Positions 1 to 64,000 of a stretch of DNA of 64,000 nucleotides are shown in pieces. Both the position numbers and the translations under genes were made by a program. The first letter of the stretch is position 1, and every line of letters starts with the position of its first letter. The notes under the pieces are model-generated. The model had not been told where the DNA came from and made no database searches. It saw only the letters and a list, made by a program, of their open reading frames with translations. Source of the DNA: Flavobacterium flevense (GTDB lineage: Bacteria; Bacteroidota; Bacteroidia; Flavobacteriales; Flavobacteriaceae). The stretch lies in NCBI RefSeq assembly GCF_900142775.1, contig NZ_FRCC01000003.1, forward strand, positions 124,001 through 188,000, read 5' to 3'.

Positions 1-1
1 A

Positions 2-805
2 TTTAAAAAAGAAATAATCGATTTTTCTGCTACAGATAATTTATTTGCTGATAATGTGTTGAAGAAATTTACCGCTTTTGGAGTAAAACCAGAGAATATT
101 TTGAAAGAAGTTTTAATTAAATCCAAAAATAAATTTGTCCGACCAGTATTTTATGGAGTTCCTGACTTTAGTTATGTAGCTGATAAAAACACAAAGAATT
201 TGACTACAATTTATGACGTTTTAGAGAAAGTTCCAAGTGTTTTAGTTGTTGATAGAGCGGTTAGTGTTATAGGTGCTAGTGTTGTGGGGGTACGTGACGA
301 AACACCGGAAGGTAAACCTATACCTAAAAACACACCGCTAATTTTAATAGACGGTAGTCCAATGATAGATACTAGGGAATTAGATTGGATTTTGCCTACT
401 GATGTCGAAAAAATAGATGTAATACAAAGTTCAATTGTTAAGGATTTATACATATTAGAAAATGAATCAGATGGTAGTGTTATTTCAATTTTTACAAATG
501 GAAATAGAGGAAATAAACCTAAAAAAGATCCTTTTCATTCTATTAAACAAGAACTAGAAGGTTTTTATACTGCACGTGTTTTTTATATGCCGGATCCTGA
601 AAAACCCAATGAAGAATTAGATAAAAAAGCAGCGGTAAGAAACACCATTTACTGGAATCCTTATGTGCATCCCGATAAAACAGGAAATGCCGCTGTAAAT
701 TATTTTAATACAAAGGTAGAAACCAAAGTAAAAGTAGCTCTGGAAGGGATCACCGGAGGCGGAATTCCTGTGGTTCGAAATGTTTTTTACACTATTAAAA
801 AATAA
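2..805 (+). CDS. TonB-receptor plug / MG2-type surface protein, 3' end
   Basis: The reading frame is open from the first bases of the window, so only the C-terminal part (about 267 residues) is present; the GTG at 56 is not the true start. A plug-like segment is readable: a stretch NLTTIYDVLEKVPSV, later PLILIDGSPM, then DVEKIDVIQSS and SVISIFTNG. This is the order seen in TonB-dependent receptor plug domains. The last 90 residues (GFYTARVFYMPDPEK, RNTIYWNPYVHPD, TKVKVALEGIT) resemble the end of the alpha-2-macroglobulin-like or carboxypeptidase-regulatory surface proteins of Bacteroidota, which carry a plug without a barrel. Family assignment is from recognition of these blocks. It probably sits at the outer membrane; substrate unknown. 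Confidence 0.75.
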   Translation, partial: FKKEIIDFSATDNLFADNVLKKFTAFGVKPENILKEVLIKSKNKFVRPVFYGVPDFSYVADKNTKNLTTIYDVLEKVPSVLVVDRAVSVIGASVVGVRDETPEGKPIPKNTPLILIDGSPMIDTRELDWILPTDVEKIDVIQSSIVKDLYILENESDGSVISIFTNGNRGNKPKKDPFHSIKQELEGFYTARVFYMPDPEKPNEELDKKAAVRNTIYWNPYVHPDKTGNAAVNYFNTKVETKVKVALEGITGGGIPVVRNVFYTIKK

Positions 806-841
806 TTTTCAGGAGGTTTTTTCATTTTTTCGGGACACTAC

Positions 842-863
842 AGGATAATATTCTAATTATCCT
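842..863. other. 8-bp inverted repeat between plug protein and GH43 gene
   Basis: AGGATAAT and ATTATCCT are separated by 6 bases, 43 bp before the ATG of the GH43-like gene. No T tract follows, so it is either a weak transcript-end hairpin or an operator for the downstream gene. Nothing else decides between these. Confidence 0.3.
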
Positions 864-905
864 CATTTATATTAGCCTTCTAAAAAGTTAATAACACTCC
901 AAATT

Positions 906-2510
906 ATGATAATAACAAATATTTTAAAGTCTGGCTGCAAACTAATTTTCATTGGATTAACATTGTTGTTTTCTTCAAATGAAATTGTAGCACAGTATAA
1001 AAACATCAAAAACGATGTTTTTTGGGATACTAAAGAAGGACTTCCTATTTATAGTCAGGGCGGCGGAGTATTCAGGTTTAAGGATCCTAAAACCGGAATT
1101 GATAAATACTACTGGTACGGTGTACATTATGAAGAAGCAGAGAAATATCGGAATGAGCCTGTAAAGAAATACGATCATTGTACTTTTAAATCGATAAGCT
1201 GTTATAGTTCGACTGATTTGGTAAATTGGACTTTTGAAGCTGATGTTTTTACAGATGAGAAAGCATTTCCTGAAGGGAGGAAAACATGGGTGGGACGTTT
1301 AGGAGTCGCTTTTGTAAAAGAAATGAATAAATACAGCCTTTTTGTCCAGCATGGTAATCAGGTACTTATTCTGCTTGCCGATTCACCTGTTTCAGAATTT
1401 TCATGGCATCAAAAAATAAATATGGAACCCATAATTGGTACATCCAATACAGGAGATCAAACCGTTTTTACCGATGATGACGGAAAATCCTATTTGGTTT
1501 ATTCTTATGGTAAGGGACGTAACAAAATTTATGTTTCTGAAATAGGTATAAAAGAAGGTAAAGTAAATATTTTAGATTGTACACAAATTTTTAAGGGAGC
1601 CAGCAGGGAAGGGAATTGTATGTTTAAATACAAAAACAAATACTATATGGCGGCTTCAAATATCTATGGATGGGATTCTTCTTTTGCCTATTATTTAGTT
1701 TCAGATAATATCAGAGGACCTTATTTACCTGCAAATGAAATGGAAATTATGGATGGTTCTGCGGAGGATTATGCCCATGTAACCCAAACAGGATTTTTCT
1801 ATACGATAAAACGTAATGGTAAAGAAACGGTTATTTATTGTGGTGATCGCTGGGCTGATTTTGCCGGTAATGGTTTAGGGTACAATCAATGGGTGCCGCT
1901 TTCTTTTGACGGACATAAGCCTTATTTTAATTCGTTAAGTTCATGGAATTTGGATGAAAAAACAGGGGATTGGACTGTTGGTGCCGATAATAATTATGTA
2001 AAAAATGGCAGTTTTGAAGCTGACAGAAATAAAATACCCAGTGATGTAAAGCCTGTTCAGGAACAATTATTAGGCTGGAAAACGGTGGCAATCAAAGGAA
2101 ATCCTATTGCTGTAAAAAGCGAAATCTCGCCACAATTAAATTATTTTAATACTGAAGAGGATCGTAAAGAAGTGATAGGCGAAAAGAGTTTGAATATTTC
2201 AGATACAGTCGATTTTACAAGAGAAATTACACAACAAATCAGTTCATCTCCTTATGTAGCTTTAGAAGATGGCGTGTATAATTTGACTGCAGAAATCAAA
2301 AACAGTAAAGGTTTTAGCGAACTTAGAATGTTTGCCAATACTGGGAGTGTGGATTATAAAGTTACTATTGATAAAGAGAATGATTCGTGGACAAGTATTA
2401 GTATTCCGGATATTAAGATACAAAAAGGAAAAATTATCATTGGATTTTATGCTGATGGATCAGCTAATGCACAATGTTTGATAGATGATGTCACATTGGT
2501 AAAAAAATAA
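906..2510 (+). CDS. secreted family-43-type glycoside hydrolase
   Basis: 534 residues. The first about 30 residues form a Sec signal peptide ending near VAQ, so the enzyme is exported. Residues about 35-355 read like a five-bladed GH43 propeller: GGGVFRFKDP, YYWYGVHYEE, CYSSTDLVNWTFE, DGKSYLVYSY, YYMAASNIYGWDSS and GDRWADF are typical blade strands. From about 365 to the end (NNYVKNGSFEADR to CLIDDVTLVKK) there is a carbohydrate-binding-like beta-sandwich. GH43 enzymes remove arabinose, xylose or galactose units from plant polysaccharides or exopolysaccharides; the exact subfamily and substrate cannot be read here, and I did not assign catalytic residues. No polysaccharide-utilisation partners (SusC/D) are in the window, apart from the preceding plug-type protein. 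Confidence 0.75.
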   Translation: MIITNILKSGCKLIFIGLTLLFSSNEIVAQYKNIKNDVFWDTKEGLPIYSQGGGVFRFKDPKTGIDKYYWYGVHYEEAEKYRNEPVKKYDHCTFKSISCYSSTDLVNWTFEADVFTDEKAFPEGRKTWVGRLGVAFVKEMNKYSLFVQHGNQVLILLADSPVSEFSWHQKINMEPIIGTSNTGDQTVFTDDDGKSYLVYSYGKGRNKIYVSEIGIKEGKVNILDCTQIFKGASREGNCMFKYKNKYYMAASNIYGWDSSFAYYLVSDNIRGPYLPANEMEIMDGSAEDYAHVTQTGFFYTIKRNGKETVIYCGDRWADFAGNGLGYNQWVPLSFDGHKPYFNSLSSWNLDEKTGDWTVGADNNYVKNGSFEADRNKIPSDVKPVQEQLLGWKTVAIKGNPIAVKSEISPQLNYFNTEEDRKEVIGEKSLNISDTVDFTREITQQISSSPYVALEDGVYNLTAEIKNSKGFSELRMFANTGSVDYKVTIDKENDSWTSISIPDIKIQKGKIIIGFYADGSANAQCLIDDVTLVKK

Positions 2511-2740
2511 AAGTATCCCCGAATTACACGAAATAACACCAATTTGATATCATATATTTCACGAATCTGTCAAAGACAGAAAAAACTGGTGACTCTGATA
2601 ATAATCGGTTAGTTCAACGCAAAAATCACAAAGTTTAAAAAAAAAATCGGTGTTAATCTGTTTAATCCGTTTAATCTGTGTGCCTTAAATTTGGGTTCTA
2701 AAATTAACCACAAAGTTTGCCACAAGTAAAAATAGCAATT
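2511..2740. repeat. non-coding gap with flavobacterial-type intergenic repeat
   Basis: No gene is supported here. Around 2640-2690 the phrase AATCTGTTTAATCCGTTTAA occurs in a form I associate with dispersed intergenic repeats of Flavobacterium. There is also a partial echo of it near 13465-13480 (TTTGCGAATTTGCGG). The assignment to a repeat family is by recognition only. Confidence 0.35.
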
Positions 2741-2792
2741 AACCGCAGATTCGCAAATTATATAATCAGCGAATCTGCGGTTTGTTTTTTTC
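2741..2792 (+). terminator. strong hairpin terminator after the GH43 gene
   Basis: A perfect 14-bp stem, AACCGCAGATTCGC with GCGAATCTGCGGTT, encloses a 14-base loop and is followed by TGTTTTTTT. It is 230 bp past the stop codon of the GH43-like gene and is the only strong terminator before the next gene. The stem sequence itself belongs to a repeat type common between genes in Flavobacterium. Confidence 0.6.
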
Positions 2793-2910
2793 TAAAAGTT
2801 TAGAACTTATTGTAAAACTTTGCTGTTTATTTTTTCTTCACATTACTATAAATTTCAAGTTATTTGAAGGGAAAAAGAACTTTGCGCAACTTTGTCTCTC
2901 TTTGGGAAAC

Positions 2911-2938
2911 TTTGCGTAATAATTTCTTAGTACCTTTG
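2911..2938 (+). promoter_or_regulatory. promoter of the S1-domain gene
   Basis: TTTG at 2911-2914 and TACCTTTG at 2931-2938 match the Bacteroidota -33 and -7 elements (TAnnTTTG), with 16 bases between them, slightly shorter than usual. Transcription would begin near 2945, just before the ATG at 2960. This argues against the longer upstream TTG start. Confidence 0.5.
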
Positions 2939-2959
2939 CGGCTTAGAAAATTGAATAAA

Positions 2960-3814
2960 ATGCTTAAAATAGGAAAATACAATACCTTAACAATATTAAG
3001 AGATACGCAGGTAGGTTTATTTTTGGGGAATCCGGAAAAAGATCCTGAAGGAATTCACGATGTACTGCTGCCTAATAAATATGTCCCTAACGAATTTGAA
3101 ATAGGTGAGGAGCTGATTGTTTTTGTGTATTTAGATCACGAACAACGTCCTGTAGCTACCACATTAGAACCTTATATTTTGTTGAATGAATTTGCGCTTT
3201 TGCGTGTAAATTATATCAATCAGGTGGGTGCTTTTATGGATTGGGGAATGGAAAAAGACATTCTGGTTCCATTCAAGGAGCAGGCCAGACCAATGGAAAA
3301 AGGAAAACGCTACTTGGTTTACCTGTATATGGACGAAAAAACCAACCGATTAGTTGCTTCAAGTAAGACGAATCAATTCCTTGACAACGAAACGCTTACG
3401 GTTGAAAACGGAGAGGAAGTTGAGTTGATTGTTTCGCATATTACTGAAATCGGGATTAATGTGATTATCAACGAGAAACACAAAGGTCTTTTGTATAAAG
3501 ATGAGGTTTATGATGATAGTATCCGTACCGGTGACAGAATGCGTGGTTTTATAAAAAACATTCGACCTGACAACAAAATTGATGTTTCGTTACAAAAACA
3601 AGGATATGAAAATATCGAACCTAATGCCGAGAAAATTTTAGACGAATTAAGAGCGAGTCGCGGGTTTTTAAGATTAAATGATAATTCCCATCCGGAAGAT
3701 ATTAAAACAGTACTTAAGATGAGTAAAAAGACTTTTAAGAAAGCCATTGGAGCTTTATATAAAGAGAAGCTCATTGAGATTAAAGAAGACGGAATTTATC
3801 TGATTAAAGAATAA
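2960..3814 (+). CDS. CvfB-like S1 RNA-binding protein
   Basis: 284 residues from the ATG at 2960. A frame-open TTG at 2864 would add 32 residues but would lie upstream of the promoter at 2911-2938, so I reject it. The protein has the CvfB/YitL layout. There are three S1-like OB folds (around residues 1-60 with VGLFLGN, 65-130 with VNYINQVGAFMDWGMEKDILVPF, and 145-210 with VSHITEIGINVIINEKHKGLLYKDEV). A C-terminal winged helix follows (about 220-284, VLKMSKKTFKKAIGALYKEKLIEI). The family binds RNA; in Staphylococcus CvfB influences virulence gene expression, and in Bacteroidota the role is not established. It stands alone between two terminators. Confidence 0.82.
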   Translation: MLKIGKYNTLTILRDTQVGLFLGNPEKDPEGIHDVLLPNKYVPNEFEIGEELIVFVYLDHEQRPVATTLEPYILLNEFALLRVNYINQVGAFMDWGMEKDILVPFKEQARPMEKGKRYLVYLYMDEKTNRLVASSKTNQFLDNETLTVENGEEVELIVSHITEIGINVIINEKHKGLLYKDEVYDDSIRTGDRMRGFIKNIRPDNKIDVSLQKQGYENIEPNAEKILDELRASRGFLRLNDNSHPEDIKTVLKMSKKTFKKAIGALYKEKLIEIKEDGIYLIKE

Positions 3815-3827
3815 ATGATACAAATAC

Positions 3828-3856
3828 AAAAAGCACAGCATAACACTGTGCTTTTT
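3828..3856. terminator. bidirectional terminator
   Basis: AAAAAGCACAG pairs with CTGTGCTTTTT around a 7-base loop. The T/A tracts are symmetrical, so it can end both the S1-protein gene (plus) and the nitrate reductase operon, whose last gene stops at 3922 on the minus strand. Confidence 0.75.
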
Positions 3857-3921
3857 GCGTTTTTAGATGTTGTTTACAGATTCGGATGTTTTAAAAAAGC
3901 AACCGGGTTTATAGCCAACAT

Positions 3922-4473
3922 TTATTTTTCGAAATCTACTTTAACTTTGTAATTGTTAGCCTTTAAGATGGTTTCAATTGAACCAAAAGATGCAATCGTT
4001 TTTTGGTATTCTTTTTCTTTTTTCAACGCAATTTGTCTTAATGCATTTTGAAAACGACTCACTTCTTTAAGCGTAGTCAAAATCAAACCCGGAACAGCCA
4101 CATTCATACCTGCTTTATCTTTGGCAACCATTGTGAAATAAGACGAATTACAATGTTTAATCACTCCTGTTTGAATGTTTTCAGCTTCTACCCGAATGCC
4201 TACCACCATAGAACTGTTTCCCACATAATTCACACTGGCTTTCATGGTAACTAATTCTCCCACTTCAATAGGTTTAAGAAAATTTACGGTATCTACAGAA
4301 GCGGTTACACAATAATTTCCTGAAAATTTAGAGCCACAGGCAAAGGCAATCTGATCCATTAAAGATAAAATATAACCACCATGGATTTTTCCACTGAAAT
4401 TAGTGTGCGAAGGCAGCATTAATTCCGAGATTGTTATTTTAGAAGAATCAACAGTTTTATATTCGGTATCCAT
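3922..4473 (-). CDS. acyl-CoA thioesterase, hotdog fold
   Basis: 183 residues, the length of YciA/BACH-type thioesterases. The hotdog helix is obvious: HTNFSGKIHGGYILSLMDQIAF (residues about 22-43) holds the Asn and Asp typical of the active site, followed by strands VTASVDTVNFLKPIEVGELV and MVVGIRVEAENIQTG. The enzyme would hydrolyse acyl-CoA to free acid and CoA in the cytoplasm. It starts 28 bp after the rubredoxin-tailed protein and is the last gene before the terminator at 3828-3856, so it is co-transcribed with the nitrate reductase genes. A link to nitrate metabolism is not obvious. Confidence 0.85.
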   Translation of the reverse strand: MDTEYKTVDSSKITISELMLPSHTNFSGKIHGGYILSLMDQIAFACGSKFSGNYCVTASVDTVNFLKPIEVGELVTMKASVNYVGNSSMVVGIRVEAENIQTGVIKHCNSSYFTMVAKDKAGMNVAVPGLILTTLKEVSRFQNALRQIALKKEKEYQKTIASFGSIETILKANNYKVKVDFEK

Positions 4474-4501
4474 ATTTATTTAATTTTAGTGATAGTGTGT
4501 T

Positions 4502-5944
4502 TTAGATGTCTTGTTTTTCAGCGGTTAAAAGTACAAAATTAGATTTGGGTGCTTCACATAAAGAACAACAATAGCTGTCTGGTAAATTTTCAAATAAAAC
4601 ACCTTTTTCGATGCCTTGAACCGTATCCCCATATTCTGAATTGTAAATCGTCAGACATTCAGAACATTGGTACATATCCTGTTCCTGTTTTTCTTTCTTA
4701 GCAGTTGTTGCTGAATTGTTTTCAACCAGCGTATTGTTACCTAATTCGTTAAAATATTTTTTACTCAGTTCGATAAGAATACCTGGTAATTCCAGTTTGT
4801 CAATATCTTGTGTATGAATGATATAATCACGAGTATTGGGGTCAAAATGTTTGGCATACAACACATTATAAGTATCCCGGATTTTGATGGACTCTAAATC
4901 TTTAGGCAAATTGTTTTTTTCGATAACAATAGAAGTAAAATAATGTCCTTCTCTGTTATAATCAGAAATTCCAAACGTTAATCCGTATGTACTAATGTCA
5001 AATTGATCCAGTGTTCGTACCAGAAAAGTTTTCAGGTTCAGAGACCATTCTGTTGCTACAGGCAAATGCCAGTTTAATTCTAAAAGAGAATGTCTTACAT
5101 TGATTCCTTTTTTTCCAAGGAATTTCTCCCAGTCCAGTTTTCTTTCTTTGGGAATTCCTTTTATGATGAAGGATTTCCAGGAGGTAATGCATATTTTTCC
5201 AATTTTACAATCAAAACACAAATCGCACATTTCTTTTAGAAATTCCAAATCGTACAGATTATTCCTCCAGTACAATCCCAGCCAGTATTGATCAATTCCC
5301 AGTCTGTTCATTCCTTCATAATAAGGAAACGGATAAAAAGGAACATTAAGTGCTTTGTCGATAGTTCGGTTATTGGTATCCAAATTTTCACTGACAAGAT
5401 TAAAAATCATGTCAATTCCGATGGATTCTTCGCTAACAATGCGCTCAATTTCATAATAAATTTTAGCAATATCCCAGCTGTAAATTAATACCGGATAGAC
5501 TTCCATACGCTGCCAGTTAGGCAAACGAATGTACAAATACCAATAATCTTCATGCTCAGAAGCTATAAAATTTATATGACCCGTAAACAAAGGAACCAGC
5601 TGTTGTTTAGGATCCGTTATATTTACTTTTAAAGCAGGCTGATCTTTAAATTGTTCTAATACATACAAGAATTTATTGCCTGTTAACCAGGCTGTATTTC
5701 TAAAAATATCAGTAGAAACATAAGAGGAAACAATATTATTGCCGCTCTGTTCATCAGGGTATACAATATGAAATTTACCATTATTTTCTGTTTCCGAATA
5801 TTCAAACCCATTTGGGAAAATAATATCCTGTCTGGAACCAAAAGAAATGGTTTTAAGTCCTTGTGCCAAGCTCATGTTGACAATGCTACGTAATTCACCT
5901 GGCGAAAGAACGCCTCCTTTTACTATTAATCGGGTTAATTCCAT
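4502..5944 (-). CDS. NiR/SiR-like protein with C-terminal rubredoxin
   Basis: 480 residues. Residues 1-70 (VKGGVLSPGELRSI, then ISFGSRQDIIF) resemble the ferredoxin-like half-domain of siroheme nitrite/sulfite reductases, including the conserved Arg-Gln. A second copy is around 315-345 (TYGLTFGISDYN). The canonical siroheme/4Fe-4S signature (C-x5-C...C-x3-C) is not visible. Instead Cys 240, 243, 246 and 252 form a compact cluster that could bind iron. Residues about 424-475 are a complete rubredoxin: CSEC (427, 430), NSEYGD, FENLPDSYCC and the CSLC pair (460, 463). It lies directly downstream of the nitrate reductase, so an electron-transfer or nitrite-reducing role in nitrate assimilation is likely, but the catalytic chemistry cannot be assigned. 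Confidence 0.7.
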   Translation of the reverse strand: MELTRLIVKGGVLSPGELRSIVNMSLAQGLKTISFGSRQDIIFPNGFEYSETENNGKFHIVYPDEQSGNNIVSSYVSTDIFRNTAWLTGNKFLYVLEQFKDQPALKVNITDPKQQLVPLFTGHINFIASEHEDYWYLYIRLPNWQRMEVYPVLIYSWDIAKIYYEIERIVSEESIGIDMIFNLVSENLDTNNRTIDKALNVPFYPFPYYEGMNRLGIDQYWLGLYWRNNLYDLEFLKEMCDLCFDCKIGKICITSWKSFIIKGIPKERKLDWEKFLGKKGINVRHSLLELNWHLPVATEWSLNLKTFLVRTLDQFDISTYGLTFGISDYNREGHYFTSIVIEKNNLPKDLESIKIRDTYNVLYAKHFDPNTRDYIIHTQDIDKLELPGILIELSKKYFNELGNNTLVENNSATTAKKEKQEQDMYQCSECLTIYNSEYGDTVQGIEKGVLFENLPDSYCCSLCEAPKSNFVLLTAEKQDI

Positions 5945-5946
5945 GT

Positions 5947-6050
5947 TCTTGTTTTTTAGTCCTTAGTACTCAGTACTTAGTTGTTAGTGCCTAGTCCTTA
6001 GTTTTTAGTCCTTAGTAGTTTGAAAAACTAGGGACCAGGTACTAAGGACT
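5947..6050. repeat. type A intergenic repeat (CCTTAGT array with inverted arm)
   Basis: The gap between the nitrate reductase and the rubredoxin-tailed gene holds four or more copies of words such as AGTCCTTAGT and AGTACTTAG, ending in the complementary arm TACTAAGGACT (about 6038-6048). Transcribed, it would fold into a long imperfect hairpin. The same sequence type fills the thrC-thrB gap at 32470-32584. No coding potential. Confidence 0.7.
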
Positions 6051-6057
6051 CTTCAAC

Positions 6058-9000
6058 TTATTTACACTTTGCTAATATTTCTTTTACTTCCGTTTTACAG
6101 CTTCCGCAACCTAAACCGGCTCCGGTTGATTTGCATAATTCGGTAAAATTAGTGGTTCCGGTTTTGATAGCTTCTTCAATATTCCCGCTTCCTACCTGAC
6201 TGCACGAGCAAACTAATTTACCCACGACAGGCTTTGCCGCAGCGCTGCTTCCTCTTAATAGTTGGTTTCGTTTGTTTGACAATTCAATTTTGCTTTCGAT
6301 CATGGTTTTGAATTCGGCAAATTCATTTTTGTCACCCATTAAAATAGCACCTACTAACAAATCGTCTTTAACGATACATTTTTTGTAATACCGTTTCTTT
6401 AAATCGGCAAATACAATTTCTTCATAATTGTCATCATTTTCAGGAATAGCCAGTTCGCCAATGCTGCAAAGATTGATATCCTCCAATTTCAGAATATTCA
6501 TCAATACCGAACCTTTGTAATAACTGCTGATGTCGCCTGCTAAATAATTAGCCAGAGTATCAGCCTGTTCTTCAGCAGCCGATGTAATTCCGAATAGCTT
6601 TCCATTAAATTCAGCTATTTCCCCAATGGCAAAAACATCCGGATTCGAGGTTTGCAAATATTGATTTACTTTAACGCCACGTCCGCAGGCAATTCCGGAT
6701 TCTTTAGCAATTTCTATATTCGGGATGGTTCCAATGGCGTACACAATAGCGTTTGCCGTTAATATTCGACCACTTTTTAATGCGATTTCAAGTTCGTTAT
6801 CATTATCCGATTCAAAAACAGTGCTGACTTCATTATCAAAATAAATCTGAATATCCCGAAGCTGTACTTCTTCAGCTAACAATTTACAGGAAATTCGGTC
6901 TAATTGACGTTCCATTAATCGGGACGCTCTTTGAATAATAGTAATTTTTACTTTTTTATGTTTTAAGGCTGCGGCCAATTCTAATCCTAATAAACCACCA
7001 CCTACAATGACAACATGCTGTTCTTCAGGAGCTAAATTAGTCTGATCTAAATAGTTTTTTAACTTGTCAGCGTCTTCTTTTTTACGCATTGTAAAACGTC
7101 CCGGAAGATGCAACTGAGCGTTTTCAGGAACAAAAGGACGGCTTCCTGTTGCCAGAATTAAGTTGTCAAAAGTGTGGGTTGTACCACTGCTGTCTGTGAT
7201 GATTTTAGCAGTAGTATTGATATTTTCGATTCCTACAGAGGATTTTAAGGTGATATTTAGTTTTGTTAAAACATCTTCATTTCTTATTTTTAATAAACTT
7301 TCCCAGGTCAATTCATTGGTTACATATTCCGGCAAAAGCACCCGATTGTAAAACGGATTAGCCTCATTTGAAAAAACAATAATTTCATCGGTGGTATTGA
7401 GTTCTCTGTAATTTTGAATAAATCGGAAAGCGGCAGCTCCGGCACCTACAATAGCAATTTTCTGAAATGGTTTTTCGTATTTTTTTACTTTAACAGCAGT
7501 AAATTTAAAATCTGGTTCTTTAGAAACAGGATCGACAACCGTATTGGTCAAGTTATTGGCTCTGTTTAAGTCATTTTCTAATTGTTTTCCCCAGTGCATT
7601 GGTAAAAAAACAACGCCTTCCTTGATGGTATCGGTAACATTGGCTTTGACCCTGACTTCTCCGTTTTTACTGCTTACTACCACAATATCACCATTTTCAA
7701 TCCCGGTTTTAAAAGCATCAATAGGATTGATTTCTAATAAAGGATTCGGAATATGAGAAAGTAAACGTGCTACTTTTCCTGTTTTAGTCATTGTATGCCA
7801 TTGATCTCTGATGCGACCTGTGGTAAGGATAAAAGGAAATTTATCGTTTGGTTTTTCAGAGGTATTTTCAATAACAGCAGGCAGGTTAAAAATGGCTTTC
7901 TGAGACGGAGTATAGAATTTTTTGTCGGTAAAAAGGCGAGGTGTTCCCGGATGTCCGTAATCAGGAACCGGCCATTGAAAAGTACCTTCGTATTTTAATC
8001 GGTTGTAGTTCAGGTAGGAAATGTCAATATTTGTGTTTTTGGTCATTTGGCAATACTCCTTGTAAACTTCTTCGGCGGTATTAAAATTAAAACCACTGAA
8101 TCCCATTTTTTTTGCAAAACGACACAGAATTTCAACATCCGAAAGCGCTTCTCCGGGAGCATTTATTCCTTTAGGTAAATACGAAATTCGTCTTTCCGAA
8201 TTGGTCATGGTTCCTTCTTTCTCTAACCATCCGGCAGCAGGAAGCAGTAAATCGGCAAATTTTGCAGTATCGGAGTTGTGTGATATCTCCTGCACAACAA
8301 CAAATTTGGCGTTTTGCAAGGCTTTTTCGACTCTTCGGGAATCAGGTAAACTCACCATTGGGTTGGTACAAATAATCCAAACGGCTTTCATTTTTCCAGA
8401 TTCTAAAGCATCAAACATTTCTGTTGCTGTCAATCCCGGTTTTTCGGAAATACTGTCAACACCCCAAAAATCAGCCACTTCCTGACGGTGTTCCGGATTA
8501 GCGAGTTCTCTGTGTACAGCAAGCAAATTAGCCATTCCGCCCACTTCGCGTCCACCCATAGCATTAGGTTGCCCTGTTAATGAAAAAGGTCCTGAACCCG
8601 GTTTTCCTACATGTCCGGTTAATAAAGAGATATTGAGCAAGGCAGTGTTTTTATCCACTCCCACAGCACTTTGATTTAATCCCATGGCCCAAAGAGACAG
8701 GAAACCTTCGGCTTTACCTATTAAATCAACTGCCATATCAATTTCCTTAATGGAAATTCCGCACAATTGAGAAGCTTTTTCTAATGAAGTTCCCAATACC
8801 AAATCCTTATAAGCATTAAAGTTTTCGGTATGGTTTTTTATAAAATTATTGTCGGTGTATCCTTTTTCTATAATTCTTTTGGCTAAAGCATGGTATAAAA
8901 TAATATCGCTTCCGGGAAGAATTTGCAAATGTAAATCGGCCGTTAAAGCCGTATCTGTTTTTCGGGGATCAATGACGATGACTTTTACTTTCGGGTTTTT

Positions 9001-9576
9001 CTCGCGGTGTTGCTCTAAACGTCTGAACAGGATAGGGTGACACCAGGCAGGATTGGCTCCTGTAATTAAGAAAGTATCAGCCAGTTCAATATCGTCATAC
9101 GCAATAGGCACGGAGTCTTCACCAAAGGTTTTTTTATAACCCGCAACAGCCGAACTCATACAAAGGCGTGAATTAGTATCGATGTTATTGGTTTTCAAAA
9201 ATCCTTTTACCAGCTTGTTTACCAAATAATATTCTTCGGTTAAGCATTGTCCGGAGATATAAAATCCCACACTGTCAGGTCCGTGTTTTTTTATTATCGA
9301 AGAAAACACCGCTGCTGCACGATCCAGTCCTTCGTCCCAGCTCACGCGTTCCATCGGATGTGATTTGCTCCATCGCATTTCAGGATAAAGGATTCTGTCA
9401 GAAATATCATTAGCTACATAATGCAGGTTCATTCCTTTTGAACACAGCATTCCTCTGTTTACAGGGTGATCCTGATCTCCTTTTACCGTCACTCCATTGC
9501 TGGGATCTTTGCTGACAATGATTCCGCATCCTACTCCACAATACGAACACGTAGTTTTGATTTCTGAATTTTGCAT
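6058..9576 (-). CDS. nasC: assimilatory nitrate reductase fused to NAD(P)H diaphorase and BFD domain
   Basis: 1172 residues, three modules in one chain. Residues 1-700 are a molybdopterin (bis-MGD) oxidoreductase: a [4Fe-4S] site at Cys 10, 13, 17 and 45 (CSYCGVGCG), Cys139 in SRLCMSS as the probable Mo ligand, and a C-terminal dinucleotide-binding part near 580-690. Residues about 705-1090 are an FAD/NAD(P)H reductase like the N-terminus of NirB: GAGAAAF at 711 for FAD and VGGGLLGLELAAA at 858 for the pyridine nucleotide. Residues 1118-1172 are a BFD-like [2Fe-2S] domain (Cys 1123, 1125, 1157, 1160). The usual catalytic subunit (NasA/NasC) and electron-donor subunit (NasB) are therefore one polypeptide reducing nitrate to nitrite in the cytoplasm with NAD(P)H. 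First gene of the operon that continues to 3922. Confidence 0.9.
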   Translation of the reverse strand: MQNSEIKTTCSYCGVGCGIIVSKDPSNGVTVKGDQDHPVNRGMLCSKGMNLHYVANDISDRILYPEMRWSKSHPMERVSWDEGLDRAAAVFSSIIKKHGPDSVGFYISGQCLTEEYYLVNKLVKGFLKTNNIDTNSRLCMSSAVAGYKKTFGEDSVPIAYDDIELADTFLITGANPAWCHPILFRRLEQHREKNPKVKVIVIDPRKTDTALTADLHLQILPGSDIILYHALAKRIIEKGYTDNNFIKNHTENFNAYKDLVLGTSLEKASQLCGISIKEIDMAVDLIGKAEGFLSLWAMGLNQSAVGVDKNTALLNISLLTGHVGKPGSGPFSLTGQPNAMGGREVGGMANLLAVHRELANPEHRQEVADFWGVDSISEKPGLTATEMFDALESGKMKAVWIICTNPMVSLPDSRRVEKALQNAKFVVVQEISHNSDTAKFADLLLPAAGWLEKEGTMTNSERRISYLPKGINAPGEALSDVEILCRFAKKMGFSGFNFNTAEEVYKEYCQMTKNTNIDISYLNYNRLKYEGTFQWPVPDYGHPGTPRLFTDKKFYTPSQKAIFNLPAVIENTSEKPNDKFPFILTTGRIRDQWHTMTKTGKVARLLSHIPNPLLEINPIDAFKTGIENGDIVVVSSKNGEVRVKANVTDTIKEGVVFLPMHWGKQLENDLNRANNLTNTVVDPVSKEPDFKFTAVKVKKYEKPFQKIAIVGAGAAAFRFIQNYRELNTTDEIIVFSNEANPFYNRVLLPEYVTNELTWESLLKIRNEDVLTKLNITLKSSVGIENINTTAKIITDSSGTTHTFDNLILATGSRPFVPENAQLHLPGRFTMRKKEDADKLKNYLDQTNLAPEEQHVVIVGGGLLGLELAAALKHKKVKITIIQRASRLMERQLDRISCKLLAEEVQLRDIQIYFDNEVSTVFESDNDNELEIALKSGRILTANAIVYAIGTIPNIEIAKESGIACGRGVKVNQYLQTSNPDVFAIGEIAEFNGKLFGITSAAEEQADTLANYLAGDISSYYKGSVLMNILKLEDINLCSIGELAIPENDDNYEEIVFADLKKRYYKKCIVKDDLLVGAILMGDKNEFAEFKTMIESKIELSNKRNQLLRGSSAAAKPVVGKLVCSCSQVGSGNIEEAIKTGTTNFTELCKSTGAGLGCGSCKTEVKEILAKCK

Positions 9577-9630
9577 TAGCCTCTGTATTTTTTTATTGCG
9601 AAATCTCTTTTCAAGTATAATGGTACTTTT

Positions 9631-9666
9631 GAAATGTAAAAGTAAGTATTAATTAAGTATAAATAC
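9631..9666 (-). promoter_or_regulatory. candidate nitrate reductase promoter with GTA-N4-TAC site
   Basis: On the minus strand TACATTTC (9638-9631) is one base from the -7 consensus TAnnTTTG. The palindromic word GTATAAATAC lies at 9657-9666, 18 bp upstream of it, with no TTTG at -33. The same GTA-N4-TAC arrangement occurs twice upstream of the nitrate transport operon (19916-19925 and 20057-20066). A shared activator is inferred. Confidence 0.35.
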
Positions 9667-9973
9667 GTATTTTCATGTGTTAATTTTATCACTTTGATGA
9701 AATGACAAAAGAAGTCTAAAATAATGTTATTTCTCTTTTTTTTAGGCAAAAAAACATCCATTAATTCAAAAAAATAATTAGACTGAATGCCGTGTTTTCT
9801 GATTCGATACCATAAAAAGGGGAGAAGCAGCAGTGGTAGATGGTTAGATTTTGAAGAAATTATTGAAATAAATAGAGAAAACCCGTTTAAAATAAATTAA
9901 GCGGGTCTAAGAGTTGATTTATATTTATAAAAGAAAACCCGGTGGGTGTAATTAGTTTTTGATGCTAATTTTT
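9667..9973. other. upstream gap, no gene seen
   Basis: AT-rich spacer upstream of the nitrate reductase. The short frames here show no recognisable protein and no conserved structure beyond the promoter region below 9667. Confidence 0.4.
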
Positions 9974-10097
9974 CGTCAGTTCGAGTGATCCCGCTTTTGG
10001 GCGGGATTGTATCGAGAACAAGAAAAATTTCAGTTAAAAACGGTTCTCGATACATTTTTTGTTTCGTTATACTGCACAAAAAACACTCGAACTGACG
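9974..10097. repeat. long palindromic intergenic element
   Basis: Outer arms CGTCAGTTCGAGTG (9974-9987) and CACTCGAACTGACG (10084-10097) are perfectly complementary over 14 bp. Inner arms GTATCGAGAAC and GTTCTCGATAC add a second perfect 11-bp stem. The small frame at 9897-10079 only reflects this structure. It resembles dispersed palindromic repeats of Flavobacterium. Confidence 0.7.
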
Positions 10098-10157
10098 TTT
10101 TTATAATTGCACCCGACGGTTTATATTTATTAAAAAAATAGATTTTCTGTTCTCTGT

Positions 10158-10311
10158 CTCTAAAGGGCAATGTCATTTAAGCTAAGCGAATTTTGTGTCA
10201 TTTCGACAAAGGAGAAATCACATAACGCGAGCAGCTAGTGAGATTCCTCATTCTTCGGAATGACAAAACAAGGTGTATCTATCCTTAACTTAATGACATT
10301 GCTCTAAAGGG
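10158..10311. mobile_element. MITE-like element, 134 bp, with 10-bp flanking direct repeats
   Basis: The terminal inverted repeats begin CAATGTCATT at 10168 and end AATGACATTG at 10301, extending imperfectly over about 20 bp. Directly outside are identical copies of CTCTAAAGGG (10158-10167 and 10302-10311), the signature of a target-site duplication. An inner inverted pair (TGTCATTTCGAC with CGGAATGACA) fits a dispersed element known to me from many Bacteroidota genomes. It has no coding capacity, so it would need a transposase supplied elsewhere. Confidence 0.7.
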
Positions 10312-10429
10312 TGGAAAATTTATTCAAAATTCATCAAAATTACACACTTTAGGGTTCTGCGGAATTAATTTTGATGAATTTTAAGCAGGTATGAATTATT
10401 TTAGAATAAACAAATAACGCCTTTGTTGC

Positions 10430-10888
10430 TTATTTCATTCTTTTTAAGATCAATTTCATTTGGCTGATTTCTTCTTCCTGAGATTTTATAATACTATCCG
10501 AAAGCTGGCGGACTTCAGGATCTCGGATATTAGCATTTTTACTAGTCAGAATGGCAGAAGAGTGGTGCGGAATCATCGCTTTCATATATTGTGCATCACT
10601 GATAAAAGCCTGGCTTCGTAAAGCTGTCAACGCAAAAACAAAAACAACAATCGCCGAAACGGAAATTATTTTATTGGTTTTTTTATCAGGATACATCGCA
10701 GGCATCAGTAAAAGCATCAGCAAAGCCATAGGAGTAACCATTAATAGTGACATATAAGTTCTGGTATAGCTAAAATAGATGTGATTTAGTTTGTCGACAT
10801 TTAAAAACATCACAGCGTACATGATTATAAAAGAAATGATTAACATTAAAAGCATTTTTTTATAGTTTGATTGCCCCATATTTTCCAT
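10430..10888 (-). CDS. DUF305-type membrane protein
   Basis: 152 residues. Three hydrophobic stretches (about 11-29, 44-62, 76-92) suggest membrane segments. The C-terminal 60 residues carry the DUF305 pattern: AQYMKAMIPHHSSAI with the paired histidines, then a helix EVRQLSDSIIKSQEEEISQMK. DUF305 proteins are often found with copper or metal-handling genes and the His-His pair may bind metal, but function is unproven. It stands alone between the MITE-like element and the DHFR-like gene. Confidence 0.8.
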   Translation of the reverse strand: MENMGQSNYKKMLLMLIISFIIMYAVMFLNVDKLNHIYFSYTRTYMSLLMVTPMALLMLLLMPAMYPDKKTNKIISVSAIVVFVFALTALRSQAFISDAQYMKAMIPHHSSAILTSKNANIRDPEVRQLSDSIIKSQEEEISQMKLILKRMK

Positions 10889-10992
10889 AATTTCATTATT
10901 TTAAATTCACTGAAAGTTAGGAGATTCAACGCAGTTTTATTTATCCAAATACTTAAAATGTGTGCTTTTTTGAAATGTCGCTGTTTTTTAAC

Positions 10993-11553
10993 TTATTGTT
11001 TTATAGGCTCATAATACAGAATGATGGCACCTGAAGTAAAGGTTTTGGTTTTTAAAAGTTTAAAAATGGTCTGGTTTTTTATTTTGTCGAATAGAGGAAG
11101 TCCTTTTCCTTCGATCATCGGGTGAATGCAAATTTGGAACTCATCAATCAAATTAAGGTTCAACAGCTGAATAATCAAACTCCTGCTTCCCACTAAAATG
11201 TCTTTGTCTGCTTGCTGCTTGAGTGCTGAAACTTCCTTTTCAATTTCGTTTGAAGCAAGTGTTGCTGTGTTCCAATCGGTATTTTTTAAGGTATTCGAAA
11301 AAACAATTTTAGGAATTCTGTCAATAGCCACAGCAAAATCGTCCATTGATTTTTCATCGGAAGGATTTATTAAGAGTGTTTGCCAGTACTGCATCAGTTG
11401 GTAAGTAGTACGACCATATAATATAACTCCTGCCTGATCTAAAAGTTCCTCATAATGCTTGTGTAAAGCTTCATCAGGAATCCCTGCGGTATGGTCACAA
11501 ATCCCGTCAAGGGTCATGTTGATGGCTGCAATTACTTTTTTCATGGTTTTCAA
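10993..11553 (-). CDS. dihydrofolate reductase family protein (RibD C-terminal type)
   Basis: 186 residues, the usual length of YyaP/YwjB-type proteins. The N-terminus MKKVIAAINMTLDGICDH and the later GVILYGRTTYQLMQYWQ, KIVFSNTLKNTDWNTATL, DILVGSRSLIIQLLNLNLIDEFQICIHPMIEGKGLPLF are the successive strands of the RibD_C fold. It probably binds NADPH and reduces an unknown small molecule. The family is common in soil bacteria and is often annotated as DHFR although it does not replace FolA. The start could also be the Met three codons in. Confidence 0.88.
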   Translation of the reverse strand: MKTMKKVIAAINMTLDGICDHTAGIPDEALHKHYEELLDQAGVILYGRTTYQLMQYWQTLLINPSDEKSMDDFAVAIDRIPKIVFSNTLKNTDWNTATLASNEIEKEVSALKQQADKDILVGSRSLIIQLLNLNLIDEFQICIHPMIEGKGLPLFDKIKNQTIFKLLKTKTFTSGAIILYYEPIKQ

Positions 11554-11748
11554 ATTAAAATATAGACTAAAATAATAATTTAAATGGCATTTTTCATTCG
11601 TTTGTTTTTTCAGAATAATAATTGTGAAATTTTATTTCGAATTAAGAATAAAACAATCAAAATCATTTAATGTAATTATGTTAGTTTTTGATTCAATATA
11701 TTTTTGTTTTTTATATTTTAAAACTATTTAGGACGAGACAATTTAAAT

Positions 11749-12825
11749 TTATATATTTTTAATTCTTTGAAGCTGGTCTTGAACACTTGTTTTTTCTTCT
11801 GATCGGGCACTTAAAAAACTCTGAATTATTTTCCAACAATCATCAAAATTTTCGAGCATTTTTTCTGTAAATGTTATTGTTGCGATTTCAAATAATGCAA
11901 AATATTCGTTTCGCTTTTCCATTTCTTTATGCCATTTTTGACTCAATTCTGCGTTTACCTCTAATTGTTTATCCTTATAACCTTTTACACTCATATGCGA
12001 CGAAGATGGACTTATTTCAAATCCAATATATTGTTGAGTATGTTGATTAAGAATTGTAAAATCTAATCTATATTTATGTTGTTTTTCTAATCCCGCATAC
12101 CTAACTTCAGGAATTAGAAATGGCTCTGAAAATACGTTATATGATGATTTTAGGTATTCAATATATCTTTCACAAATTTGTTTTTCATATTTAGAATTTG
12201 AAAGTTGTTTAAATATAGATAGATATATGCTTTCAAACTGATCTAATGATTTTATTATAAAAGGTTTGCTGCGCAAATTATCAATTAACCCCTCATGAAA
12301 TACATGACCAATTGTCCAATATTCGTAGTTAGCTCTCCTAATCTCACTCTTGTCAATAACCCATTTTTCATCAGTATATTTTGGTGCTATCAATAATCCA
12401 AAAATGACGTTATACCCAAACCAAACGCTCCATAATTGTTCATCCGGCTTTAGTCTTGTTCTCGCTCTAAGATTACGATAAAAATTTCGTTCTAAAAAAA
12501 GTCTTACAAATCCTTCTAATTCTGAATCTTTCATCAATATTGCATTGTGGTTATTCTGTGAACCATATTTTAATCTTTGCTCATATTGATTAATAACACC
12601 TTTCAACCATTGTCCATAAAAATCATTAAAATCAGTAAATTGAGTCATTACACTATCCACATATATATTATTCTTTCCACCAAATAATCCGTTAAATCGT
12701 TGAAAGGAATAATAATCGTAGTTTAATCTTATTCTTAATTTCTCTAATATATAATCTTGTCTAGCTCGAATTTCATTTGTTAAATCCGATTCAATTTCAT
12801 CTAATATATCTTGATTCATTTTCAT
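11749..12825 (-). CDS. uncharacterised protein, possible PD-(D/E)XK-like nuclease fold
   Basis: 358 residues, not recognised as a named family. The N-terminal half is helical and charged (residues 1-170). Around 240-300 a beta-rich segment reads VRYAGLEKQHKYRLDFTILN, then YIGFEISPSSSHMSVKGYKDKQLEVN. An acidic residue in one strand (LDFTIL), a Glu in the next (GFEIS) and a lysine-bearing helix after it are what a diverged PD-(D/E)XK site looks like, although the ExK lysine is replaced by Ser. If real, it would cut DNA, as many defence or repair proteins do. It lies in the AT-rich insert between the two nitrate loci, and the gap upstream (12890-12950) contains a cassette-like palindrome (GCCTA...TAGGC). 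Confidence 0.5.
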   Translation of the reverse strand: MKMNQDILDEIESDLTNEIRARQDYILEKLRIRLNYDYYSFQRFNGLFGGKNNIYVDSVMTQFTDFNDFYGQWLKGVINQYEQRLKYGSQNNHNAILMKDSELEGFVRLFLERNFYRNLRARTRLKPDEQLWSVWFGYNVIFGLLIAPKYTDEKWVIDKSEIRRANYEYWTIGHVFHEGLIDNLRSKPFIIKSLDQFESIYLSIFKQLSNSKYEKQICERYIEYLKSSYNVFSEPFLIPEVRYAGLEKQHKYRLDFTILNQHTQQYIGFEISPSSSHMSVKGYKDKQLEVNAELSQKWHKEMEKRNEYFALFEIATITFTEKMLENFDDCWKIIQSFLSARSEEKTSVQDQLQRIKNI

Positions 12826-13011
12826 TTTTAAAGTTTTAAGAATTGAAATTTAGGTATGTGCATTAAAATAAAATTCAGTATACTATTCTGTAGCTTGGCG
12901 CTAACGATAAAGTGCTTGGCCTACTTAATTAGCAGATTAGGCGGCTCTTTTTTATTGATTCGCACAACACAAAAATAAAAATATTTCTTACACATAAAAG
13001 CAATTCTATTT

Positions 13012-13453
<442 letters not shown>

Positions 13454-13530
13454 ATTTTAAACTAAATTAATTTGCGAATTTGCGGTTCTTATTTCTTGCA
13501 AGAATACTAATTTCATTTGTAAAAAAGCAT

Positions 13531-13564
13531 AAAAAAAGCCGAAGTTTTGAGGCTTCGGCTTTTA
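13531..13564 (-). terminator. terminator of the nitrate transport operon
   Basis: AAAAAGCCGAAG and CTTCGGCTTTT form a stem of about 11 bp. Read on the minus strand it is followed by TTTTTTT. It is 330 bp beyond the stop of the last ATPase gene of the importer. Confidence 0.7.
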
Positions 13565-13565
13565 G

Positions 13566-13895
13566 AGTAAAAATAATTAAAGTAAGATTGTGGGGCAATT
13601 TTTATTTTGTCTTTTTCAAAATGAGTATTTATAATTTTCTTTTTTGCTTGATCAAAAAAGAAACAAAAAAATCAAGTCTTGCGCTTCCTCATCGGTCAAA
13701 TAAGTTTTCAAATACTAAAAGAAAAGAACTCGCTACGCTCAAACAGCTTTTCTTTTTACGTATTTTTCAAACATTTGACGCTCGACTGCGGAAGCTAAGG
13801 ACAGTTGTTAGTAGCGAGAACCCCTTTTTAACTGAAAGTTCCCGATACTGTTTTACAATTTTTCTTAGGGTAAATTTCAGGCGAATGTCTTTATA
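13566..13895. repeat. 330-bp gap with probable dispersed repeat
   Basis: No convincing gene. A plus-strand frame runs through it but is lysine/arginine-rich, crosses the terminator at 13531-13564 and has no domain. Parts of its DNA (GAACTCGCTACGCTCAAACA and the following 120 bases) look like a dispersed intergenic sequence that I have seen in this genus. Confidence 0.4.
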
Positions 13896-14717
13896 TTAAT
13901 GTTCCAGAAAATTAATTAAATGCTCTCTGTTGTCATAATAAGTAGCATGTTCCAGAATTGCTTTTCTATTTCGGGGTCTTTCGTAATTAATGTCTAAGAT
14001 ATCACCAATTTGCGCTCTTGGACCCGAAGTCATCATGATCACACGATCAGCAAGGAAAATAGACTCATCCACATCATGCGTAATCATGATTCCCGTAGTT
14101 TTTTCTTTGTTTAAAACCTCTAATAAAACGTCTTGTAACTCGCCACGGGTCAGGGAATCCAGCATCCCAAAAGGTTCGTCAAGCAACAATATTTGTGGCT
14201 TTAAGGCTAAGGCTCTGGCAATACCAACTCTTTGTTTCATTCCTTGCGAGAGGTCTTTGGCTTTCTTGTCAAAGGCACCGTCAAGTCCCACTTTGCTCAG
14301 ATAATATTTGCATATATCCTGACGTTGTTTTTTAGTGGCATAGGCAAAAACTTTGTCAACTCCCAGTGCTACATTTTCTAAGGCTGACATCCAGGGTAAC
14401 AAACTAGGGGACTGAAAGATAATTCCTCTGTCGGGTCCGGGACCTGAAATAGGGGAGCCATTTAGTACAATTTGTCCTCCAGTAATAGGATTTAATCCTG
14501 CAATCATCGAAAGTAATGTCGTTTTTCCACATCCGGAATGACCTATGATCGAAATAAATTCTCCTTCTTTGACTTTGAGATTTAGATTTTCTAATACTAC
14601 AAAATCTCCTTGAGGCGTGGGATATACTTTTTTCAGGTTGTTTATCTCCAACATGTATTTTTCAAATCCTGCCGGATCATGGGGTATGTGCTGTGTTTTT
14701 TCTATCGTTGCTGTCAT
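13896..14717 (-). CDS. nrtD: nitrate-type ABC transporter ATPase 2
   Basis: 273 residues. Walker A GHSGCGKTT at about 58-66, signature LSQGMKQR (Gln in place of the usual Gly) near 155, Walker B ILLLDEPFGMLD near 177 and the switch His in MITHDVDES. The closest family is the NrtD/SsuB group of ATPases that energise uptake of nitrate, bicarbonate or sulfonates. It follows the other ATPase by 200 bp, a gap that contains an inverted repeat. The two ATPases differ in sequence, so they probably form a heterodimer under the single permease. Substrate is inferred from the operon. Confidence 0.88.
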   Translation of the reverse strand: MTATIEKTQHIPHDPAGFEKYMLEINNLKKVYPTPQGDFVVLENLNLKVKEGEFISIIGHSGCGKTTLLSMIAGLNPITGGQIVLNGSPISGPGPDRGIIFQSPSLLPWMSALENVALGVDKVFAYATKKQRQDICKYYLSKVGLDGAFDKKAKDLSQGMKQRVGIARALALKPQILLLDEPFGMLDSLTRGELQDVLLEVLNKEKTTGIMITHDVDESIFLADRVIMMTSGPRAQIGDILDINYERPRNRKAILEHATYYDNREHLINFLEH

Positions 14718-14763
14718 GATGTTTTTCTTTAAAAAGGTTACATATAAGTCATTAGCTTATTTG

Positions 14764-14831
14764 TGTCACACTGAGCTTGTCGAAGTGTTTTTTACTATCT
14801 AAAAGGAGTCTTCGACAGGCTCAGACTGACA
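14764..14831. repeat. type C palindromic repeat (CTGAGCTTGTCGAAG)
   Basis: TGTCACACTGAGCTTGTCGAAG and CTTCGACAGGCTCAGACTGACA form a 22-base imperfect inverted repeat around a 24-base centre, in the gap between the two ATPase genes. This sequence is a well-known dispersed palindrome in Bacteroidota and other bacteria. In the mRNA it would form a stable hairpin. Confidence 0.8.
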
Positions 14832-14917
14832 GCAAAAAATATATTAGGACTTAAACATGCTCTACGTTTTATTCAGGTTTTAGCTTTTTAGCTTTAATCA
14901 CTTTTATATTTAAAAAA

Positions 14918-15757
14918 TTAACTGAATTGCATCGGCACTAAATCCGGTAATTCATAGGTGCTGACTTCCATTCCGGCAGTTCTTTCGGCACCTATTTCCA
15001 TTAGGTATTCGATGATTCCGTTTCTTAATTTTTTAAAATTGTCATTGTGATTCAAATCGATTTTGTTTCGTGGTCTGTCAATTTTAATGTCAAATTCAGG
15101 TCCCAGAGTCGCTTTTGGCCCCGGACGAAGCGGAATCACTTTGTCAGCCATAAAAACACCTTCGTCTACATCATTTGTAATCAGTAAGGCAGTACGTTTG
15201 TCTTCGCTCCAGATATTCAGAATTTCTTCCTGCAAATTACCTCTGGTCAGTGCATCCAAAGCTCCTAAAGGCTCGTCCATCAGAATCAGCTCCGGTCTCA
15301 TCGCTAAGGTTCTGGCTACAGCCACCCGCTGACGCATTCCGCCTGAAAGTTCTTTTGGTTTTTTATGTGCAGCATGCGAAAGATTTACTTTGGCAATAAA
15401 ACCATTCACATGTTCTTCAATTTCTTTTGCTTTCCAGTCCGGAAAAACTGTTTTTACTGCCATGGCAATATTATCATAAACAGTTAACCACGGAAGTAAA
15501 GAGTAGTTTTGAAATATAATTCCGCGCTCGTGGCTGGTTCCCTGAATGGGTTTTCCTTTGAATAATACCTGACCGGAATCCGGTTCTATTAATCCTGCAA
15601 TCAAATTGATCAACGTAGTTTTGCCACTTCCTGTAAAACCTACGATGGCTACAAACTCACCTTCTTCAATTTTTAAATTGATATTTTTTAATACTTCGGT
15701 TTTGTTTTTGCCTTCACCGTATGATTTGCAAACATTTTTAAGTTCTAAATAAGCCAT
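14918..15757 (-). CDS. nrtC: nitrate-type ABC transporter ATPase 1
   Basis: 279 residues. Walker A GFTGSGKTT (about 43-51), signature LSGGMRQR (about 138), Walker B LILMDEPLGALD (about 159) and ITNDVDEG, in which the usual switch His is Asn. The C-terminal 40 residues extend beyond the ATPase core but do not form the substrate-binding-like domain of cyanobacterial NrtC. It couples ATP hydrolysis to import through the adjacent permease. Asn in place of the switch His may mean that this subunit has weak ATPase activity, which fits pairing with the second ATPase downstream. Confidence 0.88.
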   Translation of the reverse strand: MAYLELKNVCKSYGEGKNKTEVLKNINLKIEEGEFVAIVGFTGSGKTTLINLIAGLIEPDSGQVLFKGKPIQGTSHERGIIFQNYSLLPWLTVYDNIAMAVKTVFPDWKAKEIEEHVNGFIAKVNLSHAAHKKPKELSGGMRQRVAVARTLAMRPELILMDEPLGALDALTRGNLQEEILNIWSEDKRTALLITNDVDEGVFMADKVIPLRPGPKATLGPEFDIKIDRPRNKIDLNHNDNFKKLRNGIIEYLMEIGAERTAGMEVSTYELPDLVPMQFS

Positions 15758-15767
15758 GATTTTTTAT

Positions 15768-15920
15768 TTTTTAAGCTACTAAGTTTCTAAGATTCTGAGT
15801 TACAAAGTTTTTTTAACTCTTATTCTCTTAAATGTCTAGTATCTTTAATTTATTATTTAGTCATTGAAATTCAGTTAAGTATCTAAGTTTCTTAGCATCT
15901 TAGTTACTTAGCAACTTCTT
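15768..15920. repeat. type B intergenic repeat (CTAAGTTTCTAAG array)
   Basis: The permease-ATPase gap contains CTACTAAGTTTCTAAGATTC near 15774 and the arm ATCTTAGTTACTTAGCAACT near 15897, partly complementary to each other. The same words in the same order fill the thrB-thrA gap at 33505-33597. No coding potential. Confidence 0.65.
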
Positions 15921-15921
15921 G

Positions 15922-17010
15922 TTAGTCATTAAAGGTTAGCAACTTTTGGAAAATCATCATGATTCTGTCCAGCATGAATCCGATAAGTCCGATCACAAAC
16001 ATGGCTACAATAATTTTCGAATTAGAATCGCTGGAACCATTTTGGAATTCTTCCCATACAAAAGAACCTAATCCCGGGCTTTGCGCCAATAATTCAATGG
16101 CAATCAATACCATCCACGCCACCGAAAGGGTGATTCTTAATCCTGTGAAAATCATTGGGAAAGAAGAAGGAAGGATGATTTTGAAAATCTTGCTGTAGGT
16201 TCCCAGTTGCAATACTCTGGCAACATTAATATAGTCCTTGTCTACAGAGGAAACTCCGGCACTGGTGTTGACTAAAGTGGCCCACATAGAACACAATCCC
16301 ACACTGATAAACGAAATAACAAATGATTTTTCGACATCTACATTAGCTAAAACTGTTTTTACAATCATAGAAACCAGTAACAACCAGACTACAGGAGAAA
16401 CCGGTTTGAAAATTTGAACAATCCAGTTGAAAGATGTTCGCAATGTCTCGCTTAATCCCAGTACAATCCCCATTGGGACAGCAATAATTACCGATAATAA
16501 AAATCCGGCAAAAACGGTTTTTAAACTCGTTTGTATCTGGTCAATAAAAGAAGGTCTTCCGGTATACACAATTTCCGATTCGCCTTTAGCAGCGCGTTCT
16601 TCGTTGATGCTGGCATACTGACTGATGAAGTCGTCTTTTTTAGCGGTCATAATTAAGTGATCATCCCATAATTTTCCTAAAGCACCCAGCACCATTACCG
16701 GAGAAGGTAAAGAATTAGGTCTGCAGCTGATATCACCTGAAGCAATACATTCTTCCAACTTTTTAGCCGCTTCCGGACCCTGGTCTTTTAAAGCTTTTTC
16801 AATTTTTATTTCTGATTCTACATTATTTAAATAATTAGAAAATGATTGCCATAACAGGATAAAAAGAAAAACAGAAAGTAAAGGAATAAAGATTCTCTTG
16901 AATACATCTTTCGCATTTTTTTTCACTTCTTCACCTGCAATCATTCGAATTAGCGGTTCTAAATAACCTAATCCCATAAATTTCACAGTTTTTATTGTCA
17001 TTGTCTTCAT
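15922..17010 (-). CDS. nrtB: nitrate-type ABC transporter permease
   Basis: 362 residues, longer than simple SsuC-type permeases. There is one N-terminal membrane segment (about 42-58). A soluble insert of about 110 residues with two cysteines (EECIASGDISCRP) follows, then a five-helix BPD_transp_1 core from about 165 to 355. The EAA-type loop is present (ARVLQLGTYSKIFKIILPSSFPMIFTGLRI), which docks the ATPases. The insert is characteristic of NrtB/CmpB-type permeases. It lies 182 bp after the binding-protein gene. Confidence 0.88.
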   Translation of the reverse strand: MKTMTIKTVKFMGLGYLEPLIRMIAGEEVKKNAKDVFKRIFIPLLSVFLFILLWQSFSNYLNNVESEIKIEKALKDQGPEAAKKLEECIASGDISCRPNSLPSPVMVLGALGKLWDDHLIMTAKKDDFISQYASINEERAAKGESEIVYTGRPSFIDQIQTSLKTVFAGFLLSVIIAVPMGIVLGLSETLRTSFNWIVQIFKPVSPVVWLLLVSMIVKTVLANVDVEKSFVISFISVGLCSMWATLVNTSAGVSSVDKDYINVARVLQLGTYSKIFKIILPSSFPMIFTGLRITLSVAWMVLIAIELLAQSPGLGSFVWEEFQNGSSDSNSKIIVAMFVIGLIGFMLDRIMMIFQKLLTFND

Positions 17011-17148
17011 AATACTTATATTTTATAATGTTGGTTTAAAAGAGATTAAAAAAGTATGATTTCGTAAAATCCTTTTTAAGCTTTTTAATAAAGAAATAAA
17101 GTGTTGAGTTTTAATTTCCAGAGACTCCGTATTTTTAGTTTTTTAAGA

Positions 17149-17180
17149 AGCAGAGGATGCTTTGAATCACATCCTCTGCT
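17149..17180 (-). other. operon-internal hairpin between binding protein and permease
   Basis: AGCAGAGGATG and CATCCTCTGCT pair perfectly over 11 bp. On the transcribed (minus) strand no T tract follows, so it is more likely a processing or stability hairpin than a terminator. It would explain excess binding-protein mRNA over permease mRNA, as in many ABC operons. Confidence 0.55.
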
Positions 17181-17192
17181 TTTTATTTTTAA

Positions 17193-18569
17193 TTAGTTTT
17201 TGTTACCAATTTTCATGCTTTTGATGTATTCCAATGGTTTTTTACCATCATAAGTCAATCCATCAATAAATTCACTAGTAGCTGGCTTGTAACCGTCTGT
17301 TGTTGGGATATCAGCCTGATCTAAGTTACCTTCTTTAACCAGTAATTCAGCTGCTTTAGTCCAAATTTCAGGTTTGTAAACTTCTTTGATTTTAGAAGCA
17401 TACCAGTCTGCCGGTTGCGCTTCAGTAATTTGTCCCCAACGTCTCATTTGAGTCATATACCAGATACCGTCAGAGTAGAATGGGTAAGTAGCATTGTATT
17501 TAAAGAATACGTTAAAGTCTGGTTCGTCACGTTTATCGCCTTTTTCATATTCAAATGTACCCGTCATTGAGTTTTTCAAAACATTTTCGTCAGCACCTAC
17601 ATAAGCCGGACTTGATAATATTTTTACTGCTTCCGCTCTGTTTTTTGGATCATCTAACCATTTACCGGCTCTGATTAATGCTTTAGTAATAGCAATGGCA
17701 GTATTTGGATTTTTCTTGATAAAAGCTTCTGTCATAACGAATACTTTTTCCGGATGATTTTTCCAGATATCGCTACTTGTAATTACCGGAACACCAATAC
17801 CTTTAGCAACTGCTTGCTGGTTCCAAGGTTCCCCTACACAGTATCCGTTGATTGTTCCTGCTTCAAGCGTAGCCGGCATTTGTGGCGGAGGTGTTACTGA
17901 AAGCAATACATCTGAGTTGATGTTTCCCTGTACATTGTCTTTAGTATATTGTCCAGGATTAATTCCTCCTGCTGCAAGCCAGTATCTTAATTGGTAGTTG
18001 TGTGTAGAAACCGGGAATACCATACCCATTTTGAATGGTTTGTTAGCATTTTTGTAGTCTTTAATTACAGGTAATAAAGCACTGGCGCTAATAGGATGTA
18101 CCGGTTTTCCGTCTTTCAAAGGAATACTTGGTTTCATTTTTGACCAGACATCATTAGAAACTGTGATGGCATTTCCGTTTAAATCCATAGAGAAAGTAGT
18201 TACTAATTTAGCTTGTCTTCCAAAACCTACTGCTGCTGCAATGGGTTGACCTGCCAGCATGTGCGAACCGTCAATTTGTTCGTCAATTACACGGTCTAAA
18301 ACATTTTTCCAGTTAGATTGTGCTTCCAGTGTTACAAATAAACCTTCGTCTTCAAAGAATCCTTTTTCTTTGGCTATAGCCAATGGAGCCATATCAGTCA
18401 GTTTAATGAAACCCAATGTTACTTGTGGTTTTTCTAAAGCTAATTTTTCAGTTTTAGAAGCAGAAGCCGTTTCAGCTTCGCCAGCTTCTTTTTTAACTTC
18501 TTTTTTACAGCTAACAACACTCAGGGTTGTTAAAAGAATCATCGATAATCTTAATGCTATTTTTTTCAT
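17193..18569 (-). CDS. nrtA: nitrate-binding lipoprotein of ABC transporter
   Basis: 458 residues. The N-terminus [24 protein letters not shown] is a lipoprotein signal with Cys at 21. The mature protein has the NrtA/CmpA fold: [65 protein letters not shown], and [14 protein letters not shown] near the end. In NrtA these last blocks line the anion site. Nitrate, or possibly nitrite, is therefore the most likely ligand. It would be anchored in the inner membrane facing the periplasm. It is 29 bp after the outer-membrane protein gene. Confidence 0.9.
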
Positions 18570-18598
18570 TTGAAATGTTTCTTAAGTTATGGTTTCAA

Positions 18599-19861
18599 TT
18601 ATTTTTTTACAGAGAATATTTGTGGGTTGATGTTTACCATTAAGTAAGCCCAGTTGTTTGCAGTATCTTTTAAACCGGTTCCTCCTTTAAGCGCAACCAT
18701 AGATTCTGTGGCAAACATTTGAGAATATCCGGCAACAACTGTAATGTCTTTGCTTGCTTTGTAAACTGCAGTTAGATCAATTTCAGTTCCTAAGTATTTA
18801 TCATCAGTTGCTGCCAATTCATTTGCAGTATAAAATAAATGAGGAGCAACAGACAGGTTTACTTTTTTGATAGGGAAATCTAATTTTAGAGTAACATCTT
18901 GTAAACCAACAGAGTTAGCGTGGTTTCCTACGTAGAAATAATCCATAAAACCATTGAAAGCGTGGTTAGTACCAAATACAGGGTTGAAAGATTTAACCAT
19001 TGTCGAAGTAGCGGTTTGGTCTTTTCCGGATAAGAATTCATATCCTAAAGTTGCTTTGAATTTTGGAGCAAAAGCATATCCTAAATTAGCAGCTGTTTCC
19101 CAAGCGGAAACTTTGTTAGCACCAATTTTTCCGGTTTGTCCGTAGAAACTAAAATCGAATGTTAGTTTTTTACCGGCATAATTCAGATATGTTCCTAAGG
19201 TTTGAGAATAACTGGTTTCTATTTCTGAAGGTGATTTTTGATATTCTCTTCCAAGATTTAAAGCTAATAAACTAACACCTAATTTTTTAATACTGGTATG
19301 GTACCAGGCATATTGCATGTCTTTAAAATCGGTTGCAAATGGGGTAGAAGGAGCAACTTTAGCTTCCGAATCAGCATTTAAACCAAATCCTAAGTCTAAT
19401 TGGCTTTTTTCTCCTTTGTATTTGATTAAAGCAGCATCAAAACTACGTCCCTGATTGGCCCAGTCTAATCCTCCAATAATTCTTTGGTTATCATAAGAAA
19501 GCATCTGACGACCTACTTTTGTGCTCCATTTATCAGTAAAACTGTATTGAGCCCATCCTTCATAAAGTGCCACTCCGTTTTTATCAGTTGACATATTTCC
19601 AAGAGTATTTACATTTCCCCAGGTACGTATATTTTGCAAAGCTACTTTTACTTTTAACTTGCTGTCTCCGTAATTAAGGTTGATTCGGGTACGTTGCCCT
19701 ACAAATGAGGTATGGCTTGTTGTAGGTGTTAATAAAGTTCCAAAACCGTTAGTGTATTCATATCGGGGTCTGATCTGAATATCCGAACTAAATTCCTGAG
19801 CCATCGCTCCGGTGCCTATAAGCCCAATTAATGATAAAGAAAGTGTTTTGATTAATTTCAT
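18599..19861 (-). CDS. outer-membrane beta-barrel, alginate-export/porin type
   Basis: 420 residues. A signal peptide (MKLIKTLSLSLIGLIGTGAMAQ) is followed by repeated amphipathic strands with aromatic ends (IQIRPRYEYTNGFG, WSTKVGRQMLSYDNQRIIGGLDW, FDAALIKYKGEKSQLDLGFGLN, ITVVAGYSQMF). KVGRQMLSYDNQRIIG is typical of the alginate_exp family. As first gene of the nitrate importer operon it most likely lets nitrate pass the outer membrane. Substrate is inferred only from position. Confidence 0.82.
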   Translation of the reverse strand: MKLIKTLSLSLIGLIGTGAMAQEFSSDIQIRPRYEYTNGFGTLLTPTTSHTSFVGQRTRINLNYGDSKLKVKVALQNIRTWGNVNTLGNMSTDKNGVALYEGWAQYSFTDKWSTKVGRQMLSYDNQRIIGGLDWANQGRSFDAALIKYKGEKSQLDLGFGLNADSEAKVAPSTPFATDFKDMQYAWYHTSIKKLGVSLLALNLGREYQKSPSEIETSYSQTLGTYLNYAGKKLTFDFSFYGQTGKIGANKVSAWETAANLGYAFAPKFKATLGYEFLSGKDQTATSTMVKSFNPVFGTNHAFNGFMDYFYVGNHANSVGLQDVTLKLDFPIKKVNLSVAPHLFYTANELAATDDKYLGTEIDLTAVYKASKDITVVAGYSQMFATESMVALKGGTGLKDTANNWAYLMVNINPQIFSVKK

Positions 19862-19902
19862 GATTATTAGGTTTTAAAATTGTTTTGTTAATTATTACAC
19901 TG

Positions 19903-19925
19903 CAAACATACTTACGTAATTGTAC
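19903..19925 (-). promoter_or_regulatory. promoter of nitrate transport operon with GTA-N4-TAC site
   Basis: On the minus strand TATGTTTG (19910-19903) is a perfect -7 element, 42 bp before the ATG. GTAATTGTAC (19916-19925) lies just upstream of it, and no TTTG is found at the -33 distance, suggesting activator dependence. A second word of the same form, GTATAAGTAC, is at 20057-20066. Confidence 0.45.
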
Positions 19926-20140
19926 TTATATGTAACGCCTTGCGCAATAAAAACAAGCTTTTTAAACCCACTTTATTTGTTTTATAAAACAGTAAAAAAA
20001 AGGTGTAAACACATAAAAATATTCTAATGTGTTGTTATTTAGTGTTTTGTAATCACGTATAAGTACTAAGTAGCTTTTAGAATTTATTGGTACTGAACTA
20101 GTTGGATATACGTAATGTCTAGTTTTTAGGATGTTAAAAC

Positions 20141-20168
20141 AAAAAAAGCCCGACAGGATATCGGGCTT
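20141..20168 (-). terminator. terminator of doxX gene
   Basis: AAGCCCGA and TCGGGCTT form an 8-bp stem; on the minus strand it is followed by TTTTTTT. It lies 62 bp beyond the stop of the DoxX-family gene. Confidence 0.8.
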
Positions 20169-20229
20169 GAATAGTATAAATAATGTAAAATTGTTTTTTA
20201 GCAGTATGCTAATTTTTCCGGTAATTCAT

Positions 20230-20652
20230 TTACTGATACATTTTGAAGTAATAATCAGCAGAGTTTTTTCCGCTTCCGTAAACCAGAAAAAAGAAACAAA
20301 CGGCCAAAGTCACCAGGGCAAGAAATAAACTTTCAGTATGCATTTCGCCCATAAAATTAACTAATACAGCACCAATCAAAATAGGTAATTGTGCGATAAT
20401 TGCCCAGCGGGTTAATAAGCCAAAAGCAATCATTATACCTCCAATCATGTGTGCAGGTGTAATGTAATGAACGAGAAACATTCCTCCTCCAATGTTGTCA
20501 ATAGGAGAAATTAAATCTACTAAATAGGGGATATTAGTGATAAAATAAACTCCTTTTACGAATAAGAACACTCCCAGTGCAATTCGTACTAAATCCAAAG
20601 TAAAATAAGTGTGCGCATTGGCCCATTTATTTAATTCTTTTACATTGTTCAT
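20230..20652 (-). CDS. DoxX family membrane protein
   Basis: 140 residues with four hydrophobic segments (about 20-38, 58-74, 80-100, 106-124). The start of the core, DLVRIALGVFLFVKGVYFI, and HMIGGIMIAFGLLTRWAIIAQLPILIGAVLVNF are typical DoxX sequence. These small inner-membrane proteins are linked to redox or thiol stress in some species; here nothing in the neighbourhood narrows the role. It is monocistronic, between its own terminator and the S41 peptidase gene. Confidence 0.82.
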   Translation of the reverse strand: MNNVKELNKWANAHTYFTLDLVRIALGVFLFVKGVYFITNIPYLVDLISPIDNIGGGMFLVHYITPAHMIGGIMIAFGLLTRWAIIAQLPILIGAVLVNFMGEMHTESLFLALVTLAVCFFFLVYGSGKNSADYYFKMYQ

Positions 20653-20761
20653 ATTGCGGTATGTTTAAAATTACTACTACTAAGGTAGTGATTTTAAGTA
20701 TGATAACTGCTTTTAGGTCGTTAAAAAAACAGCTGCTGAAGGAGATTTGTAAAGTGTATTT

Positions 20762-22315
20762 TTATTCTTTTAAATTTTTTTTCAGCCAATCGAGTTCGGG
20801 ATCTTTTCGCTGAATGAGGTCTTCGAATGTTGGTTTTATTAAAATATCCGGATAAATACCATGTCCCGTTACATCGGTTTGATAATAAGGTTTTACATTC
20901 ATAATCCCCATTCTCACTTTTAGTTCAGAGTGGGGTAGCTTCACAACAGGCATAAATCCTGCAACCGTACCATTATAATCGCCACCCGTTTCTTCTCCTA
21001 TAAATAAGGCTCTGCCAGAACCTTTTAGATGGGAAGAAAGAATACTGGAAGCCGAAAAACTCCCGCCATTAATCAAAACATACATTTTTCCACTAAAAGC
21101 ATTTTTATTGATTTTATGGGGTTTGGTTTCGGTAGCAAAATAGTTTTTACCGTCTTTATCCTTATGAACAGTAAAGAGTAAATAGCCATAAACAAAAGGG
21201 GAAAACAGTGTCTTTACCGCTTTTTCAGCTACAGAATTACTATTATAATAAGCACCTTCAAACACGCTGGCTCTTGAAACTACTTCTGATTTTTTCAAAA
21301 AAACAAAAGTAGAATCGGCAAGATAGGAGTAGAGGTTTACTATTTCTGCCAGTCGCCCGCCGCCGTTGTTTCTTAAATCGATAATAAGGGTTTTAGCATC
21401 TTGTTTTTGTATTTTGGCAAAACTCTCTTTGTAAAAACGATGGTATTTTCCTTTTTTAAAAGCTTTAATCTTCAGGATTGCCACACTGCTGTCTTTTGGA
21501 AAAAAATCCATACTTCTTATAAACGTTTTTGTGGTTTTATCGTAGCCGTTAATGCGTTTTTTTCGTCGGAATGCGTGTTGGCTTTTTGAGCTTAGCGGAG
21601 TTATTTTTGGAGATTTTTTGCTGTCTTTTTTAGTAATACTGTCTTTAAAGCGTTTGATCGTAACGGTTTTGATACTGTCATTTGATTTAAAAATATAGCT
21701 AAGACTGTCTTTTATGCCAAATTCGGTTGTGAAAGCAGCAACAAAGCGTCTTGCTGCCCCATTTTTTTTCAGCGTTTCATTAAAGCCGTCTGAACTGTAA
21801 TACTGATTGTATTCAGCAATTAGTTTTTGAGGCTGTACACCGTTTACCGAAAGGACTTCAGTACCGGCTGCTATTGTTTTATTATGGGATTTGTTTTTGA
21901 AAACATACAACTTATTATCATAAAATGAAAAATCAAATTGGGAAAAAGGCCCGACTCCGTTTTTAATAATGGCTTTGGTTTCTTTTTTTGAATATTCCTT
22001 TTCGGGAGCTAAAACATACGTATGCCCCTGACGGATGGCAGCTACAACCGGACTGATTTTTTTATAGAATTCAAGAGGTTTTAACGGAGTTGTAATAGTT
22101 GTTTTTAAACTGTCAAATTTATAATCCAGTTTTTCTTTGCTGCTGTAATAGTACAGATTAGGATGGCGTTTTTGTAGTTTTTTGTAAATAAAATCTACAT
22201 CTTTTTTCAGCTGATCCGGCAAAATTAATTGCTCTAAATGAGCATTGTTTTTTTTAACAGTACTACAATTCGTAAAAAGATGCAGTACAAAAAAGAGCAG
22301 CATTATTCGTTTCAT
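20762..22315 (-). CDS. S41 family peptidase, lipoprotein
   Basis: 517 residues from the Met at 22315. A frame extension upstream (to 22348) would add 11 residues in front of an otherwise perfect lipoprotein signal, MKRIMLLFFVLHLFTNC, so I take the inner start. A PDZ-like part (about 130-200, AAGTEVLSVNGVQPQKL) is followed by the tail-specific protease core: LIIDLRNNGGGRLAEIVNLYSYL, YVLINGGSFSASSILSSHLKG with the Ser nucleophile in GSFSASS, and FIGEETGGDYNGT. It would degrade periplasmic or surface proteins. Insert regions are lysine-rich. Confidence 0.85.
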   Translation of the reverse strand: MKRIMLLFFVLHLFTNCSTVKKNNAHLEQLILPDQLKKDVDFIYKKLQKRHPNLYYYSSKEKLDYKFDSLKTTITTPLKPLEFYKKISPVVAAIRQGHTYVLAPEKEYSKKETKAIIKNGVGPFSQFDFSFYDNKLYVFKNKSHNKTIAAGTEVLSVNGVQPQKLIAEYNQYYSSDGFNETLKKNGAARRFVAAFTTEFGIKDSLSYIFKSNDSIKTVTIKRFKDSITKKDSKKSPKITPLSSKSQHAFRRKKRINGYDKTTKTFIRSMDFFPKDSSVAILKIKAFKKGKYHRFYKESFAKIQKQDAKTLIIDLRNNGGGRLAEIVNLYSYLADSTFVFLKKSEVVSRASVFEGAYYNSNSVAEKAVKTLFSPFVYGYLLFTVHKDKDGKNYFATETKPHKINKNAFSGKMYVLINGGSFSASSILSSHLKGSGRALFIGEETGGDYNGTVAGFMPVVKLPHSELKVRMGIMNVKPYYQTDVTGHGIYPDILIKPTFEDLIQRKDPELDWLKKNLKE

Positions 22316-22417
22316 TCTTTTGAAAAAACAGTTTGGTTGAACATTCAAAAGTATTGTTTAAATCTGGAAAAAGGTGTTTTTTGTCCAATTTTTAAAAGAC
22401 TTTTAAGTTTTAAACAT

Positions 22418-22453
22418 AAAAAAAACCAATCCGAAATGATTAAGATTGGTTTT
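22418..22453 (-). terminator. terminator of 100-residue protein gene
   Basis: AAAACCAATC and GATTGGTTTT pair over 10 bp; the minus strand continues with TTTTTTT. The gene it serves stops at 22494. Confidence 0.75.
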
Positions 22454-22493
22454 GTTTGATGTTTTTACAAAAGAGCAAATCACTTTAGTTCCA

Positions 22494-22796
22494 TTAATCA
22501 TCTTTACCCTTGGTACTCAAATCATGTAGAACCATTGCGGCACTATTTTCGGTGTAAGCATTAAGTCCGGCGACAAAAACGCCTTTTTCGCCTGTTTTTG
22601 ATTCAATTCCAAACACTGTGGCCTCATCACCCGGATCTGACTCTCCTTCATAGCGATAAATATGCTGGATTTCAAAATCATTTGGATTATTTATTATTTT
22701 GGACTCCTGAACATTGAAGTCTACCGTATATCCTTTATTGTTTAATTCCTCTAATGCTTTGCTGACAGTAGCATAATGATACATTTTATTATCCAT
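22494..22796 (-). CDS. conserved small flavobacterial protein
   Basis: 100 residues. [25 protein letters not shown] then [25 protein letters not shown] and [24 protein letters not shown]. Proteins with exactly this pattern are often labelled phosphoribosylpyrophosphate synthetase in databases, but it is far too short for that enzyme and has none of its motifs, so the label should not be trusted. Function unknown; cytoplasmic. Confidence 0.75.
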
Positions 22797-22908
22797 AACT
22801 TTTAGCTTTAAATTGAGTCATAAAGTTACCGGAATCACAGCTTTTTTTTATTACAGAATTATTATGAAGTCTTGTAAAATTTTATGATGAAATAGCGGTT
22901 ATGTCTAG

Positions 22909-23232
22909 TTAATCTACATAGGTTTCCTTCAGAACTTCTTTTACTTTTATAATTTCTTTATCGCTTATATCTCCTAAAACTTTTATTATTCTTTGCCTGT
23001 CAAGACTTCGGATTTGGTCTAAAACAATCCATCCCTTTTTGTCATTGTGGTGTATTTCAACTCTTGTAGGATAGACTTTTGAACTACTAGTCATTGGAGC
23101 AACTACAACTGTTTGTAAATATTTATTCATTTCGTTAGGAGATATAACAACACACGGTCGTGTTTTTTTCATTTCGCTTCCAATAGTGGGATCTAAATTT
23201 ACTAATACGATTTGGTATTGTTTTATGACCAT
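22909..23232 (-). CDS. mazF: MazF-type mRNA interferase toxin
   Basis: 107 residues, standard size. The fold-defining N-terminus QYQIVLVNLDPTIGSEMKKTRPCVVIS (PTIGSE...RPCVVIS is diagnostic) is followed by VVVAPMTSS and GWIVLDQIRSLDRQRI. It would cleave mRNA at short sequence motifs when free of its antitoxin. The ATG overlaps the 3' end of the antitoxin gene by 10 bp, so the pair is translationally coupled. Confidence 0.93.
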   Translation of the reverse strand: MVIKQYQIVLVNLDPTIGSEMKKTRPCVVISPNEMNKYLQTVVVAPMTSSSKVYPTRVEIHHNDKKGWIVLDQIRSLDRQRIIKVLGDISDKEIIKVKEVLKETYVD

Positions 23233-23468
23233 TCTTCAAGATTTTCGTCGTCAAAAACATCATCAATCAACAATTTATCATCTCCGTTTTCGTGCATTTT
23301 TTGGAATGCTTTTTCCCAACCATTTCTAGGTTCTGATTTTGGCTTAAGAATAATATAGCCCTTCTCAAGTATGAGTTCAACCTTATCGGTGATATTATAT
23401 TTCTCAAGTAAAGTTTTCGATAAACGAATTCCTTTTGAGTTGCCTATAGGGATTACTGAAATTTCCAT
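23223..23468 (-). CDS. mazE: MazE-type AbrB-fold antitoxin
   Basis: 81 residues. Residues 1-45 are an AbrB/MazE swapped-hairpin DNA-binding domain (ISVIPIGNSKGIRLSKTLLEKYNI, VELILEKGYIILKP). The acidic C-terminal tail (NGDDKLLIDDVFDDENLEEW) is the part that would wrap the toxin. It precedes mazF in the operon and presumably represses it. Confidence 0.9.
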   Translation of the reverse strand: MEISVIPIGNSKGIRLSKTLLEKYNITDKVELILEKGYIILKPKSEPRNGWEKAFQKMHENGDDKLLIDDVFDDENLEEWS

Positions 23469-23526
23469 TACTACTTTTTTTGTAATTACAAAGTTATCAC
23501 TTTTTTTTAAATTTCTTGATATTTAT

Positions 23527-23700
23527 TTTTTGCTTTTGAAACCGATAGTCTTTTATATTTCTTAATACAGTAATTGCTAATTGGATTTCACACTATGACT
23601 TATTCGCAAGCTTTTCATCCTGACGAAACAAGGATCAATCAGTAGAGTATTTCTATTTGTTCACTGTTGCGGGCACGGATTACAAATCCGCGCTATCGGG
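23527..23700. repeat. R1 repeat, copy 1
   Basis: First of three copies of a segment of about 170 bp (others at 23722-23892 and 26219-26384). Shared blocks are TTTTTGCTT...GATAGTCTTT, TAATTGCTAATTGGATTTCA, CGCAAGCTTTTCATCCTGAC, AAACAAGGATCAATCAGTAG and a terminal palindrome ACGGATTACAAATCCG. The terminal palindrome is of REP type. Confidence 0.85.
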
Positions 23701-23721
23701 GTTGTAAAGTTGTTATTTTTA

Positions 23722-23892
23722 TTTTTGCTTCTAAAACGGATAGTCTTTGATTTAATACAGCAATTGCTAATTGGATTTCAGATTATGACTTACTCGCAAG
23801 CTTTTCATCCTGACGAAACAAGGATCATTCAGTAGAGTATTTCCATTTGCTCACTCATCTTTGCGGGGACGGATTACAAATCCGCTATCGGG
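23722..23892. repeat. R1 repeat, copy 2
   Basis: Second copy, in tandem with the first after a 21-bp spacer and in the same orientation. It ends in ACGGATTACAAATCCG and then GCTATCGGG, 42 bp before the stop codon of the hydrolase gene. Confidence 0.85.
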
Positions 23893-23933
23893 AATCTCCG
23901 CGATTGCGGTTACAGGCTGTTAGCAACTGGCAA

Positions 23934-24902
23934 TTACTGCTCAACTTTCGTCATAAATACTCTAATTTTTTCTATTATTTCTTCTCCATCTTCTTCTAAT
24001 GCAAAATGCCCAGTATCATAAATATTATAGTCGATTTCCTTTACATCTTTTTTGAAAGCAACTGCTCCGCTTTCAGGAAAAAACTCATCATTTTTTCCCC
24101 AAACTATTAATAAAGGCGGTTGATTATCTCTTAAATACTGTTGCCATTTTGGATATAGTTTTAAGTTATTTTGATAGTCGTAAAATAAATCCATATTGAC
24201 TTTATGTGCATTTGGTCTTGAAAGTCTTAAATAATCTAAATTCCAGGTGTCGGGATTTACTGTTTCAACATTTCTTGTTCCGTGTGTGTATTGCCATTTC
24301 AAACCATCTAATGAAAAGGCTGGTAGTATTGCTTTTTCGGTTTCAGGGTTTCGGTCTTTCCAAAGTGCTCTAATTCCAGCCCAAGCGTCGCCCAAACCTT
24401 CTAAATATGCGTTTCCGTTTTGATTTATTATTGCCGTAACCCTTTCTGGGTGTGCTGTAGCTATTCTGAAACCAATAGGTGCTCCATAATCTTGTATCAT
24501 TAATGCATAAGAGTCAATTTTTTTCTTTTCTAGAAAGGCGTCTATTGTTTTTGCAATATTATCAAAAGTATATTCATATTCACTTGCCAACGGAAAATCG
24601 CTATTTCCAAATGAGGGATAATCTGGTGCAATCAAGTGAAAGTCATCAGATAATTGTGATAAAACTTTTCGGTATTGATGTGAAGATGAAGGAAAACCAT
24701 GCAATAGCACTATTGTTGGATTTTTGGGATTTCCTGCCTCTCTGTAAGCAATGTTAATTCCATTAATTTCGATGGTTTTAAATAATGTGGGGTGTTTGTG
24801 TGTCATACTTTTTGATTTATCGGTAGTTTTACTGCTTGTTGCGTTTTTACATCCAAATAATGTGATTAGGATGATAAATTGTAATAGGATAATTTTTTTC
24901 AT
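23934..24902 (-). CDS. alpha/beta hydrolase, dehalogenase/epoxide-hydrolase type, lipoprotein
   Basis: 322 residues. A lipoprotein signal (IILITLFGC, Cys at 18) precedes the hydrolase. LLHGFPSSSHQYRKVL holds the oxyanion His-Gly, DYPSFGNSD is a typical loop, and MIQDYGAPIGFRIA carries the probable nucleophile Asp, as in haloalkane dehalogenases and epoxide hydrolases. LLIVWGKNDEFFP and TGHFALEEDGEEI supply acid and His. It should act on a hydrophobic ester, epoxide or halide in the periplasm or at the cell surface. It is the last gene of a tetR-led operon, 11 bp after the DUF1348 gene. Confidence 0.87.
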   Translation of the reverse strand: MKKIILLQFIILITLFGCKNATSSKTTDKSKSMTHKHPTLFKTIEINGINIAYREAGNPKNPTIVLLHGFPSSSHQYRKVLSQLSDDFHLIAPDYPSFGNSDFPLASEYEYTFDNIAKTIDAFLEKKKIDSYALMIQDYGAPIGFRIATAHPERVTAIINQNGNAYLEGLGDAWAGIRALWKDRNPETEKAILPAFSLDGLKWQYTHGTRNVETVNPDTWNLDYLRLSRPNAHKVNMDLFYDYQNNLKLYPKWQQYLRDNQPPLLIVWGKNDEFFPESGAVAFKKDVKEIDYNIYDTGHFALEEDGEEIIEKIRVFMTKVEQ

Positions 24903-24913
24903 ATTCTGATTGT

Positions 24914-25324
24914 TTATAACCTTCGTTCTGTTTCTTCAATTTTTAAGTCATTGATGCTTGCGAACCTTTTTGTCATTAATCCATTTTCATCAAATTCCCA
25001 GTTTTCGTTTCCGTAAGCTCTATACCATTGACCATTTTTATCCCGATATTCGTACTCAAATCTTACAGCAATACGATTGCCGTTAAATGTCCATAGCTGT
25101 TTTTTAAGCTTATAATCCAGTTCATTTTTCCATTTGTCAGCAAGAAAATCCTGTACTTCTTTTCTTCCGTTGATGAATTGATTTCGATTGCGCCATTCTG
25201 TATCAATCGTATATGCTTCTGAAATTCGAATTGGATCTTTGCTGTTCCAGGCATCTTCTGCCTTTTGAATTTTTTGCATTGCTGTCTCTTCGTTAAAAGG
25301 TGGTAGTGGATGTAATTGTATCAT
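24914..25324 (-). CDS. DUF1348 / NTF2-like (SnoaL-type) protein
   Basis: 136 residues. The pattern [77 protein letters not shown] is the DUF1348 version of the NTF2 cone fold. Such proteins bind small hydrophobic molecules; catalytic activity is not established. It sits between tetR and the hydrolase and has its own copy of the putative TetR operator (25331-25343). Confidence 0.87.
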
Positions 25325-25330
25325 AATTTA

Positions 25331-25343
25331 CCGAACGTTTGTT
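25331..25343 (-). promoter_or_regulatory. second putative TetR operator (O2)
   Basis: CCGAACGTTTGTT, 11 of 13 bases identical to the word in front of tetR (25959-25971). It lies 6 bp before the start codon of the DUF1348 gene, where a bound repressor would block that part of the operon. Confidence 0.55.
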
Positions 25344-25364
25344 AATTTATTAATTCAAATTTTT

Positions 25365-25928
25365 TTACGCTATCGAATAGCGCTTTTCAATATTTTTTAA
25401 TGTGTTTTTAAAAATACTTGTATCAGCTAAGCCTTTTGTTACAATGAGGCTGCCTTGCAATTCAATTAAGGTCTGAACAGCATTTTGCTGAGATTGCGTG
25501 GAAGTTAATTTTAAGGCAATACCCAATGCATTAAAAGCTGTAATCCATTTATCCATACCAGATTTCACCTGTTTCTCAAATAACGACAATCCGCTATGCA
25601 TAGAAAAGGCTCTTAAAACACACGTATTTTTTCCGCTGTCATAAAGAATTTCAATATTTTTCAGCGCATCTTTTAGTCTCAATTCTGTTGGTTTATTTTC
25701 ATCCATTAGGGGAAAGAAAATATGATCATCGACCCACTGATCTATATTGTTCAATACAGATTCTGCCATCTCTTGTTTTCCATTTGGAAATCGATGATAT
25801 AGACTTGCTTTTTTTAATCCGGTTACTTCTGCTAGATCATTTAGGCTCGTTCCTTCATAGCCTTTATCTCTAAAAACTTTGGTAAGTCCGGATATCATAT
25901 CTGTATCTAAAATTTTCTGTGGTCTCAT
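25365..25928 (-). CDS. TetR family repressor
   Basis: 187 residues. The N-terminal helix-turn-helix is clear: LTKVFRDKGYEGTSLNDLAEVTGLKKASLYHRFPNGKQEMAESVL (residues about 15-60). The C-terminal ligand domain has the Cys of NTCVLRAF, as in the AcrR/YxaF group. It probably represses its own operon (tetR-DUF1348-hydrolase) and releases it when the hydrolase substrate or a related compound is present. It is divergent from nothing: all three genes point the same way. Confidence 0.9.
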   Translation of the reverse strand: MRPQKILDTDMISGLTKVFRDKGYEGTSLNDLAEVTGLKKASLYHRFPNGKQEMAESVLNNIDQWVDDHIFFPLMDENKPTELRLKDALKNIEILYDSGKNTCVLRAFSMHSGLSLFEKQVKSGMDKWITAFNALGIALKLTSTQSQQNAVQTLIELQGSLIVTKGLADTSIFKNTLKNIEKRYSIA

Positions 25929-25932
25929 GGTG

Positions 25933-25971
25933 CAAAAATAAGTAAAAATTAGTGATTACCTAACGTTCGTT
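25933..25971 (-). promoter_or_regulatory. tetR promoter with operator O1
   Basis: TATTTTTG (25940-25933) is a perfect -7 element only 5 bp before the tetR ATG. CCTAACGTTCGTT (25959-25971), containing the perfect inverted repeat TAACG-TT-CGTTA, covers the position of the -33 element, as expected for an autorepressor. Confidence 0.6.
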
Positions 25972-26020
25972 AAAATATTTTTTCTTTTCGATTATACACG
26001 TTGTTTGTTTTGCTTGTTGC

Positions 26021-26218
26021 TAACTTGTTTATACCAGCCATAAAATGGCTCCAATCTACCTAATTTTGGCTGGCTTTGTGCCATAAGTAAGCTGACATTT
26101 ATTTAGGTTAATATAGGAAAAATTCTCATAAATCATCAAATGGACTTTTTATTTGTTGCAAACTTTTCGTACTTAAATGAGTAGTTTTTTTATTTTGTAT
26201 ATTTGCGTGAGGGATGGA
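26021..26218 (-). repeat. R2 repeat, copy A
   Basis: About 198 bp, repeated at 30814-31007. Read on the minus strand it runs from TCCATCCCTCACGC through an AT-rich part to an ATG and 21 codons beginning MAQSQPKLGRLEPF, ending with GTTAG at 26024-26020. In this copy the frame continues to a 30-codon orphan peptide and stops. The last 71 bp, including the start codon region, differ at only one base from copy B, whereas the upstream part has many differences. Confidence 0.85.
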
Positions 26219-26384
26219 TTTTGCTTCTAAAACTGATAGTCTTTGATTTAATAGAGCAATTACTAATTGTATTTCACACTATGACTTATTCGCAAGCTTG
26301 TCATCCTCACGAAACAAGGATCAATCAGTAGAGTATTTCTATTTGCTCATCTTTGCGGGCACGGATTACAAATCCGCTATTGGG
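26219..26384. repeat. R1 repeat, copy 3
   Basis: Third copy of R1, directly abutting R2 copy A and ending 9 bp before the stop codon of the DUF695 gene. Together with copy 2 it brackets the tetR-DUF1348-hydrolase operon as direct repeats. Confidence 0.85.
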
Positions 26385-26393
26385 CTTCCTGTG

Positions 26394-27488
26394 TTAGTTT
26401 GGTCTGAACCTTTCAAATGATTGCCAATATTTGTCTTTGTAAAGGTCATAACTCAAATCTAATTTGTCTGAATGTTTCTTTTTCAAATTGTGAAGAAGTT
26501 TTGATGGTTTTCTGAAGTCTTTGCAGGCGAAGTAAACAATTCTTTCACTGTCTGCTGTTTGTCTGCATATGTTCAAATACCCTTCAAAGTCTTTAAGTTC
26601 AGCCATTATTTCGTCTTCAAAGTTATTAAGTTGCTCATAAGTATTATTGTCGGGCATACCATTGTTTTTACTACCGTCAAATTTCATTTCAACTTTTAAT
26701 ATCCAAGGATGAGATGCTTTACTGTCCCAATCAAGTAAAGTTGAATTGATAATTGCAACTAATGGAAGTCCATTCTTAAGTGTCGCTTCTAAACTTGAAT
26801 AACTATCATTCTCTGTGTTGTAACGAACACCATCATATTTTTCTAAAAACTCTTTCTCTCGCCAAATCAAATAGTCTTTCAGTTTCTCAATTGGCATCAA
26901 CTCTTTTTCAGCTTGGTCTTTTGAAATTACAGTTAAATTGTCAATGGTTGTAACAGAATTGAGTTCACCGAGATAATTGTCAAGGAATAGGTATGTCCCA
27001 TTTATAATGGTTGATTTGTCGTCTTCTTTATAATCGTTGTGGGCTAAAACTATGTCAACTTCATCTGGATAATTGTTATGCTCAATGGCGTAAAATGATA
27101 GATTATTACTGTCAAAAGTATAATCTGCCATTTTAATTCCAACATTCTCTATGTCAAGTGCAGGTTTTAATGCAGTAAATTTCCAATTTGGTATTTTTGG
27201 TGCTGAACTCACAAGTTCTTCAACAAAAACAATGTTCTTCAATACTCCATCGGGTGTAAATACCAATTCTGCTGTATTGTCGTCATACATACCTGTCAGG
27301 TAAAAGAAACCGTCTTTTAATTCTTCAAGTTTTGGTGAAAGTTTATTGAAAAAATCCGCTTCAATATTTTTACCTGTCTTTACTACTTTGTAGAAAGTCT
27401 GTTCGTTTGCCGAAAACCAATTCCAAAAGGCTTCATATGACTGAATTTTATCTTCTTTCTTTCCGAATATTTTGTCAAAAAGTCCCAT
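26394..27488 (-). CDS. DUF695-containing protein
   Basis: 364 residues. The C-terminal third (HPWILKVEMKFDGSKNNGMPD, FEDEIMAELKDFEGYLNIC, ERIVYFACKDFRKPSKLLHNL) is a DUF695 domain. The N-terminal part begins MGLFDKIFGKK and has a repeated mixed alpha/beta pattern; SYEAFWNWFSANEQTFYKVV resembles a second DUF-type domain seen fused to DUF695. Function unknown. It is one of the single-gene units of the cassette-like array; no promoter is obvious upstream, only the palindrome at 27524-27672. Confidence 0.75.
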   Translation of the reverse strand: MGLFDKIFGKKEDKIQSYEAFWNWFSANEQTFYKVVKTGKNIEADFFNKLSPKLEELKDGFFYLTGMYDDNTAELVFTPDGVLKNIVFVEELVSSAPKIPNWKFTALKPALDIENVGIKMADYTFDSNNLSFYAIEHNNYPDEVDIVLAHNDYKEDDKSTIINGTYLFLDNYLGELNSVTTIDNLTVISKDQAEKELMPIEKLKDYLIWREKEFLEKYDGVRYNTENDSYSSLEATLKNGLPLVAIINSTLLDWDSKASHPWILKVEMKFDGSKNNGMPDNNTYEQLNNFEDEIMAELKDFEGYLNICRQTADSERIVYFACKDFRKPSKLLHNLKKKHSDKLDLSYDLYKDKYWQSFERFRPN

Positions 27489-27523
27489 TGTGTAATTTCG
27501 TTGTTTTTATGTTTATGTTTTGT

Positions 27524-27672
27524 GTTAGCCTTGCTGACAACGTTCCCAGGGTTTGCGATGTTGCGGATTAAAGAAGCCTAAACTTTCGGTTTAGCAGTGA
27601 CTTCAAAGATATAAAACAAATTATCAATTGAGCCCAAAACCCGCCATTTTGCCAAACGCCAGTTTGCTGATG
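27524..27672. other. attC-like imperfect palindrome 1
   Basis: The whole gap between two single-gene units is one imperfect palindrome. The outer words GTTAGCC/GCTGACAACG lie on one side and GCCAAACGCC/GCTGATG on the other. Inner arms GGGTTTGCGATGTTGCGG and CCGCCATTTTGCC pair with several extrahelical bases. It is 149 bp long. This organisation (long, imperfect, single-strand-foldable, just after a stop codon) recalls integron attC sites. Confidence 0.5.
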
Positions 27673-27675
27673 TTT

Positions 27676-28197
27676 TTATGCAGAACCGTTAACTTGTAAA
27701 TCAAATAAAGTTTCAGATTCCAAGTAATATTTCACATTCCAAAAATGACTACAACCATCAAACCAGACTTGCCAATTCTTTTTCCAATCTCCAAGTTCAT
27801 TGTAGTATTCCTTGTTTGGTTTTTCATGTAAACTAGAACTACTCCAAAGAAAATTAATTATCAAATATTTTTTTCCAGATTCATCTATAAATCCTAAATA
27901 TTGTCTGATGTATTTTTGGAGGTTATTATGTATAACTGGACATTTACCTTTTTGATTCAAGCGCCTTTTATTTATCAGCTTTACTTTATCATGTAATTTT
28001 TTTTCAAATAACAGAATTTCTTCTTTCGTTGGTGTAAATCTATTTTTGTCTTCTAACCAATTGTATGAAGTATTCTTGTAAGAACTTGGAAATATTACGC
28101 CACGAAATTCCTTCCCTTCAATTAGACTAATTGATTGGCCAATCATAATGTTCGAAAACATTAGAAAAAAAATTGTTGTTATCAGAAATCTGTTCAT
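27676..28197 (-). CDS. secreted protein of unknown function
   Basis: 173 residues. MNRFLITTIFFLMFSNIMIGQ is a signal peptide. The mature part has GVIFPSSYKNTSYNWLEDKNRFTPTKEEI, KCPVIHNNLQKYIRQYLGFIDESGKKYLIINFLW, WFDGCSHFWNVKYYLESETLFDLQVNGSA. Two Cys may form a disulfide. I do not recognise the family. The gene fills a cassette-like unit between palindromes at 27524-27672 and 28205-28334. Confidence 0.65.
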   Translation of the reverse strand: MNRFLITTIFFLMFSNIMIGQSISLIEGKEFRGVIFPSSYKNTSYNWLEDKNRFTPTKEEILLFEKKLHDKVKLINKRRLNQKGKCPVIHNNLQKYIRQYLGFIDESGKKYLIINFLWSSSSLHEKPNKEYYNELGDWKKNWQVWFDGCSHFWNVKYYLESETLFDLQVNGSA

Positions 28198-28204
28198 GTA
28201 AAAT

Positions 28205-28334
28205 TGCTACGTCCCCGCGCTACAAGCGGTTTGGGATTAAATAAAGCCTTATTTTCGGATTTGCCAAATCTTCCAAATACAAACCAATTTTTCCATTAAG
28301 ACTATTGCCCAATTGCTTGCAGCGTGTGTTGGCA
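28205..28334. other. attC-like imperfect palindrome 2
   Basis: 130 bp. GCGCTACAAGCGGTTTGGG near 28217 and CCCAATTGCTTGCAGCG near 28308 pair at 14 or more positions with single unpaired bases on one side. The outer ends are TGCTACG and GTTGGCA, the latter close to the integron core GTTRRRY. It begins 7 bp after one start codon and ends 7 bp from the neighbouring stop codon. Confidence 0.55.
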
Positions 28335-28341
28335 GTAGTTC

Positions 28342-29688
28342 TTATATTTTTATATTATGCATTTCTCTATAGGTTTCATCATAATTTTTTTCGGTCATTA
28401 TTCCTGGATAAACTTCGTCAAAACCCATATTGTATGGATATTCTTCTAATAATTTTTTTTTATTTTGAAATATAAAGTTACCGTAGAATTCTATTACTAA
28501 TCTATGATTTCTAATTAGTTTAAATATTCTTTTTTCCAATAGTGATGAATATCTATTTTCAGATTTTGAAGGCTTTGAATGAATAATTTCATCTCGCAAC
28601 GTTTCAAGTTCAATAAACGTAGACCACCATTTTGAAATAGTTACATCTTGTATATCTAATATTTGAGGTAAAATTATTTTGAACTTATCTCGCAAACTAA
28701 AATTACGTTCAATGGCTTGTTTGCCATAAATGGTTTTAACATCATTTTTGTCAACTGTGTATTTATAATTAATTGGTATGCATATGTTAGCGAATGCTTC
28801 TAGTGCGGTATAAGAAAATATAATTGCTTGAATTATTAATTCAAAATAATCAAAATATTCTTTTTGTTCTGCTTCACTTGGAAAAGAACCGTGATAATTT
28901 TTATGTCGCGGTAAAATTATATCTTTGTAAAAGGTTTCTGCTCCTTGTAAATTTTTTTCTGCGATATTTGAATAAATTGAAACATCATTAGGTTGAGCCA
29001 TCATAGTTTCTAAACCATCAAAAACTAAAACCCAATTTGTTTCAAAAACAAAATATTTAAAAATATTGTCTTCATTTACAACAATATGTGGTTTTTTAAT
29101 ACGTGAATCTTTATCATCACGATATTTATCATTTAAATCTTTTGTAATTAATATTAAAGGATCTATAATTTTCCAATCATTTTTTTTAAAGGAAAAAAAG
29201 CGTTGTTTATTTCCTTCGTCAAAAGTTTTGATTATTTGTTTTTCAATGTTTGGAATTAAATTCCTATTAAGTAGAAAAATTAGTTTTAAGGCATTTTCAA
29301 ATGCAAGAATATAATTTTCTCCTAAAAAATTAAATGGAAAATGCAGAATAAAATCTTTGAATTTATATAAAACAGAAATTGAAGAAAATGATTGCATTTG
29401 TTTAATTATTTCATCAGTATTTTTTGAAATAAGTTGAAATATATTTTGAAACTCTTTTAATAGGTTTTTGTAATCTTCAGTTTGACACGCATAATGTTCC
29501 ATTACAAAACTTTGTGAAACTTGAATTTTAAAAAAAGATGAATCACTTACCAATTGTGTTTTCTTTTTTGATTCTTTTTCAAGAATTGTAATACCTATTT
29601 TTATGGAATTATCTAATAATTTTTCGATTAAATATTTTTCAATCAATAATTTCAAACCTGTTTTTTCGATAATTATCTCTATATCCAT
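28342..29688 (-). CDS. large protein with C-terminal HEPN-like domain
   Basis: 448 residues, AT-rich even for this window. The N-terminal 280 residues are helical with no recognised domain. From about 285 the sequence becomes HEPN-like: LIIQAIIFSYTALEAFANICIP, KQAIERNFSLRDKFKIILP, then ETLRDEIIHSK, which is an Rx4H motif with a polar residue after the Arg, as in HEPN ribonucleases. HEPN proteins act in toxin-antitoxin and abortive-infection systems, so a defence role is possible. No partner antitoxin lies in the same unit. Located between palindromes at 28205-28334 and 29743-29878. Confidence 0.6.
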   Translation of the reverse strand: MDIEIIIEKTGLKLLIEKYLIEKLLDNSIKIGITILEKESKKKTQLVSDSSFFKIQVSQSFVMEHYACQTEDYKNLLKEFQNIFQLISKNTDEIIKQMQSFSSISVLYKFKDFILHFPFNFLGENYILAFENALKLIFLLNRNLIPNIEKQIIKTFDEGNKQRFFSFKKNDWKIIDPLILITKDLNDKYRDDKDSRIKKPHIVVNEDNIFKYFVFETNWVLVFDGLETMMAQPNDVSIYSNIAEKNLQGAETFYKDIILPRHKNYHGSFPSEAEQKEYFDYFELIIQAIIFSYTALEAFANICIPINYKYTVDKNDVKTIYGKQAIERNFSLRDKFKIILPQILDIQDVTISKWWSTFIELETLRDEIIHSKPSKSENRYSSLLEKRIFKLIRNHRLVIEFYGNFIFQNKKKLLEEYPYNMGFDEVYPGIMTEKNYDETYREMHNIKI

Positions 29689-29742
29689 TTATGATTGTTT
29701 TATCAAATTTCGTTATATTTTATGATTCTGCTGGCGCATTAT

Positions 29743-29878
29743 TGCCAACGTTTGGCCGCTAAACGAGGTTGCCGATTGAAGCGAGCCGAGATCTCTCTGC
29801 CAAGATAAAACTTTCTTCGTGAAAATGATTATTCAATTTACCGAAATCTCGGCAATTTTGATTTAACGGCGGTTAGGC
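29743..29878. other. attC-like imperfect palindrome 3, with canonical core
   Basis: 136 bp. Read on the minus strand it starts GCCTAAC, which matches the integron inverse core RYYYAAC exactly and contains the stop codon of the upstream gene, and ends GTTGGCA. Inner arms CCGCCGTTAAATC...TTGCCGAGAT and ATCGGCAA...CGTTTAGCGG pair imperfectly with extra bases. Length and design are within what is known for attC sites. Confidence 0.6.
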
Positions 29879-30790
29879 GAATGCTTGTTTAGAAATTTTT
29901 GATAAGAATTGAACAGTATATTTCAATTTATTACTCATTTTCTCAAATCTGTTTTTGCAGCTTTCATGTTTCTTACAAATATTGTTAATCATTACTGCGG
30001 TCATAAGAGTTGAACAAAAAAGTTGAATAAAAATTAGATCGGAATTTTCTTGTTTCGTGTTATTGTATTTTGCAGATTTCATTTGAATAGCACTCAGACC
30101 TTCTGTGTGGGCATATACGGATAATATGTAATATAGTTTAGAGAAGATTGCATTAGAAAAGCCAGAGTCCTTAAAAATAGTATCCCATGTTTTAAAAAGT
30201 TTCCCATTTCCTTTTTCGAGAAGGCTTTTTTGTTGTTTCTCTGAAAGGTTAGTTGAAGGGAAAAGACTTTCCATTTTTTTACGAAGAACATCCATGGCTT
30301 TGATGTCAGCTTCTTTTATTTGTTTTGCTTCTGCGGTGTCAGTGGGCATACTGCTTCTTTGCAATAAAGCTGTATAAATCCATGCATAGTACCGAAGCCA
30401 AAGTTCATTTTCATCTCCAGAATTTATATACAAATGCTGATACATCAATAGTGTTTCGAGTTGTGATCTACCAATAGTCAAAATTGACGCAATATCAACG
30501 AATTTGTTTTTGGCTACAGCACCGTTACCGAAATATTTTGATTGAAAATTGAAACCTTCTGAGATTTTATTTATTGTTAATCCATGAAAATAGAACTTTA
30601 CAATAAGTTCTTCAGAAAGGATAATTGACTCATGGACTTTAACTTTTTCTTCAGCAAGAATTTCATGAAGATAAATTAGAAGGTCAAGCAAATCTTTAAA
30701 ATAGCTTTTTAATTTTTCTTGATCTTTCGAATCGTACAAATTGGAAAGTTCAATTGCCCAGTAATTTTCTTCTGTTAATTCCATCTTCAT
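29873..30790 (-). CDS. helical protein of unknown function, possibly DUF5677-like
   Basis: 305 residues from the Met at 30790. A frame start at 30877 would add 29 residues, but these come from the R2 repeat. The product is helical: LKSYFKDLLDLLIYLHEILAEE, KFVDIASILTIGRSQLETLLMYQHLY, LWLRYYAWIYTALLQRSSMP, FSKLYYILSVYAHTEGLS. The Tyr/His helix near the end resembles DUF5677/HEPN-like families, but I cannot be sure. First unit of the cassette-like array; the junction with R2 is at the core-like GTTAGGC (minus, 30817-30811). Confidence 0.6.
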   Translation of the reverse strand: MKMELTEENYWAIELSNLYDSKDQEKLKSYFKDLLDLLIYLHEILAEEKVKVHESIILSEELIVKFYFHGLTINKISEGFNFQSKYFGNGAVAKNKFVDIASILTIGRSQLETLLMYQHLYINSGDENELWLRYYAWIYTALLQRSSMPTDTAEAKQIKEADIKAMDVLRKKMESLFPSTNLSEKQQKSLLEKGNGKLFKTWDTIFKDSGFSNAIFSKLYYILSVYAHTEGLSAIQMKSAKYNNTKQENSDLIFIQLFCSTLMTAVMINNICKKHESCKNRFEKMSNKLKYTVQFLSKISKQAFA

Positions 30791-30813
30791 GTTTTTGCGG
30801 TGAAGCTTTCGCC

Positions 30814-31007
30814 TAACTTGTTTATACCAGCCATAAAATGGCTCCAATCTACCTAATTTTGGCTGGCTTTGTGCCATTAGTAAGCTGATATTTATTTAGG
30901 CTAATATAGGAAAAATTCTCATAAATCATTAAATGAACTTTTATTTGTTGCAAACTTTTCGTACTTAAATGCGTAGTTTTATTCTGTGCGTTTGCGTGAG
31001 GGATGGA
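30814..31007 (-). repeat. R2 repeat, copy B
   Basis: Second copy of R2 (first at 26021-26218). Here its small frame MAQSQPKLGRLEPF... stays open across the boundary and fuses in frame to the 305-residue protein, adding 29 residues. The boundary is GTTAGGC, an exact match to the integron core GTTRRRY. Confidence 0.85.
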
Positions 31008-31113
31008 AGAGGAGCTCTCCCGATTTTTTATCGGGAAGCGGGAACGTACAGCCCGACCTCGTTGCTAAACAAAATTTCGAGTATTAAGTAAACGTTCTGC
31101 AACGAGGGCACGC
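30990..31113. repeat. structured palindromic element next to thrC
   Basis: Three nested stems are readable: ends GCGTG and CACGC, an inner CTCCCGAT/ATCGGGAAG hairpin, and CCTCGTTGC/GCAACGAGG. The first part overlaps R2 copy B (GCGTGAGGGATGGA). The layout resembles a dispersed flavobacterial repeat. It marks the border between accessory DNA and the threonine operon. Confidence 0.6.
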
Positions 31114-31120
31114 CATAAAA

Positions 31121-31154
31121 AAAAAAACGGCTAAAGATTACTCCATAGCCGTTT
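31121..31154 (-). terminator. terminator of the thr operon
   Basis: AAACGGCTA and TAGCCGTTT pair around a 13-base loop; the minus strand continues with ten T. It is 20 bp past the thrC stop codon. Confidence 0.85.
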
Positions 31155-31173
31155 GTATATTATGTTTGAAAGT

Positions 31174-32463
31174 CTATCCTAAAAATGCTTTCAATTCGTC
31201 ATAAGTCTTGATTTTAGTACTTACTTTTTCTTTGTTTAGTACGCTTTCAATTTGCGTAGGAATTGGTAATTGTAGGTTTAAAGCGGGTTCTACAACGTCT
31301 AAAAACTTGATAGGATGAGCGGTTTCTAAGAAAACCCCAATAGCATTTGGGTAGTTTTCCAGTTCTTTTTTCAAACCTAAATAACCTACTGCTCCGTGTG
31401 GCTCAGCAATATAACCGTCAGTGTTGTAAATGGTTTTCATGGCTGCCAAGGTTTCTTCGTCATTATAGGTATAAGAAGAAAAATCCTTTTTAAACTGAGC
31501 CAAATCGTTTCCGTACATTTCCTGAATACGGATAAAGTTACTTGGATTTCCTACGTCCATTGCGTTTGAAATGGTTGCAATAGATGGTTTTGGATCATAA
31601 TTTCCATTGACTAAAAATCTCGGCACGGTATCATTTACATTTGTAGCTGCAACAAAATGCTTCACCGGTAATCCCATTTTTTTAGCGATGATTCCGGCAC
31701 AGATGTTTCCGAAATTTCCACTAGGACAAGAGAAAACCAATTCTTTATTTTGAGATTTCAATGCTTTGTAAGCAAAGAAGAAATAAAACATTTGTGGCAA
31801 CCAGCGGGCAATATTAATGGAGTTAGCCGAAGTCAGGTTTTTGTGTTTCAGACTTTCGTCTAAAAATGCTTTCTTCACCATATCCTGGCAATCGTCAAAA
31901 ACACCGTCAACTTCCAGCGCTTTGATGTTTTGCCCTAACGTAGTTAATTGTCTTTCCTGAATGTCGCTCACTTTTCCCGAAGGATAAAGAATAACGACTT
32001 CAACACCCTGAACAGCCAGGAATCCGCTTGCTACAGCACCTCCTGTGTCTCCGGAAGTTGCTACCAGAACCGTATTGGTATTGTCTTTTTTGTCTTTGTT
32101 AAAATAACCCAGACAACGGGACATAAAACGCGCTCCAACATCCTTAAACGCCATCGTAGGACCGTGGAATAATTCCAGAGAATAGATTCCGTTTTCTACA
32201 GGAACCACAGGAAAATCAAAACATAAGGTTTCGGAAATGATTTGTTTTAGGGTTTCTGCCGGAATTTCGTCACCTACAAATTGCTGAATCGCTTCAAAAG
32301 CAATTTCTTCGTGGCTTAAATTCTCAATGTTGTCAAAAAAAGATTGCGGAAGCGGTGTAATACTTTCCGGAAAATACAATCCTTTATCGGCTGCTAATCC
32401 CTGAATTACGGCTTCCTGAAAAGAAACTTTTGGTGCGTTATGGTTTAAACTGTAGTATTTCAT
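31174..32463 (-). CDS. thrC: threonine synthase
   Basis: 429 residues. LELFHGPTMAFKDVGARFMSR contains the PLP lysine, and VATSGDTGGAVASGF and FSCPSGNFGNICAG are the phosphate and cofactor-binding loops. It converts O-phosphohomoserine to threonine. Last gene of the operon thrA-thrB-thrC. The gap to thrB (117 bp) contains a type A repeat. Confidence 0.95.
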   Translation of the reverse strand: MKYYSLNHNAPKVSFQEAVIQGLAADKGLYFPESITPLPQSFFDNIENLSHEEIAFEAIQQFVGDEIPAETLKQIISETLCFDFPVVPVENGIYSLELFHGPTMAFKDVGARFMSRCLGYFNKDKKDNTNTVLVATSGDTGGAVASGFLAVQGVEVVILYPSGKVSDIQERQLTTLGQNIKALEVDGVFDDCQDMVKKAFLDESLKHKNLTSANSINIARWLPQMFYFFFAYKALKSQNKELVFSCPSGNFGNICAGIIAKKMGLPVKHFVAATNVNDTVPRFLVNGNYDPKPSIATISNAMDVGNPSNFIRIQEMYGNDLAQFKKDFSSYTYNDEETLAAMKTIYNTDGYIAEPHGAVGYLGLKKELENYPNAIGVFLETAHPIKFLDVVEPALNLQLPIPTQIESVLNKEKVSTKIKTYDELKAFLG

Positions 32464-32469
32464 TTTTTT

Positions 32470-32584
32470 ATAATAGTCCTTAGTTTATTAGTACTTAGTC
32501 CTTAGTTTTATTTTTTATGAGTCCTTAGTTTGTTAGTACTTAGTCGTTAGTAGTGACTAAGGACTAATAATCACTAGGGACTAA
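32470..32584. repeat. type A intergenic repeat in thrB-thrC gap
   Basis: Tandem AGTCCTTAGT/AGTACTTAG words followed by the complementary arm GACTAAGGACTAATAATCAC. The end of the repeat runs into the stop codon of thrB (TAG, 32581-32583). Same family as 5947-6050. Confidence 0.75.
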
Positions 32585-33501
32585 ATCACTCTCATTCCTG
32601 TATCATTCACTTTACACACATGGATTTCATAAGGTAAATTCATGGTGTCGTAAACTTCGCTCATTCCTTTGGCGATTTTTTCGGCGGTGTCTTTTCCTCT
32701 GCTTAAAGCAAAAATAGAAGGACCAGAACCGGATATTCCGGAACCTAAAGCGCCGTTTTCTAAAGCCGATTGTTTGATTAAATCAAAACCGGGAATTAAT
32801 ACGCTTCGTAACGGTTCTACAATCTCGTCATGTAACGAACGTCCGATTAAATCGTAATCCTGAGTGTATAATCCGGCAATTAATCCGCCTACATTTCCCC
32901 ATTGCGTGATGGCGCTTTTTAAGGAAACAGTTTGTTTTAATACCGAACGTGCATCTGAAGTTTTTAACTCAATTTGCGGATGAATTACGGTAGCAAACAA
33001 TTCGTCCGGACTATCGATTTTGATAATATCCAAAGGATTTGAACTCCTAACCAATGTAAATCCGCCTAAAAGGGCAGGGGCAACGTTGTCAGCATGTGCA
33101 TTTCCCGAAGCTAATTTTTCGCCTTGCATCGCAAATTTTACCAGTTCTTTTCTGGTAAACGGATTGCCTAATAATTCGTTAGCCGCAAAAACTGCTCCTG
33201 CTGAACTGGCAGCCGAACTACCAATTCCGCTTCCGGCCTTGATGTGTTTGTAAATTTCGATTTCGAACCCAAAATCGGCATCTACTTCTTCCAGCATGGC
33301 TAATAAAGCTACTCCGGCTACGTTTTTTTCGGTTTCCAAAGGCAAATTGGCACCATCAATTTTGGTGATACGAATGCCTTTTTCAGCCGTTTTTCGAACA
33401 ATCATTTCGTCACCTACATTGTCCAGACACAATCCCAGAACGTCAAATCCGCAGGAAAGGTTGGCAATAGTTGCAGGGCAAAATACTTTTACTTCATTCA
33501 T
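32581..33501 (-). CDS. thrB: homoserine kinase
   Basis: 306 residues. The GHMP-kinase signature is KAGSGIGSSAASSAGAVFAANELLG (about 91-115), with ATIANLSCGFDVLGLCLD at the N-terminus and GALGSGISGSGPSIFALS near the end. It phosphorylates homoserine to O-phosphohomoserine. It lies between thrA and thrC in pathway order. Confidence 0.95.
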   Translation of the reverse strand: MNEVKVFCPATIANLSCGFDVLGLCLDNVGDEMIVRKTAEKGIRITKIDGANLPLETEKNVAGVALLAMLEEVDADFGFEIEIYKHIKAGSGIGSSAASSAGAVFAANELLGNPFTRKELVKFAMQGEKLASGNAHADNVAPALLGGFTLVRSSNPLDIIKIDSPDELFATVIHPQIELKTSDARSVLKQTVSLKSAITQWGNVGGLIAGLYTQDYDLIGRSLHDEIVEPLRSVLIPGFDLIKQSALENGALGSGISGSGPSIFALSRGKDTAEKIAKGMSEVYDTMNLPYEIHVCKVNDTGMRVI

Positions 33502-33504
33502 TTT

Positions 33505-33597
33505 TTTATAGTTTCTAAGTCTCTAAGATTCTAAGTGACTAAGTTTCTAAGTTTTTTTAATCTTAGCAACTTAGTAACTGAGTTACTTAGCAACTCC
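33505..33597. repeat. type B intergenic repeat in thrA-thrB gap
   Basis: CTAAGTCTCTAAGATTCTAA, then ACTAAGTTTCTAAG, then the partly complementary ATCTTAGCAACTTAGTAACT and TTACTTAGCAACT. It matches the words and order of 15768-15920 in the nitrate importer operon. Confidence 0.75.
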
Positions 33598-33599
33598 TT

Positions 33600-36047
33600 T
33601 TAAACATTTCCTATTCTGATCACATCGGCAAAAATTCCCGAAGCGGTAACTGCTGCTCCGGCACCGGCTCCTTTGATTAATAAAGGCTGGTCTACATAAC
33701 GATCAGTATAGAATAGCACAATGTTATCTTTTCCTTCTAAGTTGTAGAAAGGATGATCTTTTGGGATAAATTGCAATCCTACGCTTGCCTTTCCATTTTC
33801 AAACTGAGCTACAAATTTCAATCGGCTTTCTTTTTGTACGGCTTCCGCCAAAATGCCTTCAAAATGGCTGTTGTAGGTAATCAACGATTTGAAAAATTCT
33901 TCGTTATTAGCCGTATCCATACATTCCTTTGGTAGGAAAGCCTGGTTTTCAATATCTTCAATTTCCATTTTGTAACCGCTTTCGCGAATTAAAATCAGAA
34001 TTTTTCTGGCAACGTCAATTCCACTTAAATCAATTTTTGGATCAGGCTCTGTAAATCCTTGAACACCTGCCTCTTTCACAACATCATGAAACGAATTGTC
34101 GTTATCGAAATTGTTAAAGATAAAGTTTAAACTTCCGGATAAAACTGCCTGAATTTTGTGTACTTTATCTCCTGAAGCGATTAAGTTTTTAACGGTATCA
34201 ATAATTGGTAATCCTGCACCCACATTGGTTTCGAATAAAAATGGTGCATTGTATTGTCGTGATAGTTTTTTCAGGTTTTTGTAATTGTCATAAGCCGAAG
34301 CACAGGCAATTTTATTACAAGTAACCACACCCACACTTTGTTTTAAGAAGTGTTCGTAAGTAGCAGCAACATCAGCATTAGCAGTGATATCTACAAAAAT
34401 AGAGTTACGTAAATTGAGCGCAGCTACTTTTTCAATAAACAATTCTTTACTTGCCGTTTCTCCATTTTCCAGAGCGGCTTGCCAGGAATCCAAATCAATT
34501 GCATCTTCATCAAAATGCATTTTTCTGGAGTTAGATAAGGCAATCACACGAACGTTGATTTTTAAATTTTCTTTTAAGAATTTCTTTTGCTGGTGGATTT
34601 GCTCGATGAATTTCTCTCCTACATTTCCAACACCCATTACAAACAGGTTTAATTGTTTGGTATTTTCCTCAAAGAAGTTTTCGTGTAAAGTATTCAACGC
34701 CTTCTTAACGTCTCTTTCGTTAATTACCGCCGAGATATTTCTTTCCGAAGCACCCTGAGCAATGGCTCTGATGTTTACGTTATTTTTACCCAGAGTACTA
34801 AACATTCTTCCGCTTAATCCCTGATGATTTTTCATGTTTTCACCTACCAATGCAATGATGCAAAGATTTTTCTCTACAATACAAGGATCGATTTTATTTT
34901 GAACAATTTCGATTTCAAATGCTCTGTTGATGGCATTTTCAGCTACTTCAGCATCAGAATTCAATATTCCGATACAGATAGAATGCTCGGAAGAAGCCTG
35001 AGTAATAAAAATTACATTGATGTTTTCCTGTGATAAAACTTCAAAAAGTCTTTTGGACGAACCCGAAACTCCGATCATTCCGGGACCTTCAAGCGTAATC
35101 AGACTGATGTTTTCGATATGACTGATACCTCTTACCGGATTTCCATTAGAAACAGAAACATTAGAAATAAAGGTTCCTTCTGATTCCGGTTCGAATGTGT
35201 TTTTTATATGAATAGGAATATTTTTTCTTAAAACCGGCTGAATGGTTGGCGGATATAAAACTTTGGCACCAAAATGCGATAATTCCATTGCTTCCTGATA
35301 CGAAATAGTAGCAATAGGCTGTGCTTGTTTTACAATTTTTGGGTTGGCAGTAAACATTCCGTTTACGTCAGTCCATATTTCCAGTTCGCTGGCGTTTAAT
35401 GCTCCAGCCATAATAGCTGCAGTATAATCAGAGCCGCCACGGCCTAAAGTAGTATTGATTTCGTCAAGAGAAGAAGCTATAAATCCGGGCATTACTACTA
35501 CCTGAGACTCATTAGCACTAAAAAATGCAGTAGTCAGTAAGTTAGTAACTTCAAAGTTTACGGCTGCTTTTCCGTAATTGTTATTGGTTTTAATCAACTC
35601 GCGGCTGTCTTTGTAGCTGCTGTTTTTTAAGTTTTGTTTTAAGGATTCGGCAATAATGTAGGAAGAAAGTAATTCGCCAAAACTTAAAATAGTATCAGAT
35701 GTTCTTGCTGATAATTCGCCAAGAAGAAAACAACCGTCCAGAATAGTTTCAAGGTGGTTAATGATTCTTTTAATATGGCTTAACAAACTGCTTTGCTCAC
35801 TTACAGGAATTAATTCTTTTAAAGCGTCTAAGTGTTTCTTTTCGATTTCGGCAACAATATCTTTGTAGGTTTCATCATTAGAAGCTGCTTTTGAAGCTGC
35901 TAACTGCAACAAATCGGTTACTTTGCTAAGAGCAGAAACAACTACAATCAGTTTGTCATTTTTAGCTTTACTGAGAACAATATCTAGAACTAGTTTTATA
36001 TTTTTTGCATTGGCAACCGAAGTTCCGCCAAATTTTAATACTTTCAT
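33600..36047 (-). CDS. thrA: bifunctional aspartokinase / homoserine dehydrogenase I
   Basis: 815 residues. Aspartokinase occupies about 1-290 (KFGGTS at 5-10; GRGGSDYTAAIMAGALNASELEIWTDVNGM), followed by two ACT regulatory domains (ISLITLEGPGMIGVSG and LCIIALVGENMKNHQGLSGRMF). Homoserine dehydrogenase begins near 465 (LNLFVMGVGNVGEKFIEQI) and includes GAGLPIIDTVKNL and GSLNFIFNNF. It carries out the first and third steps from aspartate to threonine; feedback by threonine is expected through the ACT domains. Translation starts 107 bp after the leader peptide stop codon. Confidence 0.95.
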   Translation of the reverse strand: MKVLKFGGTSVANAKNIKLVLDIVLSKAKNDKLIVVVSALSKVTDLLQLAASKAASNDETYKDIVAEIEKKHLDALKELIPVSEQSSLLSHIKRIINHLETILDGCFLLGELSARTSDTILSFGELLSSYIIAESLKQNLKNSSYKDSRELIKTNNNYGKAAVNFEVTNLLTTAFFSANESQVVVMPGFIASSLDEINTTLGRGGSDYTAAIMAGALNASELEIWTDVNGMFTANPKIVKQAQPIATISYQEAMELSHFGAKVLYPPTIQPVLRKNIPIHIKNTFEPESEGTFISNVSVSNGNPVRGISHIENISLITLEGPGMIGVSGSSKRLFEVLSQENINVIFITQASSEHSICIGILNSDAEVAENAINRAFEIEIVQNKIDPCIVEKNLCIIALVGENMKNHQGLSGRMFSTLGKNNVNIRAIAQGASERNISAVINERDVKKALNTLHENFFEENTKQLNLFVMGVGNVGEKFIEQIHQQKKFLKENLKINVRVIALSNSRKMHFDEDAIDLDSWQAALENGETASKELFIEKVAALNLRNSIFVDITANADVAATYEHFLKQSVGVVTCNKIACASAYDNYKNLKKLSRQYNAPFLFETNVGAGLPIIDTVKNLIASGDKVHKIQAVLSGSLNFIFNNFDNDNSFHDVVKEAGVQGFTEPDPKIDLSGIDVARKILILIRESGYKMEIEDIENQAFLPKECMDTANNEEFFKSLITYNSHFEGILAEAVQKESRLKFVAQFENGKASVGLQFIPKDHPFYNLEGKDNIVLFYTDRYVDQPLLIKGAGAGAAVTASGIFADVIRIGNV

Positions 36048-36149
36048 TTTGTTTGTTTTATTTTAAAAATGCAATACTTTATATACACCCAATTACTTTC
36101 TTCTAATAAAAAAGCATGTATAAATTCAGGATTATATGTAATGATAAAT

Positions 36150-36162
36150 ACCCCTAAGGGGT
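36150..36162 (-). promoter_or_regulatory. small hairpin over the leader stop codon
   Basis: ACCCC-TTA-GGGGT, a 5-bp GC-rich stem in which the leader-peptide stop codon forms the loop edge. The ACCCC strand can also pair with a GGGT further upstream in the leader or a GGGTG nearer thrA, so the pairings exclude each other. No T tract follows, so control by ribosome position (translation or Rho) is more likely than a classical terminator. Confidence 0.45.
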
Positions 36163-36240
36163 AGTAGTAGTTGTAACAGAAATTGAAACCCAAATTTGAG
36201 TTGCTATCGGAGAGTGATATAGGTTTCTGTTGTCTTTCAT
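36154..36240 (-). CDS. thrL: thr operon leader peptide
   Basis: 28 codons from ATG at 36240-36238 to TAG at 36156-36154. The end reads Ile-Ser-Val then five consecutive Thr codons (ACA ACT ACT ACT ACC) and Pro, directly before the stop. A Thr run in a short frame upstream of thrA is the hallmark of transcription or translation attenuation by threonyl-tRNA level, as in the E. coli thrL leader, although the sequence is otherwise unrelated. Ile, Val and Leu codons earlier in the peptide might add branched-chain sensing. A candidate promoter lies 10 bp upstream. Confidence 0.8.
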   Translation of the reverse strand: MKDNRNLYHSPIATQIWVSISVTTTTTP

Positions 36241-36249
36241 AAGAGTTCC

Positions 36250-36278
36250 CAAAAATACAGTTTTTTATAAAAAGCAAA
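36250..36278 (-). promoter_or_regulatory. candidate thr operon promoter
   Basis: On the minus strand TTTG at 36278-36275 and TATTTTTG at 36257-36250 are separated by 17 bases. The start of transcription would be almost at the leader ATG. A second -7-like word, TATATTTG, at 36325-36318 has no matching -33. Confidence 0.45.
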
Positions 36279-36325
36279 AACCTTTATTGGGTTTTTGTGA
36301 AAAAAAATTAAAAAAGAGCAAATAT

Positions 36326-36668
36326 ATGTTTTTACTGCTTTTAATTATAGAGATTTCTGTTGAAATTTTTATAATTAGCTTGTTTTTTGTGAAAATAATA
36401 CGAACACATTTTGTAAAACCCCGTACCTATTGTAAGATATGAAAACAAAATTCATCTGAATTCAGGATTGGTCTTACTTTTTTTATCGTTTAAGCAGCTT
36501 TGTTATTTTTTAGGAATTCAGCAAATGAAAACTCGTATTCTTCGGGATATAATGATTTTTGGTGGGATTGCTTAGGAAACTATTTTCTATTTTGGTTAAA
36601 ATATGATTTAAAATAAATTGCCTGCTGAAAAAAAACGCTTCGAATGAGTTATTAATTTTTAAAATAAC
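36326..36668. other. gap between divergent thr and phosphate genes, no gene seen
   Basis: Very AT-rich. Frames here are low-complexity and show no recognisable domain. Promoters for the flanking genes lie at its two ends. Confidence 0.5.
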
Positions 36669-36698
36669 TTTAACATGAAATAAAAAAAAGTATTTTTG
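36669..36698 (+). promoter_or_regulatory. promoter of phosphate transport pair
   Basis: TATTTTTG at 36691-36698 matches the -7 element, 23 bp before the ATG. About 19 bases upstream is TTTA, one mismatch from the -33 TTTG. Confidence 0.5.
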
Positions 36699-36721
36699 CT
36701 ATCTAAAAAATAAAGTAAAAA

Positions 36722-37366
36722 ATGTCAATAAACAGTATTTTCCAATTTTTAGTACCAAAGGATAAAAAATTCTTTCCACTTTTTGAAGAAGCTTCTAGTA
36801 ATTTGATTGAATTGGCTTCTAATTTGCACGAAGCAGTAAATCTTCCTTTAAAAGAAAGAGAAGTTCTTTTTCATAAAATAGATGAATTAGAGCAAAAAGG
36901 AGAAGATATTACCCGTCAGACAAATTTAGAATTGAGTCGTAACTTTATTACTCCGTTTGACAGAGAAGATATTCACTCTTTGGTAACTTCTATTGATAAT
37001 GTTGCCGATCGTTTGCACGGTGCTTCCAGTATCATGAGATTGTATCAGGTAGATAAGATTACAAAGTCTATCAGAAAATTGACAGAGATTAATCTTGAAG
37101 CTTGTCAAAACATTGAAATTGCTGTAAAAGAATTAAGAGATTTTAAAAATGCACACAAAATCAAAGCAGCTTGTGCTAAAATTTCTAAGTTAGAAAACAA
37201 ATCTGATAATGTTTATAACAAAGCCGTTTTTGAAATTTTTGAAAACGAAACAGATGCTAAGAACATCATTAAATACAAAGAAGTATTATCAATTCTGGAA
37301 TCAGCTACTGATAAGTGTAAGAGTGTAGCTAGTGTTTTAGAATCTATTTCGGTTAAACATTCTTAA
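36722..37366 (+). CDS. DUF47 / PhoU-like phosphate transport regulator
   Basis: 214 residues, all helical. FFPLFEEASSNLIELASNLHEAVN and IDELEQKGEDITRQTNLELSRNFITPFDREDIHSLVTSIDNVADRLHGASSIMRLY are the diagnostic E-x-x-x-D metal-binding helices of the PhoU/DUF47 family. It is paired 31 bp upstream of the Pit transporter, which is the usual arrangement, and probably modulates that carrier. Confidence 0.92.
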   Translation: MSINSIFQFLVPKDKKFFPLFEEASSNLIELASNLHEAVNLPLKEREVLFHKIDELEQKGEDITRQTNLELSRNFITPFDREDIHSLVTSIDNVADRLHGASSIMRLYQVDKITKSIRKLTEINLEACQNIEIAVKELRDFKNAHKIKAACAKISKLENKSDNVYNKAVFEIFENETDAKNIIKYKEVLSILESATDKCKSVASVLESISVKHS

Positions 37367-37396
37367 ATTTAATTTATTCTTTTGAAGAAATAACAC

Positions 37397-38731
37397 ATGA
37401 CTTTACTTATAACAATTATAGTTTTAGCTCTTGTTTTTGATTACATAAATGGTTTTCATGATGCTGCTAATGCTATTGCAACGGTAGTTGCGACTAAAGT
37501 ACTGACACCTTTTCAGGCGGTTGTTTGGGCTGCTTTTTTTAATTTTTTAGCCTATTGGGTTTTTGGTTTTGGAGTTGCAGATACTGTAGCAAAAACAGCA
37601 CACACTATTGATATCAACTTAATTGTGATTCTGGCAGGTGTTATTGCTGCCATTTGTTGGAATTTATTAACCTGGTGGTTAGGGATTCCGTCAAGTTCTT
37701 CTCATACTTTAATTGGCGGATTTGCCGGAGCTGCTGTAGCTCACGCTATTTATATGCACGGTTTTTCAGATTATACGGTTGTAGAAGACGGAGTAACTAT
37801 TACAAGACACTGGTATAACATTGTGAACTGGTATGATCCGGGGAAACCGGGCGGATTACCAACAGGTGTAATTATCATTATTGCTTTTATATTTTTGGCG
37901 CCGTTAGTGGGAGCGATTGCTTCTTATTCAATTTCGATATGGTTGTTGAACGCTGCCAGAAAAAGTATTTACCCAAAGATTTTTACAGTAGCATTAATGA
38001 TTGCTACAGTGTGGTTTGTAAGCCACATGATGATTAATGATATTGGGAAACCCAGGTTTGAATCTCATTTTTGGAGCGTAGCTTTTGAACCTCATAATAT
38101 CAAGTGGCTTTTAGTTGGTTTTATTGTGTTGTCAATAAGTGTCTTTTGTTTGGTATTCAGTAGTTTAAGTCATCATCAGTCAGAAAAAATGCTGAAAAAG
38201 ATGCAATTGTTGTCTTCAGCAGCATTTAGTTTAGGGCATGGAGGTAATGATTCTCAAAAAGTAATGGGTATTATTGCAGCAGCGGTAATTGTTTATGTGA
38301 ACAGTGAAGGTGTTGCATTAGAAGAAATGCCTGCCTGGTTACAAGTAGCTTTACCTGAAGGGGAAACTCCAGGAATCATGCCAGAATGGATTCCGTTAGC
38401 GTGTTATTCGGCTATTGCAGCAGGAACGTTAAGCGGAGGATGGAAAATTGTAAAAACAATGGGGTCTAAAATCACAAAAGTTACTTCTTTTGAAGGAGTT
38501 GCTGCTGAAACAGCCGGAGCTTTGACTTTGTATTTTACAGAACATTTAAAAATACCTGTAAGTACAACCCACACTATAACAGGATCTATCATTGGAGTTG
38601 GATTGACTAAAAGAGTTTCTGCAGTACGATGGGGGGTAACTGTGAGTTTAATTTGGGCATGGATTTTAACCATTCCTATATCAGCGTTATTAGCAGCTAT
38701 TTGCTATTATATTTTGAATATTTTCTTGTAA
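37397..38731 (+). CDS. pitA: inorganic phosphate transporter, Pit family
   Basis: 444 residues, about 10-12 membrane segments. The two signature repeats are visible: FDYINGFHDAANAIATVVATKVLTP near the N-terminus and SLGHGGNDSQKVMG at about 280; both contain the GxNDxxK/AN-type phosphate site. It would import phosphate with protons across the inner membrane, under low control, together with the upstream PhoU-like protein. Confidence 0.93.
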   Translation: MTLLITIIVLALVFDYINGFHDAANAIATVVATKVLTPFQAVVWAAFFNFLAYWVFGFGVADTVAKTAHTIDINLIVILAGVIAAICWNLLTWWLGIPSSSSHTLIGGFAGAAVAHAIYMHGFSDYTVVEDGVTITRHWYNIVNWYDPGKPGGLPTGVIIIIAFIFLAPLVGAIASYSISIWLLNAARKSIYPKIFTVALMIATVWFVSHMMINDIGKPRFESHFWSVAFEPHNIKWLLVGFIVLSISVFCLVFSSLSHHQSEKMLKKMQLLSSAAFSLGHGGNDSQKVMGIIAAAVIVYVNSEGVALEEMPAWLQVALPEGETPGIMPEWIPLACYSAIAAGTLSGGWKIVKTMGSKITKVTSFEGVAAETAGALTLYFTEHLKIPVSTTHTITGSIIGVGLTKRVSAVRWGVTVSLIWAWILTIPISALLAAICYYILNIFL

Positions 38732-38751
38732 ATTAATTTTTATACATAAAC

Positions 38752-38782
38752 AAAGCCATTCGATACATCGGATGGCTTTTGT
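38752..38782 (+). terminator. terminator of phosphate transport operon
   Basis: AAAGCCATTCGAT pairs with ATCGGATGGCTTT (one mismatch) around a 2-base loop, followed by TGTGTTTTTT. Confidence 0.75.
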
Positions 38783-38803
38783 GTTTTTTAGCTTTTTAAA
38801 TTT

Positions 38804-39652
38804 ATGTTGTATTTATTACTAAGTATTGTTTGCAGTGTTTCAGTAGGAGTAATTTTTAAAATTGCCCGAAAATGGTCTGTCGACGCAAAACAAATCGTAT
38901 TGTTTAATTATCTTTTTGCATTATTGCTTTGTTATGCGGTTTTTTCTCCGGATGTAACTGCAATTACCACAGCAACTCCGTTTTTACTGTATGGAAGTTT
39001 GGGGATTTTATTGCCAGTCATTTTTCTGTTTTTAATTGCTTCCATCAAAAATATCGGAATTGTAAAAACAGATGCCGCTCAAAGATTGTCCTTATTTGTT
39101 TCTATTTTGGCGGCTTGGTTGCTTTTTAATGAAGTGTTTTCTATAACTAAGCTAATTGGAATTGTAATTGGATTTCTGGCTTTATTTTGTGTGTTGTACA
39201 AAACAGATGATTCGGAAAAAGCGGATTTTAAATATCCTGTTTTAGTCTTTTTTGGTTTTGGTATTATTGATATTTTGTTTAAAAAAGTAGCAGCTTTTAC
39301 CACAGTTCCCTACACAACGTCTTTGTTTGTGATTTTCGGAATCGCTTTGCTTTGCATGCTGATTGTAGTGCTTTACGAAATACTGATTGTAAAGAAATCT
39401 TTTAGCGTCAACAACCTGTTTTTTGGATTCTTAATTGGTTGTTTTAATTTTGGAAATATATTGTTTTATTTAAAAGCGCATCAGGCTTTCTCCACAAATC
39501 CTTCCACTGTTTTTGCGGGAATGAATATGGGAGTTATTCTGTTAGGAAGTATAACAGGATTGCTTGTTTTTAGAGAAAAATTATCAAAACTAAATTATGC
39601 AGGGCTTTGTTTAGCACTGTTTTCAATAGTAATTATTGTTCTCTCGGTTTAA
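38804..39652 (+). CDS. EamA/DMT-superfamily transporter
   Basis: 282 residues with about ten membrane helices and no signal peptide ([20 protein letters not shown] at the N-terminus). The second half repeats the first: [20 protein letters not shown] and [25 protein letters not shown] are the typical end-helices of each EamA repeat. Substrate unknown; family members export amino acids or metabolites. It converges with the RimK-type fusion, overlapping it by 4 bp at the stop codons. Confidence 0.85.
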
Positions 39653-41031
39653 GTCAGGGTTTTAGTAGTATCTAATTTAAAATTCTTTTCGATAGCCTTA
39701 ATCATTTCTCCGGCAATATCTTTATTTGTTGCTGTTTCTATCCCTTCTAATCCGGGAGAAGAGTTTACTTCGAGTAATAAAGGGCCTTTTGAAGACCTGA
39801 TAATGTCAACACCGGCTACTTTTAAATCCATTGCTTTAGCAGCTTTAATAGCGATTTTTTTCTCTTCAGCTGTTGCTTTTATCACTGATGCTGTTCCTCC
39901 AAGGTGAATGTTTGCTCTAAATTCGCCAGGCATTGCCTCACGTTGAATAGTTGCTACCACTTTTCCATCAACTACAAACAGACGTAAATCTTTTCCGTTG
40001 GCTTCTTTAATAAATTCCTGAACAAGAATATTAGCATTTAAACTTTTGAAAGCATTAATTACACTTTCGGCAGCTTTTTTTGTTTCGGCAAGAACTACAC
40101 CTTTTCCCTGAGTTCCTTCCAGTAATTTTATGATTAAAGGTGAACCGCCAACCATTTTTATTAAATCATCTGTATCTAAAGGAGAATTGGCAAATCCCGT
40201 AGTAGGAATTCCGATTCCGCTGTGTAATAACAATTGTAAAGAAAAAAGTTTATCTCTGGATTGGGTTATAGCTGTTGATGAATTTAGACAAAAAACATTT
40301 AAAGCTTCAAACTGACGGGTTAAAGCACAGCCATAAAAGGTAATACTGGGGCGAATTCTGGGAATAATAGCGTCAAATTCATTTAAAATTTTTCCTCCAC
40401 GATAATGAATTTCCGGTTTTTTAGCGTCTAGTTTCATGTAACATTCTTTAATATTTAAAAAATGCATCTCATGACCCCGCATTTCTCCGGCTTCCATGAT
40501 TCTTTTATTGCTGTATAATTCAGGATTGCTTGCCAGTAAGCCAATGCGTAAGCCGCTTGGTGCTTTTTCTGAATTCTTATAAATTTCTTTTAGAGTATCA
40601 CTTGTTGGTTGTCCTAATAAGAATTGTTGAGCCGGATCTACTAAGATTCTTCCGCTCATCGCTTCACGACCTAACAGCATACGGAAACCCATAGTATCCC
40701 TGTTAGTTAAGGTTACCTCAATAGACCATGTCGTTTCGCCAATTTTTAAATTGGTTAGAATAACATAGCGTTGTTCTCTAAATCCGCTCGAACTTTTTAC
40801 AATTCGTTTGTCAATTAAAGGCGCTTCGCAGTGGATTATTGTTTTGGAATTGTTCTGGATAGGGTTGATGTCAAACTTAACCCAGTTAGATTCATTTTTG
40901 ATAAAAGGAGCTATATTGATAGCGTGAAGGGCGGAAGTTTTGGCTCCCGAATCTACTCTGGCTTTTATGGTTGGGATTCCTAATTCAGGGAAAGAGCACC
41001 ATTCTTCACTACCTACGACAACTTTATTCAT
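39649..41031 (-). CDS. rimK: retropepsin-like zinc/aspartic protease fused to RimK ligase
   Basis: 460 residues from the Met at 41031; a frame start at 41073 adds 14 unlikely residues. Residues 1-150 are a retropepsin-like domain of the RimB / ATP-dependent zinc protease type ([32 protein letters not shown]; the DSGA at about 27 is the active-site motif). Residues about 165-460 are RimK, an ATP-grasp ligase ([53 protein letters not shown]). RimK adds glutamate to ribosomal protein S6, and RimB trims it. The fusion would place both in one chain. Confidence 0.9.
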
Positions 41032-41120
41032 TATGATTTTTATTGGGTTTGGGTCTGTTTTTGTAAACGCCAAATGTAGTTATTTGTTGCTGAAATAAAA
41101 GGAAATTATGTTAAAAGAAT

Positions 41121-41154
41121 AAACCCGTTAAGTTAAGAAAACATAACGGGTTTA
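41121..41154 (-). terminator. terminator of clpC
   Basis: AAACCCGTTA and TAACGGGTTT pair over 10 bp, and the minus strand continues TATTCTTTT. It begins 23 bp after the clpC stop codon. Confidence 0.75.
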
Positions 41155-41176
41155 TACTGTGAAGGAGAGCGGTTCG

Positions 41177-43726
41177 TTATAAATTAGTTGCTTCTCCTGT
41201 TTTATGAATTTTTACAGTTAATTCCTGAGCACCATCTTCGATATCCATGAAAATTTCATCACCGGAAGTAATTTTCGAAGTAATAATTTCTTCGGCAAGT
41301 GTGTCTTCGACATACTTTTGAATGGCTCTTTTTAGTGGTCTTGCACCAAATTGCTTATCAAAACCTTTTTCAGCAATAAATGCTTTTGCTTTTTCAGACA
41401 GTTTTAAATTATATCCTAAATCAGCAATTCTGGCATATAATTTTTTCAATTCGATTTCGATAATCAAATCAATATCATGTTTTTCTAAAGCGTTGAACAC
41501 AATTACATCATCGATTCTGTTTAAGAATTCAGGTGCAAAAGTTTTCTTCAAAGCATTTTCGATGATACTTTTCGAATTATCATCTGCCTGAGCCACTTTA
41601 GCAGCTGTTCCAAAACCAACTCCCTGACCAAAATCTTTTAATTGTCTGGCTCCAACATTAGAAGTCATAATGATAATGGTGTTTTTAAAGTCAATTTTTC
41701 GACCTAAACTATCTGTTAAGAATCCGTCGTCTAATACTTGTAAAAGCATGTTGAAAACATCCGGATGTGCTTTTTCAATTTCGTCTAACAGGACAACAGC
41801 ATACGGTTTTCTGCGAACTTTTTCAGTTAATTGTCCACCTTCTTCGTAACCTACGTATCCCGGAGGTGCACCAATTAAGCGGGAAATAGCAAATTTCTCC
41901 ATGTACTCACTCATGTCGATGCGTACTAAAGCATCTTCAGAATCGAATAATTCTTTTGCCAAAACTTTAGCCAATTGTGTTTTACCAACACCTGTTTGTC
42001 CTAAGAATATAAAAGAACCAATAGGACGATTCGGATCTTTCAATCCGGCACGGTTTCTTTGGATAGAACGGGCTATTTTAAGCACCGCTTCTTTTTGCCC
42101 AATTACCTTACTTTCAATAAGTTCCGGTAATTTAGCTAATTTGTTACTTTCAGTTTGAGCAATACGATTCACAGGAATACCTGTCATCATAGAAACTACA
42201 TCGGCAACATTGTCTTCAGTCACCTGAATTCGGTTGCTTTTTGCATCTTCTTCCCATTGTTCCTGGGCTATTGCTAAGTCTTTTTCAATACGTTTTTCGT
42301 CATCACGAAGCTTAGCTGCTTCTTCGTATTTCTGTTTTTTTACAACAGCATTTTTTAATTCTCTGATGTCTTCTAACTGACGTTCTAAATCTAATATTTT
42401 CTTAGGAACTTCAATGTTAGTGATGTGAACACGTGAACCTGCCTCATCCAATGCATCGATAGCTTTGTCCGGCAAGAAACGTTCAGACATGTATCGGTTT
42501 GTTAATTTTACACAAGCCTCGATTGCTTCTTGCGTATAAGTAACATTATGATGGTCTTCGTATTTATTTTTAACATTGTTCAGAATTGTGATTGTTTCTT
42601 CGACCGAAGTAGGTTCTACAATAATTTTTTGAAAACGTCTTTCTAAAGCGCCATCTTTTTCAATATATTGTCTGTATTCGTCAAGCGTTGTAGCACCGAT
42701 GCATTGAATTTCGCCTCTGGCTAAAGCCGGTTTGAACATATTAGAAGCGTCTAAAGAACCTGTAGCTCCGCCTGCACCAACAATGGTGTGGATTTCATCA
42801 ATGAAAAGAATAATGTCGTCATTTTTTTCTAATTCGTTCATTACCGCTTTCATGCGTTCTTCAAACTGACCACGGTATTTAGTGCCGGCAACTAAGCTGG
42901 CTAAATCTAAAGTAACAACACGCTTGTTGAACAGAATACGGGATACTTTCTTTTGAATAATACGTAATGCCAGTCCTTCGGCAATAGCTGATTTACCCAC
43001 TCCCGGTTCTCCTATTAATAAAGGATTGTTTTTTTTGCGACGGCTTAAAATCTGACAAACACGCTCAATTTCTTTTTCGCGTCCTACAACAGGATCCAGT
43101 TTTCCTTCTTCGGCCATTTCTGTTAAATCTCTCCCAAAATTATCTAAAACAGGTGTTTTGGATTTTTTGTTAGACTTATTGGCGGGATTGTTGAAGTTTC
43201 CTTCTTTTAAACTGTCATCTTGTCCTAAATCGTCGTTATAAGAGTCTGTGGCTCTTGGTAAATTTTCTAAGAATTCTTCTTCGTTTGGTGTCATATTGAG
43301 ATATTGTTCTTTAGCTATATCATAATCTATTTTAAGTTTATTCAATAGCTTGGTTGTAGGATCGTTTTCGTTTCTTAGGATACATAATAATAAATGAGCA
43401 GTACTCACTGATGGACTCTGGAAAACTTTAGCTTCAAGAAACGTGGTCTTTAGAGCACGCTCCGCCTGGCGAGTCAAATGCAGGTTTTTCTTTTCTAGAT
43501 TACTATCTATTCCTGGGATTGCAGGGCTTAGGATTTCTACTTTTCTGCGTAAGTGATCTAAGTCAATTGATAAATTATTTAATATCTGTATCGCTTTGCC
43601 ATTACCATCTCTAAGAATACCAAGCATCAAGTGTTCTGTCCCAATGAAGTCATGACCCAGTCGTAAAGCTTCTTCTTTACTGTAGGTAATAACATCTTTT
43701 ACTCTTGGTGAAAAATTGTCATCCAT
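41177..43726 (-). CDS. clpC: ClpC AAA+ unfoldase
   Basis: 849 residues. The Clp N-terminal repeats are at 1-150 ([34 protein letters not shown]). The first AAA module has Walker [10 protein letters not shown], then a UVR motif in the middle domain ([22 protein letters not shown]), which marks ClpC rather than ClpB. The second module has [33 protein letters not shown] and [12 protein letters not shown]. It unfolds proteins for ClpP. The ClpP partner is not in this window. Confidence 0.94.
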
Positions 43727-43982
43727 AATATTTATTTCTTGTATGTGTAAATTTAGTGAATTACTATTTGAAAAACAAAAACTATACCTAAGTACTTATG
43801 TCAGCTAATAGACAAAAAAAATGGCAAAAAAGCTTCTGTTTAGCTATAATTTATTAAACAAAAGGTAATGTTAAGTTGTTAATAAATCGTTGAAATTAGT
43901 ATATCTAAAAGCTTTTAAAAATTTCAAAAATCCGTATATTGGCACGTTTTGAAATGAATATAATTATTTAATATAACAACTT

Positions 43983-46625
43983 ATGTCTGAAGGAGAAAAG
44001 TTAATTCCTATTAACATTGAAGATGAAATGAAATCAGCTTACATTGATTATTCAATGTCGGTAATTGTATCAAGAGCGCTTCCTGATGTTAGAGATGGCT
44101 TGAAACCAGTACATCGAAGAGTACTTTACGGAATGTATGATTTAGGAGTAACTTCAAGATCTGCCCACAAAAAATCTGCAAGAATTGTCGGAGAAGTTTT
44201 AGGAAAGTATCACCCGCATGGAGATACTTCCGTTTATGATGCCATGGTTCGTATGGCTCAGGAATGGAGTTTACGTTATTTATTAGTTGACGGTCAGGGT
44301 AACTTTGGTTCTGTAGATGGCGACAGCCCTGCAGCAATGCGTTATACGGAGGCCAGAATGCGTAAGATTTCGGAAGAAATAATGGCAGATATTGAAAAAG
44401 AAACAGTTGATTTCCAATTGAACTTTGATGATACTTTGTATGAGCCAAAAGTAATGCCTACCCGTGTTCCTACCTTATTAGTAAACGGTGCAACCGGTAT
44501 TGCAGTAGGTATGGCTACTAATATGCCTCCTCATAACCTTACCGAAGTTATCAATGGTACACTTGCTTATTTAGATAATAACGATATTGAAATTGATGAA
44601 TTAATGAATCATATTAAAGCCCCTGATTTTCCTACAGGTGGTGTAATATATGGTTACGAAGGCGTTCGCGAAGCTTTTAAAACAGGTAGAGGCCGTATTG
44701 TAATGCGTGCCAAAGTAAGTTTTGAAGAAGTAGATGGAAGAGAGTGCATTATTGCTACTGAAATCCCATATCAGGTGAATAAAGCCGATATGATTAAGCG
44801 TACTGCTGATTTAGTCAATGAGAAAAAAATAGACGGAATTGCAAATATTCGTGATGAGTCAGACAGAAACGGGATGCGTATCGTTTATATTCTGAAAAGA
44901 GATGCGACTCCTAATGTGGTTTTGAATACCTTATATAAGTTTACTCAACTGCAATCTTCTTTTAGTGTAAACAATATTGCTCTTGTTAAAGGACGCCCGC
45001 AAATGTTGAATCTAAAAGACATGATTCATTATTTTATTGAGCATCGTCATGACGTTGTGGTTCGCAGAACGCAGTTTGAATTGCGTAAAGCTGAAGAAAG
45101 AGCACATATTTTAGAAGGTTTAATTATTGCTTCGGATAATATTGATGAAGTAATTGCGTTGATTAGAGGTTCTAAAAACACGGAAGAAGCCCGTGAAAAA
45201 TTAATCGAAAGATTTAAACTTTCTGACATTCAGGCACGTGCCATTGTTGAAATGCGTTTGCGTCAGTTAACTGGTCTGGAACAAGATAAGTTAAGAGCTG
45301 AATATGAGGAATTAATGAAATTAATCACACACTTAAAAGCATTATTAGCTGATGTGAATTTAAGAACGGAGTTAATTAAAGAAGAGTTAGCCGAAATACG
45401 TGATAAATATGGCGATGAGCGTCGTTCTACTATTGAGTATTCCGGTGGAGATGTAAGTATTGAAGATTTAATTGCCGATGAAAATGTGGTGATTACCATT
45501 TCGCATGCCGGTTATATTAAACGTACCAACTTAACCGAATACAAAACTCAGAACAGAGGAGGAGTAGGACAAAAAAGTGCCGGAACAAGAGATCAGGATT
45601 TCTTAGAGCATATGTTTGTGGCTACCAATCACCAATATATGATGTTCTTTACCCAAAAAGGAAAATGTTTCTGGATGCGTGTTTATGAAATTCCCGAAGG
45701 AAGCAAAACGGCTAAGGGGAGAGCCATTCAAAATCTTATCAATATAGAAAGTACTGATAAAGTAAAAGCCTTTATTTGTACTCAGGATTTAAAAGATCAG
45801 GATTACATTAAAACACATAATTTAGTGATGGTGACTAAGAAAGGACAGGTTAAGAAAACTTCTTTAGAGAAATATTCTAAACCAAGAGTAAATGGTGTTG
45901 CTGCAATTACTATTAAGGAAGGTGATGAGTTATTAGGAGCTGAATTGACAAATGGTGATAGCCAAATTATCCTGGCGGTTAAATCAGGGAAGTTAGTTCG
46001 TTTTGAAGAGACTAAAACCCGTCCGATGGGAAGAACAGCTTCCGGAGTACGTGGTATAACGCTAAAAGATGATACTGATGAAGTAATTAGTATGGTTACT
46101 GTTGATAAAGACAATATTAACGATACTCAAATTTTAGTGGTAACCGAAAAAGGTTACGGTAAACGTACTAAATTAGTAGATGACGATGGTGAAGATGTGT
46201 ACAGAATCACTAATCGTGGTGGAAAAGGTGTGAAAACTCTAAATATTACTGAAAAAACAGGAAATTTAATTTCTATTAGTGCTGTAACCGATGCTGATGA
46301 TTTAATGATTATTAATAAATCAGGATTAACTATCAGAATGGCTATTGAAGATTTAAGAGTAATGGGTCGTGCCACTCAGGGAGTTAAACTGATTAATCTG
46401 AAAGGAAACGATTCTATTGCAGCAGTTGCTAAAGTAATGAAAGACGATGTCGAGGAAGTAGTTCTTGACGAAGACGGAAATATCATAGAAAATGCTATAA
46501 TAGAAAGAGTAAAACCGGTATTGGAAGTATTAGAAGATGATGGTGTTGTTGAAGATGAAGAGGAAGATGATGAAGACATTATTGACGATGACGAAGCTGA
46601 CGATTCTGATGATGACGAAGCTTAA
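43983..46625 (+). CDS. gyrA: DNA gyrase subunit A
   Basis: 880 residues. The catalytic Tyr is 121 in AMRYTEARM. The quinolone-resistance region reads [13 protein letters not shown]; Thr82 stands where E. coli has Ser83 and Asp86 where it has Asp87, which looks wild-type for this group. The GyrA-box of the C-terminal wrapping domain is QNRGGVGQ. The end is an extreme acidic tail ([18 protein letters not shown]). Upstream of it the 256-bp gap to clpC must hold divergent promoters; I did not identify them confidently. Confidence 0.97.
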
Positions 46626-46657
46626 ATTTTAACTCAAGTGAATTATTAAATATAAAA

Positions 46658-47941
46658 ATGAATATTATGAATGGTAAATTTGTAATGCTGGCATCAGCTT
46701 TATTGCTGTCTGTAGCTACTTTTGCTCAGAAAAAAGAATTAAGAGCTGCCGAAAAAGCAGCAAAAGGGGACGATATGACAGAAGTGCTCCGAATTTTGAA
46801 AGAAGCAGAACCTGTGATGGCTAATGCTTCTGATGAAGAAAAAGCACAATATTTCTTTTTAAAAGGAAATGCATATATGGCTTTAGTAGAGAAAAAAGTC
46901 GATACTGATGCTAACATGGCTCAGGCTGCTAATACTTATAAAGAATTAATAGCTGCCGAAAAAGCTTCAGGTAAACAAAAGTATTCTACTCAGGCAGCAA
47001 CATCTATCACAAGAATCAAAGGAATGTTGATTAATAGCGGTGTTGCAGCTACTAAAGAGAATAATAATACCGAAGCTGCTAAAAAATTATATGAAGCTTA
47101 TCTTTTAGATAAAAAAGACACCATTAACCTTTATTATGCAGCTTCAACTTATGTAAGTGCTAAAGACTATGATAAAGCAATGGAATTGTATAACGAACTT
47201 AAAAAGTTAAACTATTCCGGTAAAGCAACTGAATACCTGGCAACAAGTAAAATAAATGGTGAAGAAAATGGATTTGCTACTGCTGCTGATAGAGATAAAG
47301 CAGTGAAATTAGGAACTCACGAAAATCCAAAAACTGAAGAAATCCCTTCTAAAAGAGGAGAGATTTATAAAAACATGGCATTAATTTTAGTTGAAAAAGG
47401 GCAAATTGCCGAAGCTAAAAAAGCTGTTTCTGAAGCCAGAGCAGCTAATCCTGATGATACTTCGCTAATGTTAACAGAAGCTAATTTATATTTACAAACT
47501 AAAGATTTTGATAAATACAAACAAATAATTACTGAAGTATTAGCTAAAAATCCTAATGATGCTGCATTAGTATATAATTTAGGGGTTATTTCTGCTAACG
47601 CAAATAACAATGCCGATGCTGAAAAATATTATAAAAGAGCTGTTGAAATTAAGCCGGATTATACTAATGCTTACATCAACTTAGCTGTTTTAAAATTGCA
47701 AAATGAAAAACCTCTTATCGAAGAAATGAATAAGTTAGGAACTTCTGATAAAGATATGAAGCGTTATGATGTTTTGAAAAAGAAAAGAGAAGACTTGTTT
47801 AAAAGTACTTTACCATACTTGAAAAAAGCATATGAATTAGATCCGCAAAACGAAGATATTGTAAAAACACTTTCTGGAGTTTACGGAGCATTAGAAATGA
47901 CAGCTGAAAAGAATGCATTGAAAGCTAATATGAAAAAATAG
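46658..47941 (+). CDS. periplasmic or secreted TPR protein
   Basis: 427 residues. A signal peptide (GKFVMLASALLLSVATFAQ, with Met-1 or Met-4 as start) is followed by helical tandem repeats. The clearest TPR copies are NPDDTSLMLTEANLYLQTKDFDKYKQIITEVLAKNPND and AALVYNLGVISANANNNADAEKYYKRAVEIKPD. It is 32 bp after gyrA, so probably co-transcribed from the same region, but the role is not linked to gyrase by anything visible. Confidence 0.85.
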   Translation: MNIMNGKFVMLASALLLSVATFAQKKELRAAEKAAKGDDMTEVLRILKEAEPVMANASDEEKAQYFFLKGNAYMALVEKKVDTDANMAQAANTYKELIAAEKASGKQKYSTQAATSITRIKGMLINSGVAATKENNNTEAAKKLYEAYLLDKKDTINLYYAASTYVSAKDYDKAMELYNELKKLNYSGKATEYLATSKINGEENGFATAADRDKAVKLGTHENPKTEEIPSKRGEIYKNMALILVEKGQIAEAKKAVSEARAANPDDTSLMLTEANLYLQTKDFDKYKQIITEVLAKNPNDAALVYNLGVISANANNNADAEKYYKRAVEIKPDYTNAYINLAVLKLQNEKPLIEEMNKLGTSDKDMKRYDVLKKKREDLFKSTLPYLKKAYELDPQNEDIVKTLSGVYGALEMTAEKNALKANMKK

Positions 47942-47963
47942 ACTTTCAGTTTTTTTAAATAAT

Positions 47964-47996
47964 GGCCATCTTTGATAATTCAGAGATGGCTTTTTT
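47964..47996 (+). terminator. terminator after TPR gene
   Basis: GGCCATCTTTG pairs with CAGAGATGGCT with one mismatch; T6 follows. Confidence 0.75.
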
Positions 47997-48120
47997 ATTT
48001 ATAAAGGGAAGCAAAGACACCACTAATTTCAAAGCTCCCATTATAATTTGTAATTTTGTTTTTTTTAATTTTCGAAACTAATTTTCGAAATAAGTTTCAT
48101 CAAAAACATTCGCTAATAAA

Positions 48121-48708
48121 ATGATAATACACAATCAGGAATATAAATACTCGTTAGAAAATGTACTTTTTGTATTTGCTTTAGAAATGGAAGCAGCTGA
48201 AGTTTTTAAAAATCAGCATACATTGTTTACCGGAATAGGAAAAGTTCATGCCACTTATGAATTAACGAAAGCCATTTATCATAAAAAGCCTGATTTAATT
48301 ATCAATTTGGGCTCTGCCGGCAGTGGTACTTTTTCTAAAGGTGATGTAGTTTGTTGTACCCAATTTGTGCAACGTGATATGGACGTGAGAGGTTTAGGGT
48401 ATGCACTTTATGAAACCCCTTTTTCCGGAGTGTCATTGATTTTGCAATATGGTTTGCAAATTGAAAATCTTCCGCAGGGAATATGTGGTACAGGAGATAA
48501 CTTCGAAATGAGCCATAACGAAACGAAATATAATGTTGTTGATATGGAAGCCTATGCTTTAGCTACTATTGCCATGAAGGAAAATATTCCGTTTGTATGC
48601 CTTAAATATATTTCTGACGGTGCTGATGATAATGCCGCTGATGACTGGACAGAATCGGTTCACAAGGCAGCTATTGCTTTTGGTAACATTTTTCAAATTA
48701 ATGATTAG
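48121..48708 (+). CDS. nucleosidase / phosphorylase superfamily protein (MTA/SAH-type)
   Basis: 195 residues. VLFVFALEMEAAEVF and FTGIGKVHATYELTKAIYHKKPDLIINLGSAGS are the N-terminal core of the PNP/UDP phosphorylase fold. GTGDNFEMSHNETKYNVVDMEAYALATIA carries the VxMEA purine/ribose site, and YISDGADDNAADDW contains the catalytic Asp. The size and the missing insert suggest 5'-methylthioadenosine/S-adenosylhomocysteine nucleosidase-like or a related nucleosidase. Its stop codon overlaps the next gene's GTG. Confidence 0.82.
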   Translation: MIIHNQEYKYSLENVLFVFALEMEAAEVFKNQHTLFTGIGKVHATYELTKAIYHKKPDLIINLGSAGSGTFSKGDVVCCTQFVQRDMDVRGLGYALYETPFSGVSLILQYGLQIENLPQGICGTGDNFEMSHNETKYNVVDMEAYALATIAMKENIPFVCLKYISDGADDNAADDWTESVHKAAIAFGNIFQIND

Positions 48709-49052
48709 TGAAAATACAAGTTTTAAAAACAATTGAAAGTATCATTGAAACTCCATTTGTCGAAGATGAATTTGAGTCGGGTTCAGTTTGTTTTGCCAAT
48801 GATGAAGACCTAAGAGCCAATTTTAAGCTTCAGTTTACTATTTATGATGTAGTGAATTATGTCTATGGCGTTTGCCAATTGCATTTGGAAAAAAATGAAA
48901 AATTAGAAATTTCACTTTTGAAAATTCCGTATCCTGTTAATGCGGATCTTTTTTGGAAATACAGTAATAGTGGAAAGAAAATACGTCAACAACAAGCTTT
49001 TAATGAAATCGAATTAACGGATGTGACTTTTTTAAATTGGATAGTTGTTTAG
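48708..49052 (+). CDS. hypothetical protein, 114 residues
   Basis: Starts with GTG at 48708, sharing one base with the nucleosidase stop codon, so it is translationally coupled. Sequence features: VKTIESIIETPFVEDEFESGSVC, KLQFTIYDVVNYVYGVCQLHLEKNEKLEIS, KIPYPVNADLFWKYSN. It is not recognised. Confidence 0.6.
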   Translation: MKIQVLKTIESIIETPFVEDEFESGSVCFANDEDLRANFKLQFTIYDVVNYVYGVCQLHLEKNEKLEISLLKIPYPVNADLFWKYSNSGKKIRQQQAFNEIELTDVTFLNWIVV

Positions 49053-49070
49053 CACTAATTTTTTTATGGC

Positions 49071-49118
49071 TTTATGATGCAAATCATAAAAGTGAAGTAC
49101 TGTTCTGGATTAGTTTTG
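49071..49118 (+). promoter_or_regulatory. hmp promoter with FNR/CRP-like operator
   Basis: TTTATGAT-GCAA-ATCATAAA at 49071-49090 is a perfect 8-bp palindrome; its core TGAT-N4-ATCA equals the FNR-type half-sites. TAGTTTTG at 49111-49118 matches the -7 element, 22 bp before the ATG at 49140. The operator occupies the -33 to -45 zone, which has no TTTG, so it could be an activator site; a nitric-oxide or redox sensing regulator is inferred. Confidence 0.6.
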
Positions 49119-49139
49119 AAAAAAATTAAAATCTCAATT

Positions 49140-50339
49140 ATGAACAGTGAACAAAAACAATTAATTAAAGCTACTATTCCAATTCTGCAATCTTCAGGCG
49201 AAGTTCTTACTGCTTATTTTTATAAAAGAATGTTTGAACATAATCCCGAATTAAAATCGGTTTTTAATATGGGAAATCAGGCTAATGGTAAGCAAAAGCA
49301 CGCACTTGCAGCAGCCGTTTTGGCTTATGCTGAAAACATTGATAATCCTTCGGTACTGATAAATGTTTTAAAAGGAATTGGAAATAAACACGTAAGTTTA
49401 AATATTAAAGCAGAAGATTATGCCATTGTAGGAGGTCATTTAATTGCTTCAATACAAGAAGTTTTAGGAGATGTAGCCACAGCAGAATTGTTAGAAGCAT
49501 GGACGGCTGCTTACAATGAATTGGCAGCAATTATGATTGGTATTGAGGCTGAATTCTATCGTAATAATGAAACTAAAAAGGGTGGATGGAAAGGCTGGAG
49601 AAATTTCACCATCAAAGAAATTATTAACGAATCGGAAGAAATCAAATCATTTTATTTGTATCCAACGGATGGAAAAGAAATTGCAATGTACACCGCCGGA
49701 CAATATTTAAGTGTACAGGTTTTTGTAGAAGAACTAGGATTATTACAACCAAGACAATACAGTCTTTCTAGTGCATTTCATCCAAATTATTATAGAATTT
49801 CGGTTAAAAAGGAAACTGCTTTGGAAAGTCAGCCCGAGGGTATGGTTTCAAATACATTACATCAGTTACATATTGGAGATACTATAAATGTATCGGCACC
49901 GGCAGGAAATTTTTATTTACAGGATGACAAAGCACCAATTGTTCTGATAAGTGGCGGAGTGGGAGTGACTCCGTTGTTGAGTATGTTAGAAACCAATAAA
50001 AAGAAAGCGAAAAACAAAACGGTTTGGATTCACGGATGCCGAAATAACGCTGTTCACGCTTTTAAAGATAGTGTAGCAACAATCGAAGAAGAATCAGACT
50101 GGTTAGAAACTTATATTTTTAATGAAGATCTGAATGAAAATGAGAGTAACAGAATTATCAAAGGAAGAGTAGATTTAAAAAAATGCAAAGACGCTATTTT
50201 ACTGGAAAATGCCCGTTATTATTTATGTGGTCCGGCTCCTTTTATCAAAGCGCATTATGAATCATTAATTGCTTTTGATATTGACAAATCGAATATTTTC
50301 TATGAAGAATTTGGACCTCAGTCTGTTTCTTTAAATTAG
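49140..50339 (+). CDS. hmp: flavohemoprotein (nitric oxide dioxygenase)
   Basis: 399 residues from the ATG at 49140, the normal Hmp length; a frame start at 49074 would lie inside the operator. The globin domain is 1-140 with B10 Tyr (LTAYFYKRMF) and proximal His (GNKHVSL). The FAD domain follows (RQYSLSSA) and the NAD domain has GGVGVTPLLSML and FYEEFGP. It converts NO and O2 to nitrate. No regulator gene is nearby. Confidence 0.93.
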   Translation: MNSEQKQLIKATIPILQSSGEVLTAYFYKRMFEHNPELKSVFNMGNQANGKQKHALAAAVLAYAENIDNPSVLINVLKGIGNKHVSLNIKAEDYAIVGGHLIASIQEVLGDVATAELLEAWTAAYNELAAIMIGIEAEFYRNNETKKGGWKGWRNFTIKEIINESEEIKSFYLYPTDGKEIAMYTAGQYLSVQVFVEELGLLQPRQYSLSSAFHPNYYRISVKKETALESQPEGMVSNTLHQLHIGDTINVSAPAGNFYLQDDKAPIVLISGGVGVTPLLSMLETNKKKAKNKTVWIHGCRNNAVHAFKDSVATIEEESDWLETYIFNEDLNENESNRIIKGRVDLKKCKDAILLENARYYLCGPAPFIKAHYESLIAFDIDKSNIFYEEFGPQSVSLN

Positions 50340-50370
50340 ATTTTTAGTTATTAGTAAGAGTAGTAAAAAT

Positions 50371-50404
50371 TAACCCTTTCAGTTTTAGAGATTTGAAAGG
50401 GTTT
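50371..50404 (+). terminator. terminator after hmp
   Basis: AACCCTTTCA and TGAAAGGGTT pair over 10 bp; the plus strand continues TAATATTTTTT. It also lies just beyond the end of the toxin gene on the other strand. Confidence 0.75.
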
Positions 50405-50424
50405 AATATTTTTTAATAAAATGA

Positions 50425-50700
50425 CTAAAATAAGTCGCTGTGAGTTCCTGTATTGATAAATAAAAGAGTAAGTTCATTGTCGTTTTGTAACCAAACTAAA
50501 AGCCAGTCACCCTTAATGTGGCATTCCCAGCAATTGTTATAATTTCCGGATAATTTATGTGGTTTGTATTTTTGAGGTAGTGTTCCTGTTTTTTCTAAAA
50601 TAGAAATTACAGTTTCTAGTTTAGACATGTCATAACCTCTTTTTTTACAAAGCTTTAATTCTTTTTCAAATTGCTTAGTAGCTGAAATGGTATACATCAA
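50425..50700 (-). CDS. YafQ/RelE-superfamily toxin
   Basis: 91 residues. KQFEKELKLCKKRGYDMSKLETVISILEKTG, HKLSGNYNNCWECHIKGDWLLVWLQND and FINTGTHSDLF follow the YafQ pattern: the His-Lys-Leu loop, the His/Asp-Trp pair and the C-terminal Gly-Thr-His-Ser-Asp-Leu-Phe hold the mRNA cleavage residues. Its ATG follows the antitoxin stop directly. Confidence 0.92.
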   Translation of the reverse strand: MMYTISATKQFEKELKLCKKRGYDMSKLETVISILEKTGTLPQKYKPHKLSGNYNNCWECHIKGDWLLVWLQNDNELTLLFINTGTHSDLF

Positions 50701-50892
50701 TTAACCTAAAACCTTATTGAAAAGGTCACTTGTACTTTTATAAGTAGTAACACGTCCTTTTTTTACATCTTCTAAAGATAAATCAATTGCCGTTTTTTCA
50801 ATTTTTTTAAAAACGCCCAACGATAGTATATACGCAATAGTTTTTTTTGCGATAATGTTACGAGCATCATAAGATAATGTTATTGTGGCCAT
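50701..50892 (-). CDS. antitoxin of YafQ-type system
   Basis: 63 residues. ITLSYDARNIIAKKTIAYILSLGVFKKIE is a ribbon-helix-helix-like N-terminus and the rest is hydrophilic. By position it is the partner of the toxin. The DinJ family label is approximate because the sequence has diverged. It may also bind the promoter region just upstream. Confidence 0.8.
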   Translation of the reverse strand: MATITLSYDARNIIAKKTIAYILSLGVFKKIEKTAIDLSLEDVKKGRVTTYKSTSDLFNKVLG

Positions 50893-51084
50893 AAGATAAA
50901 TTTTTAATATTACAAAGATATAAAATATTCCAAATTAAAAATCCTGACAAAGCAAAATTAGTATGAGTTTCGGCTATTGTTTAGGCTTTGTTGTAAAAAC
51001 AGTTTGTAGTTCATAACTCCTGATGATTTCTCTTTATTTCCAATTTGGAAATTCTTAATTTGCGACCTTAAATTAGCAGGAAAA

Positions 51085-53391
51085 ATGAAGGTCTGTATTG
51101 CCGAAAAACCAAGTGTAGCACGCGAAATTGCATCCGTTTTGGGAGCGAATACCAAGCATGATGGCTATTATGAAGGTAATGGCTATGCGGTAACCTACAC
51201 TTTTGGACATTTATGCACCTTAAAAGAACCCAATGATTACAGACCTTATTGGAAAAGTTGGGATCTGAATAATCTACCGATGCTTCCCGATAAATTTGAA
51301 ACTAAAGTAGTGGAAAATGCCGGGATTCAAAAGCAATTTAAAATTGTAAAAAGTTTATTTGACAAAGCCGAATTAGTCATCAACTGTGGCGATGCCGGTC
51401 AGGAAGGAGAACTCATTCAGCGATGGGTAATGAATGAGGCTAATTATAAAGGCGAGGTCAAGCGTTTGTGGATTTCTTCATTAACTACAGAAGCGATAAA
51501 AGAAGGTTTTGAAAACCTCAAACCGTCTGCCAATTATGATAATTTATATTATGCAGGATTTTCCAGAGCAATAGGAGACTGGTTGCTGGGTATGAATGCC
51601 ACCCGTTTGTACACCGTAAAACATGGCGGGTACAAACAGGTATTGTCTATTGGTCGGGTGCAAACGCCAACATTAGCAATGGTTGTGGATCGTTTTGCAG
51701 CAATTGAAAATTTTAAACCACAGCCTTATTGGGAATTACAAACTTTATATCGGGAAATTCTTTTTAGCTATGAAGAAGGACGTTTTCTAAAAAAAGAAGA
51801 CGGGCAACTCCTCGCAGATAAAGTCAAAGAAAGTGATTTCGAAATTGTTTCTGTCGAAAAAAAGAATGGAAACGAATATGCTCCGAAACTTTTTGATTTA
51901 ACTGGTTTACAAGTGTATTGCAATACTAAATTTGGATTTTCGGCTGATGAAACTCTGAAAATAGTACAGACTTTATACGAACAAAAAGTGGTTACTTATC
52001 CCAGAGTGGATACGACATTTTTACCAACAGATATTTATCCTAAAGTACCCGGAATTTTGCAAAATCTGACTAATTATGCTTCATTAACCGAGGTTCTTTT
52101 AGGGAAGAAAATTAAAAAATCACCAAAAGTTTTTAATGATAAAAAAGTTACGGATCACCATGCTATAATCCCAACAGGGATACAAATCAATCTGCAATAC
52201 AATCAACAGCAGGTGTATGATATTATTGTAAAGCGTTTTATTGCTGTTTTTTATGATGATTGTCTGGTTGCAAATACAACCGTAATTGGCAAAGCAGCCG
52301 ATGTTACTTTTAAAACCACAGGAAAAGAAATTCTGAAAAAAGGTTTTCGGGTTGTTTTTGAAGATCCAAACGCAAAGGAAAAAGAAGCAGATTTGTTACC
52401 TGCTTTTGTTGTGGGAGAAAAAGGACCGCACGAACCTTCTTTTTTAGAAAAAGAAACGAAAGCTCCTAATCAGTTTACCGAGGCTTCCTTGTTAAGAGCA
52501 ATGGAAACGGCAGGAAAACAGGTTGATGATGAAGATTTACGTGAATTAATGAAAGAGAACGGTATCGGAAGACCTTCTACAAGAGCTAATATTATTGAAA
52601 CTTTGTTCAGGCGCCAATACATCATTCGAAACAAAAAACAAGTTTTACCTACGCCAACAGGGATTCAGCTTATTGATATCATACAAAATGAATTAATAAA
52701 ATCGGCGGAATTGACGGGTTCTTGGGAAAAACAGTTGAAAGATATTGAGAAAGGAACTTTTACTGCAGCTGCATTTATCAATAACATGAAACGTATGGTC
52801 GATGCTTTGGTGTATGAAGTACGCAGCGAAACCACTCGTGCTAATATTTCGCATGCCGGAAGTATTCAAAAAGAAGAAGCCGCTGTTGAGAAAAAAAAGG
52901 CGGCCGGAATAGAATCCGAATCCTGTCCTAAGTGTAAAAAAGGAAATCTTATAAAAGGAAAATCGGCTTATGGATGCTCCGGATATAAGGCGGGTTGTGA
53001 TTTTGTTTTACCCTTTATTTTTGCAGAGAAAAAAATATCAGAAAATCAATATTTACGATTGCTTCAAAAAGGTTCTACGGTAAATTTAAAAGATTTCAAA
53101 ACAGATGAAGGTACAACTGTAGAAGGACTGCTTCGCTTTGATGATGCTTTTAAACTTAAATTAGAACCAAAGAAAACAGTTTCTAAGACAACATCAGAAA
53201 CAAAATCGGATGAATTGGCATGTCCAAAATGTCAGGAAGGAACCATTATAAAAGGCAATTCAGCATATGGTTGCAGTCATTATAAATCAGGTTGCGATTT
53301 TAAAGTTCCTTTTGAAACCGTCAGAGAAAAATTAAAAGATCAAAAACCAACGCGAGAATTAGTGTATACTATTCTCAACGAAGGTTTTTAA
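51085..53391 (+). CDS. topB: DNA topoisomerase III
   Basis: 768 residues. TOPRIM at 1-130 (MKVCIAEKPSVAREIASVLGA; NCGDAGQEGELIQRW). The catalytic region has IGRVQTPTLAMVVDRF and TYPRVDTTFLP, with the active Tyr. Two C-terminal CxxC...C-x-C zinc-ribbon-like repeats (CPKCKKGNLI with SAYGCS; CPKCQEGTII with SAYGCS) are tandem and end in V-P-F. It relaxes and decatenates DNA; in this phylum TopB is often carried by mobile elements, but nothing around it shows that. Confidence 0.93.
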   Translation: MKVCIAEKPSVAREIASVLGANTKHDGYYEGNGYAVTYTFGHLCTLKEPNDYRPYWKSWDLNNLPMLPDKFETKVVENAGIQKQFKIVKSLFDKAELVINCGDAGQEGELIQRWVMNEANYKGEVKRLWISSLTTEAIKEGFENLKPSANYDNLYYAGFSRAIGDWLLGMNATRLYTVKHGGYKQVLSIGRVQTPTLAMVVDRFAAIENFKPQPYWELQTLYREILFSYEEGRFLKKEDGQLLADKVKESDFEIVSVEKKNGNEYAPKLFDLTGLQVYCNTKFGFSADETLKIVQTLYEQKVVTYPRVDTTFLPTDIYPKVPGILQNLTNYASLTEVLLGKKIKKSPKVFNDKKVTDHHAIIPTGIQINLQYNQQQVYDIIVKRFIAVFYDDCLVANTTVIGKAADVTFKTTGKEILKKGFRVVFEDPNAKEKEADLLPAFVVGEKGPHEPSFLEKETKAPNQFTEASLLRAMETAGKQVDDEDLRELMKENGIGRPSTRANIIETLFRRQYIIRNKKQVLPTPTGIQLIDIIQNELIKSAELTGSWEKQLKDIEKGTFTAAAFINNMKRMVDALVYEVRSETTRANISHAGSIQKEEAAVEKKKAAGIESESCPKCKKGNLIKGKSAYGCSGYKAGCDFVLPFIFAEKKISENQYLRLLQKGSTVNLKDFKTDEGTTVEGLLRFDDAFKLKLEPKKTVSKTTSETKSDELACPKCQEGTIIKGNSAYGCSHYKSGCDFKVPFETVREKLKDQKPTRELVYTILNEGF

Positions 53392-53410
53392 TGCTATGAA
53401 AAGGTTGTTT

Positions 53411-54778
53411 TTAGGCAACTTCTTTTCTGTCTTTTTTATTTTGCTTTGAGGTAACAGCATTTTGAAATATTAATTCAGGCATTTTGTACTCTCTTTTTTT
53501 AACCGACGAATTTTTAATCGAAAGTTTTATTTTACGGACGGAATTTTTTAGAAAAAGAATAAAACGGATGATCATGTTTTTTTTCATTCTTCTAATTTCT
53601 CTTTGAAGCTGTGTATTCTCTGCCTTTGCAAGTTGTAATTGATTTATGAAGTAAGCATTTTGATTTTGACTGGCAGTAACATCTTCAAAGTTAGTGTACA
53701 AATAATTCAACCTGTCTTTGATTAACAAGCCTATAGAGTGATAGGATAATCTGTCTTTTACATAATTACTGGCATTGGCAGCTTTTAAACTTCTTAAAGG
53801 AGCATTTTCATAGACTTCAGTAAATTTATCCACAGCACTCGACAGGATAGGATTAGCCCATAGTGTTTTAGCACAAAAGTTTTTGTCCGGATTTTTAATA
53901 AGTCCCGGTTTGTAATCAACCAGATAACTGTTATCATTATTCATAAATTCAGTATTTCCGGAATAATTAGTGGCTATGGTAGGTTTTCCTAAAAACATAG
54001 CTTCAGCAAGCGTTAGTCCAAAACCCTCTGAATGATGCAGTGAAACATAAGCATCACAATTATTTATTAACTGATTGACACTGTTTTTATCGAGTTCAAT
54101 ATCAAATATTTGTATGTTTTTTGTATCCGAAGTACATTGATACAATTGTTGTCTGGATTTTTTATAATGTTCAGCACCTACCGTTTTAATTACTAATTCT
54201 ACGTTGTCATTATTTCCAAAAGCGGTTTTGAATGCTTCAATCAGGAAAAAAGGATTTTTACGTTCTATTGAACTATGATAGTTGAATATAAACAGAAAAC
54301 TAAATTTTTTTTCGTCAAAAAAAGCAATCGTATTTTGTTTATCATTCGCTTCAAGAGCTACTTCAACAGGATGTGGAACTACAACTATGGGATTGTTATA
54401 TGTTTTTTGGAATATAGATTTGCAATAGTCAGAAGTAGTCCAGATTTCATTAAAAAGATTCAGGTTTTCCAATAATTCAGGAGCAATATATTCTGATTCC
54501 CAAACTAAAAACAGAATGGTATACCTTCCTTTAAACAAATCCGGATTGATAATCCCAAAGAATGATTTAAGATCCTGTAGTGAAATTTGAACTAAATTTA
54601 CCGGATAGTCAAATGAGTATTGGTATTTAGGATTGGCTTTAACCTTATCATAATCAATCAAAGTGAGCGGAATGCCGTGCTTTTTAGCTGCTTTAATGTT
54701 TAAACGCACTGCTTCCCCCAAGCCAAAACTGCCCTCTGTATATCCGATAATATTTATTCCTTCTTTGTATTTCTGCAT
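53411..54778 (-). CDS. glycosyltransferase family 4 with C-terminal tail
   Basis: 455 residues. GYTEGSFGLGEAVRLNIKAAKKHG is the N-terminal Rossmann start. EGFGLTLAEAMFLGKPTIATNYSGNTEFM contains the E-x7-E retaining GT-B motif. A coiled, positively charged, hydrophobic tail from about 395 (AENTQLQREIRRMKKNMIIRFILFLKN) suggests membrane association. It would build polysaccharide or glycolipid. The last gene of a two-gene run with the next one. Confidence 0.88.
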   Translation of the reverse strand: MQKYKEGINIIGYTEGSFGLGEAVRLNIKAAKKHGIPLTLIDYDKVKANPKYQYSFDYPVNLVQISLQDLKSFFGIINPDLFKGRYTILFLVWESEYIAPELLENLNLFNEIWTTSDYCKSIFQKTYNNPIVVVPHPVEVALEANDKQNTIAFFDEKKFSFLFIFNYHSSIERKNPFFLIEAFKTAFGNNDNVELVIKTVGAEHYKKSRQQLYQCTSDTKNIQIFDIELDKNSVNQLINNCDAYVSLHHSEGFGLTLAEAMFLGKPTIATNYSGNTEFMNNDNSYLVDYKPGLIKNPDKNFCAKTLWANPILSSAVDKFTEVYENAPLRSLKAANASNYVKDRLSYHSIGLLIKDRLNYLYTNFEDVTASQNQNAYFINQLQLAKAENTQLQREIRRMKKNMIIRFILFLKNSVRKIKLSIKNSSVKKREYKMPELIFQNAVTSKQNKKDRKEVA

Positions 54779-54851
54779 TTTTATAGTGTTGAATTTTTTC
54801 TTGCAGGCATATTAAATCATTAAGCAACAACCTTCAGGATGATTATTTTCA

Positions 54852-55949
54852 TTATTGTAAAATGCTTTTATATACGTTCATATACTCTTTAGCAGCATTT
54901 TCCCAGGTAAATTGTTTTGCACGATTTTTATATGCCGATAAATAGGTTTCTTTATTGTTATGAAATTTAATCATGCCTTCATTAAATACTTTTGCCATGT
55001 ATTCAGGATCAAAATTTTCCCAGTAAAAAGCATCTTTACCACCTATTTCAGGTAAAGAGGTCTTGTTAGATAAGAATACCGGTTTACCAAAAGTCATCGC
55101 TTCCAGAACCGGTAAACCAAAACCTTCTCTCAAAGAAGGAAATGCAAAAGCAAGGCAGTTTTTATAATAAAATATTTTGTCTGATTCTGAAATAGGGCCT
55201 AGTAAAAAGACTCTGTTTTCTAATTTATAGGTTTGTATTTTTTGTTTTAATATTTCAGCATATTCATCTTTCATTTCTCCAGCAATAACTAAATTGATAT
55301 CATTTAAAAACCGAAGCATTTCAATCAACGTGTGGAAATTCTTTTTTTCTACAACCTGACCAATTGAAAAAATAAAGGGTTTGTCAGGTACATAACCGGA
55401 ACAATAAATTTCTGAATATTTAGAATATTTATAATTTAAATTATTGCCATTGTAGATCACAAATTCAGGGATATCAGGCATTTTGAAATGATTATGAGTA
55501 TTGATTTTAGCAAATTCAGAGACATACACAATGGCATCGCTTCTTTCAATTTTACTTTTCAACTGATTGATTCTTAATTCAAGATCTTTTCCTTTTCTTT
55601 CTTCTAAAAAGTTGACATCATGAATAGTTAAAAGGTAAGGAGTAGAAGTACGGGCAGGTTCAATTTTGGTATTTTGATTTACCGAATGCCACAAATTGAA
55701 GTTTTTCTTTATTCTGAAAAACGGATACCGTGTTAGTGGGAGATATTTATTGTATGAAATACATTCTCCTAATTCTCTTTTTACTTTATCGTTATTGCAG
55801 TTCAAAATAAGCTGATGTTCATTTAAAAATTCCGTTTCCTTGCTTAAGGCTTTTGCCAGATTGAAATTGAATTGTCCAAATCCGCTGTATAAATTTCTAA
55901 TATTATGAGTTTCAAGAAAGATCTTTTTTGTTGGGGCTGAATATTGCAT
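54852..55949 (-). CDS. glycosyltransferase family 4
   Basis: 365 residues. VYSGFGQFNFNLAKALSKE-type N-terminus (LYSGFGQFNFNL), and EGFGLPVLEAMTFGKPVFLSNKTSLPEIGG gives the retaining GT-B motif. It lies 73 bp before the other glycosyltransferase, in the same direction, so both probably act on the same glycan. Acceptor and donor unknown. Confidence 0.9.
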   Translation of the reverse strand: MQYSAPTKKIFLETHNIRNLYSGFGQFNFNLAKALSKETEFLNEHQLILNCNNDKVKRELGECISYNKYLPLTRYPFFRIKKNFNLWHSVNQNTKIEPARTSTPYLLTIHDVNFLEERKGKDLELRINQLKSKIERSDAIVYVSEFAKINTHNHFKMPDIPEFVIYNGNNLNYKYSKYSEIYCSGYVPDKPFIFSIGQVVEKKNFHTLIEMLRFLNDINLVIAGEMKDEYAEILKQKIQTYKLENRVFLLGPISESDKIFYYKNCLAFAFPSLREGFGLPVLEAMTFGKPVFLSNKTSLPEIGGKDAFYWENFDPEYMAKVFNEGMIKFHNNKETYLSAYKNRAKQFTWENAAKEYMNVYKSILQ

Positions 55950-56179
55950 AAATAATTTCGATTTTCAAGATTGATAAATACCTTACTCATTGTACAAATA
56001 AAATTCCTGTAAAAATTATAATGAAATAATACAAGGATATTGTAAAGATGTAAGAAAAGTAAATTGGTTGCGTGAGAATAAAATTTCTCTTTAATTTTTT
56101 TTTCACTTCCTATTAATTATAAGTATAAAAACGATTATTTTTTCATGTAAATAATTAATAATAAATGGTTTAAATAAAA
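55950..56179. other. gap upstream of the glycosyltransferases, no gene seen
   Basis: AT-rich and without convincing frames; likely holds the promoter of the minus-strand glycosyltransferase pair. Confidence 0.4.
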
Positions 56180-56221
56180 TAGCTACAGAATAGTTTTCTA
56201 TAAAAGATTATTCTGTAGCTA
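56180..56221 (-). terminator. terminator after SDR gene
   Basis: TAGCTACAGAATA and TATTCTGTAGCTA form a perfect 13-bp stem; the minus strand continues TTTTATTT. It is 10 bp past the stop codon. Confidence 0.75.
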
Positions 56222-56231
56222 CATGATTTTT

Positions 56232-57080
56232 TTAGCTTGATGCTGGTTCGCCGCCATTGACATGAATAAATTGTCCGGTAACATAACTACTGTCTTCGCA
56301 AGCTAAATAAACATAAGCAGGGGCAACTTCAGAGGGCTGACCCACTCTCTTCATCGGGGTATCTTTACCAAAAGTAGTCACGTCTTTAAAACTGGCAGGG
56401 ATTAAGGGAGTCCATATTGGGCCTGGAGCTACACCATTTACCCTAATATTTTTCTTTACTAAATTACTCGCCAGAGATCTTGTAAAACTTACAATTGCTC
56501 CTTTAGTACTGGCGTAATCCAGCAGATGCTCACTGCCGCGATAAGCCGTTATAGAACTTGTATTAATGATACAATCGCCATCATTCATGTGCGGAATCGC
56601 ATTTTTAGTAATATAAAAATAAGGGTAAATGTTTGTTTCAAATGTCAGATGCAATTGCTCATTTGAAATATCTTCTAACTTGTTTTCAAGCATTTGGGTA
56701 GCAGCATTATTAACCAGAATATTTAATTTTCCATATTCTGCTACTACTTTTTCAACGGCACTTTTACAAAAATCCGAATCTTTCAAATCTCCCGGTATAA
56801 GTAAGCACTCGCTTTGTTCTGCTTCAACTAAATCTTTTGTGGTTTGAGCATCTTCATTTTCTTCCAGATAAATGATGGCGATTTTCGCGCCTTCTCTGGC
56901 AAAATGCACGGCCACACTTCGACCAATACCGCTATCACCACCGGTAATTAAAGCTACTTTTCCGGAAAGTTTATCAGAACCTTTATAATTTTCACGAATT
57001 ATTTCCGGTTCAGGAATCATTTTTGACTGTTCGCCGGGTAAAGTTTGTTTTTGTAATGGTAGGCTTATATTCTTATCCAT
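56232..57080 (-). CDS. short-chain dehydrogenase/reductase (YghA/stress type)
   Basis: 282 residues. The N-terminal extension (KQTLPGEQSKMIPEPEIIRENYKGSDKLSGKVALITGG) is characteristic of the YghA/general-stress SDR group. GGDSGIGRSVA binds NAD(P); NNAA, S in SSITAYRGSE, and Y-ASTK are the catalytic set (YASTKGAIV). It reduces or oxidises an alcohol/carbonyl substrate. Neighbouring genes are also of stress type. Confidence 0.93.
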   Translation of the reverse strand: MDKNISLPLQKQTLPGEQSKMIPEPEIIRENYKGSDKLSGKVALITGGDSGIGRSVAVHFAREGAKIAIIYLEENEDAQTTKDLVEAEQSECLLIPGDLKDSDFCKSAVEKVVAEYGKLNILVNNAATQMLENKLEDISNEQLHLTFETNIYPYFYITKNAIPHMNDGDCIINTSSITAYRGSEHLLDYASTKGAIVSFTRSLASNLVKKNIRVNGVAPGPIWTPLIPASFKDVTTFGKDTPMKRVGQPSEVAPAYVYLACEDSSYVTGQFIHVNGGEPASS

Positions 57081-57303
57081 GTTTGTTACTTTTAAAATTC
57101 AACTTTATTTAACCATTTTTAAATAGCATCTAAAATTAAATTTTACGACAACCGGCTTTTTACATAATTACAGCTAAATATTATATAGTTTCATTTAGAA
57201 ATTAGTTTAGAATTAGTTATTTGGGGTTTAATTTTCAAACGGTTTTTTAGAATAATAAAAAATAGTAAATGAGGAGAAGATTTTATGGAAGGGAAGAGGA
57301 TTG

Positions 57304-57464
57304 AAAAAAAGTACCGATGCTTGTGCTATTGCTGTGTGACTGATTTCCTTTTTTAAGAAAACGTAGGATTGTTGTATGCACGAACGGGTGGAAAGCACAT
57401 ACTCCATTACAGTTACTGCAGCAACCTGACTACCCGTGATCTTCGTTGCAACAGGCATCGGTAC
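57304..57464 (-). ncRNA. candidate structured RNA closed by a 10-bp stem and T tract
   Basis: On the minus strand the segment starts GTACCGATGC (57464-57455) and ends with the exact complement GCATCGGTAC (57320-57311) followed by TTTTTTT. Within it, GCAACGA-n5-ACGGGT pairs with ACCCGTTCGTGC (10-12 bp with one bulge). Inside that are small hairpins CAGGUU/AACUG and GGA/UCC, and after it UUUUCUU/AAGGAAA. This gives a multi-branched fold with an intrinsic-terminator end, about 154 nt. A frame of 76 codons runs through it but shows no domain. It may be a small RNA or the leader of the SDR gene (start 224 bp further on). Confidence 0.5.
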
Positions 57465-57689
57465 AATTTTTATGCTTCACTTAAAGCATTTATTTAAAAC
57501 TTAGAATAAAATTATCGATTCTACAGCAGGCTGGTTTATATAATTTTAGAAAAGAATTACAGTATTTCAAGATGGTTTTTATAGATTTTTTTTAAATGGA
57601 AATATTAATAATAAATCAAATAATCTTATAAGTTTTTTGTTTCCCATTCCGCTAATTTAGAAAAATGAATTTTTAAAAAAAGAAGAATC

Positions 57690-58059
57690 ATGATTAGTGC
57701 AATAAGTGATATTCCACATCATGTTGTTGCTTTTAAAGCTTCGGGAGAAATAACCCTGGATGAGTAATCAAAATACTATTGTTCCTGCAATTAAAAAATT
57801 AGCGGCACAAACTAATGAAATTAATTTCATACTTTATCTGGATATTTATAGTGGTAATTTTACTACAAAAGCCTGGTGTAAGGATGCACTTTTAAATTTA
57901 AAAAGCCTTGGCAGATGGAATCGATCAGCCATAATCACTGATTCATCAAATATAACATCATTTACAAAAGCATTTAGCTATCTCGTGCCTGGTGAATTTA
58001 AAGGTTTCACAATAGAAAATTATGAGGAAGCTGTACTTTGGGTTAGCAGTACATCATAA
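57690..58059 (+). pseudogene. SpoIIAA-like (STAS) protein, frameshifted
   Basis: The ATG at 57690 opens a frame, SDIPHHVVAFKASGEITLDE, that matches the first strands of the SpoIIAA-like/DUF3478 family. It stops at TAA 57765-57767. The rest of the protein continues in the next frame from 57760 (NTIVPAIKKLAAQTNEINFILYLD, WNRSAIITDS, FSYLVPGEFKGFTIENYEEAVLWV). A 2-base loss in GAGTA-ATCAA (expected GAGTATAATCAA) would explain it. The full product would be about 123 residues. Either a decaying gene, a sequencing error, or less likely a programmed frameshift. Confidence 0.75.
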
Positions 58060-58109
58060 ATAACTGTTTTTAGACTAGCCTATTTTATTAATTTTTAATT
58101 CTAAACATT

Positions 58110-58439
58110 ATGAAAACTGAAGAAGATAAAAATGACACCACAAAAAAAAGTTTTTCTGAAAAGCCTTATTCTAAAATTGATCCGGTAACCAATCATGATG
58201 CCGGTTTAACAAAAGATAACGAAGAACTGTATGGAACTCCGCAAAATGAAACACCATTAAAAGATATTAAACCGGACAAGAAACCCTATGAGGACTCCGT
58301 AAAAAATTCAGAAGAAAAGACTAATGATGAATTTACGGAGGAAGAAGATATTGTAAGAAACGATTCTGCTGCTGTAGAAAACAATGATCCCGATTGTTTT
58401 GACAAACAATATGGAAAAGATTCTATACCTAAGCCGTAA
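58110..58439 (+). CDS. small hydrophilic acidic protein
   Basis: 109 residues, almost no hydrophobic residues; rich in Lys, Asp, Glu, Asn and Pro (KTEEDKNDTTKKSFSEKPYSK, EEKTNDEFTEEEDIVRND). It is probably disordered, in the manner of stress-protective hydrophilins. Not recognised as a family. It converges on the 64-residue gene through a shared terminator. Confidence 0.6.
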   Translation: MKTEEDKNDTTKKSFSEKPYSKIDPVTNHDAGLTKDNEELYGTPQNETPLKDIKPDKKPYEDSVKNSEEKTNDEFTEEEDIVRNDSAAVENNDPDCFDKQYGKDSIPKP

Positions 58440-58469
58440 AATTGATTGTGAGTTTTGATTTTGCTCATA

Positions 58470-58500
58470 AAAAAACGTCCTGAAATTAGGACGTTTTTTT
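58470..58500. terminator. bidirectional terminator
   Basis: AAAAACGTCCT pairs perfectly with AGGACGTTTTT around a 5-6 base loop; it ends both convergent small genes. Confidence 0.85.
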
Positions 58501-58502
58501 AT

Positions 58503-58697
58503 TTATTTTTTCTCCTCGTTATTCATTTTGTCATCAAAATCAGGCTCTTCACCTTTGAATTTTTGAGTATCTACATCATAATTTTCATCATTGGTTAAAA
58601 CTTCCTGATGATCTCTGTATTGATGTTTTCGCGTGTCGCTTCTGTTATCTGAACCTTTATTATTGTTGTTTTTTGGATTAAGCTTATTAGTACTCAT
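58503..58697 (-). CDS. small hydrophilic protein, 64 residues
   Basis: Starts MSTNKLNPKNNNNKGSDNRSD and continues RKHQYRDHQEVLTND and EEPDFDDKMNNEEKK. It is fully hydrophilic and Asn/Asp-rich, so likely disordered. No family recognised; grouped with the other stress-type genes by position. Confidence 0.6.
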   Translation of the reverse strand: MSTNKLNPKNNNNKGSDNRSDTRKHQYRDHQEVLTNDENYDVDTQKFKGEEPDFDDKMNNEEKK

Positions 58698-59061
58698 AAT
58701 TTTTATTTTTTAGGTTTATCTAAAATTACACAAGCTATGGAGTTTTATTTTATACAATTATTATTAAATATTGCACAATTTTAATTTATGATTTACTTGA
58801 TTTCTGTAAAAACTCAAATGATGTGTATTTAGTGAATAATTAGCCGAAAAAATTACGAAATGAGATATTAATCGAAATAAATGCCTTTAAATGTGGATTT
58901 TTTTTGTATATTATGCAACCAAAATTTATTTCAATGACTTTGTGGAGATTCTGTAAACTATAAAAATAATACTATAATTTTTTTAAATACAGGCGTATTA
59001 TTTTTATGCTATTCAAAAAAAGTCATTTTGGAAGAAGTGAAAAAACAATAATAAATATAAA
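58698..59061. other. gap upstream of trehalose gene, no gene seen
   Basis: Divergent promoter region for the 64-residue gene and the trehalose gene. AT-rich; I could not fix a consensus promoter. Confidence 0.4.
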
Positions 59062-61272
59062 ATGGAAAAAACAATTATCGTTTCAAATAGGTTACCAGTA
59101 GATCTTAAATATAATGAAGGAAAATTAATAGTAAAGTCAAGTACCGGCGGATTGGCTACCGGAATGAAATCAGTTCATTCTGAGGGTAATGGTATTTGGA
59201 TTGGGTGGTCAGGACTTACTGAAGAAGTGATTAGCCCAGAGCAAAAAACAGAAGTTAATGAAGCATTAGCTAAGGAAAAATGCGTTTCGGTACCACTTAA
59301 TCAATATGATATTGACAATTATTATTATGGGTTTAGTAATGCTGCTTTGTGGCCTTTATTTCATTATTTTCAGGCTTATACCGAATTTGAACTCGTTCAT
59401 TGGCAATCTTATGTAGAAGTTAATCAAAAATTTGCTGATGTTGTTTTGGAACATCTTAATGAAGGTGATACGGTGTGGATACATGATTACCAATTATTAT
59501 TGTTGCCTGAACTGCTTAGAAAGAAAAGAAAGAATATCACCATTGGGTTCTTCCTGCATATTCCGTATCCATCTTATGAAATTTTCAGAACCTGTCCCTG
59601 GCGTGATGAGTTATTACAAGGGATGCTGGGTGCTGATTTGATAGGTTTTCATACCTATGATTATGTGCGACATTTTATCAGTTCAGTAGAGCGTTTGAAA
59701 GATATAGAGATAAATTTTAACGAAATATCATACGGAAACCGAATTATAAAAGTAGATTCATTTCCGATGGGAATTGATTATAACAAGTATCATAATGCCG
59801 CTCTGGAACATCATAAATATCCCGAAAGTTCGAAGTCGGAGTTGATGAAAAACATTGATTTTCATAATAAATCGAATGAAGAAAGTAAATTAATCCTGAG
59901 TATTGATCGAATGGATTATACTAAAGGAATTCCTAACCGAATAAAATCGTTCGAATATTTTCTTAATAAATATCCCGAATATAAGGGTAAAGTACGGCTT
60001 GTCATGCTGGCTGTTCCTTCGAGAGAAAATGTATTGCAATACCAACTCTTAAAAAAAGAAACAGATGAGCTCGTAGGAAGAATTAATGGAGACCTTTCCA
60101 CTATCAGCTGGACACCAATTTGGTATTTTTACAGAGCATTACCTTTTGATGAGTTAATAGATTTGTATGTTTCTTCGGATGTAGCAATGGTTACTCCTGT
60201 AAGAGACGGAATGAATTTAGTAGCAAAAGAATATATAGCGACCCGAACTAAAGAAAATGGCGTTCTTATATTGAGCGAAATGGCTGGTGCTGCTAAGGAA
60301 ATGCACGAAGCTTTAATCGTAAATCCGAATAACTTTGATCAGACTGCCGATTGTATCAAAGAAGCTTTAGAAATGTCTGCTGAGGAACAAAAAACAAGAT
60401 TAGAAGCCCTGCAAAAAAGAATTTCCCGTTATGATGTAGAACGATGGGCTAAAGAATTTTTAAAAGGATTAAAAGTTGCTAAAAATACGGTTCCTGTACA
60501 AATTGCCCAAAAACTTGTTCCGGCTAAAATAGAGGAAATTGCTTCAGATTATAAAAAAGCTTCCCGAAAACTATTTTTACTCGATTATGACGGAACTTTA
60601 GTAGGATTTAAAAACAATCCTGCTGAAGCTATCCCCGGTCAGGAAGTATATGACTTACTGGATCAGATAAATGCTGATGAAAATACAGAAATAGCTATAA
60701 TCAGCGGAAGAGATCGCAAAACACTTGAAGGCTGGTTTGGTAACAAAGACTATACCTTAGTTACTGATCATGGTGCCTGGATGAGAAAAAAAGGGGAAGA
60801 CTGGGCTCCTTTAGATCATCTAAAATCCAACTGGAAAGAGAATATACGTCCGGTAATGGAAGCTTTTACCGATAGTACTCCTGGGGCTTTAATTGAAGAA
60901 AAAGAATATTCATTGGCCTGGCATTATAGAAAAGCCGATGCAAAAATGGCCGCATTAAGAACCATGGAATTAAAACACGTATTAAAAACGTTTCTGTCTA
61001 ATCATACTCTTACTGTTCTGGAAGGAAATAAAGTACTGGAAGTAAAAAACAGTAATGTGAATAAAGGCCGTGCAGCTTCTGCTATAATTTTAAATAGTGA
61101 TTATGATTTTATTTTTGCCATAGGAGATGACTGGACTGATGAATTTATGTTTGAAGAACTTCCTAATGATGCTCATACAGTAAAAGTAGGAAATGTAAAA
61201 ACAATCGCTAATTATTACATAGAGGATAATACTGAAGTTCATGAACTTTTACATCAAATAACAACTATTTAG
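59062..61272 (+). CDS. otsA: bifunctional trehalose-6-phosphate synthase / phosphatase
   Basis: 736 residues. Residues 1-465 are a GT20 synthase: NRLPVDLKYNEGKLIVKSSTGGLATGM (UDP-glucose and glucose-6-phosphate contacts), WIHDYQLLLLP, GFFLHIPYPSYEIFR, SIDRMDYTKGI, RDGMNLVAKEY. Residues about 495-736 are an HAD phosphatase of the OtsB type: FLLDYDGTLVGF, IISGRDRKTLEGWF, IGDDWTDEFMF. One chain makes trehalose from UDP-glucose and glucose-6-phosphate. The convergent GH15 gene may degrade it or a related sugar. Confidence 0.95.
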   Translation: MEKTIIVSNRLPVDLKYNEGKLIVKSSTGGLATGMKSVHSEGNGIWIGWSGLTEEVISPEQKTEVNEALAKEKCVSVPLNQYDIDNYYYGFSNAALWPLFHYFQAYTEFELVHWQSYVEVNQKFADVVLEHLNEGDTVWIHDYQLLLLPELLRKKRKNITIGFFLHIPYPSYEIFRTCPWRDELLQGMLGADLIGFHTYDYVRHFISSVERLKDIEINFNEISYGNRIIKVDSFPMGIDYNKYHNAALEHHKYPESSKSELMKNIDFHNKSNEESKLILSIDRMDYTKGIPNRIKSFEYFLNKYPEYKGKVRLVMLAVPSRENVLQYQLLKKETDELVGRINGDLSTISWTPIWYFYRALPFDELIDLYVSSDVAMVTPVRDGMNLVAKEYIATRTKENGVLILSEMAGAAKEMHEALIVNPNNFDQTADCIKEALEMSAEEQKTRLEALQKRISRYDVERWAKEFLKGLKVAKNTVPVQIAQKLVPAKIEEIASDYKKASRKLFLLDYDGTLVGFKNNPAEAIPGQEVYDLLDQINADENTEIAIISGRDRKTLEGWFGNKDYTLVTDHGAWMRKKGEDWAPLDHLKSNWKENIRPVMEAFTDSTPGALIEEKEYSLAWHYRKADAKMAALRTMELKHVLKTFLSNHTLTVLEGNKVLEVKNSNVNKGRAASAIILNSDYDFIFAIGDDWTDEFMFEELPNDAHTVKVGNVKTIANYYIEDNTEVHELLHQITTI

Positions 61273-61298
61273 TGTTTGATATTTAGTTGTTTGTGATT

Positions 61299-61338
61299 AA
61301 AAAAGAGTCCTAATTTTACTAATTACGACTCTTTTTTT
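61299..61338. terminator. terminator between trehalose gene and GH15 gene
   Basis: AAAAAGAGTC and GACTCTTTTT are complementary around a long loop; T tracts are on both strands, so it can end both convergent genes. Confidence 0.7.
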
Positions 61339-61358
61339 CTGAATTAAATTTTAATTTT

Positions 61359-63173
61359 TTAATGGTTTCCGGGTTTTTTCATAGCTCCAAGAACCTCTTC
61401 TTCTTCGGTAATATTAGAGAGATTAATAGCAGTTTCTATAAGTGCCAGATGCGAATATGCCTGAGGAAAATTACCTAACAATCGTTTGGTTTTAAAATCA
61501 ATGTCTTCACTAAACAAGCCTAAATGGTTGCTGTAAGAAAGCAGTTGTGTAAAAAGATTTTCTGCTTTTTTAGTCTCTCCAATTTTGTACAGACTATTGA
61601 TAAACCAGAACGTACAAATAGTAAAAGAAGAGGAGGGAAGTCCAAAATCATCTTTGTTTTTATAGCGATATAAAAGACCATCATTGCTTAAATCGCGTTC
61701 AATAGCTTTAACAGTAGCAACATACTTTGGATCTTTAGCTTCTATAAAGCCATAGTTTTCCATTAAAAGTACGGATGTGTCTAAATCATAGGAACCGTAA
61801 GATTGTGTAAAGGCCTGTACCGAATCGTTCCAGGCATATTCCATAATGTCATTTTTTATAGCTTCTGCTAGTGGCTCCCATTTTGTTACACTTGTTTTCT
61901 TACCTAAAATCTTTGCTACCTTGATTGCTTTGTCAACGGCGGTCCAGCATAAAATTTTAGAAAATGTAAAATGCCTTTCTTCTGTTCTGAATTCCCAGAT
62001 TCCTTTATCAGGTTCCTGCCAGTGTTTTGCAACTACCCATACAATTCCCTGGGTTATATTCCATAATTCTTCGCCATTTTCGGTGTCATTATTAAAGGTT
62101 ATGAGTTGTTGATGGATAACGTCCATCAAAATCCCATAAATATCATTTTGTCGTTGAGAATAGGCTGCATTTCCTATTCTTACGGGTTTGCTGCCCATAT
62201 AGCCGCTCAGGTGATCTAAGGTTTCTTCAGTAAGTATTTTTTCTTTGTTGATTCCGTACATGATTTGCAATTTCTCATCCTTATCCGGAATTAAATCAAT
62301 AATGAATTGGAGGTAGTTTTTAGCCATTTTTTTATGACCTAGTTCAGAAACTACTTTTACTACCATAGAAGCATCTCTAATCCAGCAAAAACGATAATCC
62401 CAGTTTCGGACTTCGCCTAATGTTTCCGGCAGGGAAGTGGTAGCAGCAGCGAGAACTGCACCTGTTTTTTCATAACTCAGCAGTTTGAGCGTTATGGCGC
62501 TTCTTATAATTTGCTTATTAAACTTTTTGTATTCGGTAGTTTTATCAGCCCATCCTAACCAATATGTTTTAGTTCTTTCAAATTCTAAATTTATTTTAGT
62601 TAGAGTAGGTGTGAATATTTTTTCATTATAGGCCAGTAAAATATAACCGTCTTCTTCCAGTGTGATTTCGTAGCTTTCTTTTATAGCTGTTAAGTCAAAG
62701 CTGCTATACATAAATAAGGAGTCAAATTTTGTAGAGCTACTCACACTGATAATATGATCTTCTTTTACATAACTAACAGTCTGGCCTGAGGCATATTCTA
62801 ATTTAGGGTCATAAATGACTTTAAATACCGGAGAACCACTTATTTTTTTGAAATAGCGAATGATTTCAGGAGGTATCACATATCCTCCTTTATCTTTTCG
62901 GTATCGGGGCATAAAATCATTGATTTCAAAGGCATCTGTACCATTATCGAAAGTAGTTACAAGAATACTGGTGTTTTCAAGATATTTTTGGGTAATTATA
63001 TAATCATCACTACAATGAATTTCAAAACTTCCGCCAATTTCAGCATCTAAAATTTTTCCAAATACAGAGGAAGAATCAAACTCAGGCAAGCAACACCACT
63101 CGATAGCTCCTGTATCCGAAACTAATGCAGCGCTTCTGCAATTACCTATTATTCCATAATTTAAATTTGTCAT
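61359..63173 (-). CDS. GH15 glycoside hydrolase (glucoamylase/trehalase type)
   Basis: 604 residues. YGIIGNCRSAALVSDTGAIEWCCLPEFDSSSVFG is the N-terminal domain of bacterial GH15. LGEVRNWDYRFCWIRDASMVV is the catalytic domain start, EELWNITQG and YGFIEAKDPKYVATV follow. Mycobacterial enzymes of this type hydrolyse trehalose, and the gene is beside the trehalose synthase, so trehalase is the favoured guess; glucoamylase or dextran activity cannot be excluded. No signal peptide, so cytoplasmic. Confidence 0.9.
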   Translation of the reverse strand: MTNLNYGIIGNCRSAALVSDTGAIEWCCLPEFDSSSVFGKILDAEIGGSFEIHCSDDYIITQKYLENTSILVTTFDNGTDAFEINDFMPRYRKDKGGYVIPPEIIRYFKKISGSPVFKVIYDPKLEYASGQTVSYVKEDHIISVSSSTKFDSLFMYSSFDLTAIKESYEITLEEDGYILLAYNEKIFTPTLTKINLEFERTKTYWLGWADKTTEYKKFNKQIIRSAITLKLLSYEKTGAVLAAATTSLPETLGEVRNWDYRFCWIRDASMVVKVVSELGHKKMAKNYLQFIIDLIPDKDEKLQIMYGINKEKILTEETLDHLSGYMGSKPVRIGNAAYSQRQNDIYGILMDVIHQQLITFNNDTENGEELWNITQGIVWVVAKHWQEPDKGIWEFRTEERHFTFSKILCWTAVDKAIKVAKILGKKTSVTKWEPLAEAIKNDIMEYAWNDSVQAFTQSYGSYDLDTSVLLMENYGFIEAKDPKYVATVKAIERDLSNDGLLYRYKNKDDFGLPSSSFTICTFWFINSLYKIGETKKAENLFTQLLSYSNHLGLFSEDIDFKTKRLLGNFPQAYSHLALIETAINLSNITEEEEVLGAMKKPGNH

Positions 63174-63302
63174 AAAGTAGTTTTTATATGTTATAAAGGG
63201 TTAATCACCTAAAATTAATAAAACCGTATTAGTTAACCAAGCTACTTCTTCCTAAATAAATACTAATTGTTTTTATTAACCGTTATTTTGAGGAAAATAA
63301 AG

Positions 63303-63336
63303 GCATAAAAAAAACGCTCCAATTTCTTGAAGCGTT
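63303..63336 (-). terminator. terminator of tRNA-Tyr
   Basis: Reading on the minus strand, AAAACGCTTCAAG pairs with CTTGGAGCGTTTT (imperfect, CGCT core) and continues in eight T. It begins 3 bp past the tRNA end. Confidence 0.7.
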
Positions 63337-63339
63337 TTG

Positions 63340-63420
63340 TGGGGAGAGCAGGATTCGAACCTGCGAAGTTTTCACAGCAGATTTACAGTCTGCCCTCGTT
63401 GGCCGCTTGAGTATCTCCCC
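63340..63420 (-). tRNA. tRNA-Tyr (anticodon GUA)
   Basis: Minus-strand GGGGAGATACTCAAGCGGCC starts a complete cloverleaf. The acceptor GGGGAGA pairs with TCTCCCC; the anticodon loop is CTGTAAA (GTA); the long variable arm is typical of bacterial tRNA-Tyr; the T arm contains GGTTCGAATCC. The discriminator is A and CCA is not encoded. Length 81 nt. Confidence 0.97.
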
Positions 63421-63462
63421 GAAGCCTTTGAGTACAACAGTTGTTTGTTGTTGTTAGCGGTG

Positions 63463-63493
63463 CAAATATAGGAACACTTTTCATTTCTGCAAA
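63463..63493 (-). promoter_or_regulatory. tRNA-Tyr promoter, textbook Bacteroidota consensus
   Basis: On the minus strand TTTG (63493-63490), 19 bases, then TATATTTG (63470-63463): exact agreement with TTTG-N19-TAnnTTTG, 43 bp before the tRNA. Confidence 0.85.
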
Positions 63494-63558
63494 CTAATTT
63501 CGGACTAATTTTGCAATATTTTTTAAGGTATTTATAACATGTTGGTCTTGAATAAAAT

Positions 63559-63586
63559 AAAAAATCTCCACTAGGGAGATTTTTTA
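63559..63586 (-). terminator. terminator of thioredoxin-like gene
   Basis: AAAAATCTCC and GGGAGATTTTT pair across a short loop; the minus strand continues in T6. It is 22 bp past the stop codon. Confidence 0.8.
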
Positions 63587-63607
63587 TTTTTATAGTATAA
63601 AACAACT

Positions 63608-64000
63608 TTATTTAGCTAAAAGTTCTATGATTTTTGCTTTCAGTTCAGCACCTCTCAAGTCTCTTGCAACTATTTTTCCGGAAGCATCAAGGATAAAAGT
63701 GGCAGGAATAGCGTCAACTTTATATTGAGCGGCAATTGGTTCTTCCCATCCTTTTAGATTAGAAACATGATTCCATGTTAATTTATCTTTTGCAATAGCT
63801 TCTTTCCATTTAGCAGCATCTTTGTCTAAAGAAACTCCTATGATGTTTAATCCTTTTGAATGTAGCTCATTGTACATGGCTACAACATTTGGATTTTCCT
63901 GTCTGCAAGGACCACACCATGATGCCCAAAAATCAACTATCGTAACTTTTCCTAAACTTTCTTTAAGCGAAATTACTTTTCCTTGTGGGTTTGGTGCAGA
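63608..64000 (-). CDS. TlpA/ResA-like thioredoxin-fold protein, 3' part
   Basis: 130 codons in one open frame up to the window edge; the start lies beyond 64000, so a Met in the middle (63877) is not the start. VTIVDFWASWCGPCRQENPNVV contains the WCGPC redox site, then LNIIGVSLDKDAAKWKEAI, WEEPIAAQYKVDAIPATFILDASGKIVARDLRG, with the cis-Pro in AIPATF. Such proteins reduce disulfides or peroxides outside the cytoplasm. The N-terminal signal or DUF4369 part, if any, is not in the window. Confidence 0.88.
   Translation of the reverse strand, partial: SAPNPQGKVISLKESLGKVTIVDFWASWCGPCRQENPNVVAMYNELHSKGLNIIGVSLDKDAAKWKEAIAKDKLTWNHVSNLKGWEEPIAAQYKVDAIPATFILDASGKIVARDLRGAELKAKIIELLAK

Follow-up and report, generated by a model that had tools for sequence, protein, structure and literature searches.

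Integron integrases are gathered in surveys by the IntI domain, as the cited parts of two of them describe (PMC2426708, PMC9668308), and vibrios have cassette rows of hundreds, with 179 cassettes in Vibrio cholerae and up to 301 in V. vulnificus in the cited passage of PMC11023631. Few integrons are told of in Bacteroidetes in the cited part of the IntegronFinder 2.0 paper, where In0 elements are given from earlier work, together with one complete integron, that of Salinibacter ruber (PMC9024848).

Here we consider a window of 64,000 nt from Flavobacterium flevense (contig NZ_FRCC01000003.1, positions 124,001 to 188,000). The initial annotation had pointed to an array between mazEF and thrC, and we confirm it: all genes between these loci lie on the minus strand and form two short integron-type cassette rows, in which cassettes end in attC sites of about 130 bp behind the genes. 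Row B consists of a leader (R2-B) and units A to D, row A of a leader (R2-A) and unit E with three genes; the leader copies are found at 30813–31007 and 26020–26218 (Table 1). This reading, taken jointly with the explanation of the leaders as attI sites with integrase remnants and of the enzyme as a Xer-like recombinase, has a probability of about 0.93. The annotated integron-like array with its own leader and lacking an integrase is supported for the window, while an integrase is encoded elsewhere in the genome. The array type, which occurs across the Bacteroidota, is an integron architecture with a different integrase type and many attI sites per genome; the att sites, unit borders, own integrase, units shared between species and covarying stems are known from sequence comparison.

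Table 1. Features of the two cassette rows; positions are those of the window.
Feature	Position	Strand	Basis and remarks
Row B
Repeat motif	30992..31004	-	17 nt before integrase remnant; suggests internal deletion
Integrase gene 3' end remnant THLSTKSLQQIK, frame then broken	30939..30974	-	Translation
attI-B (R2 copy B, 3' part)	30815..30902	-	Model from 45 other loci, E 1.3e-10; core GTT 30817-30815
Cassette A	29750..30817	-	Start GTTAGGCGAA vs own R'' TTCGCCTAAC, 10/10 in reverse complement; ORF 29873-30790, 305 aa
attC of cassette A	29747..29881	-	Covariance model, E 2.3e-12
Cassette B	28211..29749	-	Start GTTGGCAATA vs R'' TACTGCCAAC (28337-28328), 9/10; ORF 28342-29688, 448 aa
attC of cassette B	28208..28337	-	Covariance model, E 5.9e-16; next core damaged (GTA)
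Cassette C	27542..28210	-	Core GTA; ORF 27676-28197, 173 aa
attC of cassette C, decayed	27539..27671	-	Covariance model, E 6.3e-10; R'' mismatches own start; no fold
Cassette D	26385..27541	-	Core GTT at 27541; ORF 26394-27488, 364 aa, C-end DUF695
Dispersed repeat (R1 type of the initial annotation) closing row B	26219..26384	-	Repeat families D1, D4
Row A
Remnant of the integrase C-terminus THLSTKSLQQIKSPFDDL, in frame through the stop codon	26126..26182	-	Translation
attI-A (R2 copy A)	26022..26109	-	attI model, E 8.1e-10; core 26024-26022
Cassette E	23919..26024	-	Start GTTAGCAACA vs R'' (23929-23919), 9/10; TetR-type regulator 25365-25928, DUF1348 24914-25324, alpha/beta hydrolase 23934-24902 (Pfam)
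Two copies of the dispersed repeat that also ends row B	23533..23892	-	D1, D4; in place of cassette E attC continuation

The R2 leader repeat corresponds to attI, as a model built from 45 integrase-adjoining attI sites finds both copies, and it carries the final codons of an integrase gene. In relatives with an intact integrase, the protein ends in sequences like THVSTKSLQQIKSPFDDL directly before attI. The left repeat, the end of the integrase gene and attI follow one another in R2 as they do in these relatives, and the motif preceding the remnant in row B is found in four relatives 84–88 nt before the integrase gene start. Matches in the genus stop at the attI-B core. Among the best 80 of at least 562 relatives of the integrase, attI cores have been called in 72 of 77 named loci, of which a few (e.g., L162) look doubtful; the genome's own integrase gene and a plasmid copy likewise have attI beside them, found by the model. 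One more attI (G072) has been recognised by eye only and gives no match with the model. Fifteen attI sites are present in the F. flevense genome, and the stem sequence of the one next to its integrase differs from that of the window sites. Many attI sites may be relics, because in 14 of 27 attI-bearing genomes no such integrase is present at E 1e-80, a limit that leaves out more distant forms, that of G072 among them. Stem sequence of attI does not follow the N-terminal part of the integrase (rho 0.04, p 0.33, 38 loci) and is weakly related to the remainder (rho 0.13); pairs with double changes in attI are not above shuffles, which ignore kinship (363 and 379 of 500 as high). Promoter-like bases precede attI, also just upstream of attI-B, as a candidate promoter for the row.

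All three gap palindromes, for which the initial annotation offered diverged attC sites as one explanation, are attC sites: each is found by a covariance model for which 37 attC from beyond the window were used. The key signature lies in the first bases of a cassette, which match its own R'' box in reverse complement; the start of a cassette completes its own attC. The match between GCCTAAC and GTTAGGC reported for the ends of the first unit is genuine and longer than claimed, extending to 14 of 15 bases between the start of unit A and its R''. With at least nine of ten bases matching, the rule holds for 22 of 27 first cassettes in the genus against 51 of 702 mismatched pairings (attI sites repeated or with less than 900 nt behind them being left out), and among the named loci, which are drawn from the best 80 of at least 562 relatives, for 45 of 52 as compared with 179 of 2634. 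Three of the 80 loci were dropped because their match does not reach the end of the integrase, and 20 of 72 because less than 800 nt lie behind the core. The figures for named loci describe these best 80 and not more distant relatives; exceptions to the rule number 5 of 27 in the genus and 7 of 52 in this sample. One of the 80 loci (L160) carries a proteobacterial title. In a single array of one Flavobacterium genome, with 254 attC in about 177 kb, the rule is observed in 221 of 228 cassettes, compared to 18 of 228 with random partners and 25 of 228 with the previous attC (4 of 254 sites were excluded for want of a clear AAC or GTT, as were 21 of 249 neighbours beyond the range of 200–4500 nt). 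Moreover, 109 of 112 attC matches, in 42 of the 80 named loci (again the best 80 of at least 562), are situated behind the integrase gene and on its strand.

The attC stem has 17 pairs, with 92.2% of cells paired and 16 pairs showing double changes, and none of 500 shuffles, which ignore kinship, equals it on both counts; further pair types are no commoner than in shuffles (216 of 500). Folding of the palindromes by themselves gave nothing unusual over both strands (z from –1.7 to +0.2), because the R' partner sits at the other end of the unit. Once the unit's own start is added, in the manner of an excised circle, the folds of A and B surpass the average of 50 shuffles; that of C does not. 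In silico, 38 of 42 attC have the more stable bottom strand when the own start is joined, and 27 of 42 when it is not (p 0.02); these 42 were picked from 54 candidates for obeying the start/R'' rule and for an inner match, with 12 left out. The attC are thus predicted to form imperfect hairpins with the bottom strand favoured.

Units are also shared between loci, in three genome pairs and in a fourth at 79%, both borders being exact in one pair. The DNA of cassette C is 94% identical to an integron cassette of G118, a genome with at least 28 attC by the model, over 556 of 670 bases; a unit of G050 and G024 (94.9% identity) begins and ends at GTT cores; and a unit of 1547 nt in G167 and G198 (99.9% identity) ends at a core. 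One cassette row is located on a plasmid. The palindrome type is common to unrelated genes in many genomes, and the gene order behind thrC is not fixed: an attI-like site is present there in 5 of 14 relatives (attI model, E 2e-8 to 0.049), followed by other cassettes where these were read. The closest genome by thrC among 20 (G050, 96% at the amino acid level) has neither attI nor attC in about 15.9 kb behind thrC, and an empty site for the window rows was not found at base precision. Possible defence genes had been suspected among the cargo, which our data do not bear out: NCBIfam and PADLOC give nothing over cut-off for the four proteins of cassettes A to D (PADLOC 0 of 4, E 0.01). Protein A belongs to no family and has one further match in 199 genus genomes, at 21% identity; protein B has no family over cut-off, and a porin match to it, being under the cut-off, was dropped; protein C is 37% identical to that of cassette 1 of the genome's own complete integron.

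That integron, on C14, is of the same kind: its Xer-like integrase of 347 residues is encoded once in the genome, and the gene is directly followed, on its own strand, by an intact attI and about four cassettes. Beside the window rows, no intact integrase gene is found, only its end codons. The family is present in 83 of 199 genus genomes, and IntI above cut-off in none of the 199. The enzyme is devoid of the IntI-specific domain: 58 residues of IntI4 (186–243) face 16 of its own (255–270), XerA aligns to it without that gap, and positions ~181–238 of TIGR02249 are unmatched (197.6 of 265 bits). A tree separates 21 Bacteroidota rows from 12 IntI rows, each group standing against the other at 100/99, with weaker forks (81–94) where they are joined to other rows. 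The integrase lies outside the IntI clade, and the rows are not integrons as defined by IntI. The nearest solved relatives by sequence are the XerA/XerC-like PDB entries 5hxy (E 5.7e-37) and 4a8e (E 8.2e-37), beyond which the family has about 65 extra N-terminal residues. A fold search with residues 68–331 of the L104 model (pLDDT 84.5, pTM 0.51) gives 4a8e with Z 24.4 (rmsd 14.1 over 251), 5hxy with Z 20.7 (16.6 over 243) and IntI4, 2a3v, with Z 18.9 (14.4 over 253). Tyrosine recombinases in phage records all match at less than 60% identity. Of the two explanations initially offered, diverged attC sites and a separate recombination system, each is partly true: the layout is that of attC, and the recombinase is of Xer-like rather than IntI lineage.

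On this explanation, each row begins with an attI that arrived together with the end of an integrase gene, of which all but the final codons was deleted. We infer that a tyrosine recombinase, the Xer-like enzyme encoded on C14, may insert cassettes at the GTT core of attI or attC, acting in trans on the window attI and joining double-stranded attI to a folded single bottom strand of attC; attI x attC catalysis by the integrase would be the chemistry involved. Cassettes would be excised as circles, in which the cassette start would pair with its own R'' box, and they may be transcribed from the leader.

An explanation that takes the palindromes for common dispersed repeats or terminators (REP-like), lying by chance between co-directional genes, with fixed gene order and no recombination, seems to us barely credible. 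The lone palindromes do fold no better than shuffles, and further dispersed repeats of this genome occupy the same gaps; against it speak the start/own-R'' rule, which holds at three scales, the GTT borders of the shared units, the bias of attC strand behind the integrase gene, and the lack of an Rfam match in 22500–31500 at E 0.5. Slightly less improbable, still very unlikely, is the placement of cassettes at secondary sites by a classical IntI that was acquired and later lost: IntI above cut-off occurs in 70 of 247 genomes of the phylum, but in 1 of 61 of the own class besides its absence from the genus, and the leader holds codons of the other integrase family. R2 may also be viewed as a promoter-bearing small transposon-like element (MITE), the palindromes coming from another element; we consider this very improbable too, if a little less so. 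R2-type sites do occur at many places, often behind unrelated co-directional genes, and 16 of 21 examined copies have no integrase upstream, but the other 5 stand directly behind intact integrases, and the sites end at the core where cassettes begin.

An even chance is given to the window rows being dead relics, in which the integrase part is lost, the att sites decay and the genes alone are kept. Cassette C has a GTA core and an unmatched R'', no attC or R'' is seen behind the gene of D, where the dispersed repeat comes next, the attC of E is cut short, and only end codons of the integrase are left; on the other hand, attI-A, attI-B and the attC of A and B fit the models, the start rule is kept in A, B and E, and the genome has an intact gene for an integrase of that family. 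With several att sites decayed, the rows may be relics, and their present activity is doubtful.

The integron-type reading permits a broader proposal, which we regard as possible, with odds somewhat against it: a Bacteroidota class of integrons whose integrase descends, separately from IntI, from Xer-like recombinases, single-strand attC recombination having then arisen either twice or with no need of the IntI domain. In Flavobacterium, one integrase would on this proposal serve up to 15 attI platforms scattered over the chromosome, each with a structured leader having two mutually exclusive covarying foldings that may switch or insulate cassette expression. If the enzyme works without the IntI domain, this domain is not the basis of single-strand attC recombination, and natural enzymes make the point testable; if true, a large store of mobile genes would be added. 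By title and opening of abstract, none of the papers listed by full-text searches of open-access literature deals with such integrons in Flavobacterium; an earlier description is possible.

With Vibrio-type sedentary chromosomal integrons the flavobacterial system has in common a tyrosine recombinase gene, attI, a one-strand row of mostly one-gene cassettes each with attC, rows of hundreds of cassettes, and the GTT/AAC cores and R''/R' match of 9–11 nt, as given in the cited passage of PMC2727003. It differs in the integrase, which lacks the IntI-specific domain, forms a separate group and points towards the cassettes, and in the many attI sites per genome. Treponema integrons also transcribe the integrase towards attI, in the cassette direction, according to the cited part of PMC3607928, but belong to another host phylum, and their enzymes are named intI there. 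Compared to XerA/XerC-like recombinases (5hxy, 4a8e), the flavobacterial family is longer at the N-terminus and adjoins attI. Like the CALIN and In0 elements of IntegronFinder, the window rows are attC clusters with no integrase beside them, but they retain attI.

In the window, all genes between mazEF and thrC point the same way, as the initial annotation had claimed; they are encoded on the minus strand and make up two rows of cassettes, each headed by a copy of the leader repeat R2: cassettes A–D follow copy B, and cassette E follows copy A (see the table). These rows, located in a 4.23-Mb genome, are partly decayed. The genus is Flavobacterium, and cassettes from two congeners (L093, L092) have identical counterparts in contigs named as Flavobacterium (L109 and L124, respectively). 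A dispersed repeat occupies the expected place of the last attC in each row; a similar sequence is also seen near thrC of another Flavobacterium, G050 (L184, 12740–12845).

Features of the two cassette rows and their flanks in the window
Feature	Position	Strand	Remarks
mazEF	22909–23468		
thrC	31174–32463		
Repeat motif TTGCGTGAGGGAT	31004–30992	minus	first element after thrC
Integrase gene end codons, row B	30974–30939	minus	
Leader (attI) of row B	30902–30815	minus	88 bases; then cassettes A, B, C, D
Dispersed repeat	26384–26219	minus	after cassette D
Repeat motif TTGCGTGAGGGAT	26203–26215		second copy in the window
Integrase codons, row A	26182–26126	minus	in frame through the stop
Second leader (attI)	26109–26022	minus	then cassette E
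Cassette E		minus	three genes
Dispersed repeat, two copies	23533–23892		behind cassette E

The palindromes filling the three gaps between genes had been proposed to be either diverged attC sites or part of a separate recombination system, and all three are matched by a model built from 37 attC from outside the window, one of them from the single complete integron of the same genome, on contig C14. Of 17 pairs in the attC inner stem, 16 have compensatory double changes, and 92.2% of cells are paired, vs 58% in shuffles and 33–45% when the stem is slid. In an integron the first bases of a cassette belong to its own attC; they are therefore expected to be reverse-complementary to the R'' box of that cassette, not to the box of a different one. 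At the level of sequence, it is this match that settles the identity of the palindromes as attC. Among 27 first cassettes behind attI (24 from other genomes of the genus, one from the C14 integron, and two from the window), 10 of 10 positions agree in 16 and at least nine in 22, compared to 7 and 51, respectively, of 702 mismatched pairings; in named loci at least nine agree in 45 of 52, vs 179 of 2634 mismatched pairings. In the window, the match is 10/10 for cassette A, 9/10 for B and E, and absent in C and D. Folding with DNA parameters yields a more stable bottom strand for 38 of 42 attC with the real start joined and for 27 of 42 without it; window attC A and B have the same strand sign as the majority, and attC C does not.

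Counting the own genome, a sequence search identifies matches to R2 in 56 of 199 Flavobacterium genomes; many of the matches begin in the middle of the repeat and stop at the common GTT core, with differing sequence starting immediately after it. In relatives, a tyrosine recombinase gene ends in what is the 5' part of R2, with the leader directly behind. The attI model, constructed from 45 integrase-adjacent leaders of named contigs, none from the own genome, detects both window copies (E 1.3e-10 and 8.1e-10), and the array does have a leader of its own, namely attI. Motif TTGCGTGAGGGAT lies 84–88 nt upstream of the integrase start in four relatives (L006, L085, L107, L110), and in R2, in the same orientation, 17 nt upstream of the integrase remnant. 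As the motif, end codons and leader are arranged as in relatives, with the motif only 17 nt from the remnant, R2 looks like a whole integron head in which the inside of the integrase gene has been deleted. The motif is seen at the left end of integrons and precedes one orphan attI (L032); in one row (L188) it lies at the far end.

The absence of an integrase, as initially annotated, holds for the window rows, which retain only end codons, but not for the genome, where a single enzyme of this kind is found at E 1e-80 (C14:277882–278922). Behind its gene come attI, detected by the model, and about four cassettes that share its strand; by eye these obey the start rule (cassette start matching its own R''), and three have attC by model. 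The nearest PDB entries to the enzyme are XerA and an archaeal Xer (E 5.7e-37 and 8.2e-37), while the match to IntI4 (E 5.7e-30) is split in two pieces. Since 58 IntI4 residues face only 16 in this enzyme, it is, judging by the sequence, devoid of the IntI-specific insertion. Against NCBIfam it scores 213.4 of 220 with the XerA-type model and 197.6 of 265 with that of integron integrases. A tree of 41 rows separates the 21 Bacteroidota enzymes and the 12 IntI into two groups, deeper forks being weaker. For a relative, L104, the AlphaFold model (pLDDT 84.5, pTM 0.51) is nearest to Xer 4a8e (Z 24.4), followed by XerA (Z 20.7) and IntI4 (Z 18.9).

At E 1e-4 or better, 15 attI are found in the own genome, which encodes a single integrase. 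Counting this genome, 27 of 41 Flavobacterium genomes contain such attI, up to 16 in number, with antisense matches of one site included in a few counts; in 14 of the 27 no integrase is seen at E 1e-80. In eight of nine orphan attI examined (eight from the own genome, one from G024) the nearest ORF lies 30–402 nt upstream and is co-directional. Three orphan sites of the own genome (L034 before 9913, L234 before 4950, and L235) share about 90 bases upstream, 73–76% identical and not integrase-like; a further one, L231, has integrase-like end codons upstream (QIKSSFDSL-stop). In the alignment of leaders, a stem repeated four-fold lies between the integrase end and the first cassette; its sequence varies freely but the match is retained in four places. 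Two foldings that exclude each other both covary (84.6% and 83.8% of cells paired, covariation 0.68 and 0.67), and none of 500 shuffles reaches the observed pairing and covariation. The number of pairs with a double change does not exceed that in shuffles, and the stem sequence does not track the N-terminal part of the integrase. What seems to be conserved in attI is structure and not sequence, and a leader-RNA role of the stems may be suggested.

Differing cargo, as opposed to fixed gene order, is seen behind thrC, where the sequences read in G024 and G112 hold genes other than those of the window. An attI-like site lies within about 450 nt on the 3' side of thrC in five of 14 relatives (L188, L190, L192, L193, L194), some being weak (E 2.1e-8 in G024, 9.4e-6 in G111, 0.0026 in G006, 0.0036 in G112, and 0.049 in G093), followed by two attC in G024 and one in G093; G050, the closest of 20 genomes compared, has no such site behind thrC. 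With these sites and the differing genes behind them, the place is kept, as a common platform position, while its cargo varies. Cassette C shares 94% DNA identity with the tenth cassette (by attC count) of G118, a genome in which the protein encoded by thrC is 79% identical to that of the window; the likeness stops at the R'' box, and the attC bodies differ. The cassette common to G050 and G024 (94.9%) starts and stops being identical at GTT, with 40% and 45% identity outside its borders and 100% and 95% inside, and 1547 bases common to G167 and G198 (99.9%) end at a core. The gene of cassette C is present in 15 of 199 genomes, among attC at four of 16 places, and that of cassette A has one other match in the 199 (21% identity).

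Of the 199 Flavobacterium genomes, 83 encode the enzyme at E 1e-80 or better, 78 of them as a single copy, and none has IntI above the cut-off. Among Bacteroidota genomes sorted by the kinship column, classical IntI exceeds it in one of 61 from the own class and in 69 of 186 from other classes. Across 84,980 species scanned, the integrase has at least 562 relatives; the best 80 include Flavobacterium (F. psychrophilum among them), Chryseobacterium, Chitinophaga, Algoriphagus, Pelobium, Lutibacter, Saprospiraceae, Bacteroidales, an Ignavibacteria bin, and one bin titled Azoarcus. Their 80 loci contain 112 attC, 109 of which, in 42 loci, are behind the integrase on its strand. A Chryseobacterium plasmid (NZ_CP041688.1; L102, 12001–22122) carries an integrase of the same family, attI and five attC, with an IS110 transposase and a group II intron among the cassettes; an F. 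psychrophilum contig (L128) has the integrase, attI and two attC.

At least 28 attC follow the integrase and attI in G118 (C1; L086, 1340–19630), up to the end of the 19.9 kb fetched. The largest row of the genus here is in the one-contig genome G072 (C1:3074323–3253178; L243–L249, L240–L242), whose integrase is 40% identical to that of the own genome: 254 attC follow it across about 177 kb, on one strand only, and none is found in a further 140 kb fetched beyond. The start rule, at nine or more of 10 positions, is held by 221 of 228 cassettes, and the longest ORF is on the strand of the row in 212 of 249 and on the opposite one in two. This row is of superintegron size; for scale, 179 cassettes in V. 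cholerae and up to 301 in V. vulnificus are given in PMC11023631.

Searches of an open full-text library listed no account of integrons with such a Xer-like integrase. Integrases are described as collected by the IntI additional domain (PMC2426708, PMC9668308), which IntegronFinder also uses according to PMC9668308, and few integrons are reported in Bacteroidetes with IntegronFinder 2.0 (PMC9024848); we infer that this domain filter is the reason why the system was missed. An integrase with cassettes in one direction is likewise described for Treponema integrons (PMC3607928).
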